Assembly (NCBI RefSeq): GCF_014842925.1
Contig: NZ_JACYXJ010000003.1
Span: forward strand, 62,001 to 126,000
Reading direction: 5' to 3'
DNA: 64,000 bases
Source of the DNA: Roseibium polysiphoniae
GTDB lineage: Bacteria; Pseudomonadota; Alphaproteobacteria; Rhizobiales; Stappiaceae
Shown: in pieces, positions 1 to 64,000 of the stretch
Position numbering within the stretch: the stretch's first letter is position 1
How the letters are laid out: each line of letters starts with the position of its first letter
Translations under genes and position numbers: made by a program
The notes under the pieces: model-generated
Told to the model about the DNA's origin: nothing
The model's database searches: none
Seen by the model: the letters and a program-made list of their open reading frames with translations, nothing else

Positions 1-899
1 TGGCGGTCCATGGCAGAGGAATGGGCCTCAAAGAGATCGCCGAAGGTGCAGCCGGGCCGCAGCTTTTCCTCCACGGCCGCCAGTGCGTCGCGGGTGGCGG
101 CATACATCTCTTCGTGGCGGCTGGTTGGTCTGCCGACGATGACCGTGCGCATGAGCGCAGCATGGTAGTGCCGATAGCTGCCCGCCCATTCGAGTGTGAT
201 CTGATCGTCGGCGTCGAGTGTCCTGCGTCCGGACTTGTAACGGCACAAAAGGGCATCGCGGCCCGAGCCGATGACGAACTCGTTGCCGGGATAATCGCCG
301 CCACCTTCGAAGATCGCGCCCTGCATGGCCGCAAGAATTCGGCCTTCATCTGCACCCGGGCGTATGTCCTCCATGGCGGCGTCAAAAGCGCGGTCGGCCA
401 AAGCTGCCGCCTGGCGCACATAGGCAATCTCCTCGGCGCTCTTTACCGCTCGCAACATCGGAATGAGAGACGAGCTGTCCTTCAGATCGGCGAAGCTTGT
501 GAGCTGCTCGTTCAGTTCGAGGCCAATGGCGCCGGTCATCCCCTGGGTGTCATACTCAACACCGATCCTGGCACCCAGCAGATCCATCTCGAACAGAAGT
601 TCCTTCAGCTGGCTGACCGGGTTGGCCTCGCCCCTGTCCATCCAGATGCGAATGTCGGAAAGGTTCGACGTATGGCGGGCCTGACGCTGGTCGGCGGACC
701 GGGTCAGAAGCAGCTTCCGGCCATCGGCGGTGACGACCAAACACTGAAAGAAGCAAAAGCCGAAGGTGTCGTAACCGGTCAGCCAGTACATGCTCTCTTG
801 CGCAAACAGCAGCATGGCGTCGAGTTTTTCCTCTGCCATGCGCGCCGTTAGTCTGTTCATGCGCGCGGCATATTCGTCCGATGTGAAATGCAGGGCCAT
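1..899 (-). CDS. M24-family hydrolase, DoeA/creatinase-like (truncated by window edge)
   Basis: Only the first 299 or so codons lie in the window; the reading frame is open to position 1. The N-terminus has the creatinase-type domain (FTSDEYAARM near residue 5, YWLTGYD near 38), followed by the start of the M24 pita-bread domain. Around residues 230-250 the segment ITLEWAGSYRHYHAAMMRTV stands where classical prolidases carry two metal-binding Asp residues. Here the first is Glu and the second is not acidic, the pattern I associate with ectoine hydrolase and creatinase relatives rather than true Xaa-Pro aminopeptidases. The ATG lies 2 bases after the pgeF stop, so it is the last visible gene of the lgt-midA-pgeF operon. 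Substrate unknown; the remaining ligands are outside the window. Confidence 0.8.
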   Translation of the reverse strand, partial: MALHFTSDEYAARMNRLTARMAEEKLDAMLLFAQESMYWLTGYDTFGFCFFQCLVVTADGRKLLLTRSADQRQARHTSNLSDIRIWMDRGEANPVSQLKELLFEMDLLGARIGVEYDTQGMTGAIGLELNEQLTSFADLKDSSSLIPMLRAVKSAEEIAYVRQAAALADRAFDAAMEDIRPGADEGRILAAMQGAIFEGGGDYPGNEFVIGSGRDALLCRYKSGRRTLDADDQITLEWAGSYRHYHAALMRTVIVGRPTSRHEEMYAATRDALAAVEEKLRPGCTFGDLFEAHSSAMDR

Positions 900-901
900 T
901 T

Positions 902-1669
902 TCAGTTTCCCGTCAGAACGATTGCAGAGATCAGTCGGCCATAGTCCGGCTCGCCGCGATGGGTCGTGCGCCGGTAGGAATAGAACTTGTCTTCGTCCGC
1001 GTAGGTGCACAGGCCGAGATCTTGAACAGCGCCGACGCCGGCATCGCTCAGCCGGTCAATGATAAAGCCAGGCAAATCGAACATATGGTGGTCAGGCTTT
1101 TCGGACGGAATGAAATAGCGGGCGCTGGTTGCCTTCTCGGCGATAAACCTGTCGCGGAATTCCGGCCCGACTTCATAGGCCTTTTGGGAAATCGTCGGTC
1201 CGAGCACCGCGATGACGTTCGAGCGCGCGGAGCCGAGCTGCTCCATGGCCGCGAGGGTGTTTTCAAGAATGCCGCCGACGGCGCCCTTCCAACCTGAATG
1301 GGCCGCGCCGATGACACCTGCCTCCGTATCGGCAAAGAGCACCGGACCGCAATCTGCCGTCGCGATGCCGATGGCAAGGCCGTGCTGGGTCGTGACCAAT
1401 GCGTCGGCTTTCCGATCTGTGTCCGCCGCCCAGGGCCCTTCAACCTTTATGACGTTTGGGGAGTGTATTTGATGCGGTGTCACCAGCCGGTCCGCCTCGA
1501 CATCCAGTCTGGAAGCGACCCGCTTGCGATTTTCGAGCACCTTTTCGCGATCGTCGTCCGAGCCAAGACCGATGTTGAGGCTACCATAGATGCCGGAAGA
1601 CACGCCGCCGTTGCGGGTGAAAAACCCGTGCCGGATGCCTGCGCTGCTCAGATCGTCAGACTGGATCAC
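902..1669 (-). CDS. pgeF: Peptidoglycan editing factor PgeF (YfiH/laccase-domain family)
   Basis: A 255-residue protein of the YfiH/YlmD/LACC1 family, whose members are zinc-dependent purine nucleoside phosphorylase/adenosine deaminase-like enzymes; bacterial members also prevent misincorporation of amino acids such as L-Ser in the peptidoglycan stem. The zinc ligands of the family are visible as His69 (HQIHS), Cys107 (ATADCGPVLF) and His124 (AAHSGWKG). Length is normal. The ATG lies 3 bases beyond the midA stop and the gene is followed after 2 bases by the M24 gene, so it is co-transcribed with lgt and midA. This neighbourhood is common in Hyphomicrobiales and suits an envelope-maintenance role. 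Confidence 0.93.
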   Translation of the reverse strand: MIQSDDLSSAGIRHGFFTRNGGVSSGIYGSLNIGLGSDDDREKVLENRKRVASRLDVEADRLVTPHQIHSPNVIKVEGPWAADTDRKADALVTTQHGLAIGIATADCGPVLFADTEAGVIGAAHSGWKGAVGGILENTLAAMEQLGSARSNVIAVLGPTISQKAYEVGPEFRDRFIAEKATSARYFIPSEKPDHHMFDLPGFIIDRLSDAGVGAVQDLGLCTYADEDKFYSYRRTTHRGEPDYGRLISAIVLTGN

Positions 1670-1672
1670 TGC

Positions 1673-2773
1673 TTATCTCCCTGAAGGCTCATCAAACGGT
1701 GACAGTGGTGCCGGTGTGTTGCTGAGGGCCAGAACCTTGAAAAGTTGACCCATCTGGTTCGGAGCTGCAAGGCGTTCGACCGCATCGCGAATGCCCTCCT
1801 GCTGAAGATGGGATTTTCCTGTTCCTAGAGCGCCCGCGCGTTCGAGAAGGCCAAGACGGAGCAGGAACTCGCCTTGCTCCAGCGGCGGAAATGCGATGGC
1901 ACCGGCTCTGGTGGCTGCAGCTGCGAGCGCTTCGAAGTTCACATGGGCCGTCAGATCCGCTTCGCCCGGGCGCGCAAAAACATCGTCATAGCTGTGTTTG
2001 TACAAGGCCTGAAGCGTGTCGCCGGGTGCCGGCTGAAGATAGCCGTAGTCGACAAACAGGGCGCAGCCACCATCCTTCGCGATGCGCGCGCCGATCTCCT
2101 CAGCAATGGCATTGGCAGCGGGCTGGGTTTCCAGGATCGAGCCGTCCGGCGCGAGGGCTGCCGGCTTCGGCAGGTCATGGTCGGCAAGGCGTGCTGTTCC
2201 TAGGCCAAAGCCCAGTTTCCCTGCATCATCCAATCCCACCAGCCGTTCCAGCCAGCCGCTGGCTGTCTTGACGAACTGATGAATTGGCAGGGCGTCGAAA
2301 AACTCATTGGCAACGACAACCAGCGGGCCGCTTTCGATTTGGTCCAGGCCTTCTGCGAAACGTGGCTGGAGACCGCTTTTTTCAAGCTTCTTCGCCTGCT
2401 GCTTGCGCAGTTTCTGGCTCATCTCGACGAGGGTCAGCTCTGCAGCTTCAAGAAACGCCGGCCGCAGGGCTGCGGTTCGCAGCAGATCGGACATCAAGGT
2501 GCCCCGGCCCGGGCCAAGCTCCACCAGCTGGAACGATTTGGGCGACCCCATGCGTTCCCATGCCTGAAGGCAGAATGCGCCGATCAGTTCGCCAAACATC
2601 TGGCTGACTTCGGGTGCGGTGGTGAAATCACCCTCACGTCCGAACACCTGCCGGGTGGTGTAGTAGCCTGCTTGCGGATCGCCGAGGCAGGTCGCCATGT
2701 AGTCTGCGACTGTTATCGGCCCCTGGGCGGCGATGCGCTGTTTGATCCGGGTTTTCAGGTCACCTGTCGTCAT
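1673..2773 (-). CDS. Class I SAM-dependent methyltransferase, MidA/NDUFAF7 family
   Basis: A 366-residue protein of the former DUF185 family. Mitochondrial homologues (NDUFAF7) symmetrically dimethylate an arginine of complex I subunit NDUFS2; the bacterial substrate is probably the equivalent NuoD/NuoC subunit but is not proven. The SAM-binding loop ELGPGRGTLMSDLLR is at residues 85-99, and the family's N-terminal signature with a GDFTTAPEVSQMFGE segment is near residue 48. The start overlaps the lgt stop as ATGA, a translational-coupling arrangement, and pgeF follows after 3 bases. Confidence 0.88.
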   Translation of the reverse strand: MTTGDLKTRIKQRIAAQGPITVADYMATCLGDPQAGYYTTRQVFGREGDFTTAPEVSQMFGELIGAFCLQAWERMGSPKSFQLVELGPGRGTLMSDLLRTAALRPAFLEAAELTLVEMSQKLRKQQAKKLEKSGLQPRFAEGLDQIESGPLVVVANEFFDALPIHQFVKTASGWLERLVGLDDAGKLGFGLGTARLADHDLPKPAALAPDGSILETQPAANAIAEEIGARIAKDGGCALFVDYGYLQPAPGDTLQALYKHSYDDVFARPGEADLTAHVNFEALAAAATRAGAIAFPPLEQGEFLLRLGLLERAGALGTGKSHLQQEGIRDAVERLAAPNQMGQLFKVLALSNTPAPLSPFDEPSGR

Positions 2774-3594
2774 GCGGTCACGGAGGCCTTGCGCAAGGAC
2801 CAGATCATCACGGCGGCACCGGTCAGGATCATCGGCAAAGACAGGATCATGCCCATTGTGACAAAGCTGGAGAGGTAGCCAATATGCGCGTCGGGCACAC
2901 GGTAGAGTTCAGCGATGCAACGGGCGATGCCGTACCCAAATGCGAAGGCACCGGCAACAAACCCCGGGCGCTGAAGCATCTGATAGCGATGGGTGAGAAT
3001 GCGGATCACGATGAACAGGACGATGCCCTCAAGGGCGGCTTCATAAAGCTGGCTTGGGTGCCGTGGTTCAGGTCCTGCACCGGGGAAGACGAAGGCCCAG
3101 GGCACGTCGGCCGGCCTGCCCCAGAGCTCGGCATTGATGAAATTGGCGATCCGCCCAAAGAAAAGCCCTATCGGAGCTGCCGTCCCGGCGAGATCGAACA
3201 AGCGCCAGATCGACAGATTTCTGCGCCAGGCGAAAAGGATCATGGCGATCACCGTGCCAGCAAAGCCGCCGTGGAACGACATGCCGCCGGTCCAGACAGC
3301 CAGGGCTTCGGCGGGATTGGCGAGGTAATAGGCGGGATTATAGAACAGCACATAGCCAAGACGACCGCCCAGGATGATGCCGAGCGTTCCCCAAACGACG
3401 AAGTCATCCAGATCCAGCGGTGTGGGGCGTGGGCTGTTGCCCCAGAGCCTGTCGTTCAGAACTAGCTGTCGCATGTAGCGCCATGCCAGAACGATGCCGA
3501 CAATATAGGCCAGAGCATACCAGCGCAGCGCGAAGGGCCCGATCTGGAACAGGACCGGGTCGATGGCCGGAAAGGGCAGGACAAGAAGTGGCAT
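2770..3594 (-). CDS. lgt: Phosphatidylglycerol--prolipoprotein diacylglyceryl transferase
   Basis: Integral membrane enzyme that moves a diacylglyceryl group from phosphatidylglycerol to the lipobox cysteine of prolipoproteins, the first step of lipoprotein maturation. The product is 274 residues with multiple membrane segments. The family signature is clear: FHGGFAGTVIA in the middle and GRIANFINAELWGRP further on. The open frame extends upstream to 3729, but that extension (MSPDRLDADR...) does not look like a membrane protein. The ATG at 3594 is preceded by GGAG and begins MPLLVLPFPAIDPV, the usual N-terminus. First gene of the lgt-midA-pgeF-M24 operon. Confidence 0.95.
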   Translation of the reverse strand: MPLLVLPFPAIDPVLFQIGPFALRWYALAYIVGIVLAWRYMRQLVLNDRLWGNSPRPTPLDLDDFVVWGTLGIILGGRLGYVLFYNPAYYLANPAEALAVWTGGMSFHGGFAGTVIAMILFAWRRNLSIWRLFDLAGTAAPIGLFFGRIANFINAELWGRPADVPWAFVFPGAGPEPRHPSQLYEAALEGIVLFIVIRILTHRYQMLQRPGFVAGAFAFGYGIARCIAELYRVPDAHIGYLSSFVTMGMILSLPMILTGAAVMIWSLRKASVTA

Positions 3595-3837
3595 TGGCCA
3601 AATGTCTCCGGGCGGCTGCACTTTTCGGCAGCTTTGAGTGCAGGGTTCCAGCGCCGTAAAATTCGATCCGGCGCGTCGGCGCCACGCTGTCCCATTCGCA
3701 CGGTCCGCGTCAAGTCGATCCGGGCTCACAGCGCAGGTCCCTGTCTGCCTTCCAAGTTTGACGAAGAAGTGTCCTTGAAGTTCGGGTCAATCCCTCATAG
3801 GTGTGTGGGAGGATCTTTGGTACTTCAGGAGTTCGCC

Positions 3838-4134
3838 ATGACCCAGGGCCCCAATCGCATGTTTGACGATTTTGCCAAGTTGATGACCGATGCTGCAGGC
3901 GTCGCCCAGGGCGCACGCCGCGAGGTCGAAACGGCCTTCCGGGCGCAGGCGGAGCGGTTTTTGTCCGATATGGACCTCGTTTCCCGTGACGAACATGAGG
4001 CCGTCAAGGAAATTGCCGTTCGTGCGCTCGACAAGGTCGAGGAACTCGAAGCGCGCCTAGAGGCTCTTGAGAAAAAGCCTGCTTCGAGGGCCAAAACAGC
4101 CGCGAAGTCGGCACCTAAGGCAAGCGACGCCTAA
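3838..4134 (+). CDS. ubiK: Accessory factor UbiK family protein
   Basis: A 98-residue protein of the BMFP/YqiC family. The family is a trimeric coiled-coil accessory factor of the ubiquinone-biosynthesis complex (binds UbiJ and lipids in Escherichia coli). The N-terminal half is amphipathic (NRMFDDFAKLMTDAAG), the middle is a coiled coil (VEELEARLEALEK), and the tail is Ala/Lys-rich, a common ending in rhizobial members. The ATG at 3838 was preferred over the upstream open frame from 3634, which has no family similarity. It is divergent from lgt across 243 bases and is followed by a strong terminator, so it is probably monocistronic. Confidence 0.85.
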   Translation: MTQGPNRMFDDFAKLMTDAAGVAQGARREVETAFRAQAERFLSDMDLVSRDEHEAVKEIAVRALDKVEELEARLEALEKKPASRAKTAAKSAPKASDA

Positions 4135-4162
4135 CTAAATTTTGCAGAGCACAAAGACATCG

Positions 4163-4187
4163 GCCCGCAGTTTTCTGCGGGCTTTTT
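4163..4187 (+). terminator. Rho-independent terminator after ubiK
   Basis: Perfect 8-bp stem GCCCGCAG/CTGCGGGC with a TTTT loop, followed by five T residues, 28 bases after the ubiK stop. Confidence 0.9.
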
Positions 4188-4414
4188 GCGTTTTGAAGCT
4201 CCACCATCCACAAGTTTCGGTGACGTCACGACAATCTGACTGTATCTCTTAAGTCCTTCTTGATTCTATACTGAATCCTAACAGGGATTCGTCGGAACGG
4301 TATGTAGCCTGCCCAACGCGGCAGCCGTTTCGAAAAAGCTTGGGACAAGCCCGGCGGCTGGGATATTACGCACCTGCGGTATCATTCGCTCCGGGACCGA
4401 GAAGGGAGACGACG

Positions 4415-4915
4415 ATGAGCCTCATCGAGTTCGAATTCGAGCGACCTGACAATCCCGTCGACACCATCGAAACCGTTGCCGCCCTGAACGACTGGATGTT
4501 CGAGCGGTCTGCCGAAGATGAGATCACCATCTCGGTGGGCGGGACGTGGTGCGACTATCACATTTCCTTCTCCTGGATGGAGGAGGTCGAGGCCCTGCAT
4601 TTGGCATGCGCCTTCGATCTCAAGGTCACCGAGCCAAGAAAAACCGAAGTTGTCAGACTTCTGGCACTTGCGAACGAGCAGCTCTGGATGGGGCATTTCG
4701 ACCTGTGGAACCAGGAAGGCGTGGTGATGTTCCGGCAATCACTGCTGCTGGCCGGTGGTGCGGATGCCACTCCGCCTCAGATCGAAGCCATGCTGGCAAA
4801 TGCGCTCGACAGCTGTGAGCGGTATTATCAGGCCTTTCAGTTCGTGGTCTGGGCAGGTAAAAGCGCCACGGAAGCCGTCGCGACGGCCTTGTTTGAAACC
4901 GCAGGCGAAGCATGA
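4415..4915 (+). CDS. YbjN domain-containing protein
   Basis: A 166-residue acidic soluble protein of the YbjN family, which has a fold like type III secretion chaperones and whose biochemical role is unsettled. Visible family features are an N-terminal ETVAALNDWMFERS segment, a WCDYHISFSWMEE strand region and a C-terminal ANALDSCERYYQAFQ helix. The ATG at 4415 follows GAAGGGAGACGACG, a good ribosome-binding site; the upstream frame from 4340 has none. The stop overlaps the proC start as ATGA, so the two are translationally coupled. The ybjN-proC pairing is widespread in Hyphomicrobiales. Confidence 0.85.
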   Translation: MSLIEFEFERPDNPVDTIETVAALNDWMFERSAEDEITISVGGTWCDYHISFSWMEEVEALHLACAFDLKVTEPRKTEVVRLLALANEQLWMGHFDLWNQEGVVMFRQSLLLAGGADATPPQIEAMLANALDSCERYYQAFQFVVWAGKSATEAVATALFETAGEA

Positions 4916-5730
4916 TTTTCAGTAAAGAGCGTCCCTTCCTTCTCGTTGGTGCGGGTCGGATGGGGGGCGCAATGTTGTCCGGCTGGATGGCAGATGGTGT
5001 CGATCCTTCCGCCATCGTTGTGTGTGACCCGGGACCGGCTCCCGAAATGCTGTCTCTGCTCGAGACGCATGGCATTCGGCACGTCACGGAGACTCCCGCA
5101 GATCTCAATCCGTCGATTGTGCTCATCGCTGTCAAGCCGCAGATGATGGATGTGGTCTTGCCGGGCGTGGCTCCCGCGGTCCGTCCTGACACGCTGATCC
5201 TCTCGGTTGCCGCCGGCACGCCGATTGCCAGGTTCGAGACCGCATTTGGCCAGGTGCCTGTCGCACGGGCCATGCCGAACACGCCGGCGATGGTCGGACG
5301 CGGCATCACGGCCGTCTATCCGAACGCGGGCGTGTCCTCAGTCCAGAAAGAGACAATTGAATCGCTGCTCGGTGCGGTCGGCAAGGTGGTCTGGCTTGAT
5401 AACGAGGACCAGATCGATCAGGTGACGGCCGTCAGCGGATCCGGGCCGGCCTATGTGTTCTGGCTTGCCGAGTGTCTGGCTGAGGCCGGGCGCGAGTTGG
5501 GACTGCCCGAAGAGCTGGCGAGAGAACTGGCCGATGCGACGGTCACCGGCGCCGGGGAGCTGATGCACCAGTCGGATGATGTGCCGTCAACTTTGCGCAA
5601 GAATGTGACCTCCCCGAACGGAACCACTGCCGCAGCACTCGATGTGCTTATGGCGCCAGATGGGTTGCAGCCGTTGATGACGCGGGCCGTGGCAGCCGCC
5701 GCCCGCAGGGCCACAGAATTGGCCAGCTAA
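4912..5730 (+). CDS. proC: Pyrroline-5-carboxylate reductase
   Basis: Cytosolic enzyme that reduces 1-pyrroline-5-carboxylate to L-proline with NAD(P)H, the last step of proline synthesis. The 272-residue length is normal. The N-terminal Rossmann motif LLVGAGRMGGAMLSGW is at residues 10-25, ARAMPNTPAMVGRG is in the middle, and the C-terminal dimerisation domain has VSGSGPAYVFWLAECLAEAG and TSPNGTTAAALDVL. It overlaps the ybjN stop by 4 bases. A hairpin downstream probably ends the transcript. Confidence 0.95.
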   Translation: MIFSKERPFLLVGAGRMGGAMLSGWMADGVDPSAIVVCDPGPAPEMLSLLETHGIRHVTETPADLNPSIVLIAVKPQMMDVVLPGVAPAVRPDTLILSVAAGTPIARFETAFGQVPVARAMPNTPAMVGRGITAVYPNAGVSSVQKETIESLLGAVGKVVWLDNEDQIDQVTAVSGSGPAYVFWLAECLAEAGRELGLPEELARELADATVTGAGELMHQSDDVPSTLRKNVTSPNGTTAAALDVLMAPDGLQPLMTRAVAAAARRATELAS

Positions 5731-5743
5731 CGCGCCTTCTCAC

Positions 5744-5778
5744 GGTGGCCTTCCAGACTGTGTCGGAAGGTCACCCTT
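5744..5778 (+). terminator. Possible terminator after proC
   Basis: An 11-bp stem GGTGGCCTTCC/GGAAGGTCACC (one G-U pair) with a 10-base loop, followed by CTTTC. The T-run is weak, so confidence is moderate. Confidence 0.5.
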
Positions 5779-5843
5779 TCCCCTGAGCATTGATCTGCCT
5801 ATCTTCCTTCTGCGTAACGACTTCCGAAGTTTGGAGATCCCTC

Positions 5844-6539
5844 ATGGCAAACGCGAGGACGCAGCAGAAAATTCTCAAGACGTTTCTGAAGTTGTTGGCC
5901 TCTCACCCTTACGAGGATGTCAGCCTGCCACTGCTGGCCCGGGAAGCCGACGTGAAGCTTTCGGATCTTCGGGCGTGTTTTTCTTCCAAGCGCGCTCTTG
6001 TCGAAGCCTTTGCGGAGCTGATCGACAAGGCCGTTCTGGATGACCGGGATGACGACATGGCCGATCAACCGGCCAGAGACCGTCTCTTCGATGTGCTGAT
6101 GATCCGCATTGATCAGCTTGCGCCCTACAAGGATGCCATGCGTGCGCTTCATCAGGCCGTGCGCAAGGATCCGGGCTTGGCACTGGAGTTCAATTCCATC
6201 GCGGTCCGGTCTCAAAAGTGGATGCTGGTTGCCGCCGGTATCGAAATTCCTGCATTGAAGGGCCGTTTCGTCACTCAGGGTCTCGCCGTTGCCTTTGCGC
6301 GTGTCGTTGACACCTGGCTCGATGAGGATGATGAGGGCATGCCGCGCACCATGTCCCGGCTCGACAAGGAACTCGATCGGGGTGAAGGCTGGCTGCAACG
6401 TCTGGACAAGGCTGACAAGATTGCCAGCTCCCTGAGGCGAATGGCAGGCGGTGCACGGCGACGCAGGCGCAAGGCAGAGCCGGATGACTGGGCGTCGGAG
6501 CAGGACGACCTCGGCGAACAGGGCAGTGCAGCTCCTTAA
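5844..6539 (+). CDS. TetR/AcrR-family transcriptional regulator
   Basis: A 231-residue protein whose first 55 or so residues form a TetR-type helix-turn-helix (ILKTFLKLLASHPYEDVSLPLLAREADVKLSDLRACF, with FSSKRALVEAFAE after it). The C-terminal domain is all helical and the last 40 residues are strongly basic then acidic (ARRRRRKAEPDDWASEQDD), unlike a usual ligand-binding end. The ATG at 5844 follows GGAG; the upstream frame from 5790 lacks a site. It sits between proC and the tRNA-binding gene with its own spacing. The regulated genes and ligand are unknown; a COQ9-like relationship of the C-terminal part is possible but not shown. Confidence 0.7.
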   Translation: MANARTQQKILKTFLKLLASHPYEDVSLPLLAREADVKLSDLRACFSSKRALVEAFAELIDKAVLDDRDDDMADQPARDRLFDVLMIRIDQLAPYKDAMRALHQAVRKDPGLALEFNSIAVRSQKWMLVAAGIEIPALKGRFVTQGLAVAFARVVDTWLDEDDEGMPRTMSRLDKELDRGEGWLQRLDKADKIASSLRRMAGGARRRRRKAEPDDWASEQDDLGEQGSAAP

Positions 6540-6623
6540 GGCAAAAGAGGGCTCCAGCGTGGTCTGTTGCGCTTGTCTATGATGGTCGCGGACGGCAAAC
6601 TCTCCTGATTCTAGACGAGACGG

Positions 6624-6974
6624 ATGAGTGCTGTGAGCGATACGATTTCAATTGATGACTTCATGAAAGTGGATGTGCGGGTTGGCCGCGTGGTCGAGGC
6701 AGAGGTTTTTGCCGAAGCCCGCAAGCCCGCCTACAAGATGAAGATCGACTTTGGGCCAGAGATCGGCATCAAAAAAACGTCGGCCCAGATCACCAAGCAC
6801 TATCAGCCCGAAGAGCTTGTTGGCCGTCTCGTCATGGCTGTCGTCAATTTCCCACCGCGCCAGATTGGGCCAATGCGGTCCGAGGTGCTGACGCTCGGTG
6901 TGCCTGACGAGAGTGGCGAGGTGGTCTTGATCTCCCCCGACAGAGATGTGCCGATCGGCGGGCGGCTTTATTAG
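6624..6974 (+). CDS. CsaA-type tRNA-binding protein
   Basis: A 116-residue protein consisting of a single EMAP-II/CsaA OB-fold tRNA-binding domain. Visible features are DFMKVDVRVGRVVEAEVF at the N-terminus, KTSAQITKHY in the centre, and VVNFPPRQIGPMRSEVLTLG, the most conserved block of the family. CsaA proteins bind the tRNA elbow and have been proposed to act as secretion chaperones; the cellular role is uncertain. The length matches CsaA, so this is a stand-alone domain rather than a fragment of methionyl- or phenylalanyl-tRNA synthetase. It converges on the sensor kinase gene, with 31 bases between the stops. Confidence 0.85.
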   Translation: MSAVSDTISIDDFMKVDVRVGRVVEAEVFAEARKPAYKMKIDFGPEIGIKKTSAQITKHYQPEELVGRLVMAVVNFPPRQIGPMRSEVLTLGVPDESGEVVLISPDRDVPIGGRLY

Positions 6975-7005
6975 CGCCAGTTTTCCGTCCCTACCGTGCC
7001 TGCCC

Positions 7006-8400
7006 CTAGACGGGGAGGCGCACGCGGGCCCGCAAACCGCCAAGCGGGCTGTCTTCCAGATACAGGTCGCCGCCATGGCTTCGGGCGATGTCCCTGGCAA
7101 TGGCCAGGCCGAGGCCACTGCCAGGCTCATCCTGATTGCGCGCACTGTCGAGACGATGGAACGCACGGAAGGCGCTTTCGCGCTCGTTCGCTGGTATCCC
7201 AGGGCCATCGTCATCGACGCAGATTGTCAGCCAGCGGTCTTCAAGGCGGCCTGATATCTCGACCTGGTTGCCGAATTTTGCCCCGTTGGTGACAAGGTTG
7301 GAGAGGCAGCGCTTCATGGCCAGCCGGCGCAGGGAAACATCGGGCGGGCCCTCGAAGGAAGCGCTGACGTTAAGCCCTGAAATTTCGGCTTCTTCTTCCA
7401 GTTCCTCCAGCATCAGGGCCACGTCCGTGTCCTGCACGGCCTCGTCGCCGTCTCCGCGTGCGAAGGCGAGATAGTCCTCAAGCATGTGCGTCATCTCATC
7501 GACGTCCTTGCGCATGGCATCACTCTCGGGACTGTCTCCGAAGAGGGCCAATTGCAGCTTGAAGCGAGTGAGAATTGTGCGCAGGTCATGACTGACGCCG
7601 GCAAGCATGGTCGTGCGCTGTTCGATTTGCCGCTCGATGCGCCGCCGCATCTCGATGAAGGCCTGTGCCGCACGGCGGACTTCCCGGGCACCGCTGGGGC
7701 GGAATGTTTCCACCGGGCGCCCCTTGCCGAAGCTCTCGGCAGCGTCGGCCAGCCGTATGACCGGCCTGACCTGATTGCGGAGGAAAAGCATCGCGATGAT
7801 GATCAGGACCAGGGACGTTGAGAACATCCAGACCAGGAAGAAGTGGGAGTTGGACGCAAAGGTCTGGCTGCGCCTTGCAAACACCCGAAGGATGGAGTCC
7901 TCCAGCTGGATCCGGATTTCCACAAAACGCGAACGGCCAACCGTGTCGATCCAGAAGGGCTTCTTGATGGATTGGCTGATCGCGCGGCTGAGCGCTTGGT
8001 CGATGATGTCAAAATAGGGTTTGGGGGCCGGAGGCGGCAGAGGCTCCAGCGGCATCACCGTCACCGACATGCCCAGAACGTCCGTCGCCAGGGCCTCGAC
8101 CTTTTCGTAGCCTTCCTCGCTAGGGTAGTTTTCAAGTACATAGACCAGCGCCGCGATCTCTCGCACGACGGCTTCCGACATGCGGCGGGAGACCAGATCG
8201 TAGTGCCGCTCCATGAAGACAAAGACGAGCACCGACTGCAAGATGACGATCGGCATGACGATGATCAAAAGGGCGCGTGTATAGAGCCCCTTCGGCATGA
8301 CCCGATAGGCGAGACGGCTGATACGCCGATAGGCGATAAAGAGCGGCTTCAACGGAAAGGGGAGCCGGAGCGCGTCCAGGTAACGATTCAGATTGGCCAT
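7006..8400 (-). CDS. EnvZ-like sensor histidine kinase
   Basis: A 464-residue inner-membrane kinase. There are two membrane segments (about residues 42-62 and 186-207) around a small periplasmic domain with a Pro-rich stretch (EPLPPPAPKP), then HAMP (208-262), a dimerisation helix with the phospho-acceptor His271 (AGVSHDLRTILTRF), and a HATPase domain with N-box (NLVTNGAKF), G1 (DDDGPGIP) and G2 (GSGLGLAIA). It lies 52 bases after the OmpR-type regulator on the same strand, its likely partner. The signal is unknown. The MarR-regulator-kinase order resembles petP-petR neighbourhoods described in Rhodobacter. Confidence 0.9.
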   Translation of the reverse strand: MANLNRYLDALRLPFPLKPLFIAYRRISRLAYRVMPKGLYTRALLIIVMPIVILQSVLVFVFMERHYDLVSRRMSEAVVREIAALVYVLENYPSEEGYEKVEALATDVLGMSVTVMPLEPLPPPAPKPYFDIIDQALSRAISQSIKKPFWIDTVGRSRFVEIRIQLEDSILRVFARRSQTFASNSHFFLVWMFSTSLVLIIIAMLFLRNQVRPVIRLADAAESFGKGRPVETFRPSGAREVRRAAQAFIEMRRRIERQIEQRTTMLAGVSHDLRTILTRFKLQLALFGDSPESDAMRKDVDEMTHMLEDYLAFARGDGDEAVQDTDVALMLEELEEEAEISGLNVSASFEGPPDVSLRRLAMKRCLSNLVTNGAKFGNQVEISGRLEDRWLTICVDDDGPGIPANERESAFRAFHRLDSARNQDEPGSGLGLAIARDIARSHGGDLYLEDSPLGGLRARVRLPV

Positions 8401-8452
8401 TTAGGTCCCATGTCTGAGGGCTTCACGTTTCGGCGTTCCTGTGAAGCAAGGC

Positions 8453-9145
8453 TCAGTCGCAGGCCAGACGATAGCCGATGCCGCGAACCGTTTGAAGGTA
8501 GGCGGGATTTCCCGGGTCCGTTTCGATCTTGCGGCGCAGGCGATTGATTTGGACATCCACCGTGCGTTCACCCAGACCGCTGTCGTCTCCGACGATCTTG
8601 TGGCGGGGAACCGTTGCGCCGGGCTGTTCGGCGAAGATACCGAGGATCTGCTTTTCCCGATCTGTCAGCCGGACGAGAGCATCGCCTTCCTTCAGCTCAC
8701 CGCGCGCAGCGTTGAATGTGAAAGGACCAAAGCGGATCTCCGGCGAGGCCTCGGCACGCTTTGGACCGCCGCGACGCAGGATCGCCGAGATCCGCAGCAT
8801 GAGTTCGCGCGGCTCAAAGGGCTTGGCCAGATAGTCGTCCGCACCTGCTTCCAGTCCTGCGATCCTGTCTGGCGCTTCTGATCGGGCCGTGAGCATCAGG
8901 ATCGGCACAGTCGATTGCTCTCTTAGCCAGGCCGCAAGCTCCAGGCCGGTTTCCCCAGGCATCATGATGTCCAGGATCAGGAGATCGAAGGAAAGACCGG
9001 ACAGGAATTTGCGTGCGTCGCTGGCATTGGCCGCCGACGTGACCCGGAAACCGTTGTCGATGAGAACGCGGCTCAACAGTTCGCGGATGCGGTTGTCGTC
9101 ATCGACAAGGAGAATGTGGCTGGCGTTGTCGTCTGGAGTGGTCAC
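8453..9145 (-). CDS. OmpR-family response regulator (PetR-like)
   Basis: A 230-residue two-domain regulator. The receiver domain has the acidic pocket ILLVDDDNRIR and phospho-acceptor Asp59 (LLILDIMMPGETGLEL), the conserved Thr/Ser (LMLTARSE) and Lys (YLAKPFEPREL). The C-terminal winged helix carries LTDREKQILGIFAE and DVQINRLRRKIETDP. It sits 12 bases downstream of a MarR-type gene and 52 bases upstream of the sensor kinase. A MarR gene directly before an OmpR-type regulator recalls petP-petR, which is why I suggest PetR-like; orthology was not tested. Confidence 0.88.
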   Translation of the reverse strand: MTTPDDNASHILLVDDDNRIRELLSRVLIDNGFRVTSAANASDARKFLSGLSFDLLILDIMMPGETGLELAAWLREQSTVPILMLTARSEAPDRIAGLEAGADDYLAKPFEPRELMLRISAILRRGGPKRAEASPEIRFGPFTFNAARGELKEGDALVRLTDREKQILGIFAEQPGATVPRHKIVGDDSGLGERTVDVQINRLRRKIETDPGNPAYLQTVRGIGYRLACD

Positions 9146-9157
9146 ATTGCTTTCCCG

Positions 9158-9739
9158 TCACCGAACCGGAGGCACGCTCGGTTGTGGTGCTCCCGGTTTG
9201 TATTTCTTGTTCACCAGTTTGGCGACATCAGCCCGCATGTCCTCGTCGATCATCTGGAAGAGGAATTGGCGAATTGTGTCAGCGCCGCTATCTGGCAGAC
9301 CGTTTATGGCGCGTTCAAGGCGCTGGGCCTGCAGGGCGGCCAGCCGGATCGCCAGATCGTGACCTTTTGTCGTGGTGTGAAGGAGCCGCTGACGCCGGTC
9401 GATCGGTCCGGCTCGCTGCTCTATGAAATCCTGATCGACAAGCTGCTTCAGGACACGCCCGAGACTTTGCTTGGTAATGCGCAAAATGCTGAGCAGATCC
9501 GTCACCATGATGCCGGGGTTGCGATCCACGAAGTGAAGCACCCGGTGATGCGCCCGCCCAAAACCGAATTCGGCCAATTGGTCATCCGGATCGGCCGTAA
9601 AATCGCGATAAGCGAAAAAAAGCAGTTCGATCAGGTCATATGGAAGGGTTTCCTCCACACTTGGGGCGCCCTGATCCACCGTGGTGCCATCTGGACTGAT
9701 CACGTCATCTGTAAGCTTTTTGAAATTTACGTCAGTCAT
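9158..9739 (-). CDS. MarR-family transcriptional regulator (PetP-like)
   Basis: A 193-residue winged-helix protein. The MarR core is seen in FGFGRAHHRVLHFVDRNPGI, VTDLLSILRITKQSLGRVLKQLVDQDFIEQ and the wing RRQRLLHTTTKG. About 30 residues at the N-terminus precede the fold. It is the first gene of a three-gene minus-strand operon with the response regulator and sensor kinase, and is divergent from ilvE over 255 bases, so it could also influence ilvE. Effector unknown. The combination with an OmpR-type regulator resembles petP-petR. Confidence 0.85.
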   Translation of the reverse strand: MTDVNFKKLTDDVISPDGTTVDQGAPSVEETLPYDLIELLFFAYRDFTADPDDQLAEFGFGRAHHRVLHFVDRNPGIMVTDLLSILRITKQSLGRVLKQLVDQDFIEQRAGPIDRRQRLLHTTTKGHDLAIRLAALQAQRLERAINGLPDSGADTIRQFLFQMIDEDMRADVAKLVNKKYKPGAPQPSVPPVR

Positions 9740-9994
9740 ATTGACTTATTTCGTGCCGATTGTTACCTAACGAGCGTTCTGAACGAAATCTTTGACCGGT
9801 TTGGCGATGTTTTGAGCATGGTTTCAAAACGAATCCGCCCACCTCGATTTCCTTCAGACAACGATACCGATAGTTTCGGCGGGGTGCAAAACACGGGTGA
9901 ACGGGTGGGCGCAAGTTCGATCCCCGTCGCACCAGCCGATGATAGAAAACGAACAAAACAAACAGGCCTGAAACAGGGTCTCGGGAGCAAAACC

Positions 9995-10897
9995 ATGGCG
10001 GGACTGCCTTTTGATCAGCGCGACGGTGAAATCTGGTATGACGGCGCGTTCGTGCCCTGGGCGGATGCCAAGTTGCATGTGCTCAGCCACGGTCTCCACT
10101 ATGCCAGTTGCGTGTTCGAAGGCGAGCGGGCCTATGGCGGGCAGATCTTCAAGTCCGGTGAACATACCGCGCGTCTGCATGCTTCCGCCGAGGTGATGGG
10201 TTTCGAAATTCCGTGGTCCGAGGACGTGATCAACGCCGCCAAGGAAGAGCTTCTGACCCGTATGAACCTCGTCGACGCCTATTTGCGGCCGGTTGCCTGG
10301 CGCGGCAGCGAGATGATGGGTGTGTCGGCTCAGGACAACACCATTCACCTTGCGATCGCAGCCTGGGAGTGGCCAAGCTACTTCAAGCCGGAAGAGCGCC
10401 TCAAGGGTATCCGGCTGGACATGGCCAAGTATCGCCGTCCCGATCCGCTGACCGCGCCGTACAAGTCCAAGGCCGCCGGTCTCTACATGATCTGCACGCT
10501 CTCCAAGCATGAAGCCGAGCGCAAAGGCTATGCCGATGCCATGATGCTGGACTGGCGCGGCCAGGTGGCCGAAGCCACCGGTGCGAATGTGTTCTTCATC
10601 AAGGACGGCAAGATCCACACACCGACCCCGGATTGCTTCCTGAATGGCATCACGCGTCGGACTGTCATCGGTCTGGCCAAGGATCGCGGCATTGAAGTCG
10701 TCGAGCGCGTCATCATGCCGGAAGAGATGGAAGGCTTTGAACAGTGCTTCCTGACAGGAACGGCTGCTGAAGTGACGCCTGTGTCCGAGATCGGCCCTTA
10801 CAGTTTCGAAGTAGGCGAGATCACCAAGACGCTCATGGAAGACTATGATGCGGCGGTACGTCCTTCGGCTCCGACCCTGAAGGTCGCGAACGCCTAA
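9995..10897 (+). CDS. ilvE: Branched-chain amino acid aminotransferase
   Basis: A 300-residue class IV PLP enzyme that transfers amino groups between glutamate and the 2-oxo acids of leucine, isoleucine and valine. It has the family entry SHGLHYASCVFEGERAYGG, a likely PLP-binding Lys159 (PYKSKAAGLYM), VAEATGANVFFIKDG and the GTAAEVTPV phosphate-binding loop. The frame is open far upstream (to 9116), but that part is antisense to the MarR gene; the ATG at 9995 is preceded by GGGAGCAAAACC and gives the normal length. A terminator follows directly. Confidence 0.93.
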   Translation: MAGLPFDQRDGEIWYDGAFVPWADAKLHVLSHGLHYASCVFEGERAYGGQIFKSGEHTARLHASAEVMGFEIPWSEDVINAAKEELLTRMNLVDAYLRPVAWRGSEMMGVSAQDNTIHLAIAAWEWPSYFKPEERLKGIRLDMAKYRRPDPLTAPYKSKAAGLYMICTLSKHEAERKGYADAMMLDWRGQVAEATGANVFFIKDGKIHTPTPDCFLNGITRRTVIGLAKDRGIEVVERVIMPEEMEGFEQCFLTGTAAEVTPVSEIGPYSFEVGEITKTLMEDYDAAVRPSAPTLKVANA

Positions 10898-10925
10898 CCG
10901 CTTTCAGCATTTAGAGCTTCGGTTG

Positions 10926-10962
10926 AAAAAAAAGCGTGTTGCTGTGGCGGCACGCTTTTTTT
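10926..10962. terminator. Bidirectional terminator between ilvE and the MFS gene
   Basis: An A-run, the stem AAAAAGCGTG/CACGCTTTTT and a T-run make a hairpin readable from both strands. It lies between the convergent ends of ilvE and the Bcr/CflA-type transporter gene. Confidence 0.85.
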
Positions 10963-10982
10963 GTTGCTGATGCGAGGTGGCC

Positions 10983-12230
10983 TCAGTTGCTGTGCAGCGC
11001 GCGGAACATGTTGCCTTTTTCAGCGATCAGGATGCTTGCAAGAGCACCAAGCCCATAGATCGCGAAGGCAAAGCCAAGCGGCTGGGTCGTGCCGTTGAAG
11101 TACTGGCCCATGATGTAGCCGAGGATCGCGCCGCCAAGGGTCGTCACAAATCCGATCACCGATGAAGCCGTTCCCGCGATGTCCCCGAGCGGTTCCATCG
11201 CCATGGAGTTGAAGTTTGCGCCGATGAAGCCGAAGCAGGCCATGAGCGTGGCGGACAGGATGGTGAAGACGATCAGGTTTTCAATCCCGGCGCTGGACAG
11301 GGCAAAGAGCAGAATGCCGCTTCCCGTATAGACCAGCGTTGCGGTGTGAGACAGGCGCCGCATGCCGACGGCCTCGACCAGGCGCGAGTTCAGGAAAGAG
11401 GCGAGGGACATGGCGACGGCGATGCCCGCAAAAACGATCGGGAAATAGACTCCGAGCCCATAGATATCGACGAATATCTGCTGCGACATCGTTATGAAAG
11501 AGAACAGGCCGCCGAAGACGCAGGTGATGGCGAGCATGTAGCCGAGGCTGACGCGGGTCTTGACCGTCGTAATATAGGCCCTGAGGATCGTTTCCACGTT
11601 CAGGGGCTGGCGGTACTCTTTCGGCAAGGTTTCAGGCAGGCGGATCCAGCACCAGATCAGCATGACAATGCCGGCGAAAAGCAGCAGCGAGAAAATCCAG
11701 TGCCAGTTCGACATGAGAAGGACGGCCTGGCCGATTGAGGGGGCGATGATCGGCACGGCCATGAAAATCATCATGACGAGAGACATCACCTTGCCCATCT
11801 GACGTCCGGTGTAGCAATCACGTACGACCGACACCGCAATCACGCGGGTCGCGGCGCATCCAACGCCCTGGACGAAACGGGCAAGAAGCAGTTGGTCAAG
11901 CGTGTTCGACATGAGCGAAGCAACGCTCGCGACTGCATAGAGCGCGAGGCCGCCCAGCAGAATCGCACGCCGGCCATAAGAATCTGAAATCGGACCATAA
12001 AAGAGCTGGGCGCCGCCAAAGCCGATGAGATAGGCGATGAGCACTTGCTGCCGGTCGTTTTCATTCTCGATGCCCAGGGCGTTGCCGATGTCGGGCAGAG
12101 CCGGCAGCATTACATCCATCGCCAGGGCGTTCAGCGCCATGAGAGCCGCGATCATCACCACAAATTCGATGAAAGGCATACCGGGACTGGAATGAGTACC
12201 GCTCGGCGACTTTGGCGTATGATCGGGCAT
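10983..12230 (-). CDS. Bcr/CflA-type multidrug efflux MFS transporter
   Basis: A 415-residue inner-membrane transporter with about 12 hydrophobic segments. It carries the drug:proton antiporter-1 signatures of the Bcr/CflA group: ALNALAMDVMLPALPDIG in helix 1, YGPISDSYGRRAILLGGLALY in the loop 2-3 motif, and LARFVQGVGCAATRVIAVSVVRDCY in helices 4-5. Members export drugs such as bicyclomycin, chloramphenicol or sulfonamides, and some export cysteine; the substrate here is unknown. Monocistronic as far as can be seen, converging on ilvE. Confidence 0.88.
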   Translation of the reverse strand: MPDHTPKSPSGTHSSPGMPFIEFVVMIAALMALNALAMDVMLPALPDIGNALGIENENDRQQVLIAYLIGFGGAQLFYGPISDSYGRRAILLGGLALYAVASVASLMSNTLDQLLLARFVQGVGCAATRVIAVSVVRDCYTGRQMGKVMSLVMMIFMAVPIIAPSIGQAVLLMSNWHWIFSLLLFAGIVMLIWCWIRLPETLPKEYRQPLNVETILRAYITTVKTRVSLGYMLAITCVFGGLFSFITMSQQIFVDIYGLGVYFPIVFAGIAVAMSLASFLNSRLVEAVGMRRLSHTATLVYTGSGILLFALSSAGIENLIVFTILSATLMACFGFIGANFNSMAMEPLGDIAGTASSVIGFVTTLGGAILGYIMGQYFNGTTQPLGFAFAIYGLGALASILIAEKGNMFRALHSN

Positions 12231-12407
12231 CAGCCCTCCTTGAAAGCGGAACTGCCGGCAGTCAGGGTGCAGCAGGACGGGTAGGTTATTGTTTTGCAGT
12301 CAGATTGACCCGATCTTCGACCGGGTGGTCAAGTTAAATCTGCGTTCCAGCAAGGGTATCTGAAAAATAGTGGCGCTTTTGGATTGAGGCAACTTCAGGT
12401 TTAGTTG

Positions 12408-12881
12408 TCACGTCCAGCGTTTGGCGTCTTCGTCGTCTACATCCCTGGCCTCGACCCAGCCCTGGCTTTCTCCCGAGAGGAGGTGCTCTTTTTTCCAAAA
12501 GGGCGCGCGGGTCTTCAGAAAGTCCATCATAAAGTCGGCGGCTTCGAAAGCTGCGCGCCTATGGGAAGACGCGGCCACAACGAGCACGATGTTGCGGCCC
12601 GGAGCGATCTTGCCGAAACGGTGGATGACGGTGAGGCCGGTGAGTGGCCACCTGCTGCAGGCCTGTTCGGCGATCCGTGCGATTTCAGCTTCTGCCATGC
12701 CCGGGTAATGCTCGAGTTCCAGCGCCGAAAGACGCCCTCCCTCGTCCCGGCAGAGGCCTGTGAAGGTCACAAGTGCACCAACGTCCTTGCGGCCTTGCGC
12801 CAGGAGGTTGGCTTCATGGGCTGCGTCGAAATCTTCTGACTGCACGCGGATCGTTGCAAGGACAGGCGCCGGATCTGCCAT
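12408..12881 (-). CDS. moaE: Molybdopterin synthase catalytic subunit
   Basis: A 157-residue MoaE. It forms the heterotetramer with MoaD that inserts two dithiolene sulfurs into cyclic pyranopterin monophosphate to make molybdopterin. Typical blocks are GALVTFTGLCRDEGG, LELEHYPGMAEAEIARIAEQA, VIHRFGKI, VVAASSHRRAAFEAADFMMD, and KTRAPFWKKEHL, which holds the active-site lysines. It lies 3 bases after moaD on the minus strand, so the two subunits are made from one transcript, itself downstream of pgsA. Confidence 0.95.
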   Translation of the reverse strand: MADPAPVLATIRVQSEDFDAAHEANLLAQGRKDVGALVTFTGLCRDEGGRLSALELEHYPGMAEAEIARIAEQACSRWPLTGLTVIHRFGKIAPGRNIVLVVAASSHRRAAFEAADFMMDFLKTRAPFWKKEHLLSGESQGWVEARDVDDEDAKRWT

Positions 12882-12884
12882 CGG

Positions 12885-13145
12885 TCAGCCGCCTGTCATT
12901 GGCGGGAAAAAGGCAACTTCCTGAGTGACGCCCAGTGGTTCGTCGTGTTCGACGTGCATCTGATCCAGGGCAACGCGAATGGCGTCCTGCTCTTCAAAAG
13001 CCATGGCGTAGCGCTCGTCGCTAGCTTTCAGGAATGAGATGAGGTGAGCAACCGTTGTGACGCTCTCGGGCAGATCGAGCGTCTCCTCGTCGACCCCGAC
13101 TTTCTCACGAACCCAGGCAAAATAGCGGATCTTCACAGAAGCCAC
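12885..13145 (-). CDS. moaD: Molybdopterin synthase sulfur carrier subunit
   Basis: An 86-residue ubiquitin-like sulfur carrier. The essential C-terminal Gly-Gly is present (FFPPMTGG end), which is adenylated and thiocarboxylated before sulfur donation to MoaE. The beta-grasp start (VKIRYFAWVREKVGVDEETLDL) is typical. Spacing is 25 bases after pgsA and 3 bases before moaE, forming the pgsA-moaD-moaE unit that is common in Hyphomicrobiales. Confidence 0.94.
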   Translation of the reverse strand: MASVKIRYFAWVREKVGVDEETLDLPESVTTVAHLISFLKASDERYAMAFEEQDAIRVALDQMHVEHDEPLGVTQEVAFFPPMTGG

Positions 13146-13170
13146 TCCTTCGAGAAATGGGAATTCGGTC

Positions 13171-13743
13171 TCATTCTTCTATCAGATGGCCGATGCCGGC
13201 GCGGAAATAATCGTAACCGGTGTAAAGCGTCAGCAGGGCGGCAAGCCAAAGGGCGATCAGTCCGGCAAGAACTGTTCCCGGCAGAAAGATTTCTCCAGCC
13301 GGACCCACGAGCAGCAGCGCGATTGCGACCATTTGAACCGTTGTTTTCCACTTGGCCAACTGAGTCACAGGCACGCTGACCTGTAGCTCTGCGAGGAACT
13401 CGCGCAGACCCGAGACCAGGATTTCGCGGCACAGGATGATGAGCGCAGCAATCAACGACCATTCGCCGATGGTTCCCACATAGACCAGGACCATGAGCGA
13501 AACGGAGACGAGCAGCTTGTCGGCAATCGGGTCCAGCATGCGGCCAAGCGCGGACTGCTGCTGCCAGGCGCGGGCGAGGTAACCGTCGAAGAAGTCAGTG
13601 ATCGCGGCGACGATGAAGATGCCAAGCGCAATCCAGCGCGGTGTGTTGCCTTCGAAGTAAAAGCAGGCAGCCACGGCTGGAACTGCCGCAATACGTCCAT
13701 AGGTCAGGATGTTGGGCAGGCTGAGGGCGACATTGCGTTTCAT
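13171..13743 (-). CDS. pgsA: CDP-diacylglycerol--glycerol-3-phosphate 3-phosphatidyltransferase
   Basis: Membrane enzyme making phosphatidylglycerophosphate, the committed step to phosphatidylglycerol and cardiolipin. The 190-residue product has several membrane segments and the CDP-alcohol phosphotransferase motif, visible as DFFDGYLARAWQQQSALGRMLDPIADK (written here in pieces: the DG..AR...G..LD..AD pattern). The open frame reaches 13794, but the ATG at 13743 begins MKRNVALSLPNILTYGRIA, the usual N-terminus, and the upstream candidate lacks a binding site. It heads the pgsA-moaD-moaE unit; in many relatives uvrC lies directly upstream, but here four or more genes intervene. Confidence 0.93.
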   Translation of the reverse strand: MKRNVALSLPNILTYGRIAAVPAVAACFYFEGNTPRWIALGIFIVAAITDFFDGYLARAWQQQSALGRMLDPIADKLLVSVSLMVLVYVGTIGEWSLIAALIILCREILVSGLREFLAELQVSVPVTQLAKWKTTVQMVAIALLLVGPAGEIFLPGTVLAGLIALWLAALLTLYTGYDYFRAGIGHLIEE

Positions 13744-13860
13744 GGGGCTTTCAAGCTCTGCGGCATCAGGGCAACTTTGGGCGGACACAAGCATGGCGTT
13801 GTTGGGGTGTCAACGTGGCCATAAGCCGGGTTCGAGGATGGTATCTTTCTCGGCAGCGGC

Positions 13861-14151
13861 CTAGCCGAAGAGGGCAGGGCCTTGCTGATCGATCAGAAGC
13901 TTTGCCTTGCGCACGGTATGCTCCGCAGCTTCGTCAGATGTTGGCATGGTGTCCGCGCGCACAAAGACATGGACCTTGCGTTCGCCATCGATGTCTTTTT
14001 CGATATGACCGGCGACTTGCCACTGGCCACCGGCTGGCCGCGGTTCAGCAATGATTTCGAAACCGTCGTACAGGACAGGAGGTGAGGCCTTCGTCTTTGG
14101 TTCCGAAGCGGACGAGGAGCCGAACAGGCCCTTGATAACTTTGCCGAACAT
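13861..14151 (-). CDS. HlyU-family protein
   Basis: A 96-residue protein matching the HlyU family, named after the Vibrio haemolysin activator; in alphaproteobacteria these small proteins are widespread and of unproven function. Family features are the start FGKVIKGLFG, the YDGFEIIAEPRPAGGQWQVAG core and the HVFVRADTMPTSDEA segment followed by a C-terminal helix. The region between residues 12 and 24 is a low-complexity Ser/Lys linker. It lies on the minus strand upstream of pgsA and downstream of the sulfotransferase gene, with 89 bases to the latter, so it may share that transcript. Confidence 0.82.
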   Translation of the reverse strand: MFGKVIKGLFGSSSASEPKTKASPPVLYDGFEIIAEPRPAGGQWQVAGHIEKDIDGERKVHVFVRADTMPTSDEAAEHTVRKAKLLIDQQGPALFG

Positions 14152-14240
14152 GTTGCTATCCCTTAGCTGCGACCAGCGCGATCCATCTGTCTTAGGGTGT
14201 ATCGCGTCAGGGTCCCTGTCTTCAAGCCGCGGCAGTGGGG

Positions 14241-15917
14241 TTAGACTGTTTTTCCGCTTTGCAGAGCCTCGCCAAGATGATGATCGTTGTCGGGCCGGCC
14301 GATCGCAACGCTTTCAACCGGTTCCAGGAGCTTGGGCTGCTTGCGTACTTCCTCCGGCGCCAGCGGTCCGAGCGCTTCAAAGAGATCCGGCAAGAGATCC
14401 TTGTGCCGTTTCCAGCGTCCGATGGAGGAGCGGAAAATCGGGCGTCTGACCTGCAGGTCCGAAAAGGTCGTGACCGGGCTGTCGCCGTTGTAGAATTCCA
14501 TGCAGACAGCCTGCCAGTCGAGGCCTGCCGCTTCGACCAGGGCTTTGCTCTGGCCTTCCTGATCATAGACCAGGTCTTCATAGGTGAGCGTGTGAATATT
14601 CACCGGAAGAACCTTTTTCCAATGGTCCATCAGGCTTGCATAGGACTGGAAATATGTGCCGACGCTCTCCTGGGTGCGGCAATAGTTGTGTGCCGGGGAA
14701 AGTGCATGCGACAGCAATGAGACGCAGGTGTCGGCGGGCGAGCGAACGCAATGCACGAAGGTCGCTTTCGGATAGAGGAGCGACATTAGCCACAGCATTT
14801 CGAAATTGTGAGGCATCTTGTCCGTCACCCGCAAGGCCCGCTTGTCGACGGCGTCAAGCTCCTTCAGGTATGCCCTTGCGATGCGTGCATATTCTGAGGG
14901 GCCGAGTGACCTGATGCGGCTTTCCAGAGCCGGGCTGGGCGGTCCCATCAGACCAAGTTCCTGCTGCGTTTGACGGAAAAAACCCAATTCTCCGCCACTG
15001 GCAACGGCTGAGTGACGTGCAACGATCTGTTCGGCGAGGGTCGTTCCGGAGCGCGGCATGCCGAAGATGAAAAGTGGCTTTTCAGACTCGCTTGCAGCTT
15101 CGCTTCTCTCGGCGAAAAAACCTTCCGTGAAAAGGTCCTTCATGAACGCCAGACGCTCGTCATAGGCCTTTTGATCAAACGGATCATATCGGATGCGCCG
15201 CGCGGTGCGATAGTGTTCCGCGGCATGCGGCGTGTCGCCAAGGTCGAAATAGACTTTGCCCGCCGCCCAGTGCAGCTCCGATTTTTCAGGTTTGGCGAGA
15301 GGTGCGTCGTCGGAAACAAGTTGTTCGATTTTGTCCAGAAAATCCGGGCGTTCCGTGTGAGTACGCGTAGACGCAAGGCGATGCAGTGCCGTGGGTAGCT
15401 CCTTGCCGAGGGCTATGGCCTTTTCAAACCAGCCTTCTGCTTCTTCGACGTTGCCAAGCGAAACTTCCAGTTGCCCCAGACCTACCAGGGCGTAGCCGTT
15501 TTCAGGATCCAGTTTCAGTGCACGCTCAAAGCATTGACGCGCGAGCACCGGTTTGCGCTGCAGGCGGTAAAGATCTCCAAGTTGGGCGTGAAGGTCGGCG
15601 TTCTTCGAGGCAAGTGAAACGGCTTTTTGCAGAGAAACGCGCGCGCTGATCAGGTCTCCGGAATTCATGAGAGCCAGACCCAGCAGCTGGTGCACTTGCG
15701 GGTGCTTGCGGACCTTGCTTGCAGCAGCCTTCAAATGGACAATAGCGGCGTCGATGTTGCCGGCCTGATAGGCTCCGATACCAAGCGAGAAATGGGCCTG
15801 AGGATTGCGCGGGTCGTGACGCAGAACTTCTGAAAACATCGCCAATGCCGTTTCAATGCGGCCAGCGTGCTGATGCGCAAGCGCATCCTGCGCGAGGCGG
15901 GTCACGTTCGGTGTCAT
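14241..15917 (-). CDS. TPR-repeat sulfotransferase family protein
   Basis: A 558-residue protein with two parts. Residues 1 to about 240 contain tandem TPR units (AHFSLGIGAYQAGNIDAAIVHL, then similar 34-residue units including YALVGLGQLEVSLGNVEEAEG). Residues from about 285 form a PAPS-dependent sulfotransferase domain with the 5'-phosphosulfate loop FIFGMPRSGTTLAEQI and the 3'-phosphate motif CVRSPADTCVSLLSHAL. Such TPR-sulfotransferase fusions are common in marine alphaproteobacteria; acceptors are mostly unknown, and protein tyrosine or surface glycan sulfation are both possible. It is followed by the HlyU gene. The 284 bases upstream are AT-rich and hold no gene I can support. Confidence 0.85.
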   Translation of the reverse strand: MTPNVTRLAQDALAHQHAGRIETALAMFSEVLRHDPRNPQAHFSLGIGAYQAGNIDAAIVHLKAAASKVRKHPQVHQLLGLALMNSGDLISARVSLQKAVSLASKNADLHAQLGDLYRLQRKPVLARQCFERALKLDPENGYALVGLGQLEVSLGNVEEAEGWFEKAIALGKELPTALHRLASTRTHTERPDFLDKIEQLVSDDAPLAKPEKSELHWAAGKVYFDLGDTPHAAEHYRTARRIRYDPFDQKAYDERLAFMKDLFTEGFFAERSEAASESEKPLFIFGMPRSGTTLAEQIVARHSAVASGGELGFFRQTQQELGLMGPPSPALESRIRSLGPSEYARIARAYLKELDAVDKRALRVTDKMPHNFEMLWLMSLLYPKATFVHCVRSPADTCVSLLSHALSPAHNYCRTQESVGTYFQSYASLMDHWKKVLPVNIHTLTYEDLVYDQEGQSKALVEAAGLDWQAVCMEFYNGDSPVTTFSDLQVRRPIFRSSIGRWKRHKDLLPDLFEALGPLAPEEVRKQPKLLEPVESVAIGRPDNDHHLGEALQSGKTV

Positions 15918-16201
15918 CTTATAGCCATTTAACGATGGGCGCCGAGGGAGGAGGCGGCCGCCCGGAAGAACAATGAGTAAACTATGTAGTTTTCAATGTG
16001 GTCGAAATTCGTTAGAAATAAGGCGAAAACATGTCTAGTTGTAACCAACCTGTACACGTCAGCGTTATTTGCTGGCTAAGATATTGTTTTTTAATCTTAA
16101 TCCGATTTTCTTAGCCATCTGGCATGCGACAATTTTGGGCGGTGCACAATTTTGTGATCTACCATGCCGAAGCCGCAGCGTCAGTTCGTGCCGATGGCGT
16201 G

Positions 16202-16786
16202 TCAGTCGGCCTTTAACTGGCGCTCAGACCAGTGATTCCGGCAGAGGGAAACATAGGTTTCATCGCCGCCAATCACCACCTGATCGCCTTCTTCGACCAC
16301 TTGGCCGGAGGCATCCATGCGGGCCACCATGGTCGCCTTGCGGCCGCACCAGCAGATGGTCTTGATCTCTCTGAGATTGTCGGCAAGGGCGAGCAGAGCG
16401 GCCGAACCTGGAAAGAGCTTGCCCTGAAAGTCCGTGCGCAATCCGAAGCACATGACCGGGATACGCATGGTGTCGGCCACGCGGGCCAGCTGCCAAACCT
16501 GTGCTTCGCTCAGAAACTGGGCCTCGTCGACGAAGATGGCGTGAATGTCCCGCTCGGATCGTGCTTGCTCGACATGAGCGAACAGATCGTCGTCGTTGGA
16601 AAAGATATCCGCGTCAGCGCCGAGTCCGATGCGTGATGCGATTTTGCCCTTGCCTGCGCGGTCATCGAGCGCTGCGATCAGCAGCAGGGTGTTCATACCC
16701 CGTTCTTCGTAGTTGTAGGAGGCTTGGAGCAGCACGGTCGACTTGCCGGCGTTCATCGAGGAGTAGTTGAAATAGAGCTTTGCCAT
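16202..16786 (-). CDS. tdk: Thymidine kinase (type II)
   Basis: A 194-residue TK1-type enzyme that phosphorylates thymidine with ATP in the salvage pathway. The P-loop [15 protein letters not shown] is near residue 10, the IFVDEAQFL Walker B segment is present, and a structural zinc site is suggested by CWCG and the C-terminal CRNH. The thymidine-binding lasso is around GDETYVSLC. The open frame extends to 16819, but the ATG at 16786 gives the normal N-terminus [11 protein letters not shown]. The gene is not universal in Hyphomicrobiales and lies in a stretch separating uvrC from pgsA. Confidence 0.93.
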
Positions 16787-16884
16787 CGTCTTCTTTTTGC
16801 CAATCGGGAATCGCCGCAAGCGTTGCTGCGATTGTTCATGGCGGAAAGGACCGGCTCAATCGATAATCGGCACTTATGCAGCGG

Positions 16885-18027
16885 TTAATGGGCGTTGGCC
16901 CGATTCTGAATCGCGACGTCCACGATCAGCGGAAGGTGATCGGATCCGATGTCCGGCCCCAGTTCCACCCTCTGGATCTCAATATCCGGCGTGACCGCAA
17001 AATGGTCGACGACGGCCCCAAGCAACCAGTGGAGACGGTAGTCGAAGAAAAAGCGGGTGGTCTGCGGTATGCCACCAGGGAACGCGGTCCTGAGGTTGTT
17101 GTCGGTCAACATTTTCAGGAAATGACCGGACCAGGGTGACAGGTTCCAGTCTCCGATGACAAGCGTTGGTTCAGTCGTGTCTGCAGTGCTGTTCTGAATC
17201 TGGTTGTTCAACGTTGCCAGATAAGCTTGGCGATCCAGCCACCTCGGCTTTGTTCTCGGGCTCGCAGGATGGAGCGCCAGCAGTTTGAGACCTGCGCCAT
17301 CCACATCGAGCGTTAGAGAGAGGATCTCTCGATCGGCTTCATCGTGGGTTTCAGCATTGCCAATGACGTCGATTGTCTTGCTGGCGCTGATCGGAAAGCG
17401 GGAAAAGAACACAAGGTCTCCAAGACGTCCGGCAAAGAGGTGATCCGGCAGCGCGCCATGGCCGGCAATCGGGGTCGCACCAATGCGTCTTTGCCATCGG
17501 TGGCGTTGCCACCCCCAGGCGGTTTCCTCCAGGACGAGAACATCCGGTTTGGTCTGCTGCAGGAATGCCGAGAGGGTTTCGTCGGCGAGAAACAGCCTCT
17601 CCAGATTGATCGAGACCACGCGTAGGGATGAAGACGTCGTCGTCGGTGCATTGACCGTGGAGGAGGTGACCGCATCGATCCTGGCGGCCATCAAGCCAAA
17701 TACCGTGATCAGCAGCACGGCAAGCACGAGAACAGCCTTGCCGTAAAGGCGTGGCTGACGGTGGGCGACCGTGAGGCCGGATGCGCCTGCCAGAAAACCG
17801 CAAAGTCCGGCGCCGAAGAACTGGCGCAGGAAAAAGCTCATGTTGTCGGTGAACCAGTATCCCGGTGCTATGAAGGCTGAAATCGACAGCAGGCACACCG
17901 CGATGCCACCTGCTATGCCCATCCAGCCAACCAGAGACGTCCAACGGGACAAAAAACTGCGCCCAACGGCCCCTGAGGGCGGAGGCAGGTCGTTGTTGTC
18001 CTGCTGTTTGTCGGCTTTGGTCAGCAT
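16885..18027 (-). CDS. Membrane-anchored endonuclease/exonuclease/phosphatase-family protein
   Basis: A 380-residue protein. The first 120 or so residues contain about three membrane segments (SLVGWMGIAGGIAVCLLSISAF, then FFGAGLCGFLAGASGLTV, and AVLVLAVLLITVFGLMAA). The rest is an EEP-fold domain with the metal-binding Glu (VLVLEETAWGW), the GDWNLSPWSGHFL segment holding the Asp-x-Asn pair, and the C-terminal SDHLPLIVDV with the catalytic Asp-His. Substrates in this superfamily range from DNA to phospholipids and inositol phosphates, so the specificity is unknown. The catalytic domain is probably periplasmic. Confidence 0.82.
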   Translation of the reverse strand: MLTKADKQQDNNDLPPPSGAVGRSFLSRWTSLVGWMGIAGGIAVCLLSISAFIAPGYWFTDNMSFFLRQFFGAGLCGFLAGASGLTVAHRQPRLYGKAVLVLAVLLITVFGLMAARIDAVTSSTVNAPTTTSSSLRVVSINLERLFLADETLSAFLQQTKPDVLVLEETAWGWQRHRWQRRIGATPIAGHGALPDHLFAGRLGDLVFFSRFPISASKTIDVIGNAETHDEADREILSLTLDVDGAGLKLLALHPASPRTKPRWLDRQAYLATLNNQIQNSTADTTEPTLVIGDWNLSPWSGHFLKMLTDNNLRTAFPGGIPQTTRFFFDYRLHWLLGAVVDHFAVTPDIEIQRVELGPDIGSDHLPLIVDVAIQNRANAH

Positions 18028-18104
18028 GAATGAACGGGTCCGAGGGATCTAACGGCTATTGTGCTCTGCAGCACTGACTAGCAGTTCATGGCCGGACTGT
18101 CTGC

Positions 18105-20090
18105 CTACTCGTGAAAATGATCGTAAACGAGCTTTGCGATGGCCTCGGAGATGCCAGGGACGGAGGAGAGGTCGTCCATGCCGGCCTTGGAGACGGCCTT
18201 GGCTGTGCCGAAGTGGCGGAGTAGGGCACGTTTGCGTGTCGGTCCGACGCCTGCAATGTCATCCAGCGGGTTCTTGGTGATGTCTCTTTTGCGACGGGCC
18301 CTGTGAGAGCCGATGGCGAACCGGTGGGCTTCGTCGCGAAGACGCTGAACGAAATAGAGCACCGGGTCGCGTTCGGGCAGCATGAAGGACGGTTTCCCGG
18401 TCACGAAGAATTTTTCCCGTCCCGCATCCCGGTCCGGTCCCTTGGCAATGCCGACGAGAGGCACATCGGTCAGTCCTAACTCTTCAAGGGTTTCACGCGC
18501 GGTTGTCAGCTGCCCCTGGCCGCCATCGATCAGGACAAGGTCGGGCCATGCGGGCATGTCAGCGGACGAAGCCGTCGTTTCGTCCGGAGTGTCTTGCGCG
18601 GTGCCCTCCGTTCCCTCAGCCGACAGGGTCGCCGTTGCGTCATCGCGCTGGTGTTCCTTGATCAACCTTGAAAAGCGACGTGTCAGAACCTCGCGCATCA
18701 TGCCGTAGTCATCGCCCGGGACCAGGTCTTCCGACTTGATGTTGAATTTGCGGTACTGACCTTTGGCAAACCCCTCTTCACCCGCGACAATCATGCCGCC
18801 GACGGCATTGGTGCCCATGATGTGGGAGTTGTCGTAGACTTCTATGCGCCGCGGGGGAGCGGACAATTCGAAGGCTTCGGCAACGCCCTTTAGCAAACGT
18901 GCCTGGCTGGAGCTTTCAGCCAGTCTGCGGCCAAGCGCTTCACGCGCATTCGTCAGCGCATGATCGGTCAGTTCCTTCTTCTCTCCGCGCTTGGGCGTCA
19001 ACACCTCGACCTTGCGTTCGGCCCGCTCGCTCAAGGCTTCCGCAAGCAGTGACTGCTCCGGAATTTCATGGGACAGCAGGATCAGCCTGGGGGCGGGCTT
19101 GTCGTCGTAGAACTGCGCCAGAAAGCTCTCCAGGATCGATGGCTCATCGAGTGTCTTGTCGGCCTTGGGGAAATAGGCACGGTTGCCCCAGTTCTGTCCG
19201 GTCCGGAAGAAGAAGACCTGCACGCAGGTCTGCCCGCCCTCCTGATGGATGGCGAAAACATCGGCTTCCTCAACCGTCTGCGGGTTGATGCCCTGATGCG
19301 CCTGTGTATGCGACAAGGCGGCAAGACGGTCGCGGCAGATGGCGGCACGTTCAAAGTCCAGCGCCTCGGAAGCGGTTTCCATCTGCTGGGCGAGTTCTTT
19401 TTTCACCAACTGGCTTCGGCCGGACAGGAAGGCCTTGGCCTCGGCGACAAGGCCGGCATAGTCCTCATGATCGATTTCACCGGTGCAGGGGCCGGAGCAG
19501 CGCTTGATCTGGAAAAGCAGGCACGGCCGCGACCTGTTTTCGTAATAACTGTCTGAGCAATTCCGGATCAAAAAGGCTTTCTGAAGGGCGTTGATGGTCC
19601 GATCGACCGCTCCGGCCGAGGCGAAAGGCCCGAAATAGTCGCCCTTTCGCTTGCGTGCGCCGCGGTGCTTGGTGATCGCCGGAGAGTCGTGGTCTCCGGT
19701 GATCAGAATGTATGGAAAGGATTTGTCGTCGCGCAAAAGCACGTTGAAGCGCGGGCGCAGGCGCTTGATCAGATTGGCTTCCAGCAGGAGCGCTTCGGCC
19801 TCGGTGTTGGTGACCACGAATTCCATGGACGCCGTCAACATGATCATGCGCATGATCCGGTTCGACTGACCTTGAAGCCGCGTGTAGCTCGTCACCCGCT
19901 TTTTCAGACTGCGCGCCTTGCCGACATAAAGCACGTCGCCATTCTCGTCGAACATACGATAGACGCCCGGCCCCATGGGCAGGCGCTTGACCTGATCGGC
20001 GATGACCTCAACGCCCTTTCGGACCTCGGGCTTCGCCGCTGCGTCGTCATTTTCCCCGGAGGTGGTCTCTGTTGTGGAGCTGTCTTGCAT
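18105..20090 (-). CDS. uvrC: Excinuclease ABC subunit C
   Basis: A 661-residue UvrC that makes both incisions in nucleotide excision repair after UvrA/UvrB damage recognition. The N-terminal GIY-YIG nuclease is seen in [27 protein letters not shown], then a Cys-rich loop ([25 protein letters not shown]), a UVR domain (about residue 215), the RNase H-like endonuclease core ([30 protein letters not shown]) and C-terminal helix-hairpin-helix ([20 protein letters not shown]). An acidic-Ser/Thr insertion lies near residue 495 ([20 protein letters not shown]). Its partner uvrB is 25 kb away in this window. Usual rhizobial linkage to pgsA is broken. Confidence 0.96.
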
Positions 20091-20179
20091 GCGTCATACC
20101 GGCTGGCGGCCGTGCTTTTCCTTTGGGCCAGGTCGAGTGCTGCCAACCTAACAGATTCTTTGCTTCGTCACCTGCGAGG

Positions 20180-20944
20180 TCACTCGCCGACGTCGACCAC
20201 ATCGGGTGTCTGCCAGGCCAGGTGCTGTCCGCCGTCAAGGGCGATCATTTGCCCGGTGATGGAGGGGCTGTCCCACAGGAACCGCACGGTTCTCCCGAAG
20301 GCTTCTGCGTCGGGTCCCCGCTTCAGGAGAACGGCTCCCGCTTGCTTGTCGAACTCGGCCTGGCTCTGACGTTCATTCTTGAAACTCGGGCCGGGTCCGA
20401 TCGCATTGACGCGGATGTTGGGCGCGAGCGCCTGGGCCAGAACCTGCGTTGCAGTCCAGAGAGCCGATTTCGACAGGGAGTAACTAAGCGCTTGCGGCGT
20501 GAGTTTCCAGACCCTCTGGTCGATCATACTGACAATGAGCCCCTTCCGGTCCTTCGGGAGGCGCGCCGCGAAGGCATCGGCGAGGAACAAAGGAGCCTTG
20601 GTGTGGATCGCAAAGTGCTGATCAAAGAGGTCAGGGTCGAGACGGCCGATGCCGTCATCTTCGAAGATCGAGGCGTTGTTGATCAGGACATCGGGCAACC
20701 CGAAGGGCTCTGACGCCTTGTCCATGAAGGTCGTAAGCTCTGTCGCCTCCGTAAGGTCCGCGGTGAAGACGTGAGGCCGACCGGTCGCGTCTTCGAGCTC
20801 TTGTGCCAGGCTCTCCGCCTTGTGGGCGTTGGCATTTGCATGCAGGACGAGACGCCAGCCGTGATTGGCAAGATCCCTTGCAACAGCGCCGCCAATTCTG
20901 CTTGAAGCGCCGGTAATCAGGGCCGTCGGGATTTCGCCTGTCAT
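20180..20944 (-). CDS. SDR-family oxidoreductase
   Basis: A 254-residue short-chain dehydrogenase. The cofactor motif is ALITGASSRIGGAVARDL, the structural NNAS (VLINNASIFEDD) is present, and the catalytic region has SMIDQRVWKLTPQALSYSLSKSAL, giving Tyr-x3-Lys in YSLSK. The frame opens with a GTG at 20962, but the ATG at 20944 follows AGGATGGTGAG and is preferred. It reads toward uvrC on the same strand with 89 bases between them; SDR-uvrC-pgsA is a common order in relatives. Substrate unknown; FolM-type pteridine reductases have a similar active-site context and are one possibility. Confidence 0.82.
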   Translation of the reverse strand: MTGEIPTALITGASSRIGGAVARDLANHGWRLVLHANANAHKAESLAQELEDATGRPHVFTADLTEATELTTFMDKASEPFGLPDVLINNASIFEDDGIGRLDPDLFDQHFAIHTKAPLFLADAFAARLPKDRKGLIVSMIDQRVWKLTPQALSYSLSKSALWTATQVLAQALAPNIRVNAIGPGPSFKNERQSQAEFDKQAGAVLLKRGPDAEAFGRTVRFLWDSPSITGQMIALDGGQHLAWQTPDVVDVGE

Positions 20945-20997
20945 CTCACCATCCTGTCTCACTCAAAAGATGACAGCAATACGCTTGGCGAAGCCGC

Positions 20998-22002
20998 TCA
21001 GATCGTCGCGCTGAGATAATAAACGACAGTGATATAAAGAACGTACGCCGCAGTCAGAACGAAGCCTGACATCCGGCCAAGGCAGATCTTCTTGGCCGCC
21101 AGCACGAGAAGCAACACGGCACAGGCGAGCATCACCCAGATGTCGAGCTTGAGGATCTCTGCAGGCACCTCAACGGGCACAATCGCGGTGGTGATGCCGA
21201 TGATCGCGAGAAGGTTGAAGACGTTGGACCCTATCACGTTGCCAATGGCGACGGCGCCATGCTGGCGGATGGCGGCCATGACCGTTGTCGCAAGTTCCGG
21301 CAGGGATGTGCCCAAGGCAATCACCGTCAAGGCAATCACGGCGTCACTCACACCCCAGTCCTGGGCCACCGAAGTCGCGCCGTTGATTGTAAAGTGCGCG
21401 CCCAGTGGCAGACCGATCAGGCCGAGAACAATGTAGACGCCGGCGACAGCGACAGCGTCCGGAACGCCCTCGACATCTTCCAATTCATCATCATCATCGT
21501 TGTCTTCCTGCGCTTCGGCAGCCGTTGCGGCGGCGGCCTTGCGCTCCTTGCGGTGCTGGAGTGCGGCTCTTGCGGAATCGCCCAGGAAAACGGCGAGAAG
21601 CGCCAGAAGGATGAGGCTGCCCATCAGGCCAATGGGAGAAAAGAAGCAGAGGATCGTAAAGACGACCGAGATTGCCACCATGAAAATCGCATTCTTGGTG
21701 GCGCCGTCTTCGCCGCAGGGTGTTGCGGCGATCAGTGCCGGCATGCCCAGCACGAGCAGGACGTTTGCGATATTGGAGCCCACCACGTTGCCGATGGCGA
21801 TGCCGCCTGACCCTGACAGAGCTGCCTTGAGTGAAATCACAAGCTCGGGCGCCGAGGTTCCGAAAGCGACGATGGTCAGACCGATGACCAGATTTGGAAT
21901 GCCGAGACGCTGTGCAATACCGACAGAGCCTCTGACCAGTATGTCGCCGGCAATAATCAGCACGACGAGGCCGCCTGCGAGGCTTACATAGTCAAACAGC
22001 AT
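20998..22002 (-). CDS. Calcium/sodium antiporter (CaCA family, YrbG-like)
   Basis: A 334-residue membrane protein with the two inverted alpha-repeats that define the cation/Ca exchanger superfamily: GTSAPELVISLKAALSG with GNVVGSNIANVLLVLG in the first half and GTSLPELATTVMAAIRQ with GNVIGSNVFNLLAIIG in the second. The two halves are joined by a cytoplasmic loop around residues 145-175 that is strikingly acidic (EAQEDNDDDDELEDVEG) after an RAALQHRKERKAAAA stretch. Probably exchanges Ca2+ for Na+ or H+ across the inner membrane. No operon partner is seen. Confidence 0.9.
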   Translation of the reverse strand: MLFDYVSLAGGLVVLIIAGDILVRGSVGIAQRLGIPNLVIGLTIVAFGTSAPELVISLKAALSGSGGIAIGNVVGSNIANVLLVLGMPALIAATPCGEDGATKNAIFMVAISVVFTILCFFSPIGLMGSLILLALLAVFLGDSARAALQHRKERKAAAATAAEAQEDNDDDDELEDVEGVPDAVAVAGVYIVLGLIGLPLGAHFTINGATSVAQDWGVSDAVIALTVIALGTSLPELATTVMAAIRQHGAVAIGNVIGSNVFNLLAIIGITTAIVPVEVPAEILKLDIWVMLACAVLLLVLAAKKICLGRMSGFVLTAAYVLYITVVYYLSATI

Positions 22003-22325
22003 CTATGGGTTCCGGTCGGGGTCAGGTTTAATGGGGCGATGGCACTTTGATCGTTCGCGCCATTTTGTCTGGCGCGTTATACGCAATAGATTGGTGCGGG
22101 GAAAGCATGCTGCAAGCTTTGATTTTGTCGCATCCTTGCAAAATGCGGTTTGTTTACCCTTCATTCACGCTGCCGAAGAATGACCTTAATTCGCCTAGAA
22201 AACTCCTAAATTGCCCTCCTGAACCGCCACAAACGATCCCCATATCTTTAGCTGGGTGAGGATGGGGACCGGCGGGATGGCCGTCCACATTTCATTCTGG
22301 ACAAGTTCATCTGGAGTAACATGAT
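22003..22325. other. Intergenic region between the antiporter and porin genes
   Basis: A 323-base divergent promoter region, clearly AT-richer than its surroundings, expected to carry the strong promoter of the outer-membrane protein gene. I cannot assign -35/-10 boxes with confidence. A GGAG ribosome-binding site precedes the porin ATG. Confidence 0.4.
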
Positions 22326-22991
22326 ATGAAGCGTCTTGCATTTGCAGGTTTGACAGCGGCCGCCTTTGCCGGCCTGGCAACGCCCGTGCTTGCGGCTGAC
22401 CTTCCGCAGCCGGTGGACCCGGCACCGGCTTTCTATGACGACCAGGTTCCGGCCGCCCGCTTTGACTGGGGCGGTGCCTATGTCGGTGGTAACCTCGGCT
22501 GGGGCTGGGGCAATTTCGACAATCGGAACGCGCCCGACACGGATGGTGATGGTATTCAGGGCGGCATTCATGCCGGCTACAACTACATCATCTCTCCGAA
22601 CGTGCTGATCGGTGCGGAAGCCGATTTCCAGTTTTCCGATCTGGAAGACACGGCGACGGCTGGCGGCGTAACCGCCGAAACAGGTTCATCCTGGAACTCC
22701 AGCATTCGCGGCCGGTTGGGCTACACCTTTGACCGTTTCCTCGTTTACGGAACCGGTGGTCTTGCCATTGCCGATCTCGACTTCAAGGCGAATGGCGCCA
22801 AGGACAGCACGACGGCAGTCGGCTGGACGGCAGGTGCCGGTGTTGAAGGTGCGGTGACACAGAACGTCACAGCGCGTCTGGAGTACATCCATCAGGACTT
22901 CGGATCCGAGAGCTTCACGGTCGGCGGAAACAGCTACAAGTCCGATCTGGATAACAATCTTGTGCGGTTCGGCTTGAGCTACAAGTTCTAA
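22326..22991 (+). CDS. Outer-membrane beta-barrel protein (Omp25/Omp31-like porin family)
   Basis: A 221-residue outer-membrane protein. The signal peptide MKRLAFAGLTAAAFAGLATPVLAA ends in an AxA site, and the mature part starts with the acidic-proline stretch usual in this family (DLPQPVDPAPAFYDD). It then has alternating aromatic strands typical of an 8-stranded barrel (FDWGGAYVGGNLGWGWGNFD; GGIHAGYNYIISPNVLIGAEADFQ; RLGYTFDRFLVYGTGGLAIAD) and ends with a terminal Phe (LSYKF), the BAM recognition signal. This is the Omp25/31, OmpW-like "porin family protein" of Brucella and rhizobia. Monocistronic with a terminator. Confidence 0.92.
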   Translation: MKRLAFAGLTAAAFAGLATPVLAADLPQPVDPAPAFYDDQVPAARFDWGGAYVGGNLGWGWGNFDNRNAPDTDGDGIQGGIHAGYNYIISPNVLIGAEADFQFSDLEDTATAGGVTAETGSSWNSSIRGRLGYTFDRFLVYGTGGLAIADLDFKANGAKDSTTAVGWTAGAGVEGAVTQNVTARLEYIHQDFGSESFTVGGNSYKSDLDNNLVRFGLSYKF

Positions 22992-23022
22992 GCTGGCGGG
23001 AAATGCCTGCAGAAACAAAGAG

Positions 23023-23047
23023 CCCGGTGCATAGCGCCGGGTTTTTT
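23023..23047 (+). terminator. Rho-independent terminator after the porin gene
   Basis: Stem CCCGGTGC/GCGCCGGG (one G-U pair) with an ATA loop, then six T residues, 32 bases after the stop. Confidence 0.88.
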
Positions 23048-23222
23048 CGTTACAGGTCGATACATGTTTTTCAGCACTTTTTCGCATTGCAATGATAGAA
23101 ATTTACAGACGCGTTTCGCGTACGCAGGATCAAGGTCTGCAAATTGCCAGGTGATGCGGCATTCCGCACCCGATGCAGGCGTCCTGGATTTTATTGAGTG
23201 GTCGGTTTTGAGGGAGAGTTGA

Positions 23223-24740
23223 ATGCGGTTCCTGACAAGGGGTCTGATCGGTCTTGTGCTGTTGGCGATCATGGCGTCGACGATCGGTTATGGCGTCTAC
23301 CGCGTCTCCACCGCGATGAACCAGGAAGAAGCCAGGCGGCGTCCCCCGGTTCAAGAGCGCACCTATGCGGTGAATGTTTCCTCTCTCACATCTGAAACTG
23401 TCGCGCCCATCACGACCGCTTACGGGCAGGTCGAGAGCTGGCGTAGTCTTGAGATCCGCGCAAGCTCGGAAGGCCAGCTTGTCGGAGTTGCCTCCAAGTT
23501 CCGAGATGGCGCCGCGGTGAAGGGCGGCGAGCTTCTGGTGCGGATCGACCCGGCAGATGCTCAATCCGAACTTCTTGATGCCCAGGCGGCCCAGGCGGAT
23601 GCGGAGGCCCACAAGGCAGAGGCGGAAGAGGCCATCGTCGTTGCCGAACAGGAACTTGTCGCAGCCGAGAAACAGCTGGAGCTTCGGCGCCAAGCGCTCG
23701 ATCGCCAAACCCAGCTGCGGGAAAAGGGCTATTCCACCATGGTGCAGGTCGAGCAGGAACAGCTTTCGGTGGCTGCCCTCGAGCAGGCCCTGTCGAACCG
23801 TCTGCAGTCGGTCATCACCTCGCGCAAGAATGTCGAGCGCATGGAGTTGGGTGTCGCAAGGGCGCGGATCGCGGTTCAGGACGCTGAACGGACCCTCGAG
23901 GAAACGACGATCACCGCGCCTTTCTCCGGTACGCTTGACCAGGTCAATGCCACGCTCGGGCGTCGTGTGAGTTCGAGTGAGACCCTGGCTGTCCTGATCG
24001 ATCCAACAGCGCTCGAAGTGAAATTTTCCGTCTCGACCCAGCAGTTCTCGCGTTTCCTCGATGATGCTGGTCGTTTGATCCAGGTGCCTGTGGAAGCGCA
24101 GCTTGATCTGGGCGACCGCGTCGTTTCAGTACCGGGAACACTGGACCGGGCGGCGGCGGTGGTCGCAACCGGCGAGGCGGGTCGCACGCTTTTTGCCTCG
24201 CTCGATGTCGATGCGGACACGCCGCTCCGTCCGGGTGATTTCCTTACCGTCAAGCTTGAAGAACCTGCCCTTGAGAATGTGGCCGTGATCCCGGCCTCTG
24301 CCGCCAGTGAGGATGGCCGCATTCTTGTTGTCGACGAAGAACGGCGGCTTGGCGCGGCGCAGGCGCGGGTCTTGCGCCGGATGGGCGACCAGCTTGTGGT
24401 GACCGATGTGCCGTTCGGACAGCTTTATGTGCGCGAGCGCCTGCCGCATTTGAGTGCCGGACTGAAGGTCACGCCGCGGGTTGTCGGAACGCCAGGCGAA
24501 GCGCCCGAAGCAGCGGAAACGTCTCAGGGAGGCCCGAAACCGGCCTCGGGACCTGCCGCGCCAGAGGATCTGGTGACCCTGGAGCCGGAACGCCGGGATG
24601 CGCTGATCGCCAGATTGAGCGAAAGCCGGATGCCGGAAGAGCGCAAGGCGCGCCTGATCAACATTCTGAATCAGCCAAAGGTGCCGAGCGAGGTGCTGGA
24701 GCGGATTGAAAACGGCCGTGGCCGAGGTGAACGGAGCTAG
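23223..24740 (+). CDS. RND efflux periplasmic adaptor (membrane fusion protein)
   Basis: A 505-residue HlyD/AcrA-type adaptor. It has an N-terminal membrane anchor (LIGLVLLAIMASTIGYGVYRV), a lipoyl/barrel-sandwich half-motif (LEIRASSEGQLVGVASKFRDGAAVKGGELLVRID), a long helical hairpin rich in Ala/Gln/Glu (about residues 118-215), the second half-motif (ITAPFSGTLDQVNATLGRRV) and a beta-barrel domain. The C-terminal 70 residues after the Pro/Ala-rich linker (GPKPASGPAAPED) are helical and unusual in length. The start follows GGGAGAGTTGA. The stop is 2 bases before the RND permease ATG. No TolC-type gene is adjacent. Confidence 0.9.
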   Translation: MRFLTRGLIGLVLLAIMASTIGYGVYRVSTAMNQEEARRRPPVQERTYAVNVSSLTSETVAPITTAYGQVESWRSLEIRASSEGQLVGVASKFRDGAAVKGGELLVRIDPADAQSELLDAQAAQADAEAHKAEAEEAIVVAEQELVAAEKQLELRRQALDRQTQLREKGYSTMVQVEQEQLSVAALEQALSNRLQSVITSRKNVERMELGVARARIAVQDAERTLEETTITAPFSGTLDQVNATLGRRVSSSETLAVLIDPTALEVKFSVSTQQFSRFLDDAGRLIQVPVEAQLDLGDRVVSVPGTLDRAAAVVATGEAGRTLFASLDVDADTPLRPGDFLTVKLEEPALENVAVIPASAASEDGRILVVDEERRLGAAQARVLRRMGDQLVVTDVPFGQLYVRERLPHLSAGLKVTPRVVGTPGEAPEAAETSQGGPKPASGPAAPEDLVTLEPERRDALIARLSESRMPEERKARLINILNQPKVPSEVLERIENGRGRGERS

Positions 24741-24742
24741 TC

Positions 24743-27700
24743 ATGAAGTCATCGATCAGGTCCGAATTTTCGTCTTTCTTCGACTATATGGTCCGTCACA
24801 AGACGGCCGCCAACCTGATCCTTGCGTTCATGCTGCTTGGCGGCATCGCGGCGGGTCTCAAGATCCGCACTCAGTATTTCCCGGACATCATCAACGAACG
24901 CGTGACGGTCACGGTCGAGTGGTCGGGCGCTGGTCCCGAAGACATGGACCGAGCTGTGGTCGAGCTTCTGGGGCCCCAGCTTCTGGCGATTGAAGGCGTC
25001 GAGGAGGCGTCCTCGGTGGCCCGCGAGGGCCGCGCCACGATGACGCTGGAGTTCGAGACCGGCTGGGACATGGGCCAGGCAGTCGACGACGCCAAGGCGG
25101 CCGTTGACCAGGCGCGCTCGAGTCTTCCTGAGGACGTCGAAGAACCGACGGTCGTGCGCAGCGCGTTTCGCGACCGTGTGACCAATGTCGTGATTTACGG
25201 CCCGATCAACGCGGACCAGTTGTCGCGCTACGCCGAAGATCTCCAGACAGCCCTGTTTCGTGAGGGTGTGACGCGTGTCAGCATCGACGGCGTGTCCAAC
25301 CCCGTGATCCGGATCAATACGTCCGAGGCCATGCTGATCCGCCATGACCTGTCTCTTGAAGAGATCGCGGATGTGGTCGCCACCGAAATGGAGACCACGC
25401 CGGCCGGCGATGTTGCAAGTGGGACTGCGCGTCTGCGAACGGGACAAACCCGGCGATCGGAGAAAGAGCTGGGCGAAATTGTCCTGCGCTCGCCTGCTGA
25501 CGGTGAAAAGCTCCAGCTCAGGTCTGTGGCGGAAATCGTCACGGAGGGGCCAGAAAGCGGCAAGGCCTATTCGCACAAGGGACTGCCGGCGGTGGTTCTG
25601 AGGGTCGACCGGGATGCGATCGGCGACACCATCAAGATCCAGCGGCAGGTCGAGCAGATCGTTGCGGACTTCCAGGATGGGCTGCCGCGCGGCGTCGTTG
25701 CCCAGCTGACGGAAACCCGTGCGCAAAACATCGTCGACCGGCTGAACATCCTGGTCGAGAACGGCTTGTTCGGCCTTGTTCTTGTTGTCGGCTTTCTGTT
25801 CCTCTTCCTGTCATCGCGAACAGCCTTCTGGGTGGCGGCCGGTATTCCGGCGGCCATGGCCGCGACCATCGCCATGATGTTTGCCTTCGGTGTCACCTTG
25901 AACATGTTCTCGGTGTTCGCCCTGATCATCTGCCTGGGCATTGTGGTGGATGATGCCATCGTGGTCGGAGAGCACGCAGACTTTCTGGCGCGCAAGGGTC
26001 ATAGCCCTGCCGAAGCGGCGGTTCTGGCGGCCAAACGCATGGCTGCACCGGTGTTTTCCGCCTCGATCACGACGATCATCGCCTTCGCGGGTCTGCTCGC
26101 CATTGGCGGCCGCTTCGGGGAGCTGATTGCCGATATTCCACTTACCGTGGGGATCGTGCTGATCGCGAGCCTGGTTGAATCCTTCCTCATTCTGCCGGCC
26201 CATATGCGCCATGCCCTGTCGGCCAGCGGCAAGGATCATTGGTATGACTGGCCGAACCGGACCTTCAACAAGGGCTTCAATGCCTTTCGGAGGAAGGCGT
26301 TTGAACCCCTGATGAGAGCGGTGATTGTCTTCCGCTATCCGGTCATGGGTCTTGCCGTCATGACGCTGTTGATCGCATCGAGCATGTATTTCGACGGCAC
26401 GGTGCGCTGGCGGTTCTTCAATGCGCCCGAACGCAACGTGATCAATGCTAATATCGCGATGATGCCGGGAGCCGACCGGGACGACACAAAGGCGATGCTG
26501 GCCGAAATGGACCGTGCTCTCGATGTGGTCGATCAGCGCTACGCCGAGGAATACGGCCGCGCGCCGGTTTCCTTTGCGCTTGCGACTGTTGGCGCGAATG
26601 CAGGCCGAAGGGCCCTGAATGGTGCGGATACGAAAGATGAGGATTTGCTCGGCGGTCTTGCGATCGAGCTGATTGATCCGGATCTGCGGCCCTATTCGGC
26701 CTTCAGCTTCATCGGTGACTGGCGCAAGGAAATCCGCAAGGGGCCGCTGCTAGAGACGTTGGCCGTTCGTGGAGAGCGTTCAGGCCCGGGCGGCGATGCC
26801 ATCGATGTGCGGCTCTATGGACCCTCGACGGAGATCCTGAAGGAAGCAGCCGAGTATCTGAAGCAGGCGCTGGGCGCCATGCCCGGCGTGAGTGCGCTGG
26901 AAGATACGCTGTCTTTCGACAAGGCGGAACTGGCCCTGAACCTGACGCCGAAAGGCGAGGCGCTTGGCTTTACCACCGACAGCGTCGCCAATGTTCTGCG
27001 CGATCGCCTGGAGGGCATCAAGGTCGCAGAATTTCCCGTCGGCCGACGGACCGCGACAGTGCGTGTCAGCCTGCCTGACGAGGAAACCGGCGCTGCGTTT
27101 GTCTATGAGACACAGCTGAAGTCGCCTGCGGGTCCTTATGTTGCCTTGAGCGAAATTGTCGAGGTGGAAAGCACCTTCGGATTTGCGTCTGTCAGGCGTG
27201 AGAACGGGCTGCAAACACTTCGGGTCAGCGGCGATATTTCCGAGGATGATCCGGAAGCGGCGGTGGCTGTCATGGCCATGCTGAGCGACACTTTGCTGCC
27301 GGAGCTGGCGGCCCGATATGATGTGCAAAGCGAATTGTCCGGGCTGGCAGAGCAAGAGAAAGAGTTCCTGTCCGACGCGGTGCTTGCGCTCGGGTTCTGT
27401 CTGTCGGGGATCTACCTGACCCTGTGCTGGATTTTCGCGTCCTGGACCCGGCCGCTGGTGATCATGCTGGTCATCCCCTTCGGCTGTATCGGCATGATCT
27501 GGGGGCACTACTGGCATCATCTTCCGCTGAGCATGTTCTCCCTCATCGGCTTTATCGGCATGGCCGGGATCATCATCAACGACAGCATCGTGCTGGTCAC
27601 GACGATTGATGAATATGCGCGCGACCGGCCTTTCCGGCAGGCCTTGATCGAGGGTGTCTCCGATCGTTTGCGCCCAGTTGTCCTCACCAGTGCGACCACT

Positions 27701-27934
27701 GTTTTCGGCCTTGCACCACTGTTGTTCGAGACCAGCCGTCAGGCGCAATTCCTGATGCCGACGGTGATCACGCTGGCTTATGGCCTGGGCTTTGGTTTGT
27801 TTGTGGTCATTCTGGTGACGCCGGCAATGCTGGCCATTCAGAGCGACTTTGGCCGGTTCCTGAAGTCCGGTCACCGGCTGGCGCGTCATGGCGCGAAGCC
27901 CCGCAAGGCCCTGGGCGGTGCCCGCGCTCGTTAG
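24743..27934 (+). CDS. RND-superfamily efflux permease
   Basis: A 1063-residue inner-membrane RND pump of the AcrB/MMPL-like HAE group with 12 expected membrane segments and two large periplasmic loops. TM1 is in ANLILAFMLLGGIAAGL, and the TM4 proton-relay aspartates are seen in LGIVVDDAIVVGEHADFL. The second half repeats the pattern (FSLIGFIGMAGIIINDSIVLV), where the paired Asp is replaced by Asn-Asp, normal for TM10. Length fits the family. It is coupled to the upstream adaptor gene (2-base gap) and ended by a terminator. The substrate is unknown; such solvent/drug-type pumps recruit a separate outer-membrane channel. Confidence 0.92.
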   Translation: MKSSIRSEFSSFFDYMVRHKTAANLILAFMLLGGIAAGLKIRTQYFPDIINERVTVTVEWSGAGPEDMDRAVVELLGPQLLAIEGVEEASSVAREGRATMTLEFETGWDMGQAVDDAKAAVDQARSSLPEDVEEPTVVRSAFRDRVTNVVIYGPINADQLSRYAEDLQTALFREGVTRVSIDGVSNPVIRINTSEAMLIRHDLSLEEIADVVATEMETTPAGDVASGTARLRTGQTRRSEKELGEIVLRSPADGEKLQLRSVAEIVTEGPESGKAYSHKGLPAVVLRVDRDAIGDTIKIQRQVEQIVADFQDGLPRGVVAQLTETRAQNIVDRLNILVENGLFGLVLVVGFLFLFLSSRTAFWVAAGIPAAMAATIAMMFAFGVTLNMFSVFALIICLGIVVDDAIVVGEHADFLARKGHSPAEAAVLAAKRMAAPVFSASITTIIAFAGLLAIGGRFGELIADIPLTVGIVLIASLVESFLILPAHMRHALSASGKDHWYDWPNRTFNKGFNAFRRKAFEPLMRAVIVFRYPVMGLAVMTLLIASSMYFDGTVRWRFFNAPERNVINANIAMMPGADRDDTKAMLAEMDRALDVVDQRYAEEYGRAPVSFALATVGANAGRRALNGADTKDEDLLGGLAIELIDPDLRPYSAFSFIGDWRKEIRKGPLLETLAVRGERSGPGGDAIDVRLYGPSTEILKEAAEYLKQALGAMPGVSALEDTLSFDKAELALNLTPKGEALGFTTDSVANVLRDRLEGIKVAEFPVGRRTATVRVSLPDEETGAAFVYETQLKSPAGPYVALSEIVEVESTFGFASVRRENGLQTLRVSGDISEDDPEAAVAVMAMLSDTLLPELAARYDVQSELSGLAEQEKEFLSDAVLALGFCLSGIYLTLCWIFASWTRPLVIMLVIPFGCIGMIWGHYWHHLPLSMFSLIGFIGMAGIIINDSIVLVTTIDEYARDRPFRQALIEGVSDRLRPVVLTSATTVFGLAPLLFETSRQAQFLMPTVITLAYGLGFGLFVVILVTPAMLAIQSDFGRFLKSGHRLARHGAKPRKALGGARAR

Positions 27935-27964
27935 AGACCGGTAGGTGTCCAGCCGGCAGATATG

Positions 27965-27996
27965 AAAAAGGCGGGGCCGTGAGGCTCCGCCTTTTT
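27965..27996 (+). terminator. Rho-independent terminator after the RND operon
   Basis: A 14-bp stem AAAAAGGCGGGGCC/GGCTCCGCCTTTTT (one G-U pair) with a GTGA loop, 30 bases after the permease stop. The A-run/T-run symmetry means it can also serve the convergent GST gene. Confidence 0.9.
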
Positions 27997-28019
27997 GCAT
28001 TCATCTTCGCTCGGTCAGA

Positions 28020-28667
28020 TCAGCGGAGAGGTTCTTCCTTTGCAGGAATGGGCGCCGGGCCAACCCTGGTTGCGGCAAAGCTGGGCACGGCGGCCTCGAA
28101 GCTGTCGAGCCAGGCCACGAGCTTTGGATAGCTCTTGCGCCATTCGCCGGCGAAGCGGACATCCTGATAGCCAAGGGCACAGGCGAGCGTGATTGTTCCG
28201 GCATCCGCATCGCTGAGCTGTGTCAGATGGGCCGGGCAGGCGGCTTCGAGACTGTCCAGTGCGCGGGTGACCTTGGCAGCTTGATAGGTTTTCCAGTCCT
28301 CGAAGCGATATTCGGCGGGGCGGAAGCGGTTTTCGTAAACCTGGAGGATGCCGGCATCCATGATGCCGTCGGCCAGAGCCTGCAGGCGCAGGACGGGAAA
28401 CCTTGCTTCGCCGATCGGGAGGATCTTGCCGCCACCCGCAAGGTGGTCGAGATATTCGACGATGACCCGGCTGTCGTAGAGGACATTGCCATCTTCCAGG
28501 ATCAGCGCGGGGATTTTTCCGAGCGGATTTTGCTGGCGAATGCTGTCATCCGGATTGGTTGTCTGGGTTTCCTGCAGATTGATCAGGCTTTTGAGGTCCA
28601 AGACCTCGGCTGCGATCTTGACCTTGCGGCCGAAGGGCGAGGCGGGCGATGAGCGGAGAACGAGCAT
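28020..28667 (-). CDS. Glutathione S-transferase family protein
   Basis: A 215-residue GST-like protein. The thioredoxin-fold half begins MLVLRSSPASPFGRKVKIAAEVLDL, with the active-site Ser region SPASPFGRK, and includes NPLGKIPALILEDGNVLYDSRVIVEYLD, the glutathione-binding cis-Pro and DSR segment. The C-terminal half is helical (LQALADGIMDAGILQVYEN). I chose the ATG at 28667, preceded by AAAGGTTTCCGAC; an ATG at 28685 (adding six residues) is also possible. The frame stays open to 28880, but that N-terminal part does not fit the fold. Substrate unknown. Confidence 0.88.
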   Translation of the reverse strand: MLVLRSSPASPFGRKVKIAAEVLDLKSLINLQETQTTNPDDSIRQQNPLGKIPALILEDGNVLYDSRVIVEYLDHLAGGGKILPIGEARFPVLRLQALADGIMDAGILQVYENRFRPAEYRFEDWKTYQAAKVTRALDSLEAACPAHLTQLSDADAGTITLACALGYQDVRFAGEWRKSYPKLVAWLDSFEAAVPSFAATRVGPAPIPAKEEPLR

Positions 28668-28797
28668 GTCGGAAACCTTTGCCATTTGGGGAGCGCGGAC
28701 AGTCGAACGCCTGTACGCAAACGTTGCCCGCAAATGTGCATGACAGGCGCAGGAGGACAAGGCCTGCTGTGGCAAAAGTCGTTCGCCAGCGGCGGAA

Positions 28798-29481
28798 CTA
28801 TCTGCGAAGCGGCGGAGAGACCGAAATCTTGCTGGCCCGGCAACCGGAGCGATCAACGGCACGGCAGCTTCGGAACTCAAGATCCTTGGTCAGGCAGATC
28901 TTGACCTCCTGCAACGCGCCTTTGGAGCAGGTTACGGCCATGGCAGCGTCACCCAAGCCCGGGTTTGCAAGGCGAAATGCCTTTTCCACGCCATCAGGTG
29001 CAATTCGTCCGGTGCGTTCCAGGGTGCGGAAGGTGGCTGGGATTCGGATCTTGTCGTATGCTGCGCGAATGGTGTCGAAATACGCCTCCGGATCCAGGCC
29101 GGAGCATGTACCGTGCTTGCGCCACTGATGAGAGACGAGCCCACGGCTTGGCATGATGTCCAGGATTTCGGAGACGGTATGGCGGCTCGGACGATCGTTC
29201 CGGGTGCGGCAGAAATCCGGCCAGCCGCGCTCATATTGCGGCCAGAGACCATGGACAATGAAGCGATGCGGCTTGGACGCCTGACACTGAAGCGGTTCCG
29301 CATTGCGGCCCTGGCGAGCGCAATAGGTCGGGGACCAGGACAGGGCAAGGACGTAATAGTCGAAGTCGCCCGACGAGCCTTCTGCCTGAGCGCCCTGGAC
29401 CGGGCCGCCGACCAGCAGCAGAACGGCAAGAACCAGACGTGCAAGACGTTTTTCAGGCGGCCCGCTGAAGCGCCGGGTCAT
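28798..29481 (-). CDS. Ribonuclease T2 family protein, secreted
   Basis: A 227-residue secreted RNase T2-type endoribonuclease. After a signal peptide (RLARLVLAVLLLVGGPVQGAQA) the two catalytic segments are clear: CAS I as FIVHGLWPQYERGWPDFC and CAS II as HQWRKHGTCSG, giving both catalytic His residues and the Glu-replaced context; DYYVLALSWSPTYC is the conserved start. Cysteines for disulfides are present, in keeping with a periplasmic location. The ATG at 29481 begins MTRRFSG and lies 23 bases after the upstream gene's stop; the frame is open to 29550 but would then overlap it. Probably scavenges RNA, comparable to RNase I. Confidence 0.88.
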   Translation of the reverse strand: MTRRFSGPPEKRLARLVLAVLLLVGGPVQGAQAEGSSGDFDYYVLALSWSPTYCARQGRNAEPLQCQASKPHRFIVHGLWPQYERGWPDFCRTRNDRPSRHTVSEILDIMPSRGLVSHQWRKHGTCSGLDPEAYFDTIRAAYDKIRIPATFRTLERTGRIAPDGVEKAFRLANPGLGDAAMAVTCSKGALQEVKICLTKDLEFRSCRAVDRSGCRASKISVSPPLRR

Positions 29482-29504
29482 GGCCGGGTGCTGGTCTTCG
29501 ACAA

Positions 29505-29975
29505 TCAACGCGGGCGGGTGGTGCTGCAATGCGCGCCGTAGACATGCCACTTGTCGAGAGCGCTCATGCAGGCCTCAACTTTCCAGCCGAGACCGACGAA
29601 ACCGCCGTGTTCGACGAGCTTGTAGTGGACCTGCCGCGTCGACCCATCCGTCAGGGTTGCCGTGCCGCTGCAAAAACGGCGCGCCAGAGGGCTGACGTCA
29701 TGGTCGCGGTAGGCGACTTCACGGATCTGGTCGATGCCGGTGATGGCGCGGCCGTCCGCATAGGAAGTCTGTGCCCGCGCCACACTGCCGGCAACAGCCG
29801 AGCGGACCGAGGCAGAGGTGCAATCGGGCAGCCTTGGGTCGCCGTTCAAGGAGAAATAGGCGCGATGCTCATCGGCGAGAGCGGAGCCGGACAAGACCGT
29901 GGTCGCGGCGACGACGATTGAAAAGGCAAGATTTACAAAGCGGAACTGGGTCACGGCGGCACTTCTCCGGGCCAT
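29505..29975 (-). CDS. Secreted protein of unknown function upstream of RNase T2
   Basis: A 156-residue protein I do not recognise. It has a signal peptide (FVNLAFSIVVAATTVLSGSALA) followed by a mature part with four Cys residues (LPDCTSAS, RRFCSGTA, VEACMSAL, GAHCSTT), which suggests two disulfides in the periplasm, and a conserved-looking strand region (HYKLVEHGGFVGLGWKVEACM). It lies directly upstream of the RNase T2 gene on the same strand with a 23-base gap, so the two secreted proteins are probably co-transcribed. A link to periplasmic RNA metabolism or inhibition of the RNase is only a guess from position. Confidence 0.75.
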   Translation of the reverse strand: MARRSAAVTQFRFVNLAFSIVVAATTVLSGSALADEHRAYFSLNGDPRLPDCTSASVRSAVAGSVARAQTSYADGRAITGIDQIREVAYRDHDVSPLARRFCSGTATLTDGSTRQVHYKLVEHGGFVGLGWKVEACMSALDKWHVYGAHCSTTRPR

Positions 29976-30040
29976 TTACTCAATGGCCAGACGATGGGGG
30001 AGTGCGCCCGCCACGTCAAGCCAACAAAGGGGCGTTTCGT

Positions 30041-30889
30041 CTATTCGGCGATGAGTTGATCGACGGACCAACTGGCCTCGGATCCCTTGCGCAGGCAATC
30101 ACGCAGCCACGGCAGGACGGTGCGCATTTCCTCGGCGAGGGTGTAGGGCGGGTTGATGATTGTCATTCCGGACCCAAGCATGGCCGTATCCGGGCCGCTC
30201 TTCCCCAAGCTGAGTTCCAGGGTCAGGACATCTTTGACGCCTGCATCCTTCAAGGCTTCGTCGAAGCGGCGAAGACCATACCGGTCCTTGAGCGGATACC
30301 AGCAGGCGTAGGTGCCTGTCGAGAATTTCCGCCATCCCTTGATCACGGCACTTGCCATGCGATCGAACTCGTCAATTTCCTCAAACGCGGGGTCTATGAT
30401 GATGAGACCACGCTTTTCCTTCGGCGGCAGAAAGCTGCCGAGTGCAAGCCAGCCATCAAGGTGGATGGTCTTGACCTGATGGTCGCCTGCAAAGCGCTTG
30501 GACAGCGTGTCGAAGTCGGCCGGGTGCAGCTCTGTCAGCGTCAGTCGGTCGACCGGCCGCATCAGTTTGCGGGCCAGGGCGGGCGACCCGGGATAGAGCT
30601 TCAGATCCTTGCCGGGATTGTTGGCGCGCACGACATCGAGCCAGGGCGCGAGCAATGCGGCGACATCATCCGGCATGGGCGTGGAGATGACCTTTGCGAT
30701 GCCATCCAGCCATTCGCCGGTCTTTTGTGTTTCTTCGGAGGTCAGGTCATAGGCACCGATGCCCGCATGGGTGTCGATGATCCGGAACGCCTTGTCCTTG
30801 CGCTGAAGATAGACAATCAGGCGCGCGAGGACGGCGTGCTTCAGCACGTCACCAATGTTGCCGGCGTGGTACGCGTGACGATAGTTCAT
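30041..30889 (-). CDS. rlmJ: 23S rRNA (adenine(2030)-N(6))-methyltransferase
   Basis: A 282-residue RlmJ that methylates A2030 of 23S rRNA. It has the family N-terminus MNYRHAYHAGNIGDVLKHAVL, a SAM-binding segment around IIDTHAGIGAYDL, and the catalytic DPPF-type motif present as IIDPAFEEIDEFDRM, where the usual second Pro is Ala. The C-terminal region includes GSGMTIINPPYTLAEEM. Its start overlaps the stop of the upstream GNAT gene as ATGA, so they form a two-gene operon. Confidence 0.93.
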   Translation of the reverse strand: MNYRHAYHAGNIGDVLKHAVLARLIVYLQRKDKAFRIIDTHAGIGAYDLTSEETQKTGEWLDGIAKVISTPMPDDVAALLAPWLDVVRANNPGKDLKLYPGSPALARKLMRPVDRLTLTELHPADFDTLSKRFAGDHQVKTIHLDGWLALGSFLPPKEKRGLIIIDPAFEEIDEFDRMASAVIKGWRKFSTGTYACWYPLKDRYGLRRFDEALKDAGVKDVLTLELSLGKSGPDTAMLGSGMTIINPPYTLAEEMRTVLPWLRDCLRKGSEASWSVDQLIAE

Positions 30890-31413
30890 GCGCTTTTCAC
30901 ATCGCTGGCAGGATCGCGTTTCAGATAGACGACTGCTTTTTCGCCGTGGTCCTGTGTGCCGATCTCGGCGAAGCCCAGGCGCTTGTGGAAGCGCAATGAA
31001 CCTGGGTTTTCCGGCCGGGTGTTGACCTCGCAGACGAGGGGGCGGTTGCCGACGTCTGGCACCTTGCCCAGAGCTTCATAAAGTGCTTCGCCGATGCGTT
31101 GCCCGCGCGCGGTCTCGGCGACGCAGATGCGGTCTGTGTAAGCAAAACGGCCCACATGCTCGCTGAGCCATGCGTAGTTGCGGCTGTCATAGTCGAGGCC
31201 CTCGGTCAGGCACAAAAGCATGCCCGCTGGCTGACCGTCCAGTTCTGCCACCAGACAGACGAGAGCTTCTGCAACGAGGTCGGAGAGTTCAGACAGGGTG
31301 AGTTCATTCACCGCCGGGACAGCGGCATTGTTCATTTCCAGAAGCTGCGGGAGGTCAGCCTTCTGAGCCGGGCGAACAAGAGCGGATGGGGACGTGTCGG
31401 CTGTGCTTGTCAT
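30886..31413 (-). CDS. GNAT-family N-acetyltransferase
   Basis: A 175-residue acyltransferase. The acetyl-CoA-binding motif A is seen as ICVAETARGQRIGEALYEAL (the R/Q-x-x-G-x-G/A loop), followed by LVCEVNTRPENPGSLRFHKRLGFAEIG, the motif B region common in the group. The frame is open to 31770, but the ATG at 31413 begins the domain a few residues before VRPAQKADLPQLLEMN. It overlaps rlmJ by 4 bases. Substrate unknown; a ribosomal or small-molecule amine is possible. Confidence 0.82.
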   Translation of the reverse strand: MTSTADTSPSALVRPAQKADLPQLLEMNNAAVPAVNELTLSELSDLVAEALVCLVAELDGQPAGMLLCLTEGLDYDSRNYAWLSEHVGRFAYTDRICVAETARGQRIGEALYEALGKVPDVGNRPLVCEVNTRPENPGSLRFHKRLGFAEIGTQDHGEKAVVYLKRDPASDVKSA

Positions 31414-31570
31414 GTTTTTCAGCGTCTTTGATTTTTGGTGTGTTTGAAGTTTGGAAATGCGGGAGAAGCGCGAAGTATCTTCGCTCAAACATCCAGATCG
31501 GAGTGCTTTTGCGATGGCCCGATCCGGGTGCGCGGGCGATCGCGCGTCAGAATGAAGAAGCAGCTGCGAA

Positions 31571-31604
31571 AGATAAAACGACGGCCAGATGGCCGCCGTT
31601 TCAA
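31571..31604 (-). terminator. Terminator after the cold-shock protein gene
   Basis: Read on the minus strand, the stem AAACGGCGGCC/GGCCGTCGTTT (one G-U pair) with an ATCT loop is followed by TTATCTTT, about 55 bases after the stop. Confidence 0.75.
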
Positions 31605-31657
31605 AAGATCTTCGCGTGAAAGCGTCAGCAGTAAACACCCGGATGGCGTTCGCTGGC

Positions 31658-32506
31658 TTAGTCTTCCGCTGGCGCGTCAGCGCCGCCTTCAGCAAGTTCC
31701 TGAAGATCGACTGCTTTCGGGCCCTTGCCACGACGATCGGGCTCGGTCTCGAAAGAAATACGCTGACCACTGTCGAGCGTTGTCATGCCGGAGCGTTCAA
31801 CTGCGGAGATGTGCACGAATACATCAGCTTCGCCGTTGTCCGGAGTGATGAAGCCAAAGCCCTTGTCACTCTTGAAGAACTTGACGGTGCCTTCCTGGCG
31901 CGGACCGCGCTCGGCCGGGCCATCGAATTCCGGACGCGGAGGGCGTGGTTGCCGGAAGCCTTCGCCGCCTTCGCGGTTGCCGCCGCCATAACCGCCGCGA
32001 CCACCGCCGCCGCCGCCATAACCGCCACCGCCTTCACGGTTGCCGCCGCCATAGCCACCGCGGCCACCACCGCCGCCGCCATAACCGCCGCCACCTTCGC
32101 GGTTGCCGCCGCCATAACCGCCGCGACCACCGCCGCCGCCGCCATAACCGCCACCGCCTTCACGGTTGCCGCCACCATAACCACCGCCGCCTTCACGATT
32201 GCCGCCGCCGTAGCCGCCGCCACCTTCGCGATTGCCGCCACCGTAGCCACCGCCGCCTTCGCGGTTGCCGTATCCGCCATCGCGCCCGCCGCCATAGCCG
32301 CCGCGACCACCACCGTCGCGTCCGCCATCACGATTGCCGCCATAACCGCCGTCCCGGCCGCCGCCATAGCCGCCGTCGCGACCGCCGTCGAAGCCGCCCC
32401 CAAAATCACCGCCGCCGAAATCGCTGCCGAAGTCCTGCGGACCGCCGAACTCGCGCTTGCCGCCGCGACGTCCACGCTTGTGCCGGTCCGAATCGCCATC
32501 GTGCAT
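31658..32506 (-). CDS. Cold-shock domain protein with long Gly-rich N-terminal domain
   Basis: A 282-residue protein of unusual architecture. Residues 1 to about 195 are low complexity: a Lys/Arg/Asp start ([16 protein letters not shown]), then imperfect repeats of [11 protein letters not shown] and [12 protein letters not shown] units, about seven of the latter, some separated by GGRGGYGG. Residues 201-272 are a canonical cold-shock domain with RNP1 (KGFGFI) and RNP2 (VFVHIS), and the last 10 are acidic. CSDs bind single-stranded RNA/DNA; the RG/Gly-Tyr-rich segment resembles those of eukaryotic RNA-binding and phase-separating proteins. The ATG follows AAGGTGATTAA. Repeat DNA is in-frame, so length may vary between strains. 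Confidence 0.92.
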
Positions 32507-32728
32507 TACTTAATCACCTTAATTGTGTGCCGGCCTCAGGCAGCACATAACCCACTAAATTCACTCGCAAAAATATCGCGAGATGCTCCCGTGAGGCGCA
32601 AAGAATTACGCCCATCAACACTTTCAGGATTGGGTTGAAACAAGGATGCCGCATCCCCATCCAGTCCGCTGCACAATCATCATAAGGCTGTGACCAGGAA
32701 AATCGCAAGTAAATCCTTGGCGAAAGCG

Positions 32729-33823
32729 CTATTTGCTTGTTGCGGGAACTGTCCAGGTGGTGGGCCAATCTGAGATTGGGACTTCCTGTCCGTCACACGT
32801 CTGGCGGGTAGCTTCCTCCTGCAGGACGAAGGTCGTGCCGGTCCAAAGCCAGCGGCTCCAGGTGCCGCAATCGCCGACCCCGGATCCCTTGAAAAGGCCA
32901 TCCAGTTCAAGGTCTCGTGCGTTCCAGCGGGCATTGTAAACCAGGTCCGTGGCCAGCGGCCCAAGCTCCGACATCCTGGCGACATGGAGCTGGCGGACCT
33001 TGCCGTCATCTTGGGCCCGGATGAGAACATAGGGCGTGTTGTAGGCACTGGGAGCGCCGCATGGGAGCAAATAAAGCGTTGCCTTGTCGTCCCCGGCGGG
33101 GATGGCGACAGCGTTCAGACTGGCAAAGATCGCAGGGTCGATGTCGGAGCAAAAGCGATTGGCGTCCCATGTTGCGAGCACGGCCGGGGGCAGGGTTTCG
33201 GGCGACAGGATCGGCTTTGCAGAGGGGGCGTCTTCGGCCGGTTCCGTACCGATCGCTGCAATTGCTGAGACTGTTCCGCGCCGGTTCTGCCGGTCGTCCA
33301 GCCAGCTGACGGCCGACGCGAGGCCGTTCAGTGGCAGCTTCATCTCGATGGTCTGATCTCCGATCGGCAGCGACACGGTCAGAGCCTTGCCGGACGCCAT
33401 CGCCTTGAGGATTGCGCTGGTCGCGGGGCCGGTCGGGTACCAAAAGCCCTCGCCGCCAAGGGGGCGGAAGCCAGCCGGCGTTGCGACCGAAGCCTGAATT
33501 TCCCGCAGTTGCGCCACGGGCAGGGTTTCGATGGAAGTGCCATCGACGTCAAAACGGATCGTGCCCTCGTTGTTGAGGGCAGCGTTGGCCGTGATCCGAA
33601 GCAGCGGAGCGGCGTTCGCAGGCGTATCCCTGACAATTCGCAGATCAAGCCAGGTCGATTGCTCGCGGATGAACGTCGATGTGAAGCACAGGCCGGAGTT
33701 GCCGCAGCCGACAGACCATTTGTCCCAAACCGGATCGGTCCTGGGCTGTTTTGCAGACGCGCCAGCGGGCAGCGCGCAGCAGAGCGCGACCAAGGTCAGT
33801 GTCTGGAGCAGTGTCTGCTTCAT
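32729..33823 (-). CDS. DUF1176 domain-containing secreted protein
   Basis: A 364-residue protein of the DUF1176 family, whose function is unknown. The signal peptide (LLQTLTLVALCCALPAGASA) is followed by the family's typical features: an N-terminal WDKWSVGCGNSGLCFTS disulfide-like segment, RLDVDGTSIETLPVA-type strands in the middle, and a C-terminal block with repeated Trp and Cys (GVGDCGTWSRWLWTG; QTCDGQEVPISDWPTTW). The frame is open to 33853, but the ATG at 33823 gives a proper signal peptide. It is divergent from the MBL gene. Confidence 0.85.
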   Translation of the reverse strand: MKQTLLQTLTLVALCCALPAGASAKQPRTDPVWDKWSVGCGNSGLCFTSTFIREQSTWLDLRIVRDTPANAAPLLRITANAALNNEGTIRFDVDGTSIETLPVAQLREIQASVATPAGFRPLGGEGFWYPTGPATSAILKAMASGKALTVSLPIGDQTIEMKLPLNGLASAVSWLDDRQNRRGTVSAIAAIGTEPAEDAPSAKPILSPETLPPAVLATWDANRFCSDIDPAIFASLNAVAIPAGDDKATLYLLPCGAPSAYNTPYVLIRAQDDGKVRQLHVARMSELGPLATDLVYNARWNARDLELDGLFKGSGVGDCGTWSRWLWTGTTFVLQEEATRQTCDGQEVPISDWPTTWTVPATSK

Positions 33824-33990
33824 GCGTGTCGACAACCTGTTTGTCCCTGCCACTGTTCAGCAGGTGCATCTTCTTGTACGAAAAGCAGAACGGAAGGTGA
33901 AGCGGTCCAATGCGATAAAGCGCGCGGCAAACCGACTTTGCCCAGCATTTGTCTCTTCCCCGGCTTATCGGGGCAACCTGGAGCCCATTC

Positions 33991-34665
33991 TTGTCCGATC
34001 CCAATGCCCCCCAGAGCCAGGACGCGCTGCCGCCCATTCAGATCCTGATTATTCCGGTCACGTCGTTCCAGCAAAATTGCTCGCTGGTGTGGAGCCCGGA
34101 AACGAAAAAAGGCGCCGTCGTGGACCCTGGCGGCGATGTGCCGTTGATCCTCAAGGCGATTGAAGAGCATGGCGTCGATGTCGAGAAAATCGTTCTGACG
34201 CATGGTCATATCGATCATGTCGGCGGAGCGGCGGATCTGGCCGAGGCGCTCAAGGTTCCTGTTGAGGGGCCCCATGAGGCCGATCGCGTCCTGATCGAGC
34301 GGGTCAAGGATCAGGCTCGGCAGTTCGGCCTAAGCGACGTCAAGCCGGTCGAGCCCGACCGCTGGCTCGTTGAGGGCGACACGATGGAGATGGCCGGCCG
34401 CAGTTTTGAGGTGTTTCATTGCCCTGGCCATGCGCCCGGCCATGTGGTCTTCTTCGATCGGGAGTTGCGCCTGGCAATCTCCGGCGATGTTCTCTTCGCC
34501 GGATCTGTCGGACGAACCGACCTGCCGGGCGGCGACCACGATACGTTGATTGCCTCGATCAAGACCAAGCTCTTGCCACTTGGGGATGATGTTTCGTTTT
34601 TGCCCGGTCACGGGCCTGCCTCGACGATCGGTCGCGAGCGCGAGAACAATCCGTTCTTGCGGTAG
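33991..34665 (+). CDS. MBL-fold metallo-hydrolase (glyoxalase II-like)
   Basis: A 224-residue metallo-beta-lactamase-fold hydrolase. The dinuclear metal site is seen in THGHIDHVGG (HxHxDH), in CPGHAPGHVVF, in ISGDVLFAGSVGRTDLPGG (metal-bridging Asp) and in FLPGHGPASTIGRE (final His). This arrangement resembles YcbL-type type II glyoxalases. The frame is open from 33949, but the most convincing start is a TTG at 33991, giving (M)SDPNAPQSQ with GGAG seven bases before it; there is no ATG in frame. Probably hydrolyses S-lactoylglutathione or a similar thioester. Confidence 0.85.
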   Translation: MSDPNAPQSQDALPPIQILIIPVTSFQQNCSLVWSPETKKGAVVDPGGDVPLILKAIEEHGVDVEKIVLTHGHIDHVGGAADLAEALKVPVEGPHEADRVLIERVKDQARQFGLSDVKPVEPDRWLVEGDTMEMAGRSFEVFHCPGHAPGHVVFFDRELRLAISGDVLFAGSVGRTDLPGGDHDTLIASIKTKLLPLGDDVSFLPGHGPASTIGRERENNPFLR

Positions 34666-34779
34666 CTACGAAGGTCGATGCCGTTCAAGAGGCTGTGAGC
34701 GGCCTTTCCGAAGCGGTAATGGGTGCCATATTCGATGTGGTGGGCCGAGGAACCGTTGTCGGAAAAGAGGAGTTACGGC

Positions 34780-35073
34780 ATGGGACGAATTTCAGGACGT
34801 ATTTTTGGCGTTGCAGCCCTGTCAGGATTTTCTGCCCTTGGCCTGATGGCCAGCGCGTCGGTCCAGCAGGCTGGCGCAAGCGACTTTTTCGATCGGCTGT
34901 CGCGGTCAGAACAAATTCGTGAAAACGAAGCTGCGGGTGGCCCGAAGGTGAAGGGAGCGAACTCTCTCTACATGGAGCGGGTGCAGGTCTGCAAATCCCT
35001 GCCGACCCAGATCAGGGACAAGGCAACGGGCCAGGTCCACATCGAAATGCGCGAGAGATGCTGGTTCGAATAG
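34780..35073 (+). CDS. Small secreted protein of unknown function
   Basis: A 97-residue protein not recognised. It has a signal-type N-terminus (RIFGVAALSGFSALGLMASASV), then a charged mature part with two Cys (MERVQVCKSLPTQ; EMRERCWFE) that could form a disulfide. The ATG at 34780 is preceded by GAGGAGTTACGGC, a clear ribosome-binding site; the open frame from 34723 is ignored. It converges on the DUF1402 gene with only 3 bases between the stops. Confidence 0.7.
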   Translation: MGRISGRIFGVAALSGFSALGLMASASVQQAGASDFFDRLSRSEQIRENEAAGGPKVKGANSLYMERVQVCKSLPTQIRDKATGQVHIEMRERCWFE

Positions 35074-35076
35074 GCG

Positions 35077-36081
35077 TTAGAGGACGGACTTGATGTCCTC
35101 GATCCGGTCGTTGACCAGCCAGCCGTAGTAGTTCTCTCTGGGCCAGGTTGCGCCGCTGCGGCGGAATTTCGCCGCCCGGCCCCAGGGGTCTCCCAGATTG
35201 TAGAGGGTTGCCGTCAGGCCGGGGTTCTTCGAAATGTCGACCTTGCCGACGTTCTTGTAAGCCTCGATAGCATCCTGAATGACGGCCGCCATATAGTGCA
35301 GCGAGATATTCGGATCCATGGTCGCCTGATAGACCTTCTCGGCGTTCTTGGGATCAAGCTTGCGATTGCCGCTCTGGCGGGCGACGCGGTCCGTCATTTT
35401 CAGGACGGTCAGAGGGCTGAGCTGGCCGAGGCCAAAGCTCTGGCCGGAAAAAAGCGGCTGAAAGAACGTCTCGTTGAAATTCGTCTTCGGAAAGCGCGTG
35501 CCGTCAACTCTCTTGCCGCGGAACGAGCTGTTCCAGACGCGTTCGTAACAGGACCAGAGGCTGTCGCTGTTATTGGCCTTTTTGCCTTTCCGGCACCGAT
35601 CGAACTGTGGGCGCTCGACAAAGGTCTCAACATGCTCGCCATCGTACTTGAAGCTGATGTCGATCCCGGCGTAGGCCAGTGCCTTGATATAGTAAGACTG
35701 GGCACTGTCCAGCGTGTCGTAATTGTAGGTGTGCTCGCCAATGATGGCGCCAAGCATGTGGATCGGATCAATGTTGTATCGGCCAGCGACGCGCTTGATC
35801 GAGGAAATCAGCCGGCGGTCACGCTTGAGGACCGCCAGGACCCTTTCGAATTTGGCATCATAGCTGGACTTGGACGCAGCGGTTCTGCGGGCCGACGCAT
35901 AGGGGATCCGGGGCTGGCTGCGATAGCGGTTTCCCTCGGGAACGGCGCGGACGCCGGCAGCTAAGGCCTGCCCGGAAACGTGAACTTCAAAGGCCCCGTC
36001 AATCGTGGGGACAGACGGCACCGTGCACATGAGCGCAAAAAGCGCACAGACTGATTTTTTGTATATTGATTTTGCCAGCAT
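35077..36081 (-). CDS. DUF1402 family protein (lysozyme-like fold inferred)
   Basis: A 334-residue secreted protein of a family found mainly in Hyphomicrobiales. It has an N-terminal signal/anchor (SVCALFALMCTVPSVP), a Tyr/Arg-rich linker, and then a domain resembling lytic transglycosylases: a catalytic-like Glu116 in GAIIGEHTYNYDT and FGLGQLSPLT, comparable to the G-L-M-Q-I-M-P block, with a C-terminal LYNLGDPWGRAAKF. Four Cys could form disulfides (FDRCRKG; LWSCYERVW). I infer a peptidoglycan-acting role; the family is formally of unknown function. It converges on the small secreted gene. Confidence 0.8.
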   Translation of the reverse strand: MLAKSIYKKSVCALFALMCTVPSVPTIDGAFEVHVSGQALAAGVRAVPEGNRYRSQPRIPYASARRTAASKSSYDAKFERVLAVLKRDRRLISSIKRVAGRYNIDPIHMLGAIIGEHTYNYDTLDSAQSYYIKALAYAGIDISFKYDGEHVETFVERPQFDRCRKGKKANNSDSLWSCYERVWNSSFRGKRVDGTRFPKTNFNETFFQPLFSGQSFGLGQLSPLTVLKMTDRVARQSGNRKLDPKNAEKVYQATMDPNISLHYMAAVIQDAIEAYKNVGKVDISKNPGLTATLYNLGDPWGRAAKFRRSGATWPRENYYGWLVNDRIEDIKSVL

Positions 36082-36342
36082 TTATCCGAACTCCACGCCT
36101 GCCTTCTTATCACGCGGGCTGCAGGTCTAACGATCAAATTATCTTAATCAGCCAAGGCCGTAAGCATGGTTCGGCCAGCATCGGAGTGATCACGCGCCAA
36201 ATGGGCCGAATCCTTTGCCAAATGCGTCGCTAAAAGAACATCCCCCAACGGTACATGCAAGGCAGCGTTTGCCGTTGCCTGGCATTGTTCAAAAGCACTT
36301 GGGGATTTCAATCAGCAGGCCGAAACGAGATGCTCTCGGGTC

Positions 36343-36798
36343 CTAGCACTGATGCGAGTAGGTGAAGACCAGTGTATCGGTCTTGTAACGACCGGTTGGC
36401 TGGCACTGGCGAAAGACCTGCCGGGTGCCGCGAACGGTCACCTGCAGCTGATCGCCGCGAACGGGACCTTCCACCGCATATGCGAGCGGGTTGCCGGGAC
36501 AGTATTTGGAGAAGACGCGTGCGGTGCCGCTGTACCAGTCGCCGGTCTTGAAACCATCGAACAAAAGCGTGCCGCGACGGACGCCGGCAGCGTGAAGCTG
36601 TTGACGTGGCCGCTCGTAGCTCAGCCAGCGCTGATTGCCCTGGGCCTGGAGCCGCATGAGCGAGCCGTTGTGCGTCCAGCAGCTGTCGGCCAGGGCCGGT
36701 CCGGGCACTGCCATGGTCGACATGAGGGTCGCTGCGGCCATCACGAACTTGAAAAATCCGCGTTTGCGCAGTCTGAAAAATGCTGCCTTGGTGTTCAT
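36343..36798 (-). CDS. Secreted Cys-containing protein of unknown function
   Basis: A 151-residue protein. A basic N-region and hydrophobic core (FRLRKRGFFKFVMAAATLMSTMAV, split here) form a signal peptide ending near PALADS. The mature part starts CWTHNGSLMRL and has four Cys (positions near the N-terminus, FSKYCPGN, RQCQPTG and the final residue), consistent with periplasmic disulfides. The ATG at 36798 follows AGGGGGCAGAAACTG. No family assigned; small beta proteins of this type occur near envelope genes in relatives. Monocistronic as far as seen. Confidence 0.72.
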   Translation of the reverse strand: MNTKAAFFRLRKRGFFKFVMAAATLMSTMAVPGPALADSCWTHNGSLMRLQAQGNQRWLSYERPRQQLHAAGVRRGTLLFDGFKTGDWYSGTARVFSKYCPGNPLAYAVEGPVRGDQLQVTVRGTRQVFRQCQPTGRYKTDTLVFTYSHQC

Positions 36799-36923
36799 CA
36801 GTTTCTGCCCCCTGAAAGACATTCAAGCTAACTATGACATGCACTTAACATCAAGCACCGCGTCGTGGTCTGTGATGTGCAGCACGGTTTTTGCGGTCGC
36901 TGCCTGGCATGTGGATTGTTGGC

Positions 36924-37286
36924 TCACTTGCCCCTTTTGCGCGCTTTCAGATGTTCTGGAACGGGACCTGCGCTGAGACGGACAGCGGCGGGAACACCCA
37001 TGTGATCAAAGAACGCCTTGTGCCGGAGGAAGCCACAGAGTTCGCGCTGGATGGTGACATGCCACAGAGCTTCTCCTGCTTCGGCGATCCTGAGGGCGCG
37101 TTTGCGCAGCTCGTCTTCGCCGGCGTTCTCGATTGCATCGGGAATACGGGCGAGGGCCTGCTCCAGCTTCGTGTTCAGCCTGGCGAGCGTTCCGGCCTTT
37201 TCCGCCAGAACTTCCTGCTCCAGCGCTGCAGTAACTGGATCATCTGCGATCTGCTTTCGGTAGGCTTGCGGCGGGCGGACGGTCAT
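36924..37286 (-). CDS. Conserved cytoplasmic protein (tentatively DUF6665)
   Basis: A 120-residue helical protein with no signal peptide. It begins MTVRPPQAYRKQIADDPVTAALEQE and has a coiled-coil-like middle (KAGTLARLNTKLEQALARI), then ALWHVTIQRELCGFLRHKAFFD near the end. The pattern resembles a family listed as DUF6665 in rhizobia, recalled rather than checked. It precedes the MFS gene's end on the same strand, with 37 bases between the MFS stop and this gene's start, so it is downstream of that gene and may share its transcript. Confidence 0.6.
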   Translation of the reverse strand: MTVRPPQAYRKQIADDPVTAALEQEVLAEKAGTLARLNTKLEQALARIPDAIENAGEDELRKRALRIAEAGEALWHVTIQRELCGFLRHKAFFDHMGVPAAVRLSAGPVPEHLKARKRGK

Positions 37287-37323
37287 GTGGTCGATCAGTC
37301 TTGTTGATGTCAGCGATGCCCGA

Positions 37324-38616
37324 TCATGCCTTCAAAGAGGTGGCCTGGGCAATATGGTTTGCCTGGCTCAAGAGCCAGACCAGTGTGATCGTCTTCAGAA
37401 TGCAGGGCAGGGCCGCATAGGACAGGCTGAGGGTCAGGTTGAGCTCTGTGGTCATGGCGATGCCCGGCTGATATCCGGCAAGCCCCAACAGAGGCAGGGC
37501 GAGACCCGTTGCCAACGCCAGGGACGCCTTCGACAGCAGCGTCATCAAGGAAAACATGCGGCTGGCTTCAGCCTGGCTTTTCTCTGCAACAATGTGATCG
37601 GCAAGGATTGATGGCGGCAGCGCAAGATCCGCTCCGAGGGCGAGGCCGGAGAGGGCGCAGACGAGGGCATATGCCTCGACCTGTCCGTCCTGGAGAAAGA
37701 TGGCCCAGAGGAAGGTGATGATCGACAGCGCCATCGAAACGGCCCAGGCCTGGATCTTGCCGACGCGTTTTGACAGCCACTGCCAAAGCGGCATCGCAAG
37801 CGCCCCGAAGAGGAAATAGACGAGCAGAAATAGGCCGGAATATTCGGCTGCGCCCAATCGGTCCCTGATGAAGAAAAGCACAAGGACAGCCGGGATTGCA
37901 CTCGCCAGCGTGTTGAGCGCGAAGAGTGCGAAGAACCTGCTGCGCCACGGGTTGCTGATGAGGGCGCGCCAACTTCCACGTGTTTCGCCAGAAGGTTTGA
38001 ATGCCTCCTGTGGCCGTGTCAAAGGGGCGGTCTTCATCCAGGCCAGAAGCGCCCATGTGGCAACGGCCAACAGCGGCAGATAGGCAATCGTCAGCCGATG
38101 GAATGCGGTGCTCGCATCGGAGTTCGCGCCGAGAAGGGCCGGCCCCATGGCCGCTGTCAGCAGTCCGAGAAGCCCCAGGGCCTCGCGCCAGCTGGTGATG
38201 CGCGTGCGTTGATGCTCGCTGACCTGCCAAATACCGCCAAGGGTCTGCAGGTTGATCGAAACAATGGAAAATCCGGTTGTGCAGATGAACACGGCCACGG
38301 CAAACCAGGTGAGCGGTGCCGACAGGTATGGATGAAACAGCATCCAGAAGCCGCCGCCCAGCATCATGACGCCGAGGACAAGAATCAGAGCCCGATGCTG
38401 ATGATAGCGGTCACTCAGGCTGCCGATCAGCGGATCCTGAATGGCATCCACCGCACGCAGTGCCAAGAGAAGAAGACCGAGTGACGTCAGCGATTGTCCC
38501 AGCGTTCCGGCATAAAAGTCGGGCGCATGGAGATAAATCGGCAGCCCGGCAAAGGCGAGCGGTAGTGCCATCAGCCCATAGCTGAGGAGGTCCTTGCGTT
38601 TGAGCTGCGTGTTCAT
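37324..38616 (-). CDS. MFS/GPH-type (MelB-like) cation:sugar symporter family transporter
   Basis: A 430-residue inner-membrane transporter with about 12 segments. The MelB/GPH pattern is seen in LRAVDAIQDPLIGSLSDRYHQH (loop 2-3 motif with the Asp-Pro pair) and WREALGLLGLLTAAMGPALLG; LADHIVAEKSQAEASRMFSLM in the second half matches the group's loop. The substrate is unknown. In several proteobacteria a similar MFS gene accompanies a chalcone-isomerase-fold gene, which is the gene just upstream here (20 bases), so the two probably form one operon. Confidence 0.83.
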   Translation of the reverse strand: MNTQLKRKDLLSYGLMALPLAFAGLPIYLHAPDFYAGTLGQSLTSLGLLLLALRAVDAIQDPLIGSLSDRYHQHRALILVLGVMMLGGGFWMLFHPYLSAPLTWFAVAVFICTTGFSIVSINLQTLGGIWQVSEHQRTRITSWREALGLLGLLTAAMGPALLGANSDASTAFHRLTIAYLPLLAVATWALLAWMKTAPLTRPQEAFKPSGETRGSWRALISNPWRSRFFALFALNTLASAIPAVLVLFFIRDRLGAAEYSGLFLLVYFLFGALAMPLWQWLSKRVGKIQAWAVSMALSIITFLWAIFLQDGQVEAYALVCALSGLALGADLALPPSILADHIVAEKSQAEASRMFSLMTLLSKASLALATGLALPLLGLAGYQPGIAMTTELNLTLSLSYAALPCILKTITLVWLLSQANHIAQATSLKA

Positions 38617-38636
38617 GTGGGCGTTCTGGACGGACG

Positions 38637-39254
38637 CTATGAGCTGGCGCCGATCAGGCGGCTGCGAAGAGCTGGATCATTCGTGTTGCTGCCGAGCCAG
38701 ATCGCGAAGAAACGCTTGGTGAAGCCCTTGTCCTTGATGCTGCCTATGCGCCGTCCGCCGGAGTAAAACAGCGTGTGTCCCTTGTTGTCGCGCGCGCCGA
38801 TGATGGATTGGCCGGGGCTGACATTGGGGAAAATGCGCGCCATGTCCCGGGTCCATCCGTTGAGGGTCGCACCTTTGGGCATGCCCTGACGGAGCATCTC
38901 TTTTTCCGTCCGCTTGGCGATCGCCTCGCCTTTGAACGATCTCAGATAGGTCAACTTCAGGGCGAAGGGTTTGGCCGGGTCATAGGTTCCGGACGGAGCG
39001 TAAAGTTCAGCGTCGAAAATGCGGAAGCCGAGGAAGGTCAACCGGCCTTCGCCGACCAGACTGGCGGCGGGCACGACCTTTGCGGCAGCGCCAATGTCGG
39101 CGCGTGACGTCGTCGGCATGAGCGCGATAAGAGAGACTAGCGCCAGAATTGCCAGTCCCAGGCGCAAGATGCGGTTGCGGCCGTCCGGCAAGGGGCGCGC
39201 TTGCGCAGTGCTGTGAGACCTATCTGTCCGCGATGGGTGAGGGGGCGTCGCCAT
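38637..39254 (-). CDS. Chalcone isomerase-fold protein
   Basis: A 205-residue exported protein of the bacterial chalcone isomerase-like family (Chalcone_3). An N-terminal hydrophobic segment (ILRLGLAILALVSLIALMPTTSRAD, split) leads to the domain: VGEGRLTFLGFRIFDAELYAPSGTY, ALKLTYLRSFKGEAIAKRTEKEM, and LFYSGGRRIGSIKDKGFTKRFFAIWLG. The ATG at 39254 has GGAGG nine bases upstream; the frame extends further but without a site. In proteobacteria the family occurs with DUF2878, DUF3833 and cyclopropane-fatty-acid synthase genes; here only the MFS partner is present. Function in bacteria unknown. Confidence 0.85.
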   Translation of the reverse strand: MATPPHPSRTDRSHSTAQARPLPDGRNRILRLGLAILALVSLIALMPTTSRADIGAAAKVVPAASLVGEGRLTFLGFRIFDAELYAPSGTYDPAKPFALKLTYLRSFKGEAIAKRTEKEMLRQGMPKGATLNGWTRDMARIFPNVSPGQSIIGARDNKGHTLFYSGGRRIGSIKDKGFTKRFFAIWLGSNTNDPALRSRLIGASS

Positions 39255-39342
39255 GCTGTCCTCCATGTCCGTGATCGACAGGAGGGATACGCAGTGCAAA
39301 GCGCGGCGGATCTTCAAACAAGCCGGAGAAACAAACAGCTCT

Positions 39343-39383
39343 CAAAGAAAAAGCACAGGACCGGGGCGTGCCGATCCTGTGCT
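39343..39383 (-). terminator. Terminator after the coiled-coil gene
   Basis: Read on the minus strand, the 9-bp stem AGCACAGGA/TCCTGTGCT with a 14-base loop is followed by TTTTTCTTT, about 27 bases after the stop. Confidence 0.88.
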
Positions 39384-39409
39384 CTTGTTGGGTCCGGTGG
39401 TGTTCCGGA

Positions 39410-40858
39410 TCAGTCGTGCAGGCGAACGATGGTTGCGTCTGTCTCGCCGGAAGTTCCGTTGACGGTCTCGGTGGCGACCACCTCTTCGATCAGACCAACT
39501 TCCTCGGCCGGATCATAATTGCGGGTGAGGCCAAGATCTTCGGCCGGGCCGCGACCTTCCATGGCACGCTGGTAGTTGTTGATCACGCCCTTGAGCTGGG
39601 CGATCTGCTCATTGCTGGTGTCGACCTGGATGCGGTACTTCTGCAGCTTCTTGTTTTCCTCGATCACCTCTTCCAGACGCTCAGCATATTTCTGGTTCTG
39701 GTTGCGCTCGTGGTTGAGGTCGGTGAGCGTGGAATTGTAACGCAGGTTCAATTCGCGCAGCTTGCCGTTGGTCGTGACCAGTTCGTTGCGGTCGCGCTCG
39801 TGGCTCTTCTGGGCGTTTTCCAGCAGGTGCTCGATTTCCTGCATCCGCTGGACCAGATCGCGCTTGCGTTCCTTCATGATCTGGTTGTCGCGGGTCATTT
39901 CCTGCAGGGACTGGGCACCGATCCGGCGCTGGGACGAGAGGTTTTCGATCTCGGCGTTGAGCGCATAGACCTCGTTGTCGTGCTTGCGCTGTTCTTCTTC
40001 CATGCGGGACTTGGAATAGGCCAGCTCCTGGTTGACGACGTCGATCTGGGACTTCAGATCGATGTTGTCATTGCGGAAGTCGATCATCTGGCGCTTGGTG
40101 GCTTCGAGCTCACCGGTCGCCACATTGTTCTTGCGGATCTCTTCCTCAAGCAGGGCGGCGCTTTCGGACAGGTTCTGCTGCAGTTCCTTCTCGCGCTTGC
40201 TGACTTCGTCCAGATTGGACTGTAGCGCGTCCGAGTGATCCTCGAGGGTGCGGAATTTCGCCTTCAGGTCGTTGAGTTCGCCGTCCAGTTCGGTGACGCG
40301 GGTGTTGGCCAGGACCAGCTCGCCGCTCTGGCCGCGGAAATCCTCGTTGATCTTCTTGTTGTTGTCGCGGATCGAGATCAGCTCGTTGCGCGCGGTTTCC
40401 AGCGCCGTGCGGGTCTCGGTCAGGCGCTTGCGCAGGGAATGGGTCTCAGCCTGGCTTTCCTCCAGCTGGCTGCTCATGTTGCCCAGCTTGTGATTGGAGT
40501 CCAGAAGATCGGTGGAGATCTTGGCGTTTTCCGACTTCAGCCGGATCTCGGCTTCGACCTGAACTCGCGAGGCCTCAACGAATTCCTGCATCAGCTGCAG
40601 GGAATTGCGCGATTCCGTCGCCATGGCCTGCATCTGCTCGAAGCCCTGGCCGAGGCCACCGAGGCGGGTCTTCAGCCCATCGAGCTGATGCATTTTTTCC
40701 TGCATCTGCAGGGCGAAGGGAGACAGATGTTTGACGTTGGACGTCTCGGCCGGAGTCGCCTCAACGGAGAGGGTCGGGTCGGCGTTTGTCATTTCGGAGG
40801 CCTCCGGTGCGGCGGCCTGTTCGATTCCGGACCGCGATGTCTTCGAAAAAAGTCCCAT
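39410..40858 (-). CDS. Long coiled-coil protein, intermediate-filament/scaffold-like
   Basis: A 482-residue protein with no signal peptide or enzymatic motif. After a short disordered start (residues 1-45, SKTSRSGIEQAAAPEAS), residues 50 to about 420 are almost unbroken heptad-type coiled coil (for example ELNDLKAKFRTLEDHSDALQS and ELVTTNGKLRELNLRYNS). The end (residues 425-482) is acidic and non-helical (GPAEDLGLTRNYDPAEEVGLIEEVV, split). Crescentin-like or polar-growth scaffold proteins of Hyphomicrobiales have this layout, but I recognise no specific family. A lone transcription unit with its own terminator; 1.1 kb of non-coding DNA lies upstream. Confidence 0.8.
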   Translation of the reverse strand: MGLFSKTSRSGIEQAAAPEASEMTNADPTLSVEATPAETSNVKHLSPFALQMQEKMHQLDGLKTRLGGLGQGFEQMQAMATESRNSLQLMQEFVEASRVQVEAEIRLKSENAKISTDLLDSNHKLGNMSSQLEESQAETHSLRKRLTETRTALETARNELISIRDNNKKINEDFRGQSGELVLANTRVTELDGELNDLKAKFRTLEDHSDALQSNLDEVSKREKELQQNLSESAALLEEEIRKNNVATGELEATKRQMIDFRNDNIDLKSQIDVVNQELAYSKSRMEEEQRKHDNEVYALNAEIENLSSQRRIGAQSLQEMTRDNQIMKERKRDLVQRMQEIEHLLENAQKSHERDRNELVTTNGKLRELNLRYNSTLTDLNHERNQNQKYAERLEEVIEENKKLQKYRIQVDTSNEQIAQLKGVINNYQRAMEGRGPAEDLGLTRNYDPAEEVGLIEEVVATETVNGTSGETDATIVRLHD

Positions 40859-42017
40859 TACCCAGCTCCTGCCTTACTCTACTTCGGCCGCTCTTCTCGA
40901 CCGCTAACCCGGAGGTTAATACATTTTTAACGTTTTGCGGACGGCTTGCGAAAAAAAGAAATCATTCAAGGGGGAAATTCACAGAAAATCCGCTGAAATC
41001 GGTCACTCTGCTTGGATCTACGCATGCATTGCCGGATCTTCTGTGCTGCGTCAGCAGGCGATGGCAAGGTCTCGCGATTTGCGTGTGGCAGGTTGCGGGG
41101 CGCCACTCCTGCGAGTGCGGGCTGTATCTGAGCAGTTCTCATCAGGAAAATTGACGCAAGACCAGCAGCAGGAGCGCCGCAAGGCATGTGCCTTCGGCGT
41201 GTTGGGGCGTTTGTGTTTTCCTGCTGTCTCGATCGCTTGAAAGAGACGGGATGGCAGGCGCAGCGGCCTTGCCGCGCGCGTGGGGTTTTAGGTGTTGGGT
41301 TTGACAAGACGTTGCGCCTGCCCGGGGTTCCTGCTCCTGGTGTCGGGGCGATGGACCTGCGTCTGGCCGTCCGCCTTTTCTGCGCCCCGGAGGTGGTGTG
41401 AGGCCTCCGGCTTGCCAGTTGTGACGACCCTCCGAAACGTGCCCGGCGCCTGAACCCGCCGGCCGCTCCGCTTCTGCAGCTCACCGGTCAGATCCTTTCG
41501 GCCTGACCTGGAACTCCAGTCTCCCGCCCCAGGTTCGGCCTTTCCATGGTGTCGGCCGAGCTCGGTCCCGTTCGCAGGAGACGCTTTCATTCTACGCCAG
41601 CCCCGGCGGGCGGGGATAACAAACGGTGGCTTTCCGGTTTGGCTAATCGGATCAAGGCCTTGGGTGGGGCCTGTTTTGCGGATTTGAGGGATAGGGTGGG
41701 TTTGCGCCGCGTTGCCAGACCACTGCTCTCATCCCCGCCCCACGAAGGGGGCATGTGCGGGGACCCACTGGCAGTGGGCGTTCGAGTATGAGCCGTAAGG
41801 CTGCGGCGTACTGGATCCCGGATCTCCGCTTGCGTTCCGTCCGGGAAGGCCGTCGAGGGTGTGGCAGGGCGCTGCCACACCCCTGGCCGAAGCGGCTATG
41901 TGGATTGGATCCCCGCACAAGGCGGGGATGACCGCCGTGTTTTTGGCAAAGACTATCCTCCCCCCTGTCGTCATCCTTGGGCTTGACCCGAGGATCCATA
42001 CCGTTTCCTATCCCAAG
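40859..42017. other. Intergenic stretch without a convincing gene, repeat-rich at its right end
   Basis: About 1.15 kb. Open frames exist on both strands (40966-41484 and 41288-41590 on minus) but have Arg/Ser/Pro-rich compositions and no domain. Around 41480-41530 there are two neat hairpins on the plus strand, GGTCAG...CTGACC and CTGGA-AC-TCCAG. From about 41720 it becomes a mosaic of palindromes (separate entry). It might hold a structured RNA or the remains of an element; I found no tRNA. Confidence 0.5.
41720..42010. repeat. Mosaic of palindromic (REP-like) repeats, left of the GIY-YIG gene
   Basis: Successive palindromes: CCCACTG/CAGTGGG near 41765, GGGTGTGGCAG/CTGCCACACCC at 41857-41882, ATCCCCGC-ACAAG-GCGGGGAT near 41908-41930, and CTTGGGCTTGACCCGAG at 41974-41991 inside a longer unit ending GGATCCA. 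Such units are scattered between genes in many alphaproteobacterial genomes. Confidence 0.75.
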
Positions 42018-42311
42018 ATGCAGAAGCGCTTCTGGGTCTACTTCCTGACGACGCGCAGGGGCGGCACGCTTTATACGGGCGTGACGAACAATCTTCCCAG
42101 ACGGCTGCTTGAACATACTTCCGGCACCGGATCGCAGTTCACCAGGCGCTATTCGGTCAAACGCCTGGTCTGGTACGAGGTACATCCATCCGCGCCTCAA
42201 GCCATTGCCCGCGAAAAGGCCATCAAACACTGGCCACGCGCATGGAAAGTCGAGCTGATCGAGGCCATGAACCCGAACTGGTTCGATCTCGGCAGGAATC
42301 TGAACTGCTGA
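42018..42311 (+). CDS. GIY-YIG nuclease family protein
   Basis: A 97-residue stand-alone GIY-YIG domain of the UPF0213/SLX1-like kind. Catalytic features are YFLTTRRGGTLYTGVTNNL (the GIY-YIG strands, here Y-F-L and Y-T-G), the Arg in LPRRLLEHTSG, and an Asn near the end, with HTSGTGSQFTRRYSVKRLVWYE typical of the group. The frame is open upstream through the palindromic repeat, but the ATG at 42018 gives the usual length. It lies alone, framed by palindromes in inverted orientation. Members may process DNA structures; none is assigned a firm role. Confidence 0.88.
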   Translation: MQKRFWVYFLTTRRGGTLYTGVTNNLPRRLLEHTSGTGSQFTRRYSVKRLVWYEVHPSAPQAIAREKAIKHWPRAWKVELIEAMNPNWFDLGRNLNC

Positions 42312-42646
42312 CTTCCGTTTCTTGACTTTGAAGCTTTCCCAAGCGGAGACGTCACGGAGTGGATCCTCGGGCTTGTCCCGAGGACGTAGTCCGTTACCGC
42401 GCCGCAAACCGGAGTAATGCTCTTTCGAGAGGTCGCGGCATGGATTGCCCCAAGGGGGAATGGTCGAGCCCCGTCATTCCGGACCGCGTGGCACACGGTG
42501 CCACCGCGTGATCCGGAACATGTCCCCGTTCAAGCCGGGGACATGTTCCGGATCTGTCGGCCCGCCTCCGGCGTGCTTGGTCCGGAATGATGGAGGGGAA
42601 GCTGCCCGATCCGGTATCCAGATGTGAGACCTGAGCCCGCACGATA
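42312..42646. repeat. Palindromic repeats right of the GIY-YIG gene
   Basis: Non-coding. Contains CCTCGGGCTTGTCCCGAGG at 42365-42383, next to TGGATCC, which is the left flanking unit in inverted orientation; a long imperfect palindrome bounded by TCCGGA/TCCGGA (about 42478-42516); and a near-perfect one, CATGTCCCC-GTTCAAGCC-GGGGACATG, near 42519-42546. A final GGTCCGGAATGATGGAGGGG copy is near 42580. No gene supported. Confidence 0.72.
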
Positions 42647-45187
42647 TTAAAGATCTTTCATTTTTTTTCCAGCGAAAGAACTAAATAAACCTCGTATTTG
42701 CCATTCTGGGAGTTTTCCTAACTCATCAACAAGCGCCCATTTTTCAATAGCAGTTCTTCCTTTGATGTCATCAATTCTCGCCGATAGTTTTGAAATTGCA
42801 GAATTGAATTTATCGGTTGTGCACAAATACATGTCATCGTTTGGATTTGCTTTTGTAGAACAGCTGCCATCAGGTCCAAGAAATAAAAAACCAACTATTT
42901 TGTGCTCTGGATAGTTATCCCTGACCCATTCAAGATGATCTAATCCCTGCCCAATATCATCTTTTTTGTATGTGGCCGGAGTTTTCTTATCTGTTTTGAG
43001 CTCAAACGGTATCAGTGTCTTTGATCTCGCATCCTCCCACAGCACATCGGGTCCTGTACCATATTCGTTATCAGGCCGTGTTGAGCGGTAGCCCAGTAAT
43101 TCTCCGACATATCTTACTGTTTCTTCGGCGGCATTGCTCGATAACTCGCTATAATTTGCTTTTGCTCGCGCCTTTAAAAATGCGGCGTAGTCGTTGAAAC
43201 TTCGGATACCAGCCTGTAGCTCATGTAGCAGCTTTTCATGAAATGGGTTCTCCGGTTCAGTTTTGAAATTAACCTCTTGAAACAATCTTTTGTGCGTAAG
43301 GTTCAAATGCGCGGAGAATCTCGCACTTGCTCGTAGATATAGAGCTGCGGCTTCATTGTCGTCCCCCTCCATATGATATGTAAGTCCAACCCAAAGACAT
43401 AACCATCCTGACAGCTTAGGATCTACTGGTGCAGTTTTATCCAGTTGCTCGATCAGGCAATCGCGCGCATCCACAATTCTATTCTGCCAAAGCATTGACA
43501 TAAATTTAGTTTCAGCCAGCGCGGAGTTTGCGAGTTTATTTTCTCTTTCTGCTATCTCAGTAAAGGTTTCTTTATCTATCTCAAGATTATCACGGTTTGC
43601 TGTATAGTAGTCAATCCAGCCTTGATCTCGATCTAGTACTTGAGAAATCGACTGAGTAATATCTGATTTTTTCAATTTGCTTCCAGTTTGTTCAAAAATA
43701 GATAAACTTAGGAGCACTTGCTTCTGAAGCGTGCCTGGAAGTAGGGCTATGTTTTTGGGTCTTTTAAGCCAATTGTTCATATCTGAACCAAGAGCAAAAA
43801 AGACCCCATAGTCTGACCGTCCTCGGTTAATTCGCCCAAATAACTGTGTTACGCGTGTTGCCATCTTTGCAGCGTACATGTTAGCCATTCCGAGAGACTT
43901 ATGTTGAAATGTCTCTAGCAGAGAAGAGCCAGTTGGAAGTCCGTCAATAAACATTATTCTGCAAGTGTTGTCGGGCAAGTCTATGCCGTCCACTCGCGAT
44001 ACCATAATAAAAGCGCCTGAAGCTTTATTTCTAAATTCTTCCAATTTCTTAGAAAAATCATCAGTGCTGGGCGGAGTTGCTATTCCTTTCCACCTGAGAG
44101 CATAAAAATAACTAGGAACTGAAATTAGTGCCTTCTTTTTCTTACTGATTGACTTGCATAGCTCTACAGTATCCACTTCTTTTTCGAACTCAGATTCAAA
44201 TAAAATAAGTCGCTCGCCGTTACCCGCGTCGTTGTTCGGATCTGGCTTGATTTCTATCGCTGGTATTCTGCCAAATGCTCTTGCGAAATCTGTTTGATGT
44301 TGAATTGTTGCAGAAAGATAAATCCTACGAACATTCTCCTCTTTAAAGAATGGGATGGAAAATACTGGGATAAATGGAGGTGTTATTTCTATGCTTTTTT
44401 GGCTAATTAAAATACAGCAATGCTTAACGTTGTCGTAGATTTTGAGGAATGGGAAAAATAGATCTTGATGCTTTCGGAAATTATTCTGTTTAAACACATC
44501 AATTATCTGATTTTCACATTCAAACGCGGTCTCTGGTGGGCAGAGTGTACATGAATTTATTCCCTCATCCTCGATCGTAAAATTTAAGTGTTGAAGTTTT
44601 CCAATGCTCTCGAACTTCGGCTTTATTATATCAATAATGTCTCTATACAGCTTTTCGTGTTTTGTTCTGTCTACAGTAACCGTAAAGCTATCTCTTATGA
44701 GTTTTTCTCCTACGTGTGCATCGTCAAAAATAATTGCCGTAGGAAAGAGCTCGTTTTTAAACTTTGTGGTTGAAGTGAAAAGTGCCTGGTAAGTAGTTAT
44801 GCAAAGCCCACGACCTGTCTCATAATAATCATTATTGAATTCTTGTTTTGCGCGAATTGAATGTTTTATACCCATTCTATTACATTCACGACTAGTTTGA
44901 TTCACTAAATCTATGGTCGCGCAAACGTAAACGACATTTTGGTGCTTTTCATTAACAATACTTTGTGCGATTAATATGCCAACAATAGACTTGCCGGCAC
45001 CAGTGTTTAGGGAGACTAAAATATCTTTCTTGTCTCTATTTTCATGCCAGCCTTTTAAAGCTTCTGCCTGCCCATCCCACAAATCGTTTGGAGCATTTTT
45101 TAGATTTGGAGTCTTTTTGAAGATTTCAACGGGATTGAGAGTCGGTTTGGAACCTTCGGGACGTTTAAGTGAACTAAAATCAACCAT
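42647..45187 (-). CDS. Superfamily-2 helicase fused to a PD-(D/E)XK-like nuclease (candidate defence gene)
   Basis: An 846-residue protein. Helicase motifs: Walker A SLNTGAGKS (residues 59-67), Walker B as IIFDDAH (153-158), motif III LSATI (291-295), motif V RVDGIDLPD (398-406) and motif VI QLFGRINRGRSDYG (448-461), closest in style to DEAH/XPD-like enzymes. A helical, TPR-like middle follows. The C-terminus has Asp714 (TGPDVLW), Glu729-x-Lys731 (PFELKTDK) and Gln747 (GQGLDHLEW), the layout of a PD-(D/E)XK nuclease. The DNA is much AT-richer than its neighbours, so it was probably acquired. A TATAAT lies four bases before the ATG and no clear ribosome-binding site exists. Likely acts on foreign DNA; function not established. 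Confidence 0.82.
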   Translation of the reverse strand: MVDFSSLKRPEGSKPTLNPVEIFKKTPNLKNAPNDLWDGQAEALKGWHENRDKKDILVSLNTGAGKSIVGILIAQSIVNEKHQNVVYVCATIDLVNQTSRECNRMGIKHSIRAKQEFNNDYYETGRGLCITTYQALFTSTTKFKNELFPTAIIFDDAHVGEKLIRDSFTVTVDRTKHEKLYRDIIDIIKPKFESIGKLQHLNFTIEDEGINSCTLCPPETAFECENQIIDVFKQNNFRKHQDLFFPFLKIYDNVKHCCILISQKSIEITPPFIPVFSIPFFKEENVRRIYLSATIQHQTDFARAFGRIPAIEIKPDPNNDAGNGERLILFESEFEKEVDTVELCKSISKKKKALISVPSYFYALRWKGIATPPSTDDFSKKLEEFRNKASGAFIMVSRVDGIDLPDNTCRIMFIDGLPTGSSLLETFQHKSLGMANMYAAKMATRVTQLFGRINRGRSDYGVFFALGSDMNNWLKRPKNIALLPGTLQKQVLLSLSIFEQTGSKLKKSDITQSISQVLDRDQGWIDYYTANRDNLEIDKETFTEIAERENKLANSALAETKFMSMLWQNRIVDARDCLIEQLDKTAPVDPKLSGWLCLWVGLTYHMEGDDNEAAALYLRASARFSAHLNLTHKRLFQEVNFKTEPENPFHEKLLHELQAGIRSFNDYAAFLKARAKANYSELSSNAAEETVRYVGELLGYRSTRPDNEYGTGPDVLWEDARSKTLIPFELKTDKKTPATYKKDDIGQGLDHLEWVRDNYPEHKIVGFLFLGPDGSCSTKANPNDDMYLCTTDKFNSAISKLSARIDDIKGRTAIEKWALVDELGKLPEWQIRGLFSSFAGKKMKDL

Positions 45188-45285
45188 GAAAATTATAGCC
45201 CTGCATCAGCTTGGTATTGTCGCAATAATAGCGATTCTGCTTTATGCTATCTAGGGTCGTTTTATTTGGTTCTGACAATTGAATT

Positions 45286-45468
45286 TCACCGCCCCGGCCT
45301 ACCTGATTTCTTCGGCCGGCCTCTTCTCCGTTTTTCGTCTGTCGGGTCCTCGTAAGAGCCTGCGCCGATCTTGCCGCGGATAACAGGCTTGGCATCGTCG
45401 GCCGGATCGAGGGGCTTGGTCGGCAGCGGGCCCTTGGCCAGCGGCACTTCCGTGCGGCCGACGGTCAT
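45286..45468 (-). CDS. Duplicated UvrB C-terminal tail (60-residue ORF)
   Basis: A 60-codon frame starting [16 protein letters not shown] whose product matches the last 60 residues of the UvrB in this window except for a few changes (TKPL for VKPF, PVIR for PLIR, final Arg for Gln). Similarity at DNA level starts abruptly at the ATTTC before the ATG. It ends in a basic [13 protein letters not shown] tail resembling an AT-hook. The ATG overlaps the stop of the small membrane gene as ATGA, so it might be translated. I read it as a displaced original or imported copy of the uvrB 3' end, left by an integration event. Confidence 0.75.
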   Translation of the reverse strand: MTVGRTEVPLAKGPLPTKPLDPADDAKPVIRGKIGAGSYEDPTDEKRRRGRPKKSGRPGR

Positions 45469-45664
45469 TTCAGCACGGTGAGATAGATCACCCAAGCAGC
45501 TGCGCAAAGCACGAAGCCTGCGCCGGCTCCGATGAGGGCACCCGGCAGCCGACGGGGGAACAGATACGCCCCAATGACACCGCCTAGAACAAGGCCGGGG
45601 GAGGCTGCAACAAGGAGCATCACCGCCAGGTCAAGGGGTGTGAAAATGCCGCCGATATCCGACA

Positions 45665-45665
<1 letters not shown>
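45465..45665 (-). CDS. Small membrane protein coupled to uvrB
   Basis: A 66-residue protein with two hydrophobic segments (LDLAVMLLVAASPGLVLGGVIGAYLF split by a short Arg turn from LPGALIGAGAGFVLCAAAWVIYL). The ATG shares its A with the uvrB stop (TAATG), a re-initiation arrangement, and its stop overlaps the start of the duplicated UvrB tail (ATGA). No family recognised. Its position between two uvrB 3' copies suggests it arrived with, or was trapped by, the duplication. Confidence 0.7.
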
Positions 45666-49000
<3,335 letters not shown>

Positions 49001-49097
49001 GCCTGCAATATGGGCCGAGTCAGGATCCGAGAAAAGGGGCCGGACCGCATTGGCAACGCAGATATGCACCTTCCTGACAGAAGGGTGTCAGGAGAAG

Positions 49098-50000
49098 TCA
49101 GTCTTTAAAGACATTCTCCCGATGCCAGGCCATGTAGTCCGGGTGCGGGCGTAAGTTTGGGTTTGTTGGGACCAGCGCCTTCATGTCTTTGTTGAGCAGA
49201 TGGGAGATGTCGTAGTTCAGATGACGTGATGGCAAGATCTCATGGCCGTCAGAAAGTGAAAGTAGTCCTCGATCAAACATCCAATGAACGGTGCCTGAGA
49301 GAGCGATGCCGTTTCGGACCGAGTCGTTGCCGCCTTTTTCGACTGGAACGATGTGTGCCGCCTCCACCTCCGGTCGCCCGCCGCCGTTGATCAACCGTAG
49401 CCCGGTGAATGCACAGGTGCGATCGTAGATTTGCCGAATGTGCTGTCTGAATTTTGCATCACGAAAGGGCCGGTTCACCAGTTGGCTTATGATCGGCCGA
49501 GGCCTGGGTGCACCATGGATGGCAGCTTGGGGCGGATGTCCAAAACCATCGATATTTTCTGGATGTTTTGGAGGGTCGATGCGGTCTGGCCATTCATCCT
49601 CTTCTGATAGTCCAGCTTCGACGATTCGAGCAAAAACGTCGCGTTCAATGACGCGAACAGCTTGGACCCGGTAGCCCGCATTGATTTCGCCTGTCTCAGT
49701 TATGAACCCCGGCTCAAAACCACCGTTCGCGGCACTGTCGACAGGATGATCAAAATTGATAAATTCGGCAATATCAGCATAGAAGTGGTCTGGCTTATCC
49801 GCATTCGGACGGACGCCATTTACAAGTCCGACGCTTGAATAGTGACGCCCTTTTCGGCCCAATACTGGACCATCATAAATAATCCAATCACCAATCGTTT
49901 GCTTCACCCGGGATAGGTATTGTTTCGGGAAATGGTATCTCTGAGCCGGGTCGTCATCATAGATGCTGTCAGGTCGGTGATAAAAAACGGCGTTGGCCAT
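49098..50000 (-). CDS. HNH endonuclease with N-terminal reader-like domain (candidate type IV restriction)
   Basis: A 300-residue protein. The C-terminal HNH domain is clear: CAFTGLRLINGGGRPEVEAAHIVPVEKGG (residues 196-224), then NGIALSGTVHWMFDRG, giving His216, Asn230 and His239 as the ββα-metal site. The N-terminal half begins with YHFPKQYLSRVKQTIGDWIIYDG and RKGRHYSSVGLVNGV, reminiscent of PUA/EVE-like domains that read modified bases, as in modification-dependent enzymes. Composition is less GC-rich than uvrB. It lies 97 bases upstream of uvrB on the same strand, near the helicase-nuclease gene. Specificity unknown; a recombination or repair role is the alternative. Confidence 0.78.
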   Translation of the reverse strand: MANAVFYHRPDSIYDDDPAQRYHFPKQYLSRVKQTIGDWIIYDGPVLGRKGRHYSSVGLVNGVRPNADKPDHFYADIAEFINFDHPVDSAANGGFEPGFITETGEINAGYRVQAVRVIERDVFARIVEAGLSEEDEWPDRIDPPKHPENIDGFGHPPQAAIHGAPRPRPIISQLVNRPFRDAKFRQHIRQIYDRTCAFTGLRLINGGGRPEVEAAHIVPVEKGGNDSVRNGIALSGTVHWMFDRGLLSLSDGHEILPSRHLNYDISHLLNKDMKALVPTNPNLRPHPDYMAWHRENVFKD

Positions 50001-50187
50001 GAGATATTACTCAAAGAAATAAACAAATGTGCGAGGCGAGCGAAGCGGGAAATTGAACTGAGCTTAGCTTCCAATCGATATCAACGGCAACGTTTTCGCT
50101 TCTATTTTATTTGGCGTTTCTTTTGGCAAAGGGATTGAGCCGTTGGCGGGCGCGTTCAAACGACGGCCAACGGTCAGATTGTTCGGG

Positions 50188-50472
50188 TTACTCGGTGATC
50201 TCGATGGCGGTTACGATCAAGGAGCCGTTGTCGCCTTCATCGTAGGTCAGCAGGACCTCGTTGCCGACTTCGAGGCCTTCAGGGTCTAGGTCGGGGCCGA
50301 GCACGAAGACCGTGTCGTCATCAAGGGTGATCGTCGCGCTTTCCACGTCGACGGCGATGATGCTGCCGGCGGTTTCGTCGGCTGAGGCCGTGCTTAAGGA
50401 CATTGGAACGATGAAGGACAGGGCGAGAAGACAGGCGGCGGCGACGCGTGCAGCCCGGGCAGAAGCGTTCAT
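50188..50472 (-). CDS. DUF1344 domain-containing secreted protein (copy 1)
   Basis: A 94-residue periplasmic protein. The signal peptide (ARVAAACLLALSFIVPMSLSTASA) is followed by a compact beta domain (SIIAVDVESATITLDDDTVFVLG; VGNEVLLTYDEGDNGSLIVTAIEI), the DUF1344 pattern. The mature protein is very acidic. No function known. A paralogue of similar length lies 109 bases upstream on the same strand. Confidence 0.85.
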   Translation of the reverse strand: MNASARAARVAAACLLALSFIVPMSLSTASADETAGSIIAVDVESATITLDDDTVFVLGPDLDPEGLEVGNEVLLTYDEGDNGSLIVTAIEITE

Positions 50473-50581
50473 GGGATACTCCGATTGTATTTAGGAAGAT
50501 TGGGGTGCCGGTTCGCAAGTGACGAACCGGCCGGGGATTGGTAGTGGCAGGGCGCTGGACGCCCGCCTTTCGCTTACGTTG

Positions 50582-50848
50582 TTACGGTTTGACCTCCACA
50601 GACAGGATCTCCTGAATGCCGTCTTCGCTGCCGATGTAGTTGATGGTCACAGTCTGGCCGATACTGAGGTTGTCGGGCAGAGCGATTTCGGCCGGAATGT
50701 CGTGAAACTCTGTTCTGTCGTCGAGAACCAGAGTGCGGCTGGCGGGGTTCCAACTGGCAATCTTGGCTGTAACGAAGTCGGCTGCATGTGCTGCACCGAT
50801 GCCGGTAAGCAGCAGGCAGCCAGCAAGTAGAAGTGTACGAGCGTACAT
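50582..50848 (-). CDS. DUF1344-like secreted protein (copy 2)
   Basis: An 88-residue relative of the neighbouring DUF1344 gene. Signal peptide RTLLLAGCLLLTGIGAAHAA, then TAKIASWNPASRTLVLDDRTEF and GQTVTINYIGSEDGIQEILSVEV with the same order of strands. I chose the ATG at 50848, but the one at 50866 (six residues more) cannot be excluded since neither has an ideal ribosome-binding site (AAAGGG lies 14 bases before the first). The two genes look like a tandem duplication. Confidence 0.78.
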   Translation of the reverse strand: MYARTLLLAGCLLLTGIGAAHAADFVTAKIASWNPASRTLVLDDRTEFHDIPAEIALPDNLSIGQTVTINYIGSEDGIQEILSVEVKP

Positions 50849-51102
50849 GTCCCAAAACCCTTTCATGGATTACAGGCTATAGGTTGTTTCTGGTGGTGCG
50901 GTTTGGCGCGGCTGTCACATCTCCCAGGCTGAGAGCGTGACAGCGGCTTGGGTCCTCGACGGGGCCGAAATTGGCTTGCCTTGGAAGGGCTTACGCTGGG
51001 CGCGTGTCATCCCGCTAGAATGGATTCAGCGCTTGGATTGCGGCGGAATTTGGACTTTGCATCACGGCGATGAAAAAATAATTCTGACGCTACTGGAACG
51101 CA

Positions 51103-51128
51103 AAAAGGGCTCCGGTTGGAGCCCTTTT
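51103..51128 (-). terminator. Terminator after the chemoreceptor gene
   Basis: A 10-bp stem AAAAGGGCTC/GAGCCCTTTT with a CGGTTG loop; the minus-strand reading ends in a T-run. It lies 25 bases after the stop. Confidence 0.88.
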
Positions 51129-51152
51129 CGATGGTCTTGCGCCCGAGTGCAA

Positions 51153-53663
51153 TTATGCCGCTGCGACGTCGTTCAGGAAGGTTTCGATCCTGTTGGTCAG
51201 TTCATCAAGCTGCTGGGTTGCGTCTTCGGTGACTTGTTCGACCTGAACCGCCGACTGGTTGGTCTCGCTGGACTGCTGGGAGACCTGACGCATGTTGGTG
51301 GTGACGTTGGAGGTGCGTTCCGCCGCCTGTCCGATGCTGGTGGAAATTTCGGCGGTTGCCGAGCTTTGCTGCTCCACGGAACCGGCCATGGCCGAGGCGG
51401 TTTCGTTCACCCGTGTCATCATGGACATGATGCCGGTGATGGCGTCCGCCGCGCTTTGGGTCGAGTCCTGGATTTCGGAGATATGCGACGAGATCTCGTC
51501 GGTGGCACTGGCCGTCTGTTCGGCCAGCTGCTTCACTTCCGAGGCAACAACCGCAAAGCCCTTGCCGGCTTCGCCTGCCCGTGCGGCCTCAATGGTCGCA
51601 TTCAGGGCGAGGAGGTTGGTCTGCTTGGCGATTTCCTGGATCAGCGAGACAACGTCGCCGATGCGCTGGGCCGCTTCTGAGAGGCCGAGCACCTGTTCGG
51701 TGGAGGTGCGTGTCGCGGCTGTTGCTTCCTCGACCTGCTCCAGCGTGTCATTGACCTGACGGCCGACCTCGCCGACAGACGCAGTCAGTTCCTCGGTGGC
51801 GGCGGCCACGGTCTGGACGTTGTCCGTGGCCTCGCGGGAGGCCTGGGAGACTTCCTCGCTGCGAGTGCTGGTGTTGCCGGCAATGCTGGTCAGGAGTTCA
51901 GCGGTGTCTTCCAGCTGCTTCATGTTACTGGAGACGCTGGACAGGCCCAGTTCGATGTCCTGGCGGAACGTGCTGACAAGCGCGTCCACGCGCTGTTGAC
52001 GCTGGCGGGTTGCTTCGGCGTTTGCGTGCTGCTCGGCCTCCAGACGGTGGCGCTCCTGTTCGCGCTCACAGAAGGTGCCGACGGCGCGGGCCATGTCGCC
52101 GATCTCGTCCTTGCGGTTTTCGGCCGGGATCGACAGATCCGTGTCGCCCTCGCGCAGGCGGCCCATGGCAACGGTGAGGCCACGCAGCGGCGTGATGATG
52201 CTGCGCGACAACATGTAGGCCAGAAATCCGCTGATCAGGACGGCAGCCACAAGCGCGAGCGTGATTTCGATCTGGGCCGTCTGACCGGACGCCACGGCCA
52301 GTTCGCCGGAGCGCGAGCTGATGACACGGGCCGTTTGCGCCAGGTCGGTGACGGCGGCGATGAAGGCTGTGTCGGCGGCCTTCAGTTCGGTTTCGACTTC
52401 AGCGACCCTTGCGAAGACATTGGCCAGCTGTTCGGCCACGGCGTCTGCCGTGTTCAGGAGCGGTGTGACAGCGCCCTTGAGCGTGCCTTCAACTTCAGCG
52501 TCATGGGTGACGACCAGGGCTTCAGACTTGGTTTTCGCCATTTTTTCGCTGACCGTGAGGATCAGCGACGCTTCTTCGACCAGAAGCCCGGCTGTGGTCT
52601 CGTCCGGCTGCTTCAGGTAGTTGGCGTAAAGGCTTTTCATGGCAAAGGCGCTGCGGGCAAGCGTCTGCGTGTTGGTCGAGAGGAAGGCAAGGGCCGTGCT
52701 TTCCTCCGAAAAGGCCTTGAGGTCGAGCGTCATCGCCTTCATCGGACGGTCGACCGCCTCGGCCAGCTGATCGATCTGTTTTGAAAGGGTCGAAAGCCGC
52801 GGACCAAAAGGATCGATGCCAAAGGCAACCGCGCCGCCGTTGGCATGATCCTTCACGGCCTTGGTCAGGGCCTTGGTGTTCTTTTGCAGATCCTTGACGA
52901 GAGCCTTGGTTTCATCGGTCTTCACAGCACGGCGGACGGCCTTGGCGTCCTTTTCGAGCTTGCTGATCTGGTCCAGCACAGACTTGACGATTTTCGGCTC
53001 CGGCACGCGGGCGACGGTGGGCAGATCTTTCTGCAGCACAACCACGCCGACACGAATGCTGCTCATGCGGGGCACGACACCGGACAATTTGTGCAATGTG
53101 CCTTCGTTGACCATCGCCACGGCAGCGCGTCGTTCCAAAAGGGCGCCGATGCCGTCAAAGGCGACATTGGCCTTGTCGACCAGCTCGCTGGTGAGCTGAT
53201 CCAGCTCGGCGACGGCGTCATCGCGCTCCTGCCGAGTGACGGCAAGACCTTCGAAAGAGGTGTTCAGATCGGTCGCCATGCCAGCAAGGTCAGACGCCTG
53301 ATCGGGCGCGATGATCGCGAGGCTGTCGGTCCGGCTGGTGATGGTGGAAATGTTGGAGCGGACCGCGGATGCAGCCTCGGGGGATCCTGTCAGCTCGAAT
53401 TCGCTGACGCCCTTCAGGAGACCGGGCAGCTGTCCCTGGATTTCGCTGGCTTCCTTGGCGGTGCGCACGGTGGTCTGCACCTGCCAGGCCGCGAAGAGAC
53501 CGCTCGCGCCAACGCCCAGTGCACAGACAAGCATGACGGCCAGGCCGCCGAGAAACTGCGTCTTCACGGAAACCTGCAAGGAGAAGCGCGACTTCTTCTC
53601 GGTGGCTTCCTGTGCGGGTTCTGAGGCCGGTTCCGGACGTTTGCTTGCACGCTTCAACAACAC
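51153..53663 (-). CDS. Methyl-accepting chemotaxis protein
   Basis: An 836-residue chemoreceptor. TM1 is near residue 35 ([21 protein letters not shown]). A long helical periplasmic domain of about 380 residues follows, of the repeated-helix kind seen in alphaproteobacterial receptors, then TM2 ([20 protein letters not shown]), HAMP, and the signalling domain with the invariant hairpin tip [24 protein letters not shown] (split) and [18 protein letters not shown]. The start is the GTG at 53663 with GGAG eight bases before it; the frame also has TTG at 53681. No CheR-binding pentapeptide at the C-terminus. Ligand unknown; no che genes are in the window. Confidence 0.92.
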
Positions 53664-53987
53664 TTTCGCTACTCCACACAAATGGTTGGATCCCGATGTC
53701 CTCCCAACCCCAAATTGGGCTGGAAGACTAAAGGAAGTCCAAACACCTGTGAAAAATGCGGAGGTTTATTGCCTCGATTTTGTGCGAAAGAGATTAGATC
53801 TGCCGAAATATTAGCAGTCCAAGCAAAACTGACCACTTAAAATCGAGGGGCGTGTGGTGGTTGTTGATCACCGGGCCGAGGCTTACAGAGGATCTTCTAT
53901 GATCTCCGCGCCAGTTTTACACGCGCTGGGGATCTGACGACGGCTAAACGTCGTCGCCAGAGGTATTCGATTGGCGGACTTTGAGGT
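53664..53987. other. Intergenic region between chemoreceptor and bacterioferritin genes
   Basis: 324 bases with no gene found. The left part should hold the chemoreceptor promoter. A hairpin GACGACG-GCTAAA-CGTCGTC lies at about 53936-53955, downstream of the bacterioferritin stop, without a T-run. Confidence 0.4.
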
Positions 53988-54479
53988 TTATTCCTCGTCT
54001 TCGCCAACACCGACCGTGATGTGCTTCGAGATGTATGTTTTCTCGCCGATCCGGTCGAGCAGGTCGAGCTGCAGTTCCAGCCACGACATGTGACCTTCCT
54101 CATCCAGCGCGATCTTTTCGAAGAGTACGCGGGAGCCGATATCCCCGGCTGCAGCGGCATCCTGGGAGGCCTTGGTGTAGAATTCGATCGCCTCTCGCTC
54201 ATCGGCGAGGTCTGCCTCGAACATGTCCTTGAGCGTTTGGGCGCGCTGCGGAGCCTTGGCCATCTTGAGCTCGGGAGAGCCCTTCAGGAACATGATCCGT
54301 TCAATATACTCGTTCGAGTGACCGAGTTCTTCCTGCATTTCCTCACGCATCTGGTCCGCGAGTTTGTCCATGCCCCAGTCGTCAAGCACATGGGCGTGCA
54401 ACTGGTACTGATGGGCAGCCGAGAGCTCCATGGCCAATGCGGTCTGAAGATTTTCGAGTGTCTTGCTTTTATTGGTCAT
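53988..54479 (-). CDS. bfr: Bacterioferritin
   Basis: A 163-residue iron-storage subunit (24-mer cage) of the ferritin-like superfamily. The ferroxidase ligands are visible in NLQTALAMELSAAHQYQLHA (Glu18), EEMQEELGHSNEYIERIMFL (Glu/His) and LADEREAIEFY plus DEEGHMSWLELQLDLL. Cytosolic. The C-terminal end (VGVGEDEE) is acidic, as often. Monocistronic here; an associated bfd ferredoxin gene is not adjacent. Divergent from the MerR gene across 256 bases. Confidence 0.92.
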   Translation of the reverse strand: MTNKSKTLENLQTALAMELSAAHQYQLHAHVLDDWGMDKLADQMREEMQEELGHSNEYIERIMFLKGSPELKMAKAPQRAQTLKDMFEADLADEREAIEFYTKASQDAAAAGDIGSRVLFEKIALDEEGHMSWLELQLDLLDRIGEKTYISKHITVGVGEDEE

Positions 54480-54676
54480 GCCTTGGCTCCTGAAATCCGG
54501 TTCGTCTGAAAAAGTGTTCCGTCGAGGTTATGCGGAGATCTCACGCCTTGCCCTCACACGCCTTGATATATGTCGTTGAGTATCATTTTCACGTAGATGC
54601 GACAATTTGAATATATGCAGTCACTCGGGATGGTTCGCTGGCCTTCAGCGCGTCAGTGGCAAGTGTGAGAAAGCGC

Positions 54677-54707
54677 TTGACCTGGAGCGCACTCCAACTT
54701 GTAGATG
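54677..54707 (+). promoter_or_regulatory. MerR-type promoter upstream of the MerR/CMD operon
   Basis: A -35 box TTGACC and a -10-like TAGATG separated by 19 bp, with the dyad TGGAG-CGCA-CTCCA at 54683-54696 centred in the spacer. Overlong spacers with an internal inverted repeat are the mark of promoters twisted into shape by MerR-family activators; here 30 bases upstream of the merR start. Confidence 0.75.
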
Positions 54708-54735
54708 AAGCAAATCGTCCTGTTCGGAGACAGTC

Positions 54736-55146
54736 ATGCTGATCGGTGATCTGGCGCAAAAATGCGGGCTCAGTGTTGATACGCTGCGCTACTATGAGAA
54801 GATCGGCCTCATCCCCAAACCCTTGCGGGATCGTGGCGGCCGGCGGGTCTATGATCAGACCATCCTGAGGTGGGTCGATTTTCTGGACCGGCTCAAGGCG
54901 ACCGGCATGGGGATCAAGGATCGGCTTCGCTATGCGGACTTGCGCACAAGGGGAGCGGCGTCGCTGACCGAGCGGCGCCAGATGCTGGAAGAGCACCGGG
55001 ACAAGGTCCGGTCTGATCTTGAACGGTTGACCGAGATGCTGGATGTTCTGGACGATAAAATCATCTTGTACCGGAAGATGGAGGCTGGAGAAGCCGTCGA
55101 TCCGTCTTTCGAAAACTGCGCCCGGACCGAACACGGCGCTCAGTGA
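54736..55146 (+). CDS. MerR-family transcriptional regulator
   Basis: A 136-residue regulator. The N-terminal winged helix is typical (MLIGDLAQKCGLSVDTLRYYEKIGLIPKP, split), followed by GGRRVYDQTILRWVDFLDRLKATGMGI and a C-terminal dimerisation coiled coil (ERRQMLEEHRDKVRSDLERLTEMLDVL). There is one Cys near the C-terminus only, so a metal-sensing ligand set is not evident; these small members usually sense redox or aldehyde/quinone stress. It is transcribed with the carboxymuconolactone decarboxylase gene 21 bases on, and probably autoregulates from the dyad promoter described. Confidence 0.9.
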   Translation: MLIGDLAQKCGLSVDTLRYYEKIGLIPKPLRDRGGRRVYDQTILRWVDFLDRLKATGMGIKDRLRYADLRTRGAASLTERRQMLEEHRDKVRSDLERLTEMLDVLDDKIILYRKMEAGEAVDPSFENCARTEHGAQ

Positions 55147-55167
55147 TTCCTATAAGGGACATCTTCA

Positions 55168-55557
55168 ATGAGCACTGCCGCCACGAATACCGCGTTGGAA
55201 CGCGGCCGGGATCTGACCCAGCAGCTGAACCCGAACCTGGAGGCTGTCCTGGCCGAACGGTATGATGATCTGCTTCCCGGGTTCTCCGAAAGCCTGATCG
55301 AGTGGGCTTATGGTCGGCACTATGCCCGGCCCGGTCTGGATCTCAAGACCCGCCAATTGTGCACCATCGCAGCCCTGACGGCCCTGGGTGGGCAGACAGC
55401 ACCGCAGCTGAAGATCAACATCGAGCACACGCTGGCGAGTGGAGCCTCCCGGACCGAGATCGTTGAGGCGATCTGGCAAATGGCCGTCTACGGCGGATTG
55501 CCGGCAGCGATCAACGGCCTGAACGCCGCGCGGGAGGTCTTTGAAGCCGAGGCGTAG
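55168..55557 (+). CDS. Carboxymuconolactone decarboxylase family protein (AhpD-like)
   Basis: A 129-residue CMD-family protein. The domain is seen in PGFSESLIEWAYGRHYARPGLDLKTRQLCTIAALTALGGQ (split) and HTLASGASRTEIVEAIWQMAVYGGLPAAING. The CxxC of AhpD-type peroxidase relatives is absent: the motif region reads CTIAAL, with only one Cys, so this belongs to the non-peroxidatic branch. Its pairing with MerR regulators in stress-response units is well known in Proteobacteria. Reaction unknown. Confidence 0.88.
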   Translation: MSTAATNTALERGRDLTQQLNPNLEAVLAERYDDLLPGFSESLIEWAYGRHYARPGLDLKTRQLCTIAALTALGGQTAPQLKINIEHTLASGASRTEIVEAIWQMAVYGGLPAAINGLNAAREVFEAEA

Positions 55558-55558
55558 T

Positions 55559-55870
55559 TCAGCCCTCGCTCTTGTGCCCGTCTGAATGGCCGAGCTCCAT
55601 GTCTGGCCAGACTTGGTCGCGCAAGCGTTGCTTCAGGATTTTGGCTTCCGGAAAGCCGCCGTCCTGCTTGCGCTCCCAGATCGGCTTGCCGTCGCAAGTG
55701 ATGGTGAAAACGCCACCTGTTCCGGGGATCAGCGTGACAGCGCCCAGTTCCTCGGAAAAGGTAGTCAGGACTTCCTGGGCCATCCAGGCGGAGCGCAGAA
55801 GCCACCCGCATTGGCGGCAATAGGTGATGATGATATGGGGACCGTTCAAAGGTTCCATCGGTGGTTCCAT
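55559..55870 (-). CDS. SelT/SelW/SelH family (Rdx-type) protein
   Basis: A 103-residue thioredoxin-like protein. The redox motif CRQC (HIIITYCRQCGWLLRSAW) matches the Cys-x-x-(Sec/Cys) of SelW/Rdx proteins, followed by the typical GTGGVFTITCDGKPIWERKQDGGFPEAKILKQRLRD (split). The frame extends to 56323, but the start is either the ATG at 55870 or at 55858. It converges on the phosphotransferase gene region in an antisense overlap at its 5' end; a role in redox buffering is inferred only. Confidence 0.82.
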   Translation of the reverse strand: MEPPMEPLNGPHIIITYCRQCGWLLRSAWMAQEVLTTFSEELGAVTLIPGTGGVFTITCDGKPIWERKQDGGFPEAKILKQRLRDQVWPDMELGHSDGHKSEG

Positions 55871-55954
55871 TCTGATGAAGGCGGCGCGGCCGCCGGAGAA
55901 GATTTTGGAATATTTTGCATATCCATATCTGCCTGTCTCTCCGGTCGTGTGCCT

Positions 55955-56824
55955 GTGAGTGAAGGCGCCGCAAAAGAGACGGCCTTCGCCAGCTGCGGAA
56001 AGGCCATTGAAGGGCACCTGCAACTTGCGGCGATCACCGGCGAGCTGATAGCGGCAATGCGCTTGCCCGGCCTCACCAACCGCGTCTACCGGATTGAGTG
56101 TGCGAATGGGGATTTCGTGCTCCGGCTGCCGCGCGCGGAGACGGCCATGCTGATCGACCGGCAGGCAGAGCGTGCCAATCTGCTGGCTGCGGCAGAGCAA
56201 GGCGTCGCGCTTGCCCCATTGTTCGTTGATATCCAGGCCGGCATTCTGCTCAGCCCAGCGTTGGAAGAAAAGTCTGATCTGGTGTCGCCCGCAGCGCTGG
56301 GCAGTCTGGTCGGCCGGCTTCACCGCAAGGTCGCTGGTTTTGCCGGCGCGCTAGATCTCAAGGTGTTGTTGCAGGTGCCGCGCCATTTGGACGCTGCTCT
56401 TCGTAGCCGCTTTGCGCCGCTGGAATGCGCACTGGCGAAACATCCTGTCAAAACGGATGGACAACTCGTCGCCAGTCACTGCGACCTGTCACCCGGAAAC
56501 ATCTTGATGACGGCGTCTGGCCCGACCTTGATCGATTTCGAGTATTCCGGCATGGCACCTCCCGCCTGGGATCTTGCCTATGCGGTGCTCGAACATGGCT
56601 ATGATCAGAGCGGCGAAAGGGGCTTCCTTGAAGCCTATGCCGCTGCGGGCGGCGACGTGCCGGAACCCGAGGGGCTTCAAGGCATGAAAATGCACTGCGA
56701 TGCTGTTTCTGCGCTCTGGGCGCTCGGTCAGGCTGCAAGCGGCAACGACGCGGAGGATTTTCTGGCTTTCGCAGAGCGCCGGATTGCCCGCGCGCTCAGT
56801 ATTGCCGACGAGCTTTCCCGCTAG
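55955..56824 (+). CDS. Choline/aminoglycoside-type phosphotransferase (APH fold)
   Basis: A 289-residue kinase-like enzyme. Catalytic features are clear: HCDLSPGNILMTASG (Brenner-type HxDxxxxN) and LIDFEYSGMAPPAWDLAYAVLEH (metal-binding Asp), as in choline/ethanolamine kinases; the N-terminus has LPGLTNRVYRIECANGDFVLRLPR, the nucleotide-binding sheet. I chose the GTG at 55955 ((M)SEGAAKETAF); a GTG at 55949 is two codons further. The stop overlaps the DUF1624 gene's stop by 4 bases in a tail-to-tail arrangement. Substrate unknown; choline or thiamine are possibilities. Confidence 0.8.
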   Translation: MSEGAAKETAFASCGKAIEGHLQLAAITGELIAAMRLPGLTNRVYRIECANGDFVLRLPRAETAMLIDRQAERANLLAAAEQGVALAPLFVDIQAGILLSPALEEKSDLVSPAALGSLVGRLHRKVAGFAGALDLKVLLQVPRHLDAALRSRFAPLECALAKHPVKTDGQLVASHCDLSPGNILMTASGPTLIDFEYSGMAPPAWDLAYAVLEHGYDQSGERGFLEAYAAAGGDVPEPEGLQGMKMHCDAVSALWALGQAASGNDAEDFLAFAERRIARALSIADELSR

Positions 56825-57783
56825 TCATCAGCTGCTGGCGCTGGCGGCGTCTCCCGCAGGCAGATGCGGTAGGTCTCGTTGAGCTGGAGACGAAGGTCCG
56901 GATCTTGCGGGTTGGACACGAGGTTCTCCCATATGCCTTGGTTCTGAAGCCTTTCAAGCGTGCAGCTGCAGGAGGCCCGGCAGACGGCTTCGTCGCCGAA
57001 GGTGATGGCACAGTTTTTCGTGCAATCGCGCAAAAAGACATTGGCGCTTCGGTCCGGTGCAAGGCCGACGGCCGAAATCGACCACACAAGGCCATAAAGA
57101 ATCGGCTGGTGGACCAGGTAGATGATCAGTGACCGGCGACCAAGGATGTTGAGGATGCGACCACCCATTCCGGGGATCTTGAGCCGGGAGACACTTTCAA
57201 GACCACGCCTTTCGGTCAAAGCGCGGGTCAGTCCGACGCCGAGCATGGTCAGTCCGGCCCAGGGGGCAAGCGGGACATAGTCGACCGCGCCAAGGTCGGG
57301 TGTGCCCAGCCCAGACCACAACAACAGCTGGCCGTCGAAAACATGGCTTTTTGCCCAAAAGGGGAGGCTTGCGATCAGCGCAGCTCCAACAAGGGAAAGC
57401 CAGGCCGGCGCACGGAGGAAGGGCAGCGCAATCAAACTGCTGGTGGCAATCGCATGCAAGATGCCAAAGCGGACAAATGCATCGCCGAACGTGAAAGAGG
57501 TGGCGAGAGAGACACCCGCTGCGGCCAGGACAATGACGGCCTCGCGCTTCCAGAACGCTCGCCAACGCACCCCGTGCTGATGCGCGAGGGTCAGGCTCAC
57601 GCCGGCGAGGAACAGAAAGGTTCCGGCGATGCCGGCGGCAAAGGCCCGCCACTCCGGTGCGCTGCTGACCTGCCAGTCGACGTGACCAAACCAGGACAGG
57701 TCCCAGCTCAGGTGGTAGGCGATCATCGCGAGGATGGCGACGCCGCGCAGGGCGTCTATGGCGTCAATCCGGGACGATTTCAT
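56821..57783 (-). CDS. DUF1624 (heparan-alpha-glucosaminide N-acetyltransferase-like) membrane protein
   Basis: A 320-residue protein with about 8 membrane segments. The DUF1624/YeiB-like start is typical: DAIDALRGVAILAMIAYHLSWDL with FLFLAGVSLTLAHQHGV after it, and PLAPWAGLTMLGVGL further on. Related membrane acyltransferases modify sugars or lipids. After the last segment, residues 250-320 are soluble and hold five Cys in FLRDCTKNCAITFGDEAVCRASCSC, an unusual C-terminal extension. It starts 39 bases after the stop of a 41-residue membrane peptide gene. Function unknown. Confidence 0.82.
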   Translation of the reverse strand: MKSSRIDAIDALRGVAILAMIAYHLSWDLSWFGHVDWQVSSAPEWRAFAAGIAGTFLFLAGVSLTLAHQHGVRWRAFWKREAVIVLAAAGVSLATSFTFGDAFVRFGILHAIATSSLIALPFLRAPAWLSLVGAALIASLPFWAKSHVFDGQLLLWSGLGTPDLGAVDYVPLAPWAGLTMLGVGLTRALTERRGLESVSRLKIPGMGGRILNILGRRSLIIYLVHQPILYGLVWSISAVGLAPDRSANVFLRDCTKNCAITFGDEAVCRASCSCTLERLQNQGIWENLVSNPQDPDLRLQLNETYRICLRETPPAPAADD

Positions 57784-57822
57784 AAGCAGCCCCGGAGGTT
57801 AACTTGCCTGATTGGCGTGACT

Positions 57823-57948
57823 TCAGGCGCCGAAGGCAACGAGAAGTGTGCTGCACAGGGCAGAAAGGGCAAGAAAGCCGGCAACAAATGGCCAGGGTGA
57901 GGGCCGGTCCATGGAAAAGGCATCGCGCTTGGAATGATCGTTGAACAT
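57823..57948 (-). CDS. Small membrane peptide upstream of DUF1624
   Basis: A 41-residue peptide beginning MFNDHSKRDAFSMDRPSPWP, with one hydrophobic helix (FVAGFLALSALCSTLLVAF) ending at the stop. Its ATG is preceded by GAGGAGCTGTCGAACC, a strong ribosome-binding site, which is the main support. It ends 39 bases before the DUF1624 gene on the same strand and is probably co-transcribed. No family recognised. Confidence 0.65.
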   Translation of the reverse strand: MFNDHSKRDAFSMDRPSPWPFVAGFLALSALCSTLLVAFGA

Positions 57949-58060
57949 AGGTTCGACAGCTCCTCGCTTGGTTCAATTCCCTGGATGAGGGATGTCCAAG
58001 CGTGGCCGAGACGAGGGGCGGACGGAAGATGGTAAATCAGGCGTTAACAGTGTTTTCCAG

Positions 58061-58090
58061 AGAAAACCGCTCCGATGTGCCGGAGCGGGG
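58061..58090 (-). terminator. Terminator after the DUF3775 gene
   Basis: Stem CCGCTCCG/CGGAGCGG with a 6-base loop; read on the minus strand it is followed by TTTTCTC, about 40 bases after the stop. Confidence 0.82.
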
Positions 58091-58130
58091 ATAACTTTGA
58101 AAGACTTTGGGGCAGCCCCTTGAACATGTC

Positions 58131-58541
58131 TTAGAGCTCGAGGGCGTCGAGCCCTGCCTCAAGATAATCGGCGAGCATCGGCATGCCGAGAAGGTATTTC
58201 GCGGTGGAGCCGACGGCGCGTTCACGTGCTTCCTGGGTGGCCTGTTCGAAATCGGCCGCTTCAAAGTCGCCACGCCCGATCCAGGCAATCGAGACGAGTT
58301 CGGCAGCTTCATCGACATTGAGATCCTCGATCAACTCCCGAAGCTCTTCATCCGACATGTCGTCGTTTTCTTCCTCGGCCAGACCGTCGTGGTGATGGGC
58401 GTCGGTCAGTGTCTCGGAGTCGAATTCGACATCACCTTCATGTCCATCCTCAAAGCTGTCGTTGAGGGCGGTCGAGACGGCACGTGCCTTCTGGGCGAGC
58501 ATGCGGATCGTGTCGGCGGACAGTGTCAGGTTGATGTCCAT
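58131..58541 (-). CDS. DUF3775 domain-containing protein
   Basis: A 136-residue soluble, very acidic protein of the DUF3775 family, found mainly in Alphaproteobacteria. Features are the start MDINLTLSADTIRMLAQKA, an Asp/Glu/His-rich middle (ETLTDAHHHDGLAEEENDDM), and the core EELRELIEDLNVDEAAELVSIAWIGRGDFEAADF with LLGMPMLADYLEAGLDALE at the end. Function unknown. Monocistronic with a terminator. Confidence 0.88.
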   Translation of the reverse strand: MDINLTLSADTIRMLAQKARAVSTALNDSFEDGHEGDVEFDSETLTDAHHHDGLAEEENDDMSDEELRELIEDLNVDEAAELVSIAWIGRGDFEAADFEQATQEARERAVGSTAKYLLGMPMLADYLEAGLDALEL

Positions 58542-58888
58542 GTCGGGGTCCCCACTTGTTTCCCGTTATTTATCTCTGACCAAAGCGTGCGAGGCAATGG
58601 TCTTGCGCATCTATCGATGAAGGTGAGATGCAAGCCTAAATCCCGGTCTTTCCCCGAAATCCAAAGGCCAGGGCGCTCCGTGCGCCGGCTGATGCATCTG
58701 TTTTTCATTCCTTCACTCACGGACTTGTATGGCAGGCGCGAGCCTGCTTAACTTTGATCAAGAGCAAGGGATTGCAAACAGATCACCGGGGGCGGACCGG
58801 GCGCGAGAGAGCCGAAGAGGGACACAAGTCCTTCTTCGGCTCTCTTCATTTATGCGTCGTGGATCGTTTTTCGTGCAGGTTCCGAAGC
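58542..58888. other. Intergenic region with an orphan terminator-like hairpin
   Basis: 347 bases. It contains no gene above 40 codons that I can support, but includes the strong hairpin described next, with no upstream gene on its strand. A small RNA from about 58700 to 58850 on the plus strand would fit. Confidence 0.4.
58806..58851 (+). terminator. Orphan hairpin, terminator-like
   Basis: A 13-bp stem AGAGAGCCGAAGA/TCTTCGGCTCTCT with a 14-base loop, followed by TTCATTTAT on the plus strand. No gene on that strand reads into it, so it may end an sRNA; on the minus strand it lies downstream of the 58889-59203 gene but lacks a T-run. Confidence 0.55.
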
Positions 58889-59203
58889 CTAGTGCGGGCT
58901 GTTTGGCCCGTCAGTATTCCCGTCAGTGAGCCTGTCGGTGAGAATGTGGGGCACGTTGGTCGATAGGGCTGGTTCGGAAGGTGCGCTGCCGCGTTCGGCA
59001 AAGGATTCCGGTGCCCAGGATGCTGCGATTGTCAGGGCGACAGCAAAGGTCAGCCCGAGCGCGATGGCGCCCAGAAGAGCGCGTGCATCTGACAGGTCAC
59101 GATTTTTCCTCCGAGGCGGCAGAATTTCTTCTGCTTCCGGCTGCCGGCTTTTTCTGAGCTTGCGCCAAAACATCCAGCGTTCTGAAGGCATGGGGTTTCT
59201 CAC
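58889..59203 (-). CDS. Small single-pass membrane protein
   Basis: A 104-residue protein with one membrane segment (LLGAIALGLTFAVALTIAASW). The cytoplasmic N-terminal part is basic (WRKLRKSRQPEAEEILPPRRKNRD) and the outer part Ser/Thr/Asn-rich. The ATG overlaps the upstream gene's stop as ATGA, so the two are coupled. No family recognised; a membrane-anchor or assembly role for the partner is only a guess. Confidence 0.68.
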   Translation of the reverse strand: MRNPMPSERWMFWRKLRKSRQPEAEEILPPRRKNRDLSDARALLGAIALGLTFAVALTIAASWAPESFAERGSAPSEPALSTNVPHILTDRLTDGNTDGPNSPH

Positions 59204-59493
59204 GATTTGTCTGCAATCTGGTTGGAGGACGCTGCCTTTTGAGCAACGGGCGCGGCATCAGGGGTTTCGAAGCCTTGAATGAGGCGTTCCGCCAGACAGG
59301 CCGTGGCTGCAAGCATTGCGGTGAAGGCGGCACAGAGCGTTGGAAGTGCGATGTCGACCCCGATGACAAAGCCGGTCATCGCGCCTGCCAGGGAGAGCAC
59401 CGCGAAAGCTGCAGCGGCGATACCCGCCTGATCCCGGTTGGTCAGCGTCGTGGCGCGGGCCGTTGTGTTTTTGCCAAAACCGTTCTTCTGCAT
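59200..59493 (-). CDS. Small two-pass membrane protein
   Basis: A 97-residue protein with two hydrophobic segments (AGIAAAAFAVLSLAGAMTGFVIG and ALPTLCAAFTAMLAATACLAE). The ATG at 59493 follows GGAGAAATGGC; the longer frame to 59568 is less likely. First gene of a two-gene unit with the single-pass protein. Function unknown. Confidence 0.68.
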   Translation of the reverse strand: MQKNGFGKNTTARATTLTNRDQAGIAAAAFAVLSLAGAMTGFVIGVDIALPTLCAAFTAMLAATACLAERLIQGFETPDAAPVAQKAASSNQIADKS

Positions 59494-59875
59494 TTTGCCA
59501 TTTCTCCAAAGGGACAGGCGCGCCAAAGAAGGAGGCGCGAAAGCCGAGGTCTTGCAACTGAGCAACATCTGGCGAGGTCAGTCGATGGAGCGAAAATGTC
59601 TGAGGACTTGGCCTTGCAAGGGACAGCTTTCAGGCTGTTCCGGTGTCATTTTGTGACCAGAATGTGGTGCCGGACGTGCACCGGAATCGATAGGTCATTC
59701 GAGCCCGTCTGCTCGGATTTGGATCAAGTTTTAAGTATTAATGATTGGTTTACCCAACCTTTCCGGATGTGGATGTCGGGACGATTGAATCGTTAAGATT
59801 CATAACTTTTTTGCTTTTCTGGCGGATTGTGTTTCGGGTGTGGGGCATGTTGCCAAATGGCGGGTATTGCGGACG

Positions 59876-61003
59876 ATGAATGTACAACCAGCTCAATTGC
59901 GCGCTGTAAAAAATGCGGAAAATGCGGAAGGCCAGGATGGTCAGACACCGGAGGTTCAAGAAGAATCCCCGGCGCTCAACCTTGCCGGTCTGCAGTTCTT
60001 CTTCGCTGACATCAACCGCAAGACAATCGTCTGGAACGAGAGCGGATCGCAGAGCTTCGACAGCGAGATCCGAGGTCTGTGCGAAGCGCCTTCCAGTGAA
60101 GCCCTGCGCCTTCTGACACAGGAAGATCGCAAGAACATTCTGCGTCTCATTCAGGGCGCCATTCGTGACGGCAAGGCCGGGCCCTTCGATGTGGGCGGCG
60201 GAGCTGACCATCGCATACCCGGCATTCCGCTCATGGCCTATCGCTACGAGCTTCAGGATGGTCGGCTGATCGTGGTCTGTTTCCCGTCTCTTGGCGAAGA
60301 CAGCGGCAATCCGGGCAATATCGCCCTCGGTCTCGCACCGATCCTTCAGCACTTTGTGGCAAACTCGAACCGTTGCGTTTGCCTTGTCGACAATTTCGGC
60401 TACGTGCGTTTTGCCAGCGAGGGCTTCCTGAGCAGCTTCGGGATCCCTGACGCCAAGCTGATCCTGGGTCGAAACATCGCCCATATCCAGAAACGCGTCG
60501 GCCGAACCCTTGTATCGCTTATTCTCGAATCCCTGACCCGGCGCGCCAGCGCGACCGGCCGCGGAAAGTTCCTGGTGGGAACGGGTGCGGCGGTGGAGCT
60601 GACCCACAACACGATGTATTTCCGGATCTCGGGAAGTTTTGGCGGTGTGCTCTTCTCGGCTGGCCAGGCCAGTGGCGATGTGGATTTTGCCAAGATCTTC
60701 AATCTCTGCAGTGCGCCCATGGTCGTGGTCAACACGAAGAACCGCATGATCCTGGCCGCCAACAAGGCAGCGATCAAAGCCTATCAGCTGACGCCCGAGA
60801 TCATGGACGAGAAGCCGATTACGGAAACACTGCTCCATCCGAAAAGCTATGGCACCTTGTTGCAGGCCGCCGAGCAGGAAAGCGACGTGCCGCAGCCGAC
60901 TGTCATCAACGCGTTGAACGGGCAGTCCAAGAAAAAGCGGATCAAGGCGACTCTTTTGCCCGACGACAGGGCGCCCAAGCTGGTTCTCGAAGCCAGGTCC
61001 TGA
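59876..61003 (+). CDS. PAS-like domain protein without output domain
   Basis: A 375-residue soluble protein. It contains two or three PAS-like modules (segments around residue 165, SNRCVCLVDNFGYVRFASEGFLSSFGI, and 258, FNLCSAPMVVVNTKNRMILAANKAAIKAY, have the strand and Asn/Gly patterns of PAS folds) but no kinase, cyclase, GGDEF/EAL or helix-turn-helix. The N-terminus is charged and disordered. I chose the ATG at 59876; an ATG at 59840 would add 12 residues. Such proteins usually act by binding a partner kinase; here no neighbouring two-component gene is present. Confidence 0.7.
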   Translation: MNVQPAQLRAVKNAENAEGQDGQTPEVQEESPALNLAGLQFFFADINRKTIVWNESGSQSFDSEIRGLCEAPSSEALRLLTQEDRKNILRLIQGAIRDGKAGPFDVGGGADHRIPGIPLMAYRYELQDGRLIVVCFPSLGEDSGNPGNIALGLAPILQHFVANSNRCVCLVDNFGYVRFASEGFLSSFGIPDAKLILGRNIAHIQKRVGRTLVSLILESLTRRASATGRGKFLVGTGAAVELTHNTMYFRISGSFGGVLFSAGQASGDVDFAKIFNLCSAPMVVVNTKNRMILAANKAAIKAYQLTPEIMDEKPITETLLHPKSYGTLLQAAEQESDVPQPTVINALNGQSKKKRIKATLLPDDRAPKLVLEARS

Positions 61004-61014
61004 CCGGCATCTGA

Positions 61015-62343
<1,329 letters not shown>

Positions 62344-62647
62344 AAACGCGGGCCCATCGGTTTCGATTTGAGGGCGGCGTGAGCCGCCCTTTTTTGTGTC
62401 TGACCACAGCGATCTTGAGACTGCTCACACCCTATCTGCGTCCGCAAGCCGCAGCTGTTGTGACGGCTGCTTCCCCCATTTCGACACGATTGGATGGAAC
62501 CTTTCCGGCGTGGAGCGATTTGCTCCCTGTTCGCGGATGGCGACGACAGAATGCGTCGAACGTCAGCCCTGTGAAGGCTCCGGGCGTGGTTGATTTCCGG
62601 TTCCTTCAAAGTGCCCAGTATCAACCTTTTTGATTCAGGAGACTCTT
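62344..62647. other. Intergenic region between aatA and the DUF992 gene
   Basis: 304 bases: the aatA terminator at its left end, then about 230 bases that should include the DUF992 promoter; no gene found. A CAGGAGACTCTT ribosome-binding site precedes the DUF992 ATG. Confidence 0.45.
62372..62395 (+). terminator. Rho-independent terminator after aatA
   Basis: Stem GGGCGGC/GCCGCCC with a GTGA loop followed by six T residues. Confidence 0.9.
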
Positions 62648-63133
62648 ATGTCCCGTCGTGCAACGCTTGCTTTGCTTCTCGTGTCCGGCTCCTTGCTGGC
62701 TTCCCCTGTCATGGCCCAGGACAAGGCGCCTGGCGTACAGGTCGGCAAGCTCACCTGCACCGTCGAAGGTGAAAGCAATTTCATCGTTGGCTCCAGCGCT
62801 ACGCTTGGCTGTAACTACAAGCCGGTCGGCAATGGCGCGGTCGAATATTACAGCGGAACGGTCAAGGACTACGGCCTCGATATCGGCACGACCGACCAGG
62901 CCACGCTGATCTGGGGCGTTCTTGCTCCCAGTGCTGACATGGAGCCGGGCGCTCTTGCCGGTACCTATGGTGGCGTCACAGCCGGTGCCAGCCTTGGCGC
63001 TGGTCTCAAGGCCAATGCTCTTGTCGGTGGTCTGGACAAGTCGATCGCCCTCAACCCCTTCAGCGTCGAGAGCCAGACCGGAACAAATGTGACCCTTGGC
63101 GTCAGCAAGCTGACGCTGAAACCGATCAACTAA
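62648..63133 (+). CDS. DUF992 domain-containing secreted protein
   Basis: A 161-residue secreted protein of the DUF992 family, found in Hyphomicrobiales. Signal peptide (TLALLLVSGSLLASPVMAQ) then VGKLTCTVEGESNFIVGSSATLGCNYKP, with the two Cys of the family, and YSGTVKDYGLDIGTTDQATLIWGVLAP followed by GTYGGVTAGASLGAGLKANALVGG, likely a beta-rich fold. Function unknown; probably periplasmic or outer-membrane associated. Monocistronic, with a strong terminator. Confidence 0.9.
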   Translation: MSRRATLALLLVSGSLLASPVMAQDKAPGVQVGKLTCTVEGESNFIVGSSATLGCNYKPVGNGAVEYYSGTVKDYGLDIGTTDQATLIWGVLAPSADMEPGALAGTYGGVTAGASLGAGLKANALVGGLDKSIALNPFSVESQTGTNVTLGVSKLTLKPIN

Positions 63134-63161
63134 TAAAAACTTCCTCCCCCACCAAAACTTG

Positions 63162-63188
63162 GGCCGGCCTCGCGCCGGCCTTTTTTTT
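63162..63188 (+). terminator. Rho-independent terminator after DUF992
   Basis: Stem GGCCGGC/GCCGGCC with a CTCGC loop and eight T residues; a very strong terminator. Confidence 0.92.
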
Positions 63189-63202
63189 ATGTCCCGCGCC
63201 CG

Positions 63203-63502
63203 TCAGTCAGAGTTTTGTTTTGGGGCGCAATCGCCAGTGCTTGAGCCCTGACAGGCGGTGCTTTGGTCCTGAATGCGCTGCAAATCCTGTCTGCGTTCGC
63301 TTTCATCGTTCAATGTGCGATTGGAAAGGCTGCCGCGTTGGTTGTTCTGTTGGCGATCCAGCTGCTGGCGTGCGGAAGGGAGGTTCGCCCTCGGATCGGA
63401 GTTTAACCCGCGTAACGGTGTCGACTGTGCGAAAGACGCAGTCTGATGGCCGGCAACGACGAAAAAGACGATCAATGCGACGGCTTTAGCAAGATGTGTC
63501 AC
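63203..63502 (-). CDS. Secreted Gln/Arg/Asn-rich protein of unknown function
   Basis: A 99-residue protein. Signal peptide (AVALIVFFVVAGHQTASFAQ), then a hydrophilic, repeat-free mature part rich in Gln, Arg, Asn and Ser (SARQQLDRQQNNQRGSLSNR; ESERRQDLQRIQDQ) with two Cys at the end (TACQGSSTGDCAP) likely forming a disulfide. No family recognised. It faces away from the EF-G-like gene and converges on the DUF992 terminator. Confidence 0.65.
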   Translation of the reverse strand: MTHLAKAVALIVFFVVAGHQTASFAQSTPLRGLNSDPRANLPSARQQLDRQQNNQRGSLSNRTLNDESERRQDLQRIQDQSTACQGSSTGDCAPKQNSD

Positions 63503-63771
63503 GACATTTAACCTCCGCGGGCTTCGCCCTGGGGATTGGGCTTTCGAACTCGAGCATTCTTTATCCTCAGGCTCAAGGGGGAAACCTGAGAGGGCATTTT
63601 ATTGGTGCGATGCCGCATAAGTTTCCCTTGCGTCAAAGCTGTAAACGGCGCGACGATACTCCTCCGCTCTCCGGTCCAAAAGGACTTCTTATCGGCGGGT
63701 GTGGCGCGGACAGGCCGTGCCTTCCGGGTCGGCCTCGTGATCGCGCTGGGATAACCAACGGGAGGCGACGC

Positions 63772-64000
63772 ATGGCTCAAGTTTCATCGGGAGGCAACGA
63801 TCACACGGACAGAGCGGCTGGCGCCGGCGCTTCGGAAACGCGATGCATAGCGCTGGTGGGTCCATTCGGCAGCGGCAAGACAACCCTTCTGGAAGCCATC
63901 TTGAAGCGCACAGGTGCGATTGCGCGGCAAGGGAGCGCTGGAGAAGGCAATATGGTCGGCGATGCGGGCCCCGAAGCCCGCAGTCATGGCATGAGCGTCG
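63772..64000 (+). CDS. EF-G-like translational GTPase, N-terminal fragment (runs off window)
   Basis: The first 76 codons are in the window. The P-loop CIALVGPFGSGKTTLLEAIL (residues 25-44) belongs to the EF-G-like (FusA2-type) GTPases of Alphaproteobacteria, whose P-loop is G-P-F-G-S-G-K-T rather than the H-V-D-x-G-K-T of canonical EF-G; the 24 residues before it are a Ser/Gly-rich extension. The ATG at 63772 follows GGGAGGCGACGC. Function of the group is poorly defined (ribosome-associated translation factor). The rest, including switch regions, lies outside. Confidence 0.72.
   Translation, partial: MAQVSSGGNDHTDRAAGAGASETRCIALVGPFGSGKTTLLEAILKRTGAIARQGSAGEGNMVGDAGPEARSHGMSV

Follow-up and report, generated by a model that had tools for sequence, protein, structure and literature searches.

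The window, as we call the 64-kb stretch of DNA analysed here, carries a gene, hna (42647..45187, minus strand, stop codon included), encoding an 846-aa fusion of an SF2 helicase and a PD-(D/E)XK nuclease, as assigned from PADLOC and PDB matches. With a probability of roughly 0.87, we read it as a Hna-family single-protein abortive-infection gene that was horizontally acquired and sits at a defence hotspot 3' of uvrB. Observed here were the family, the intact active sites, the fold, the foreign composition, a distribution that is patchy and an insertion site that recurs. Judged by its sequence, hna is a new member of the already described Hna family (the founding paper is reportedly that of Sather et al., 2023) and not a new system. 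An earlier note on this DNA had proposed a candidate single-gene defence system: the acquired, stand-alone helicase-nuclease defence gene stands, while its novelty does not, the system being Hna (PADLOC PDC-S28). What is most probably a genuine defence gene was found from raw sequence, though its family had already been described. Moreover, its chromosomal address just 3' of uvrB could be inspected across many alphaproteobacterial genomes in a search for more defence genes.

The hna gene and its family

The ORF is intact, with an ATG start and no internal stop in its translation, and the plus strand of 42647-45187 holds stops throughout; the 846-residue ORF placed here by the earlier note is present, and its strand (minus), absent from that note, is added. 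Its G+C content was 39.8%, against 59.7% for the window minus 41701-45300. Per kb, G+C was 0.438 and 0.369 in the two bins at 43001-45000 and 0.518 to 0.659 in the remaining 62; the counts given earlier for two short intervals (24/60 at 43501-43560 and 39/60 at 46501-46560) were exact on recount. As previously claimed, no partner gene was evident among the neighbouring ORFs, nor in a Pfam scan of five neighbours; hna lies closest to uvrB and a small GIY-YIG ORF. Upstream of hna, a promoter-like sequence (45225..45253, minus strand) matched at 9/12 (chance expectation 0.2), as a consensus match only.

Conservation was assessed across 91 aligned rows: the window protein, 18 from plasmid records, two from other genomes and 70 from genome contigs. 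A single-protein search for close relatives in the genome contigs returned no match and a 22-row profile was then used: among the best 80 of 407 loci, 70 had complete clean ORFs, and ten (including the Jiella locus L133, with its broken frame) were dropped as truncated, frameshifted or containing X. In the helicase half (all coordinates on the minus strand), Walker A (NTGAGKS, residues 61-67, 44987..45007) had G63 and K66 invariant in 91/91 rows, motif II (DDAH, residues 155-158, 44714..44725) had D155, D156 and H158 likewise invariant, motif III (SAT, residues 292-294, 44306..44314) began with Ser in 82/91 rows and Thr in 9/91, and motif VI (QLFGRINR, residues 448-455, 43823..43846) kept Q448, R452 and R455 in 91/91. 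The N-terminal loop and Q motif (KNAPNDLWDGQ, residues 30-40, 45068..45100) end on Q40, which is invariant across the 91 rows and corresponds to Q39 of S. meliloti Hna. The PD-(D/E)XK catalytic stretch (residues 688-747, 42947..43126, with E688, P713-D714, E729-x-K731 and Q747) had D714 invariant in all 91 rows and kept E729 in 87/91, and K731 and Q747 each in 89/91. Thus every helicase and nuclease motif named in the earlier note lies at its residue, and because the motifs are conserved across this alignment, they are not a matter of chance.

At the family level, the PADLOC model PDLC04987 (PDC-S28, where we take PDC to stand for phage-defence candidate) matched residues 1-845 of 846 at 1081 bits, and the other PDC-S28 model scored 491 bits on the same protein. 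Above cut-off, Pfam recognized only the ResIII/DEAD lobe and Helicase_C_2, and in NCBIfam nothing came near any cut-off. Sequence features of the family were found: a full-length profile match of ~845 aa, SF2 motifs I, II, III and VI plus the Q motif, and a single gene. In a sequence search of the PDB up to E 10, the sole match was S. meliloti Hna (10uj, 9ykj and 9yhn; E 6.5e-49), which was also the top fold match of the predicted model of the window protein, with DinG and XPD next-best. The order of the PD-(D/E)XK core is present in the model, and P713, D714, E729 and K731 align with P712, D713, E727 and K729 of Hna. The VIA rmsd between the model and 9yhn was 16.5 A, and the domain arrangement is therefore probably different between the two.

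The site 3' of uvrB

The repair gene uvrB (45665..49069, minus strand) has an insertion hotspot at its 3' end. The window and the sister genome G026 are collinear on both sides of a variable segment (41722..45285), which is absent from G026 and replaced there by another AT-rich gene (GmrSD_N + HNH). The two diverge at +379 from the uvrB stop, where the stop codon of a second, duplicated uvrB tail ends: a diverged copy of the uvrB 3' end (45286..45471, minus strand) matches 45687-45850 over 164 bp at 84%, and the cargo junction falls at the stop codon of this copy (45286). A 66-aa ORF (45465..45665, minus strand) that lies between the original and the duplicated tail has a weak, sub-threshold glycine-zipper match and is found in G026 as well. 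Similarly, G005 has a 1,900-bp insertion relative to G044 that starts right after the uvrB stop codon and holds a HipA-like + DUF3037 pair and, after it, 184 bp that repeat the end of uvrB (91%); from there on the sequence is that found downstream in G044. Three further pairs (G019/G030, G023/G032 and G000, the window genome, with G021) diverge within 1-2 bases of the uvrB stop. G000 and G021 are 78% alike there and the end of the match may merely mark the end of the coding sequence, while in the other two pairs the genome without cargo also has some bases that match nothing in its partner, and collinearity resumes only after these. Because of these ambiguities, only G005/G044 and G000/G026 are clean cases.

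Duplication of the uvrB 3' end over more than 100 bp was present in 3/43 genus genomes (two of the 43 with less than 1 kb of flank), and was rejected as a general feature on that count. Among 101 Hna loci (flanks unequal, and one genome entered twice as L063 and L123), uvrB lay within the fetched stretch of three: in Methylobacterium (L121), the stop codons of Hna and uvrB abut convergently; in Jiella (L133), the uvrB stop is ~30 bases past the matched Hna end, again convergently; the third is L150. No duplicated tail was found in the Hna-uvrB loci L121 and L133, and the uvrB stop of L150, which has an early in-frame stop, was unplaceable. The window copy and the three homologue loci thus share one recurrent place, just 3' of uvrB. 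Cargo at this site varies between genomes, and homologues do not lie always in conserved core positions, the arrangement that the earlier note had set against its own proposal. The 64-kb window had neither tRNA nor Rfam matches, and therefore no tRNA-type landing site; no integrase was seen among the five Pfam-scanned neighbours or among those occupant ORFs that were scanned.

Occupancy of the site was counted in a genus set of 45 genomes, of which 43 had uvrB in the fetched stretch and 41 had a 3' flank of at least 1.5 kb. An ORF of at least 120 aa and below 45% G+C, overlapping the first 3 kb 3' of uvrB by at least 300 bp, occurred in 11/41 genomes, versus 1/33 upstream flanks (p = 0.005) and 3/120 random windows (p = 1.9e-5). 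Under 47% G+C the counts were 11/41 versus 3/33 upstream (p = 0.048) and 5/120 random (p = 1.5e-4), and under 50% they were 12/41 versus 3/33 (p = 0.029) and 10/120 (p = 1.6e-3). Outside the genus, 40 genomes with contig room (three from the same family), taken from 115 others with uvrB in an order-wide draw, were counted with the criterion slightly changed (the ORF had to start no more than 2.7 kb from uvrB): 10/40 had an AT-rich ORF, versus 1/120 control windows (p = 3.4e-6). For the control windows, 40 stretches of 19 kb were taken at round coordinates and cut into 3-kb tiles. Pooled at 45%, 21/81 genomes of the order (probably Hyphomicrobiales) versus 4/240 control windows were occupied (p = 1.7e-10). 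All p values ignore kinship, although G023 and G039, for example, have a cargo in common, and the thresholds were chosen once the window had been seen. Among open-licence papers, covered by title and the start of the abstract, no report of a uvrB hotspot for defence genes was found, which is not proof of novelty. An E. coli chromosomal-island paper involving uvrB was set aside, as it concerns a mis-annotated small ORF and not an insertion site.

A defence-type protein was recognized in 17/21 genomes with AT-rich occupants, several at weak score, in a PADLOC and Pfam scan restricted to uvrB-flank ORFs. Within the genus, the site held Hna in the window genome (G000), GmrSD_N + HNH in G026 (PADLOC NsnA at only 34 bits), full GmrSD in G031 (PADLOC Orf5, 235 bits), a UG13b reverse transcriptase with SLATT in G019 (440 and 116 bits), a dGTPase in G039 (408 bits), in G023 an ORF equal to it in length and start position (identity taken from the G039 scan), an AAA_15 OLD-like ATPase in G016 (NsnB, 197 bits) with a 169-aa ORF lacking matches, HipA_2 + DUF3037 in G005 and G010 (PDC-M66 candidates, 47-75 bits) and Fic in G004 (SoFic, 69 bits). 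The occupant of G028 was a SPOR protein, not a defence gene, and the 145-aa ORF of G013 (47% G+C) had no match. Outside the genus, where one ORF per genome was scanned and further ORFs were left out, we found an OLD-like AAA protein (G155, 125 bits), PDC-S59 (G103, 129 bits), a dCTP deaminase (G055, 513 bits), a UG13a reverse transcriptase (G143, 720 bits), PNP+STAND (G179, 35 bits), SIR2+STAND (G107, Avs5 at 35 bits) and SIR2_2 (G141, Pfam only); in three of the ten (G050, G181 and G145) the scanned ORF had no family match.

Several individual genes at such sites were also recorded. In other genera, the UG13a reverse transcriptase, dCTP deaminase, PNP-STAND, SIR2-STAND and SIR2 loci are L253:3130-4929, L251:4077-5600, L254:2586-5684, L258:2520-4979 and L268:3042-5426, respectively. 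The AT-rich ORFs at L250:4840-5493, L256:4214-5020 and L257:5164-5550 had no match in PADLOC (E 1e-5) or Pfam (E 0.001), and may possibly be undescribed defence genes. In the window itself, the GIY-YIG ORF (41859-42311, plus strand; PF01541, 57 bits) is single-domain and has imperfect inverted repeats on both sides; relatives were found in the fetched uvrB stretch of 26/43 genus genomes (window included), while its own genome has only three copies, and it is possibly a companion of the uvrB hotspot. On the other side of uvrB, a 300-aa HNH endonuclease (49098-50000, minus strand), whose C-terminal part resembles phosphorothioated-DNA restriction enzymes, matched NF045808 at 76.6 bits, below the cut-off of 180, and recurred in the uvrB stretch of 4/43 genus genomes (two partial); it is possibly a second defence gene.

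Distribution and alternative readings

PDLC04987 matched in 4/45 genus genomes: two strongly (the window genome and G037) and two, G031 and G002, with scores of 21-25 bits that cover just part of the helicase. Across 151 genomes (the window's own included), 14 had a match at E <= 0.001, five of them strong and nine weak over ~85-115 helicase residues. Homologues were found in 231 of 72,556 plasmid records, 108 of the 231 being typed conjugative, and in 1/50,697 of a phage collection. The hna of G037 (L061 and L062; contigs C15 and C1) is split between the ends of two contigs, neither of which bears uvrB, and contains one in-frame stop; it is therefore probably interrupted. Separately, the Lactococcus plasmid pMRC01 has a full-length Hna (L074:6001-8532; PDLC04986, 1060 bits). 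This plasmid presumably bears an unexplained abortive-infection trait, for which its Hna is a candidate; a literature search for a link between this homologue and phage resistance found none.

Could the protein serve genome maintenance rather than defence, as a DNA-repair helicase of DinG/XPD type with an exonuclease (ExoDinG-like)? DinG and XPD follow Hna among the fold matches, and Hna is itself compared with ExoDinG in PMC13381803. However, strong matches in only 2/45 genus genomes, foreign G+C and a score of 13.5 bits on NCBIfam dinG_rel (cut-off 547.7), against 1081 on PDC-S28, make such a role very unlikely. We consider it still more improbable that the gene encodes the translocase of a restriction system, either type I/III-like or related to Dnd/Dpd, whose partner was lost or is lacking: although ResIII was the best Pfam family (60 bits, residues 38-191) and dnd_restrict_1 matched weakly (26.9 bits, cut-off 600), ResIII spans only the first RecA-like lobe whereas Hna fits the whole protein end to end, and no methylase, the Mod partner of type III included, was seen among the five Pfam-scanned neighbours.

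The plasmid homologues, nearly half of them on conjugative-type records, are consistent with a gene that acts against plasmids or mobile elements in general and serves mobile elements, with phage defence secondary. On the other hand, the window copy stands beside chromosomal uvrB, where relatives have other anti-phage families, and the tested Hna blocks diverse phages (PMC13381803 and PMC12445080); we give this alternative little credence, about level with the repair role. A phage-directed, Hna-type abortive-infection gene remains the preferred reading.

Clades, proposed mechanism and known systems

A tree of the 91 rows (short search, SH-aLRT support only) placed 40 rows, window included, in clade A (support 99), 21 with the pSymA Hna of S. 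meliloti in clade B and 26 of the Agrobacterium K84/Bacillota type in clade C, with four rows outside. The column of Hna R36 was Trp in 40/40 rows of clade A, Arg in 19/21 of clade B and Tyr in 21/26 of clade C (Arg in 19/91 overall), the P34 column was Pro in 13/91, in clade B only (13/21), and the Q39 column was invariant in all three clades. In the window protein K30, N31, D35 and W37 stand in place of T30, D31, P34 and R36, which are therefore not kept, although the T30/D31 columns are gap-sensitive, with two alignments one residue apart. Coordination of ATP and autoinhibition by the dimer were argued from mutants of R36/Q39 and of T30/D31/P34, and mutation of P712, D713, E727 and K729 showed that the nuclease residues matter (PMC13381803). 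With Trp at R36 and no Pro34, clade A may therefore have a different ATP switch; since the dimer-loop residues and R36 are not kept, the window protein may not share the autoinhibition by ATP or the triggering by SSB. R36 and P34, which were used with other residues to explain ATP autoinhibition of the only solved Hna, are not family-wide and are missing from clades A and C, so that the generality of the proposed switch is testable there.

For the pSymA protein, a 3'-5' exonuclease activity on ssDNA that ATP inhibits was described, together with defence through abortive infection; no unwinding was seen (PMC13381803). By homology, the window Hna should likewise be an ATP-restrained 3'-5' ssDNA exonuclease of abortive infection and not simply chop invading DNA; degradation of invading DNA, as proposed earlier, would be only one part of its action. 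By analogy with S. meliloti Hna, the XPD/DinG-like ATPase half would bind ATP and hold a nuclease-poor resting state; a phage product, e.g., an ssDNA-binding protein, would relieve it; the C-terminal PD-(D/E)XK domain (D714, E729 and K731) would then degrade 3' ssDNA ends, and both phage replication and the host cell would be stopped.

A further proposal, to which we give somewhat less than an even chance, is that the uvrB stop is a dedicated landing site for compact defence cassettes in Hyphomicrobiales, with uvrB-tail arms and no integrase of their own, and that clade A has a switch unlike that of pSymA. In each cassette, a copied uvrB tail would serve as an attachment or homology arm, and insertion would take place exactly at the uvrB stop codon; the duplicated tail left behind could be targeted again, and such insertion may have swapped hna and GmrSD-HNH between the two sister species. 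The Hna branch with Trp at R36 and no Pro34 would be restrained in another way than the pSymA enzyme. The duplicated tails of 3/43 genomes, but not the other genomes, would be accounted for by recombination at the 3' end of uvrB, either homologous or driven by a trans-acting recombinase.

Compared with known systems, the window copy resembles S. meliloti pSymA Hna (9yhn, 9ykj and 10uj) in being one ~845-aa protein of two SF2 lobes followed by a PD-(D/E)XK domain, with P712, D713, E727, K729 and Q39 conserved and the same fold. It differs in sequence (about 21-25% identity) and clade: pSymA Hna (L066) is best matched by PDLC04986 (1020 bits; 400 bits on PDLC04987), while the window copy is best on PDLC04987, a full-length match to PADLOC PDC-S28 in which no architectural difference was seen. 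Closer are the Hna proteins of Mesorhizobium dw_380 (L120) and Methylobacterium DS1.3.43 (L121), at 49-51% identity over the full length; the latter also abuts uvrB but convergently, whereas the window hna is co-directional with uvrB, and the former has no uvrB within the fetched stretch. DinG, CasDinG and XPD gave no full-length match: the DinG/XPD rows listed align only to about residue 530 of the model or earlier, and the aligned part stops short of the C-terminal nuclease of Hna type.
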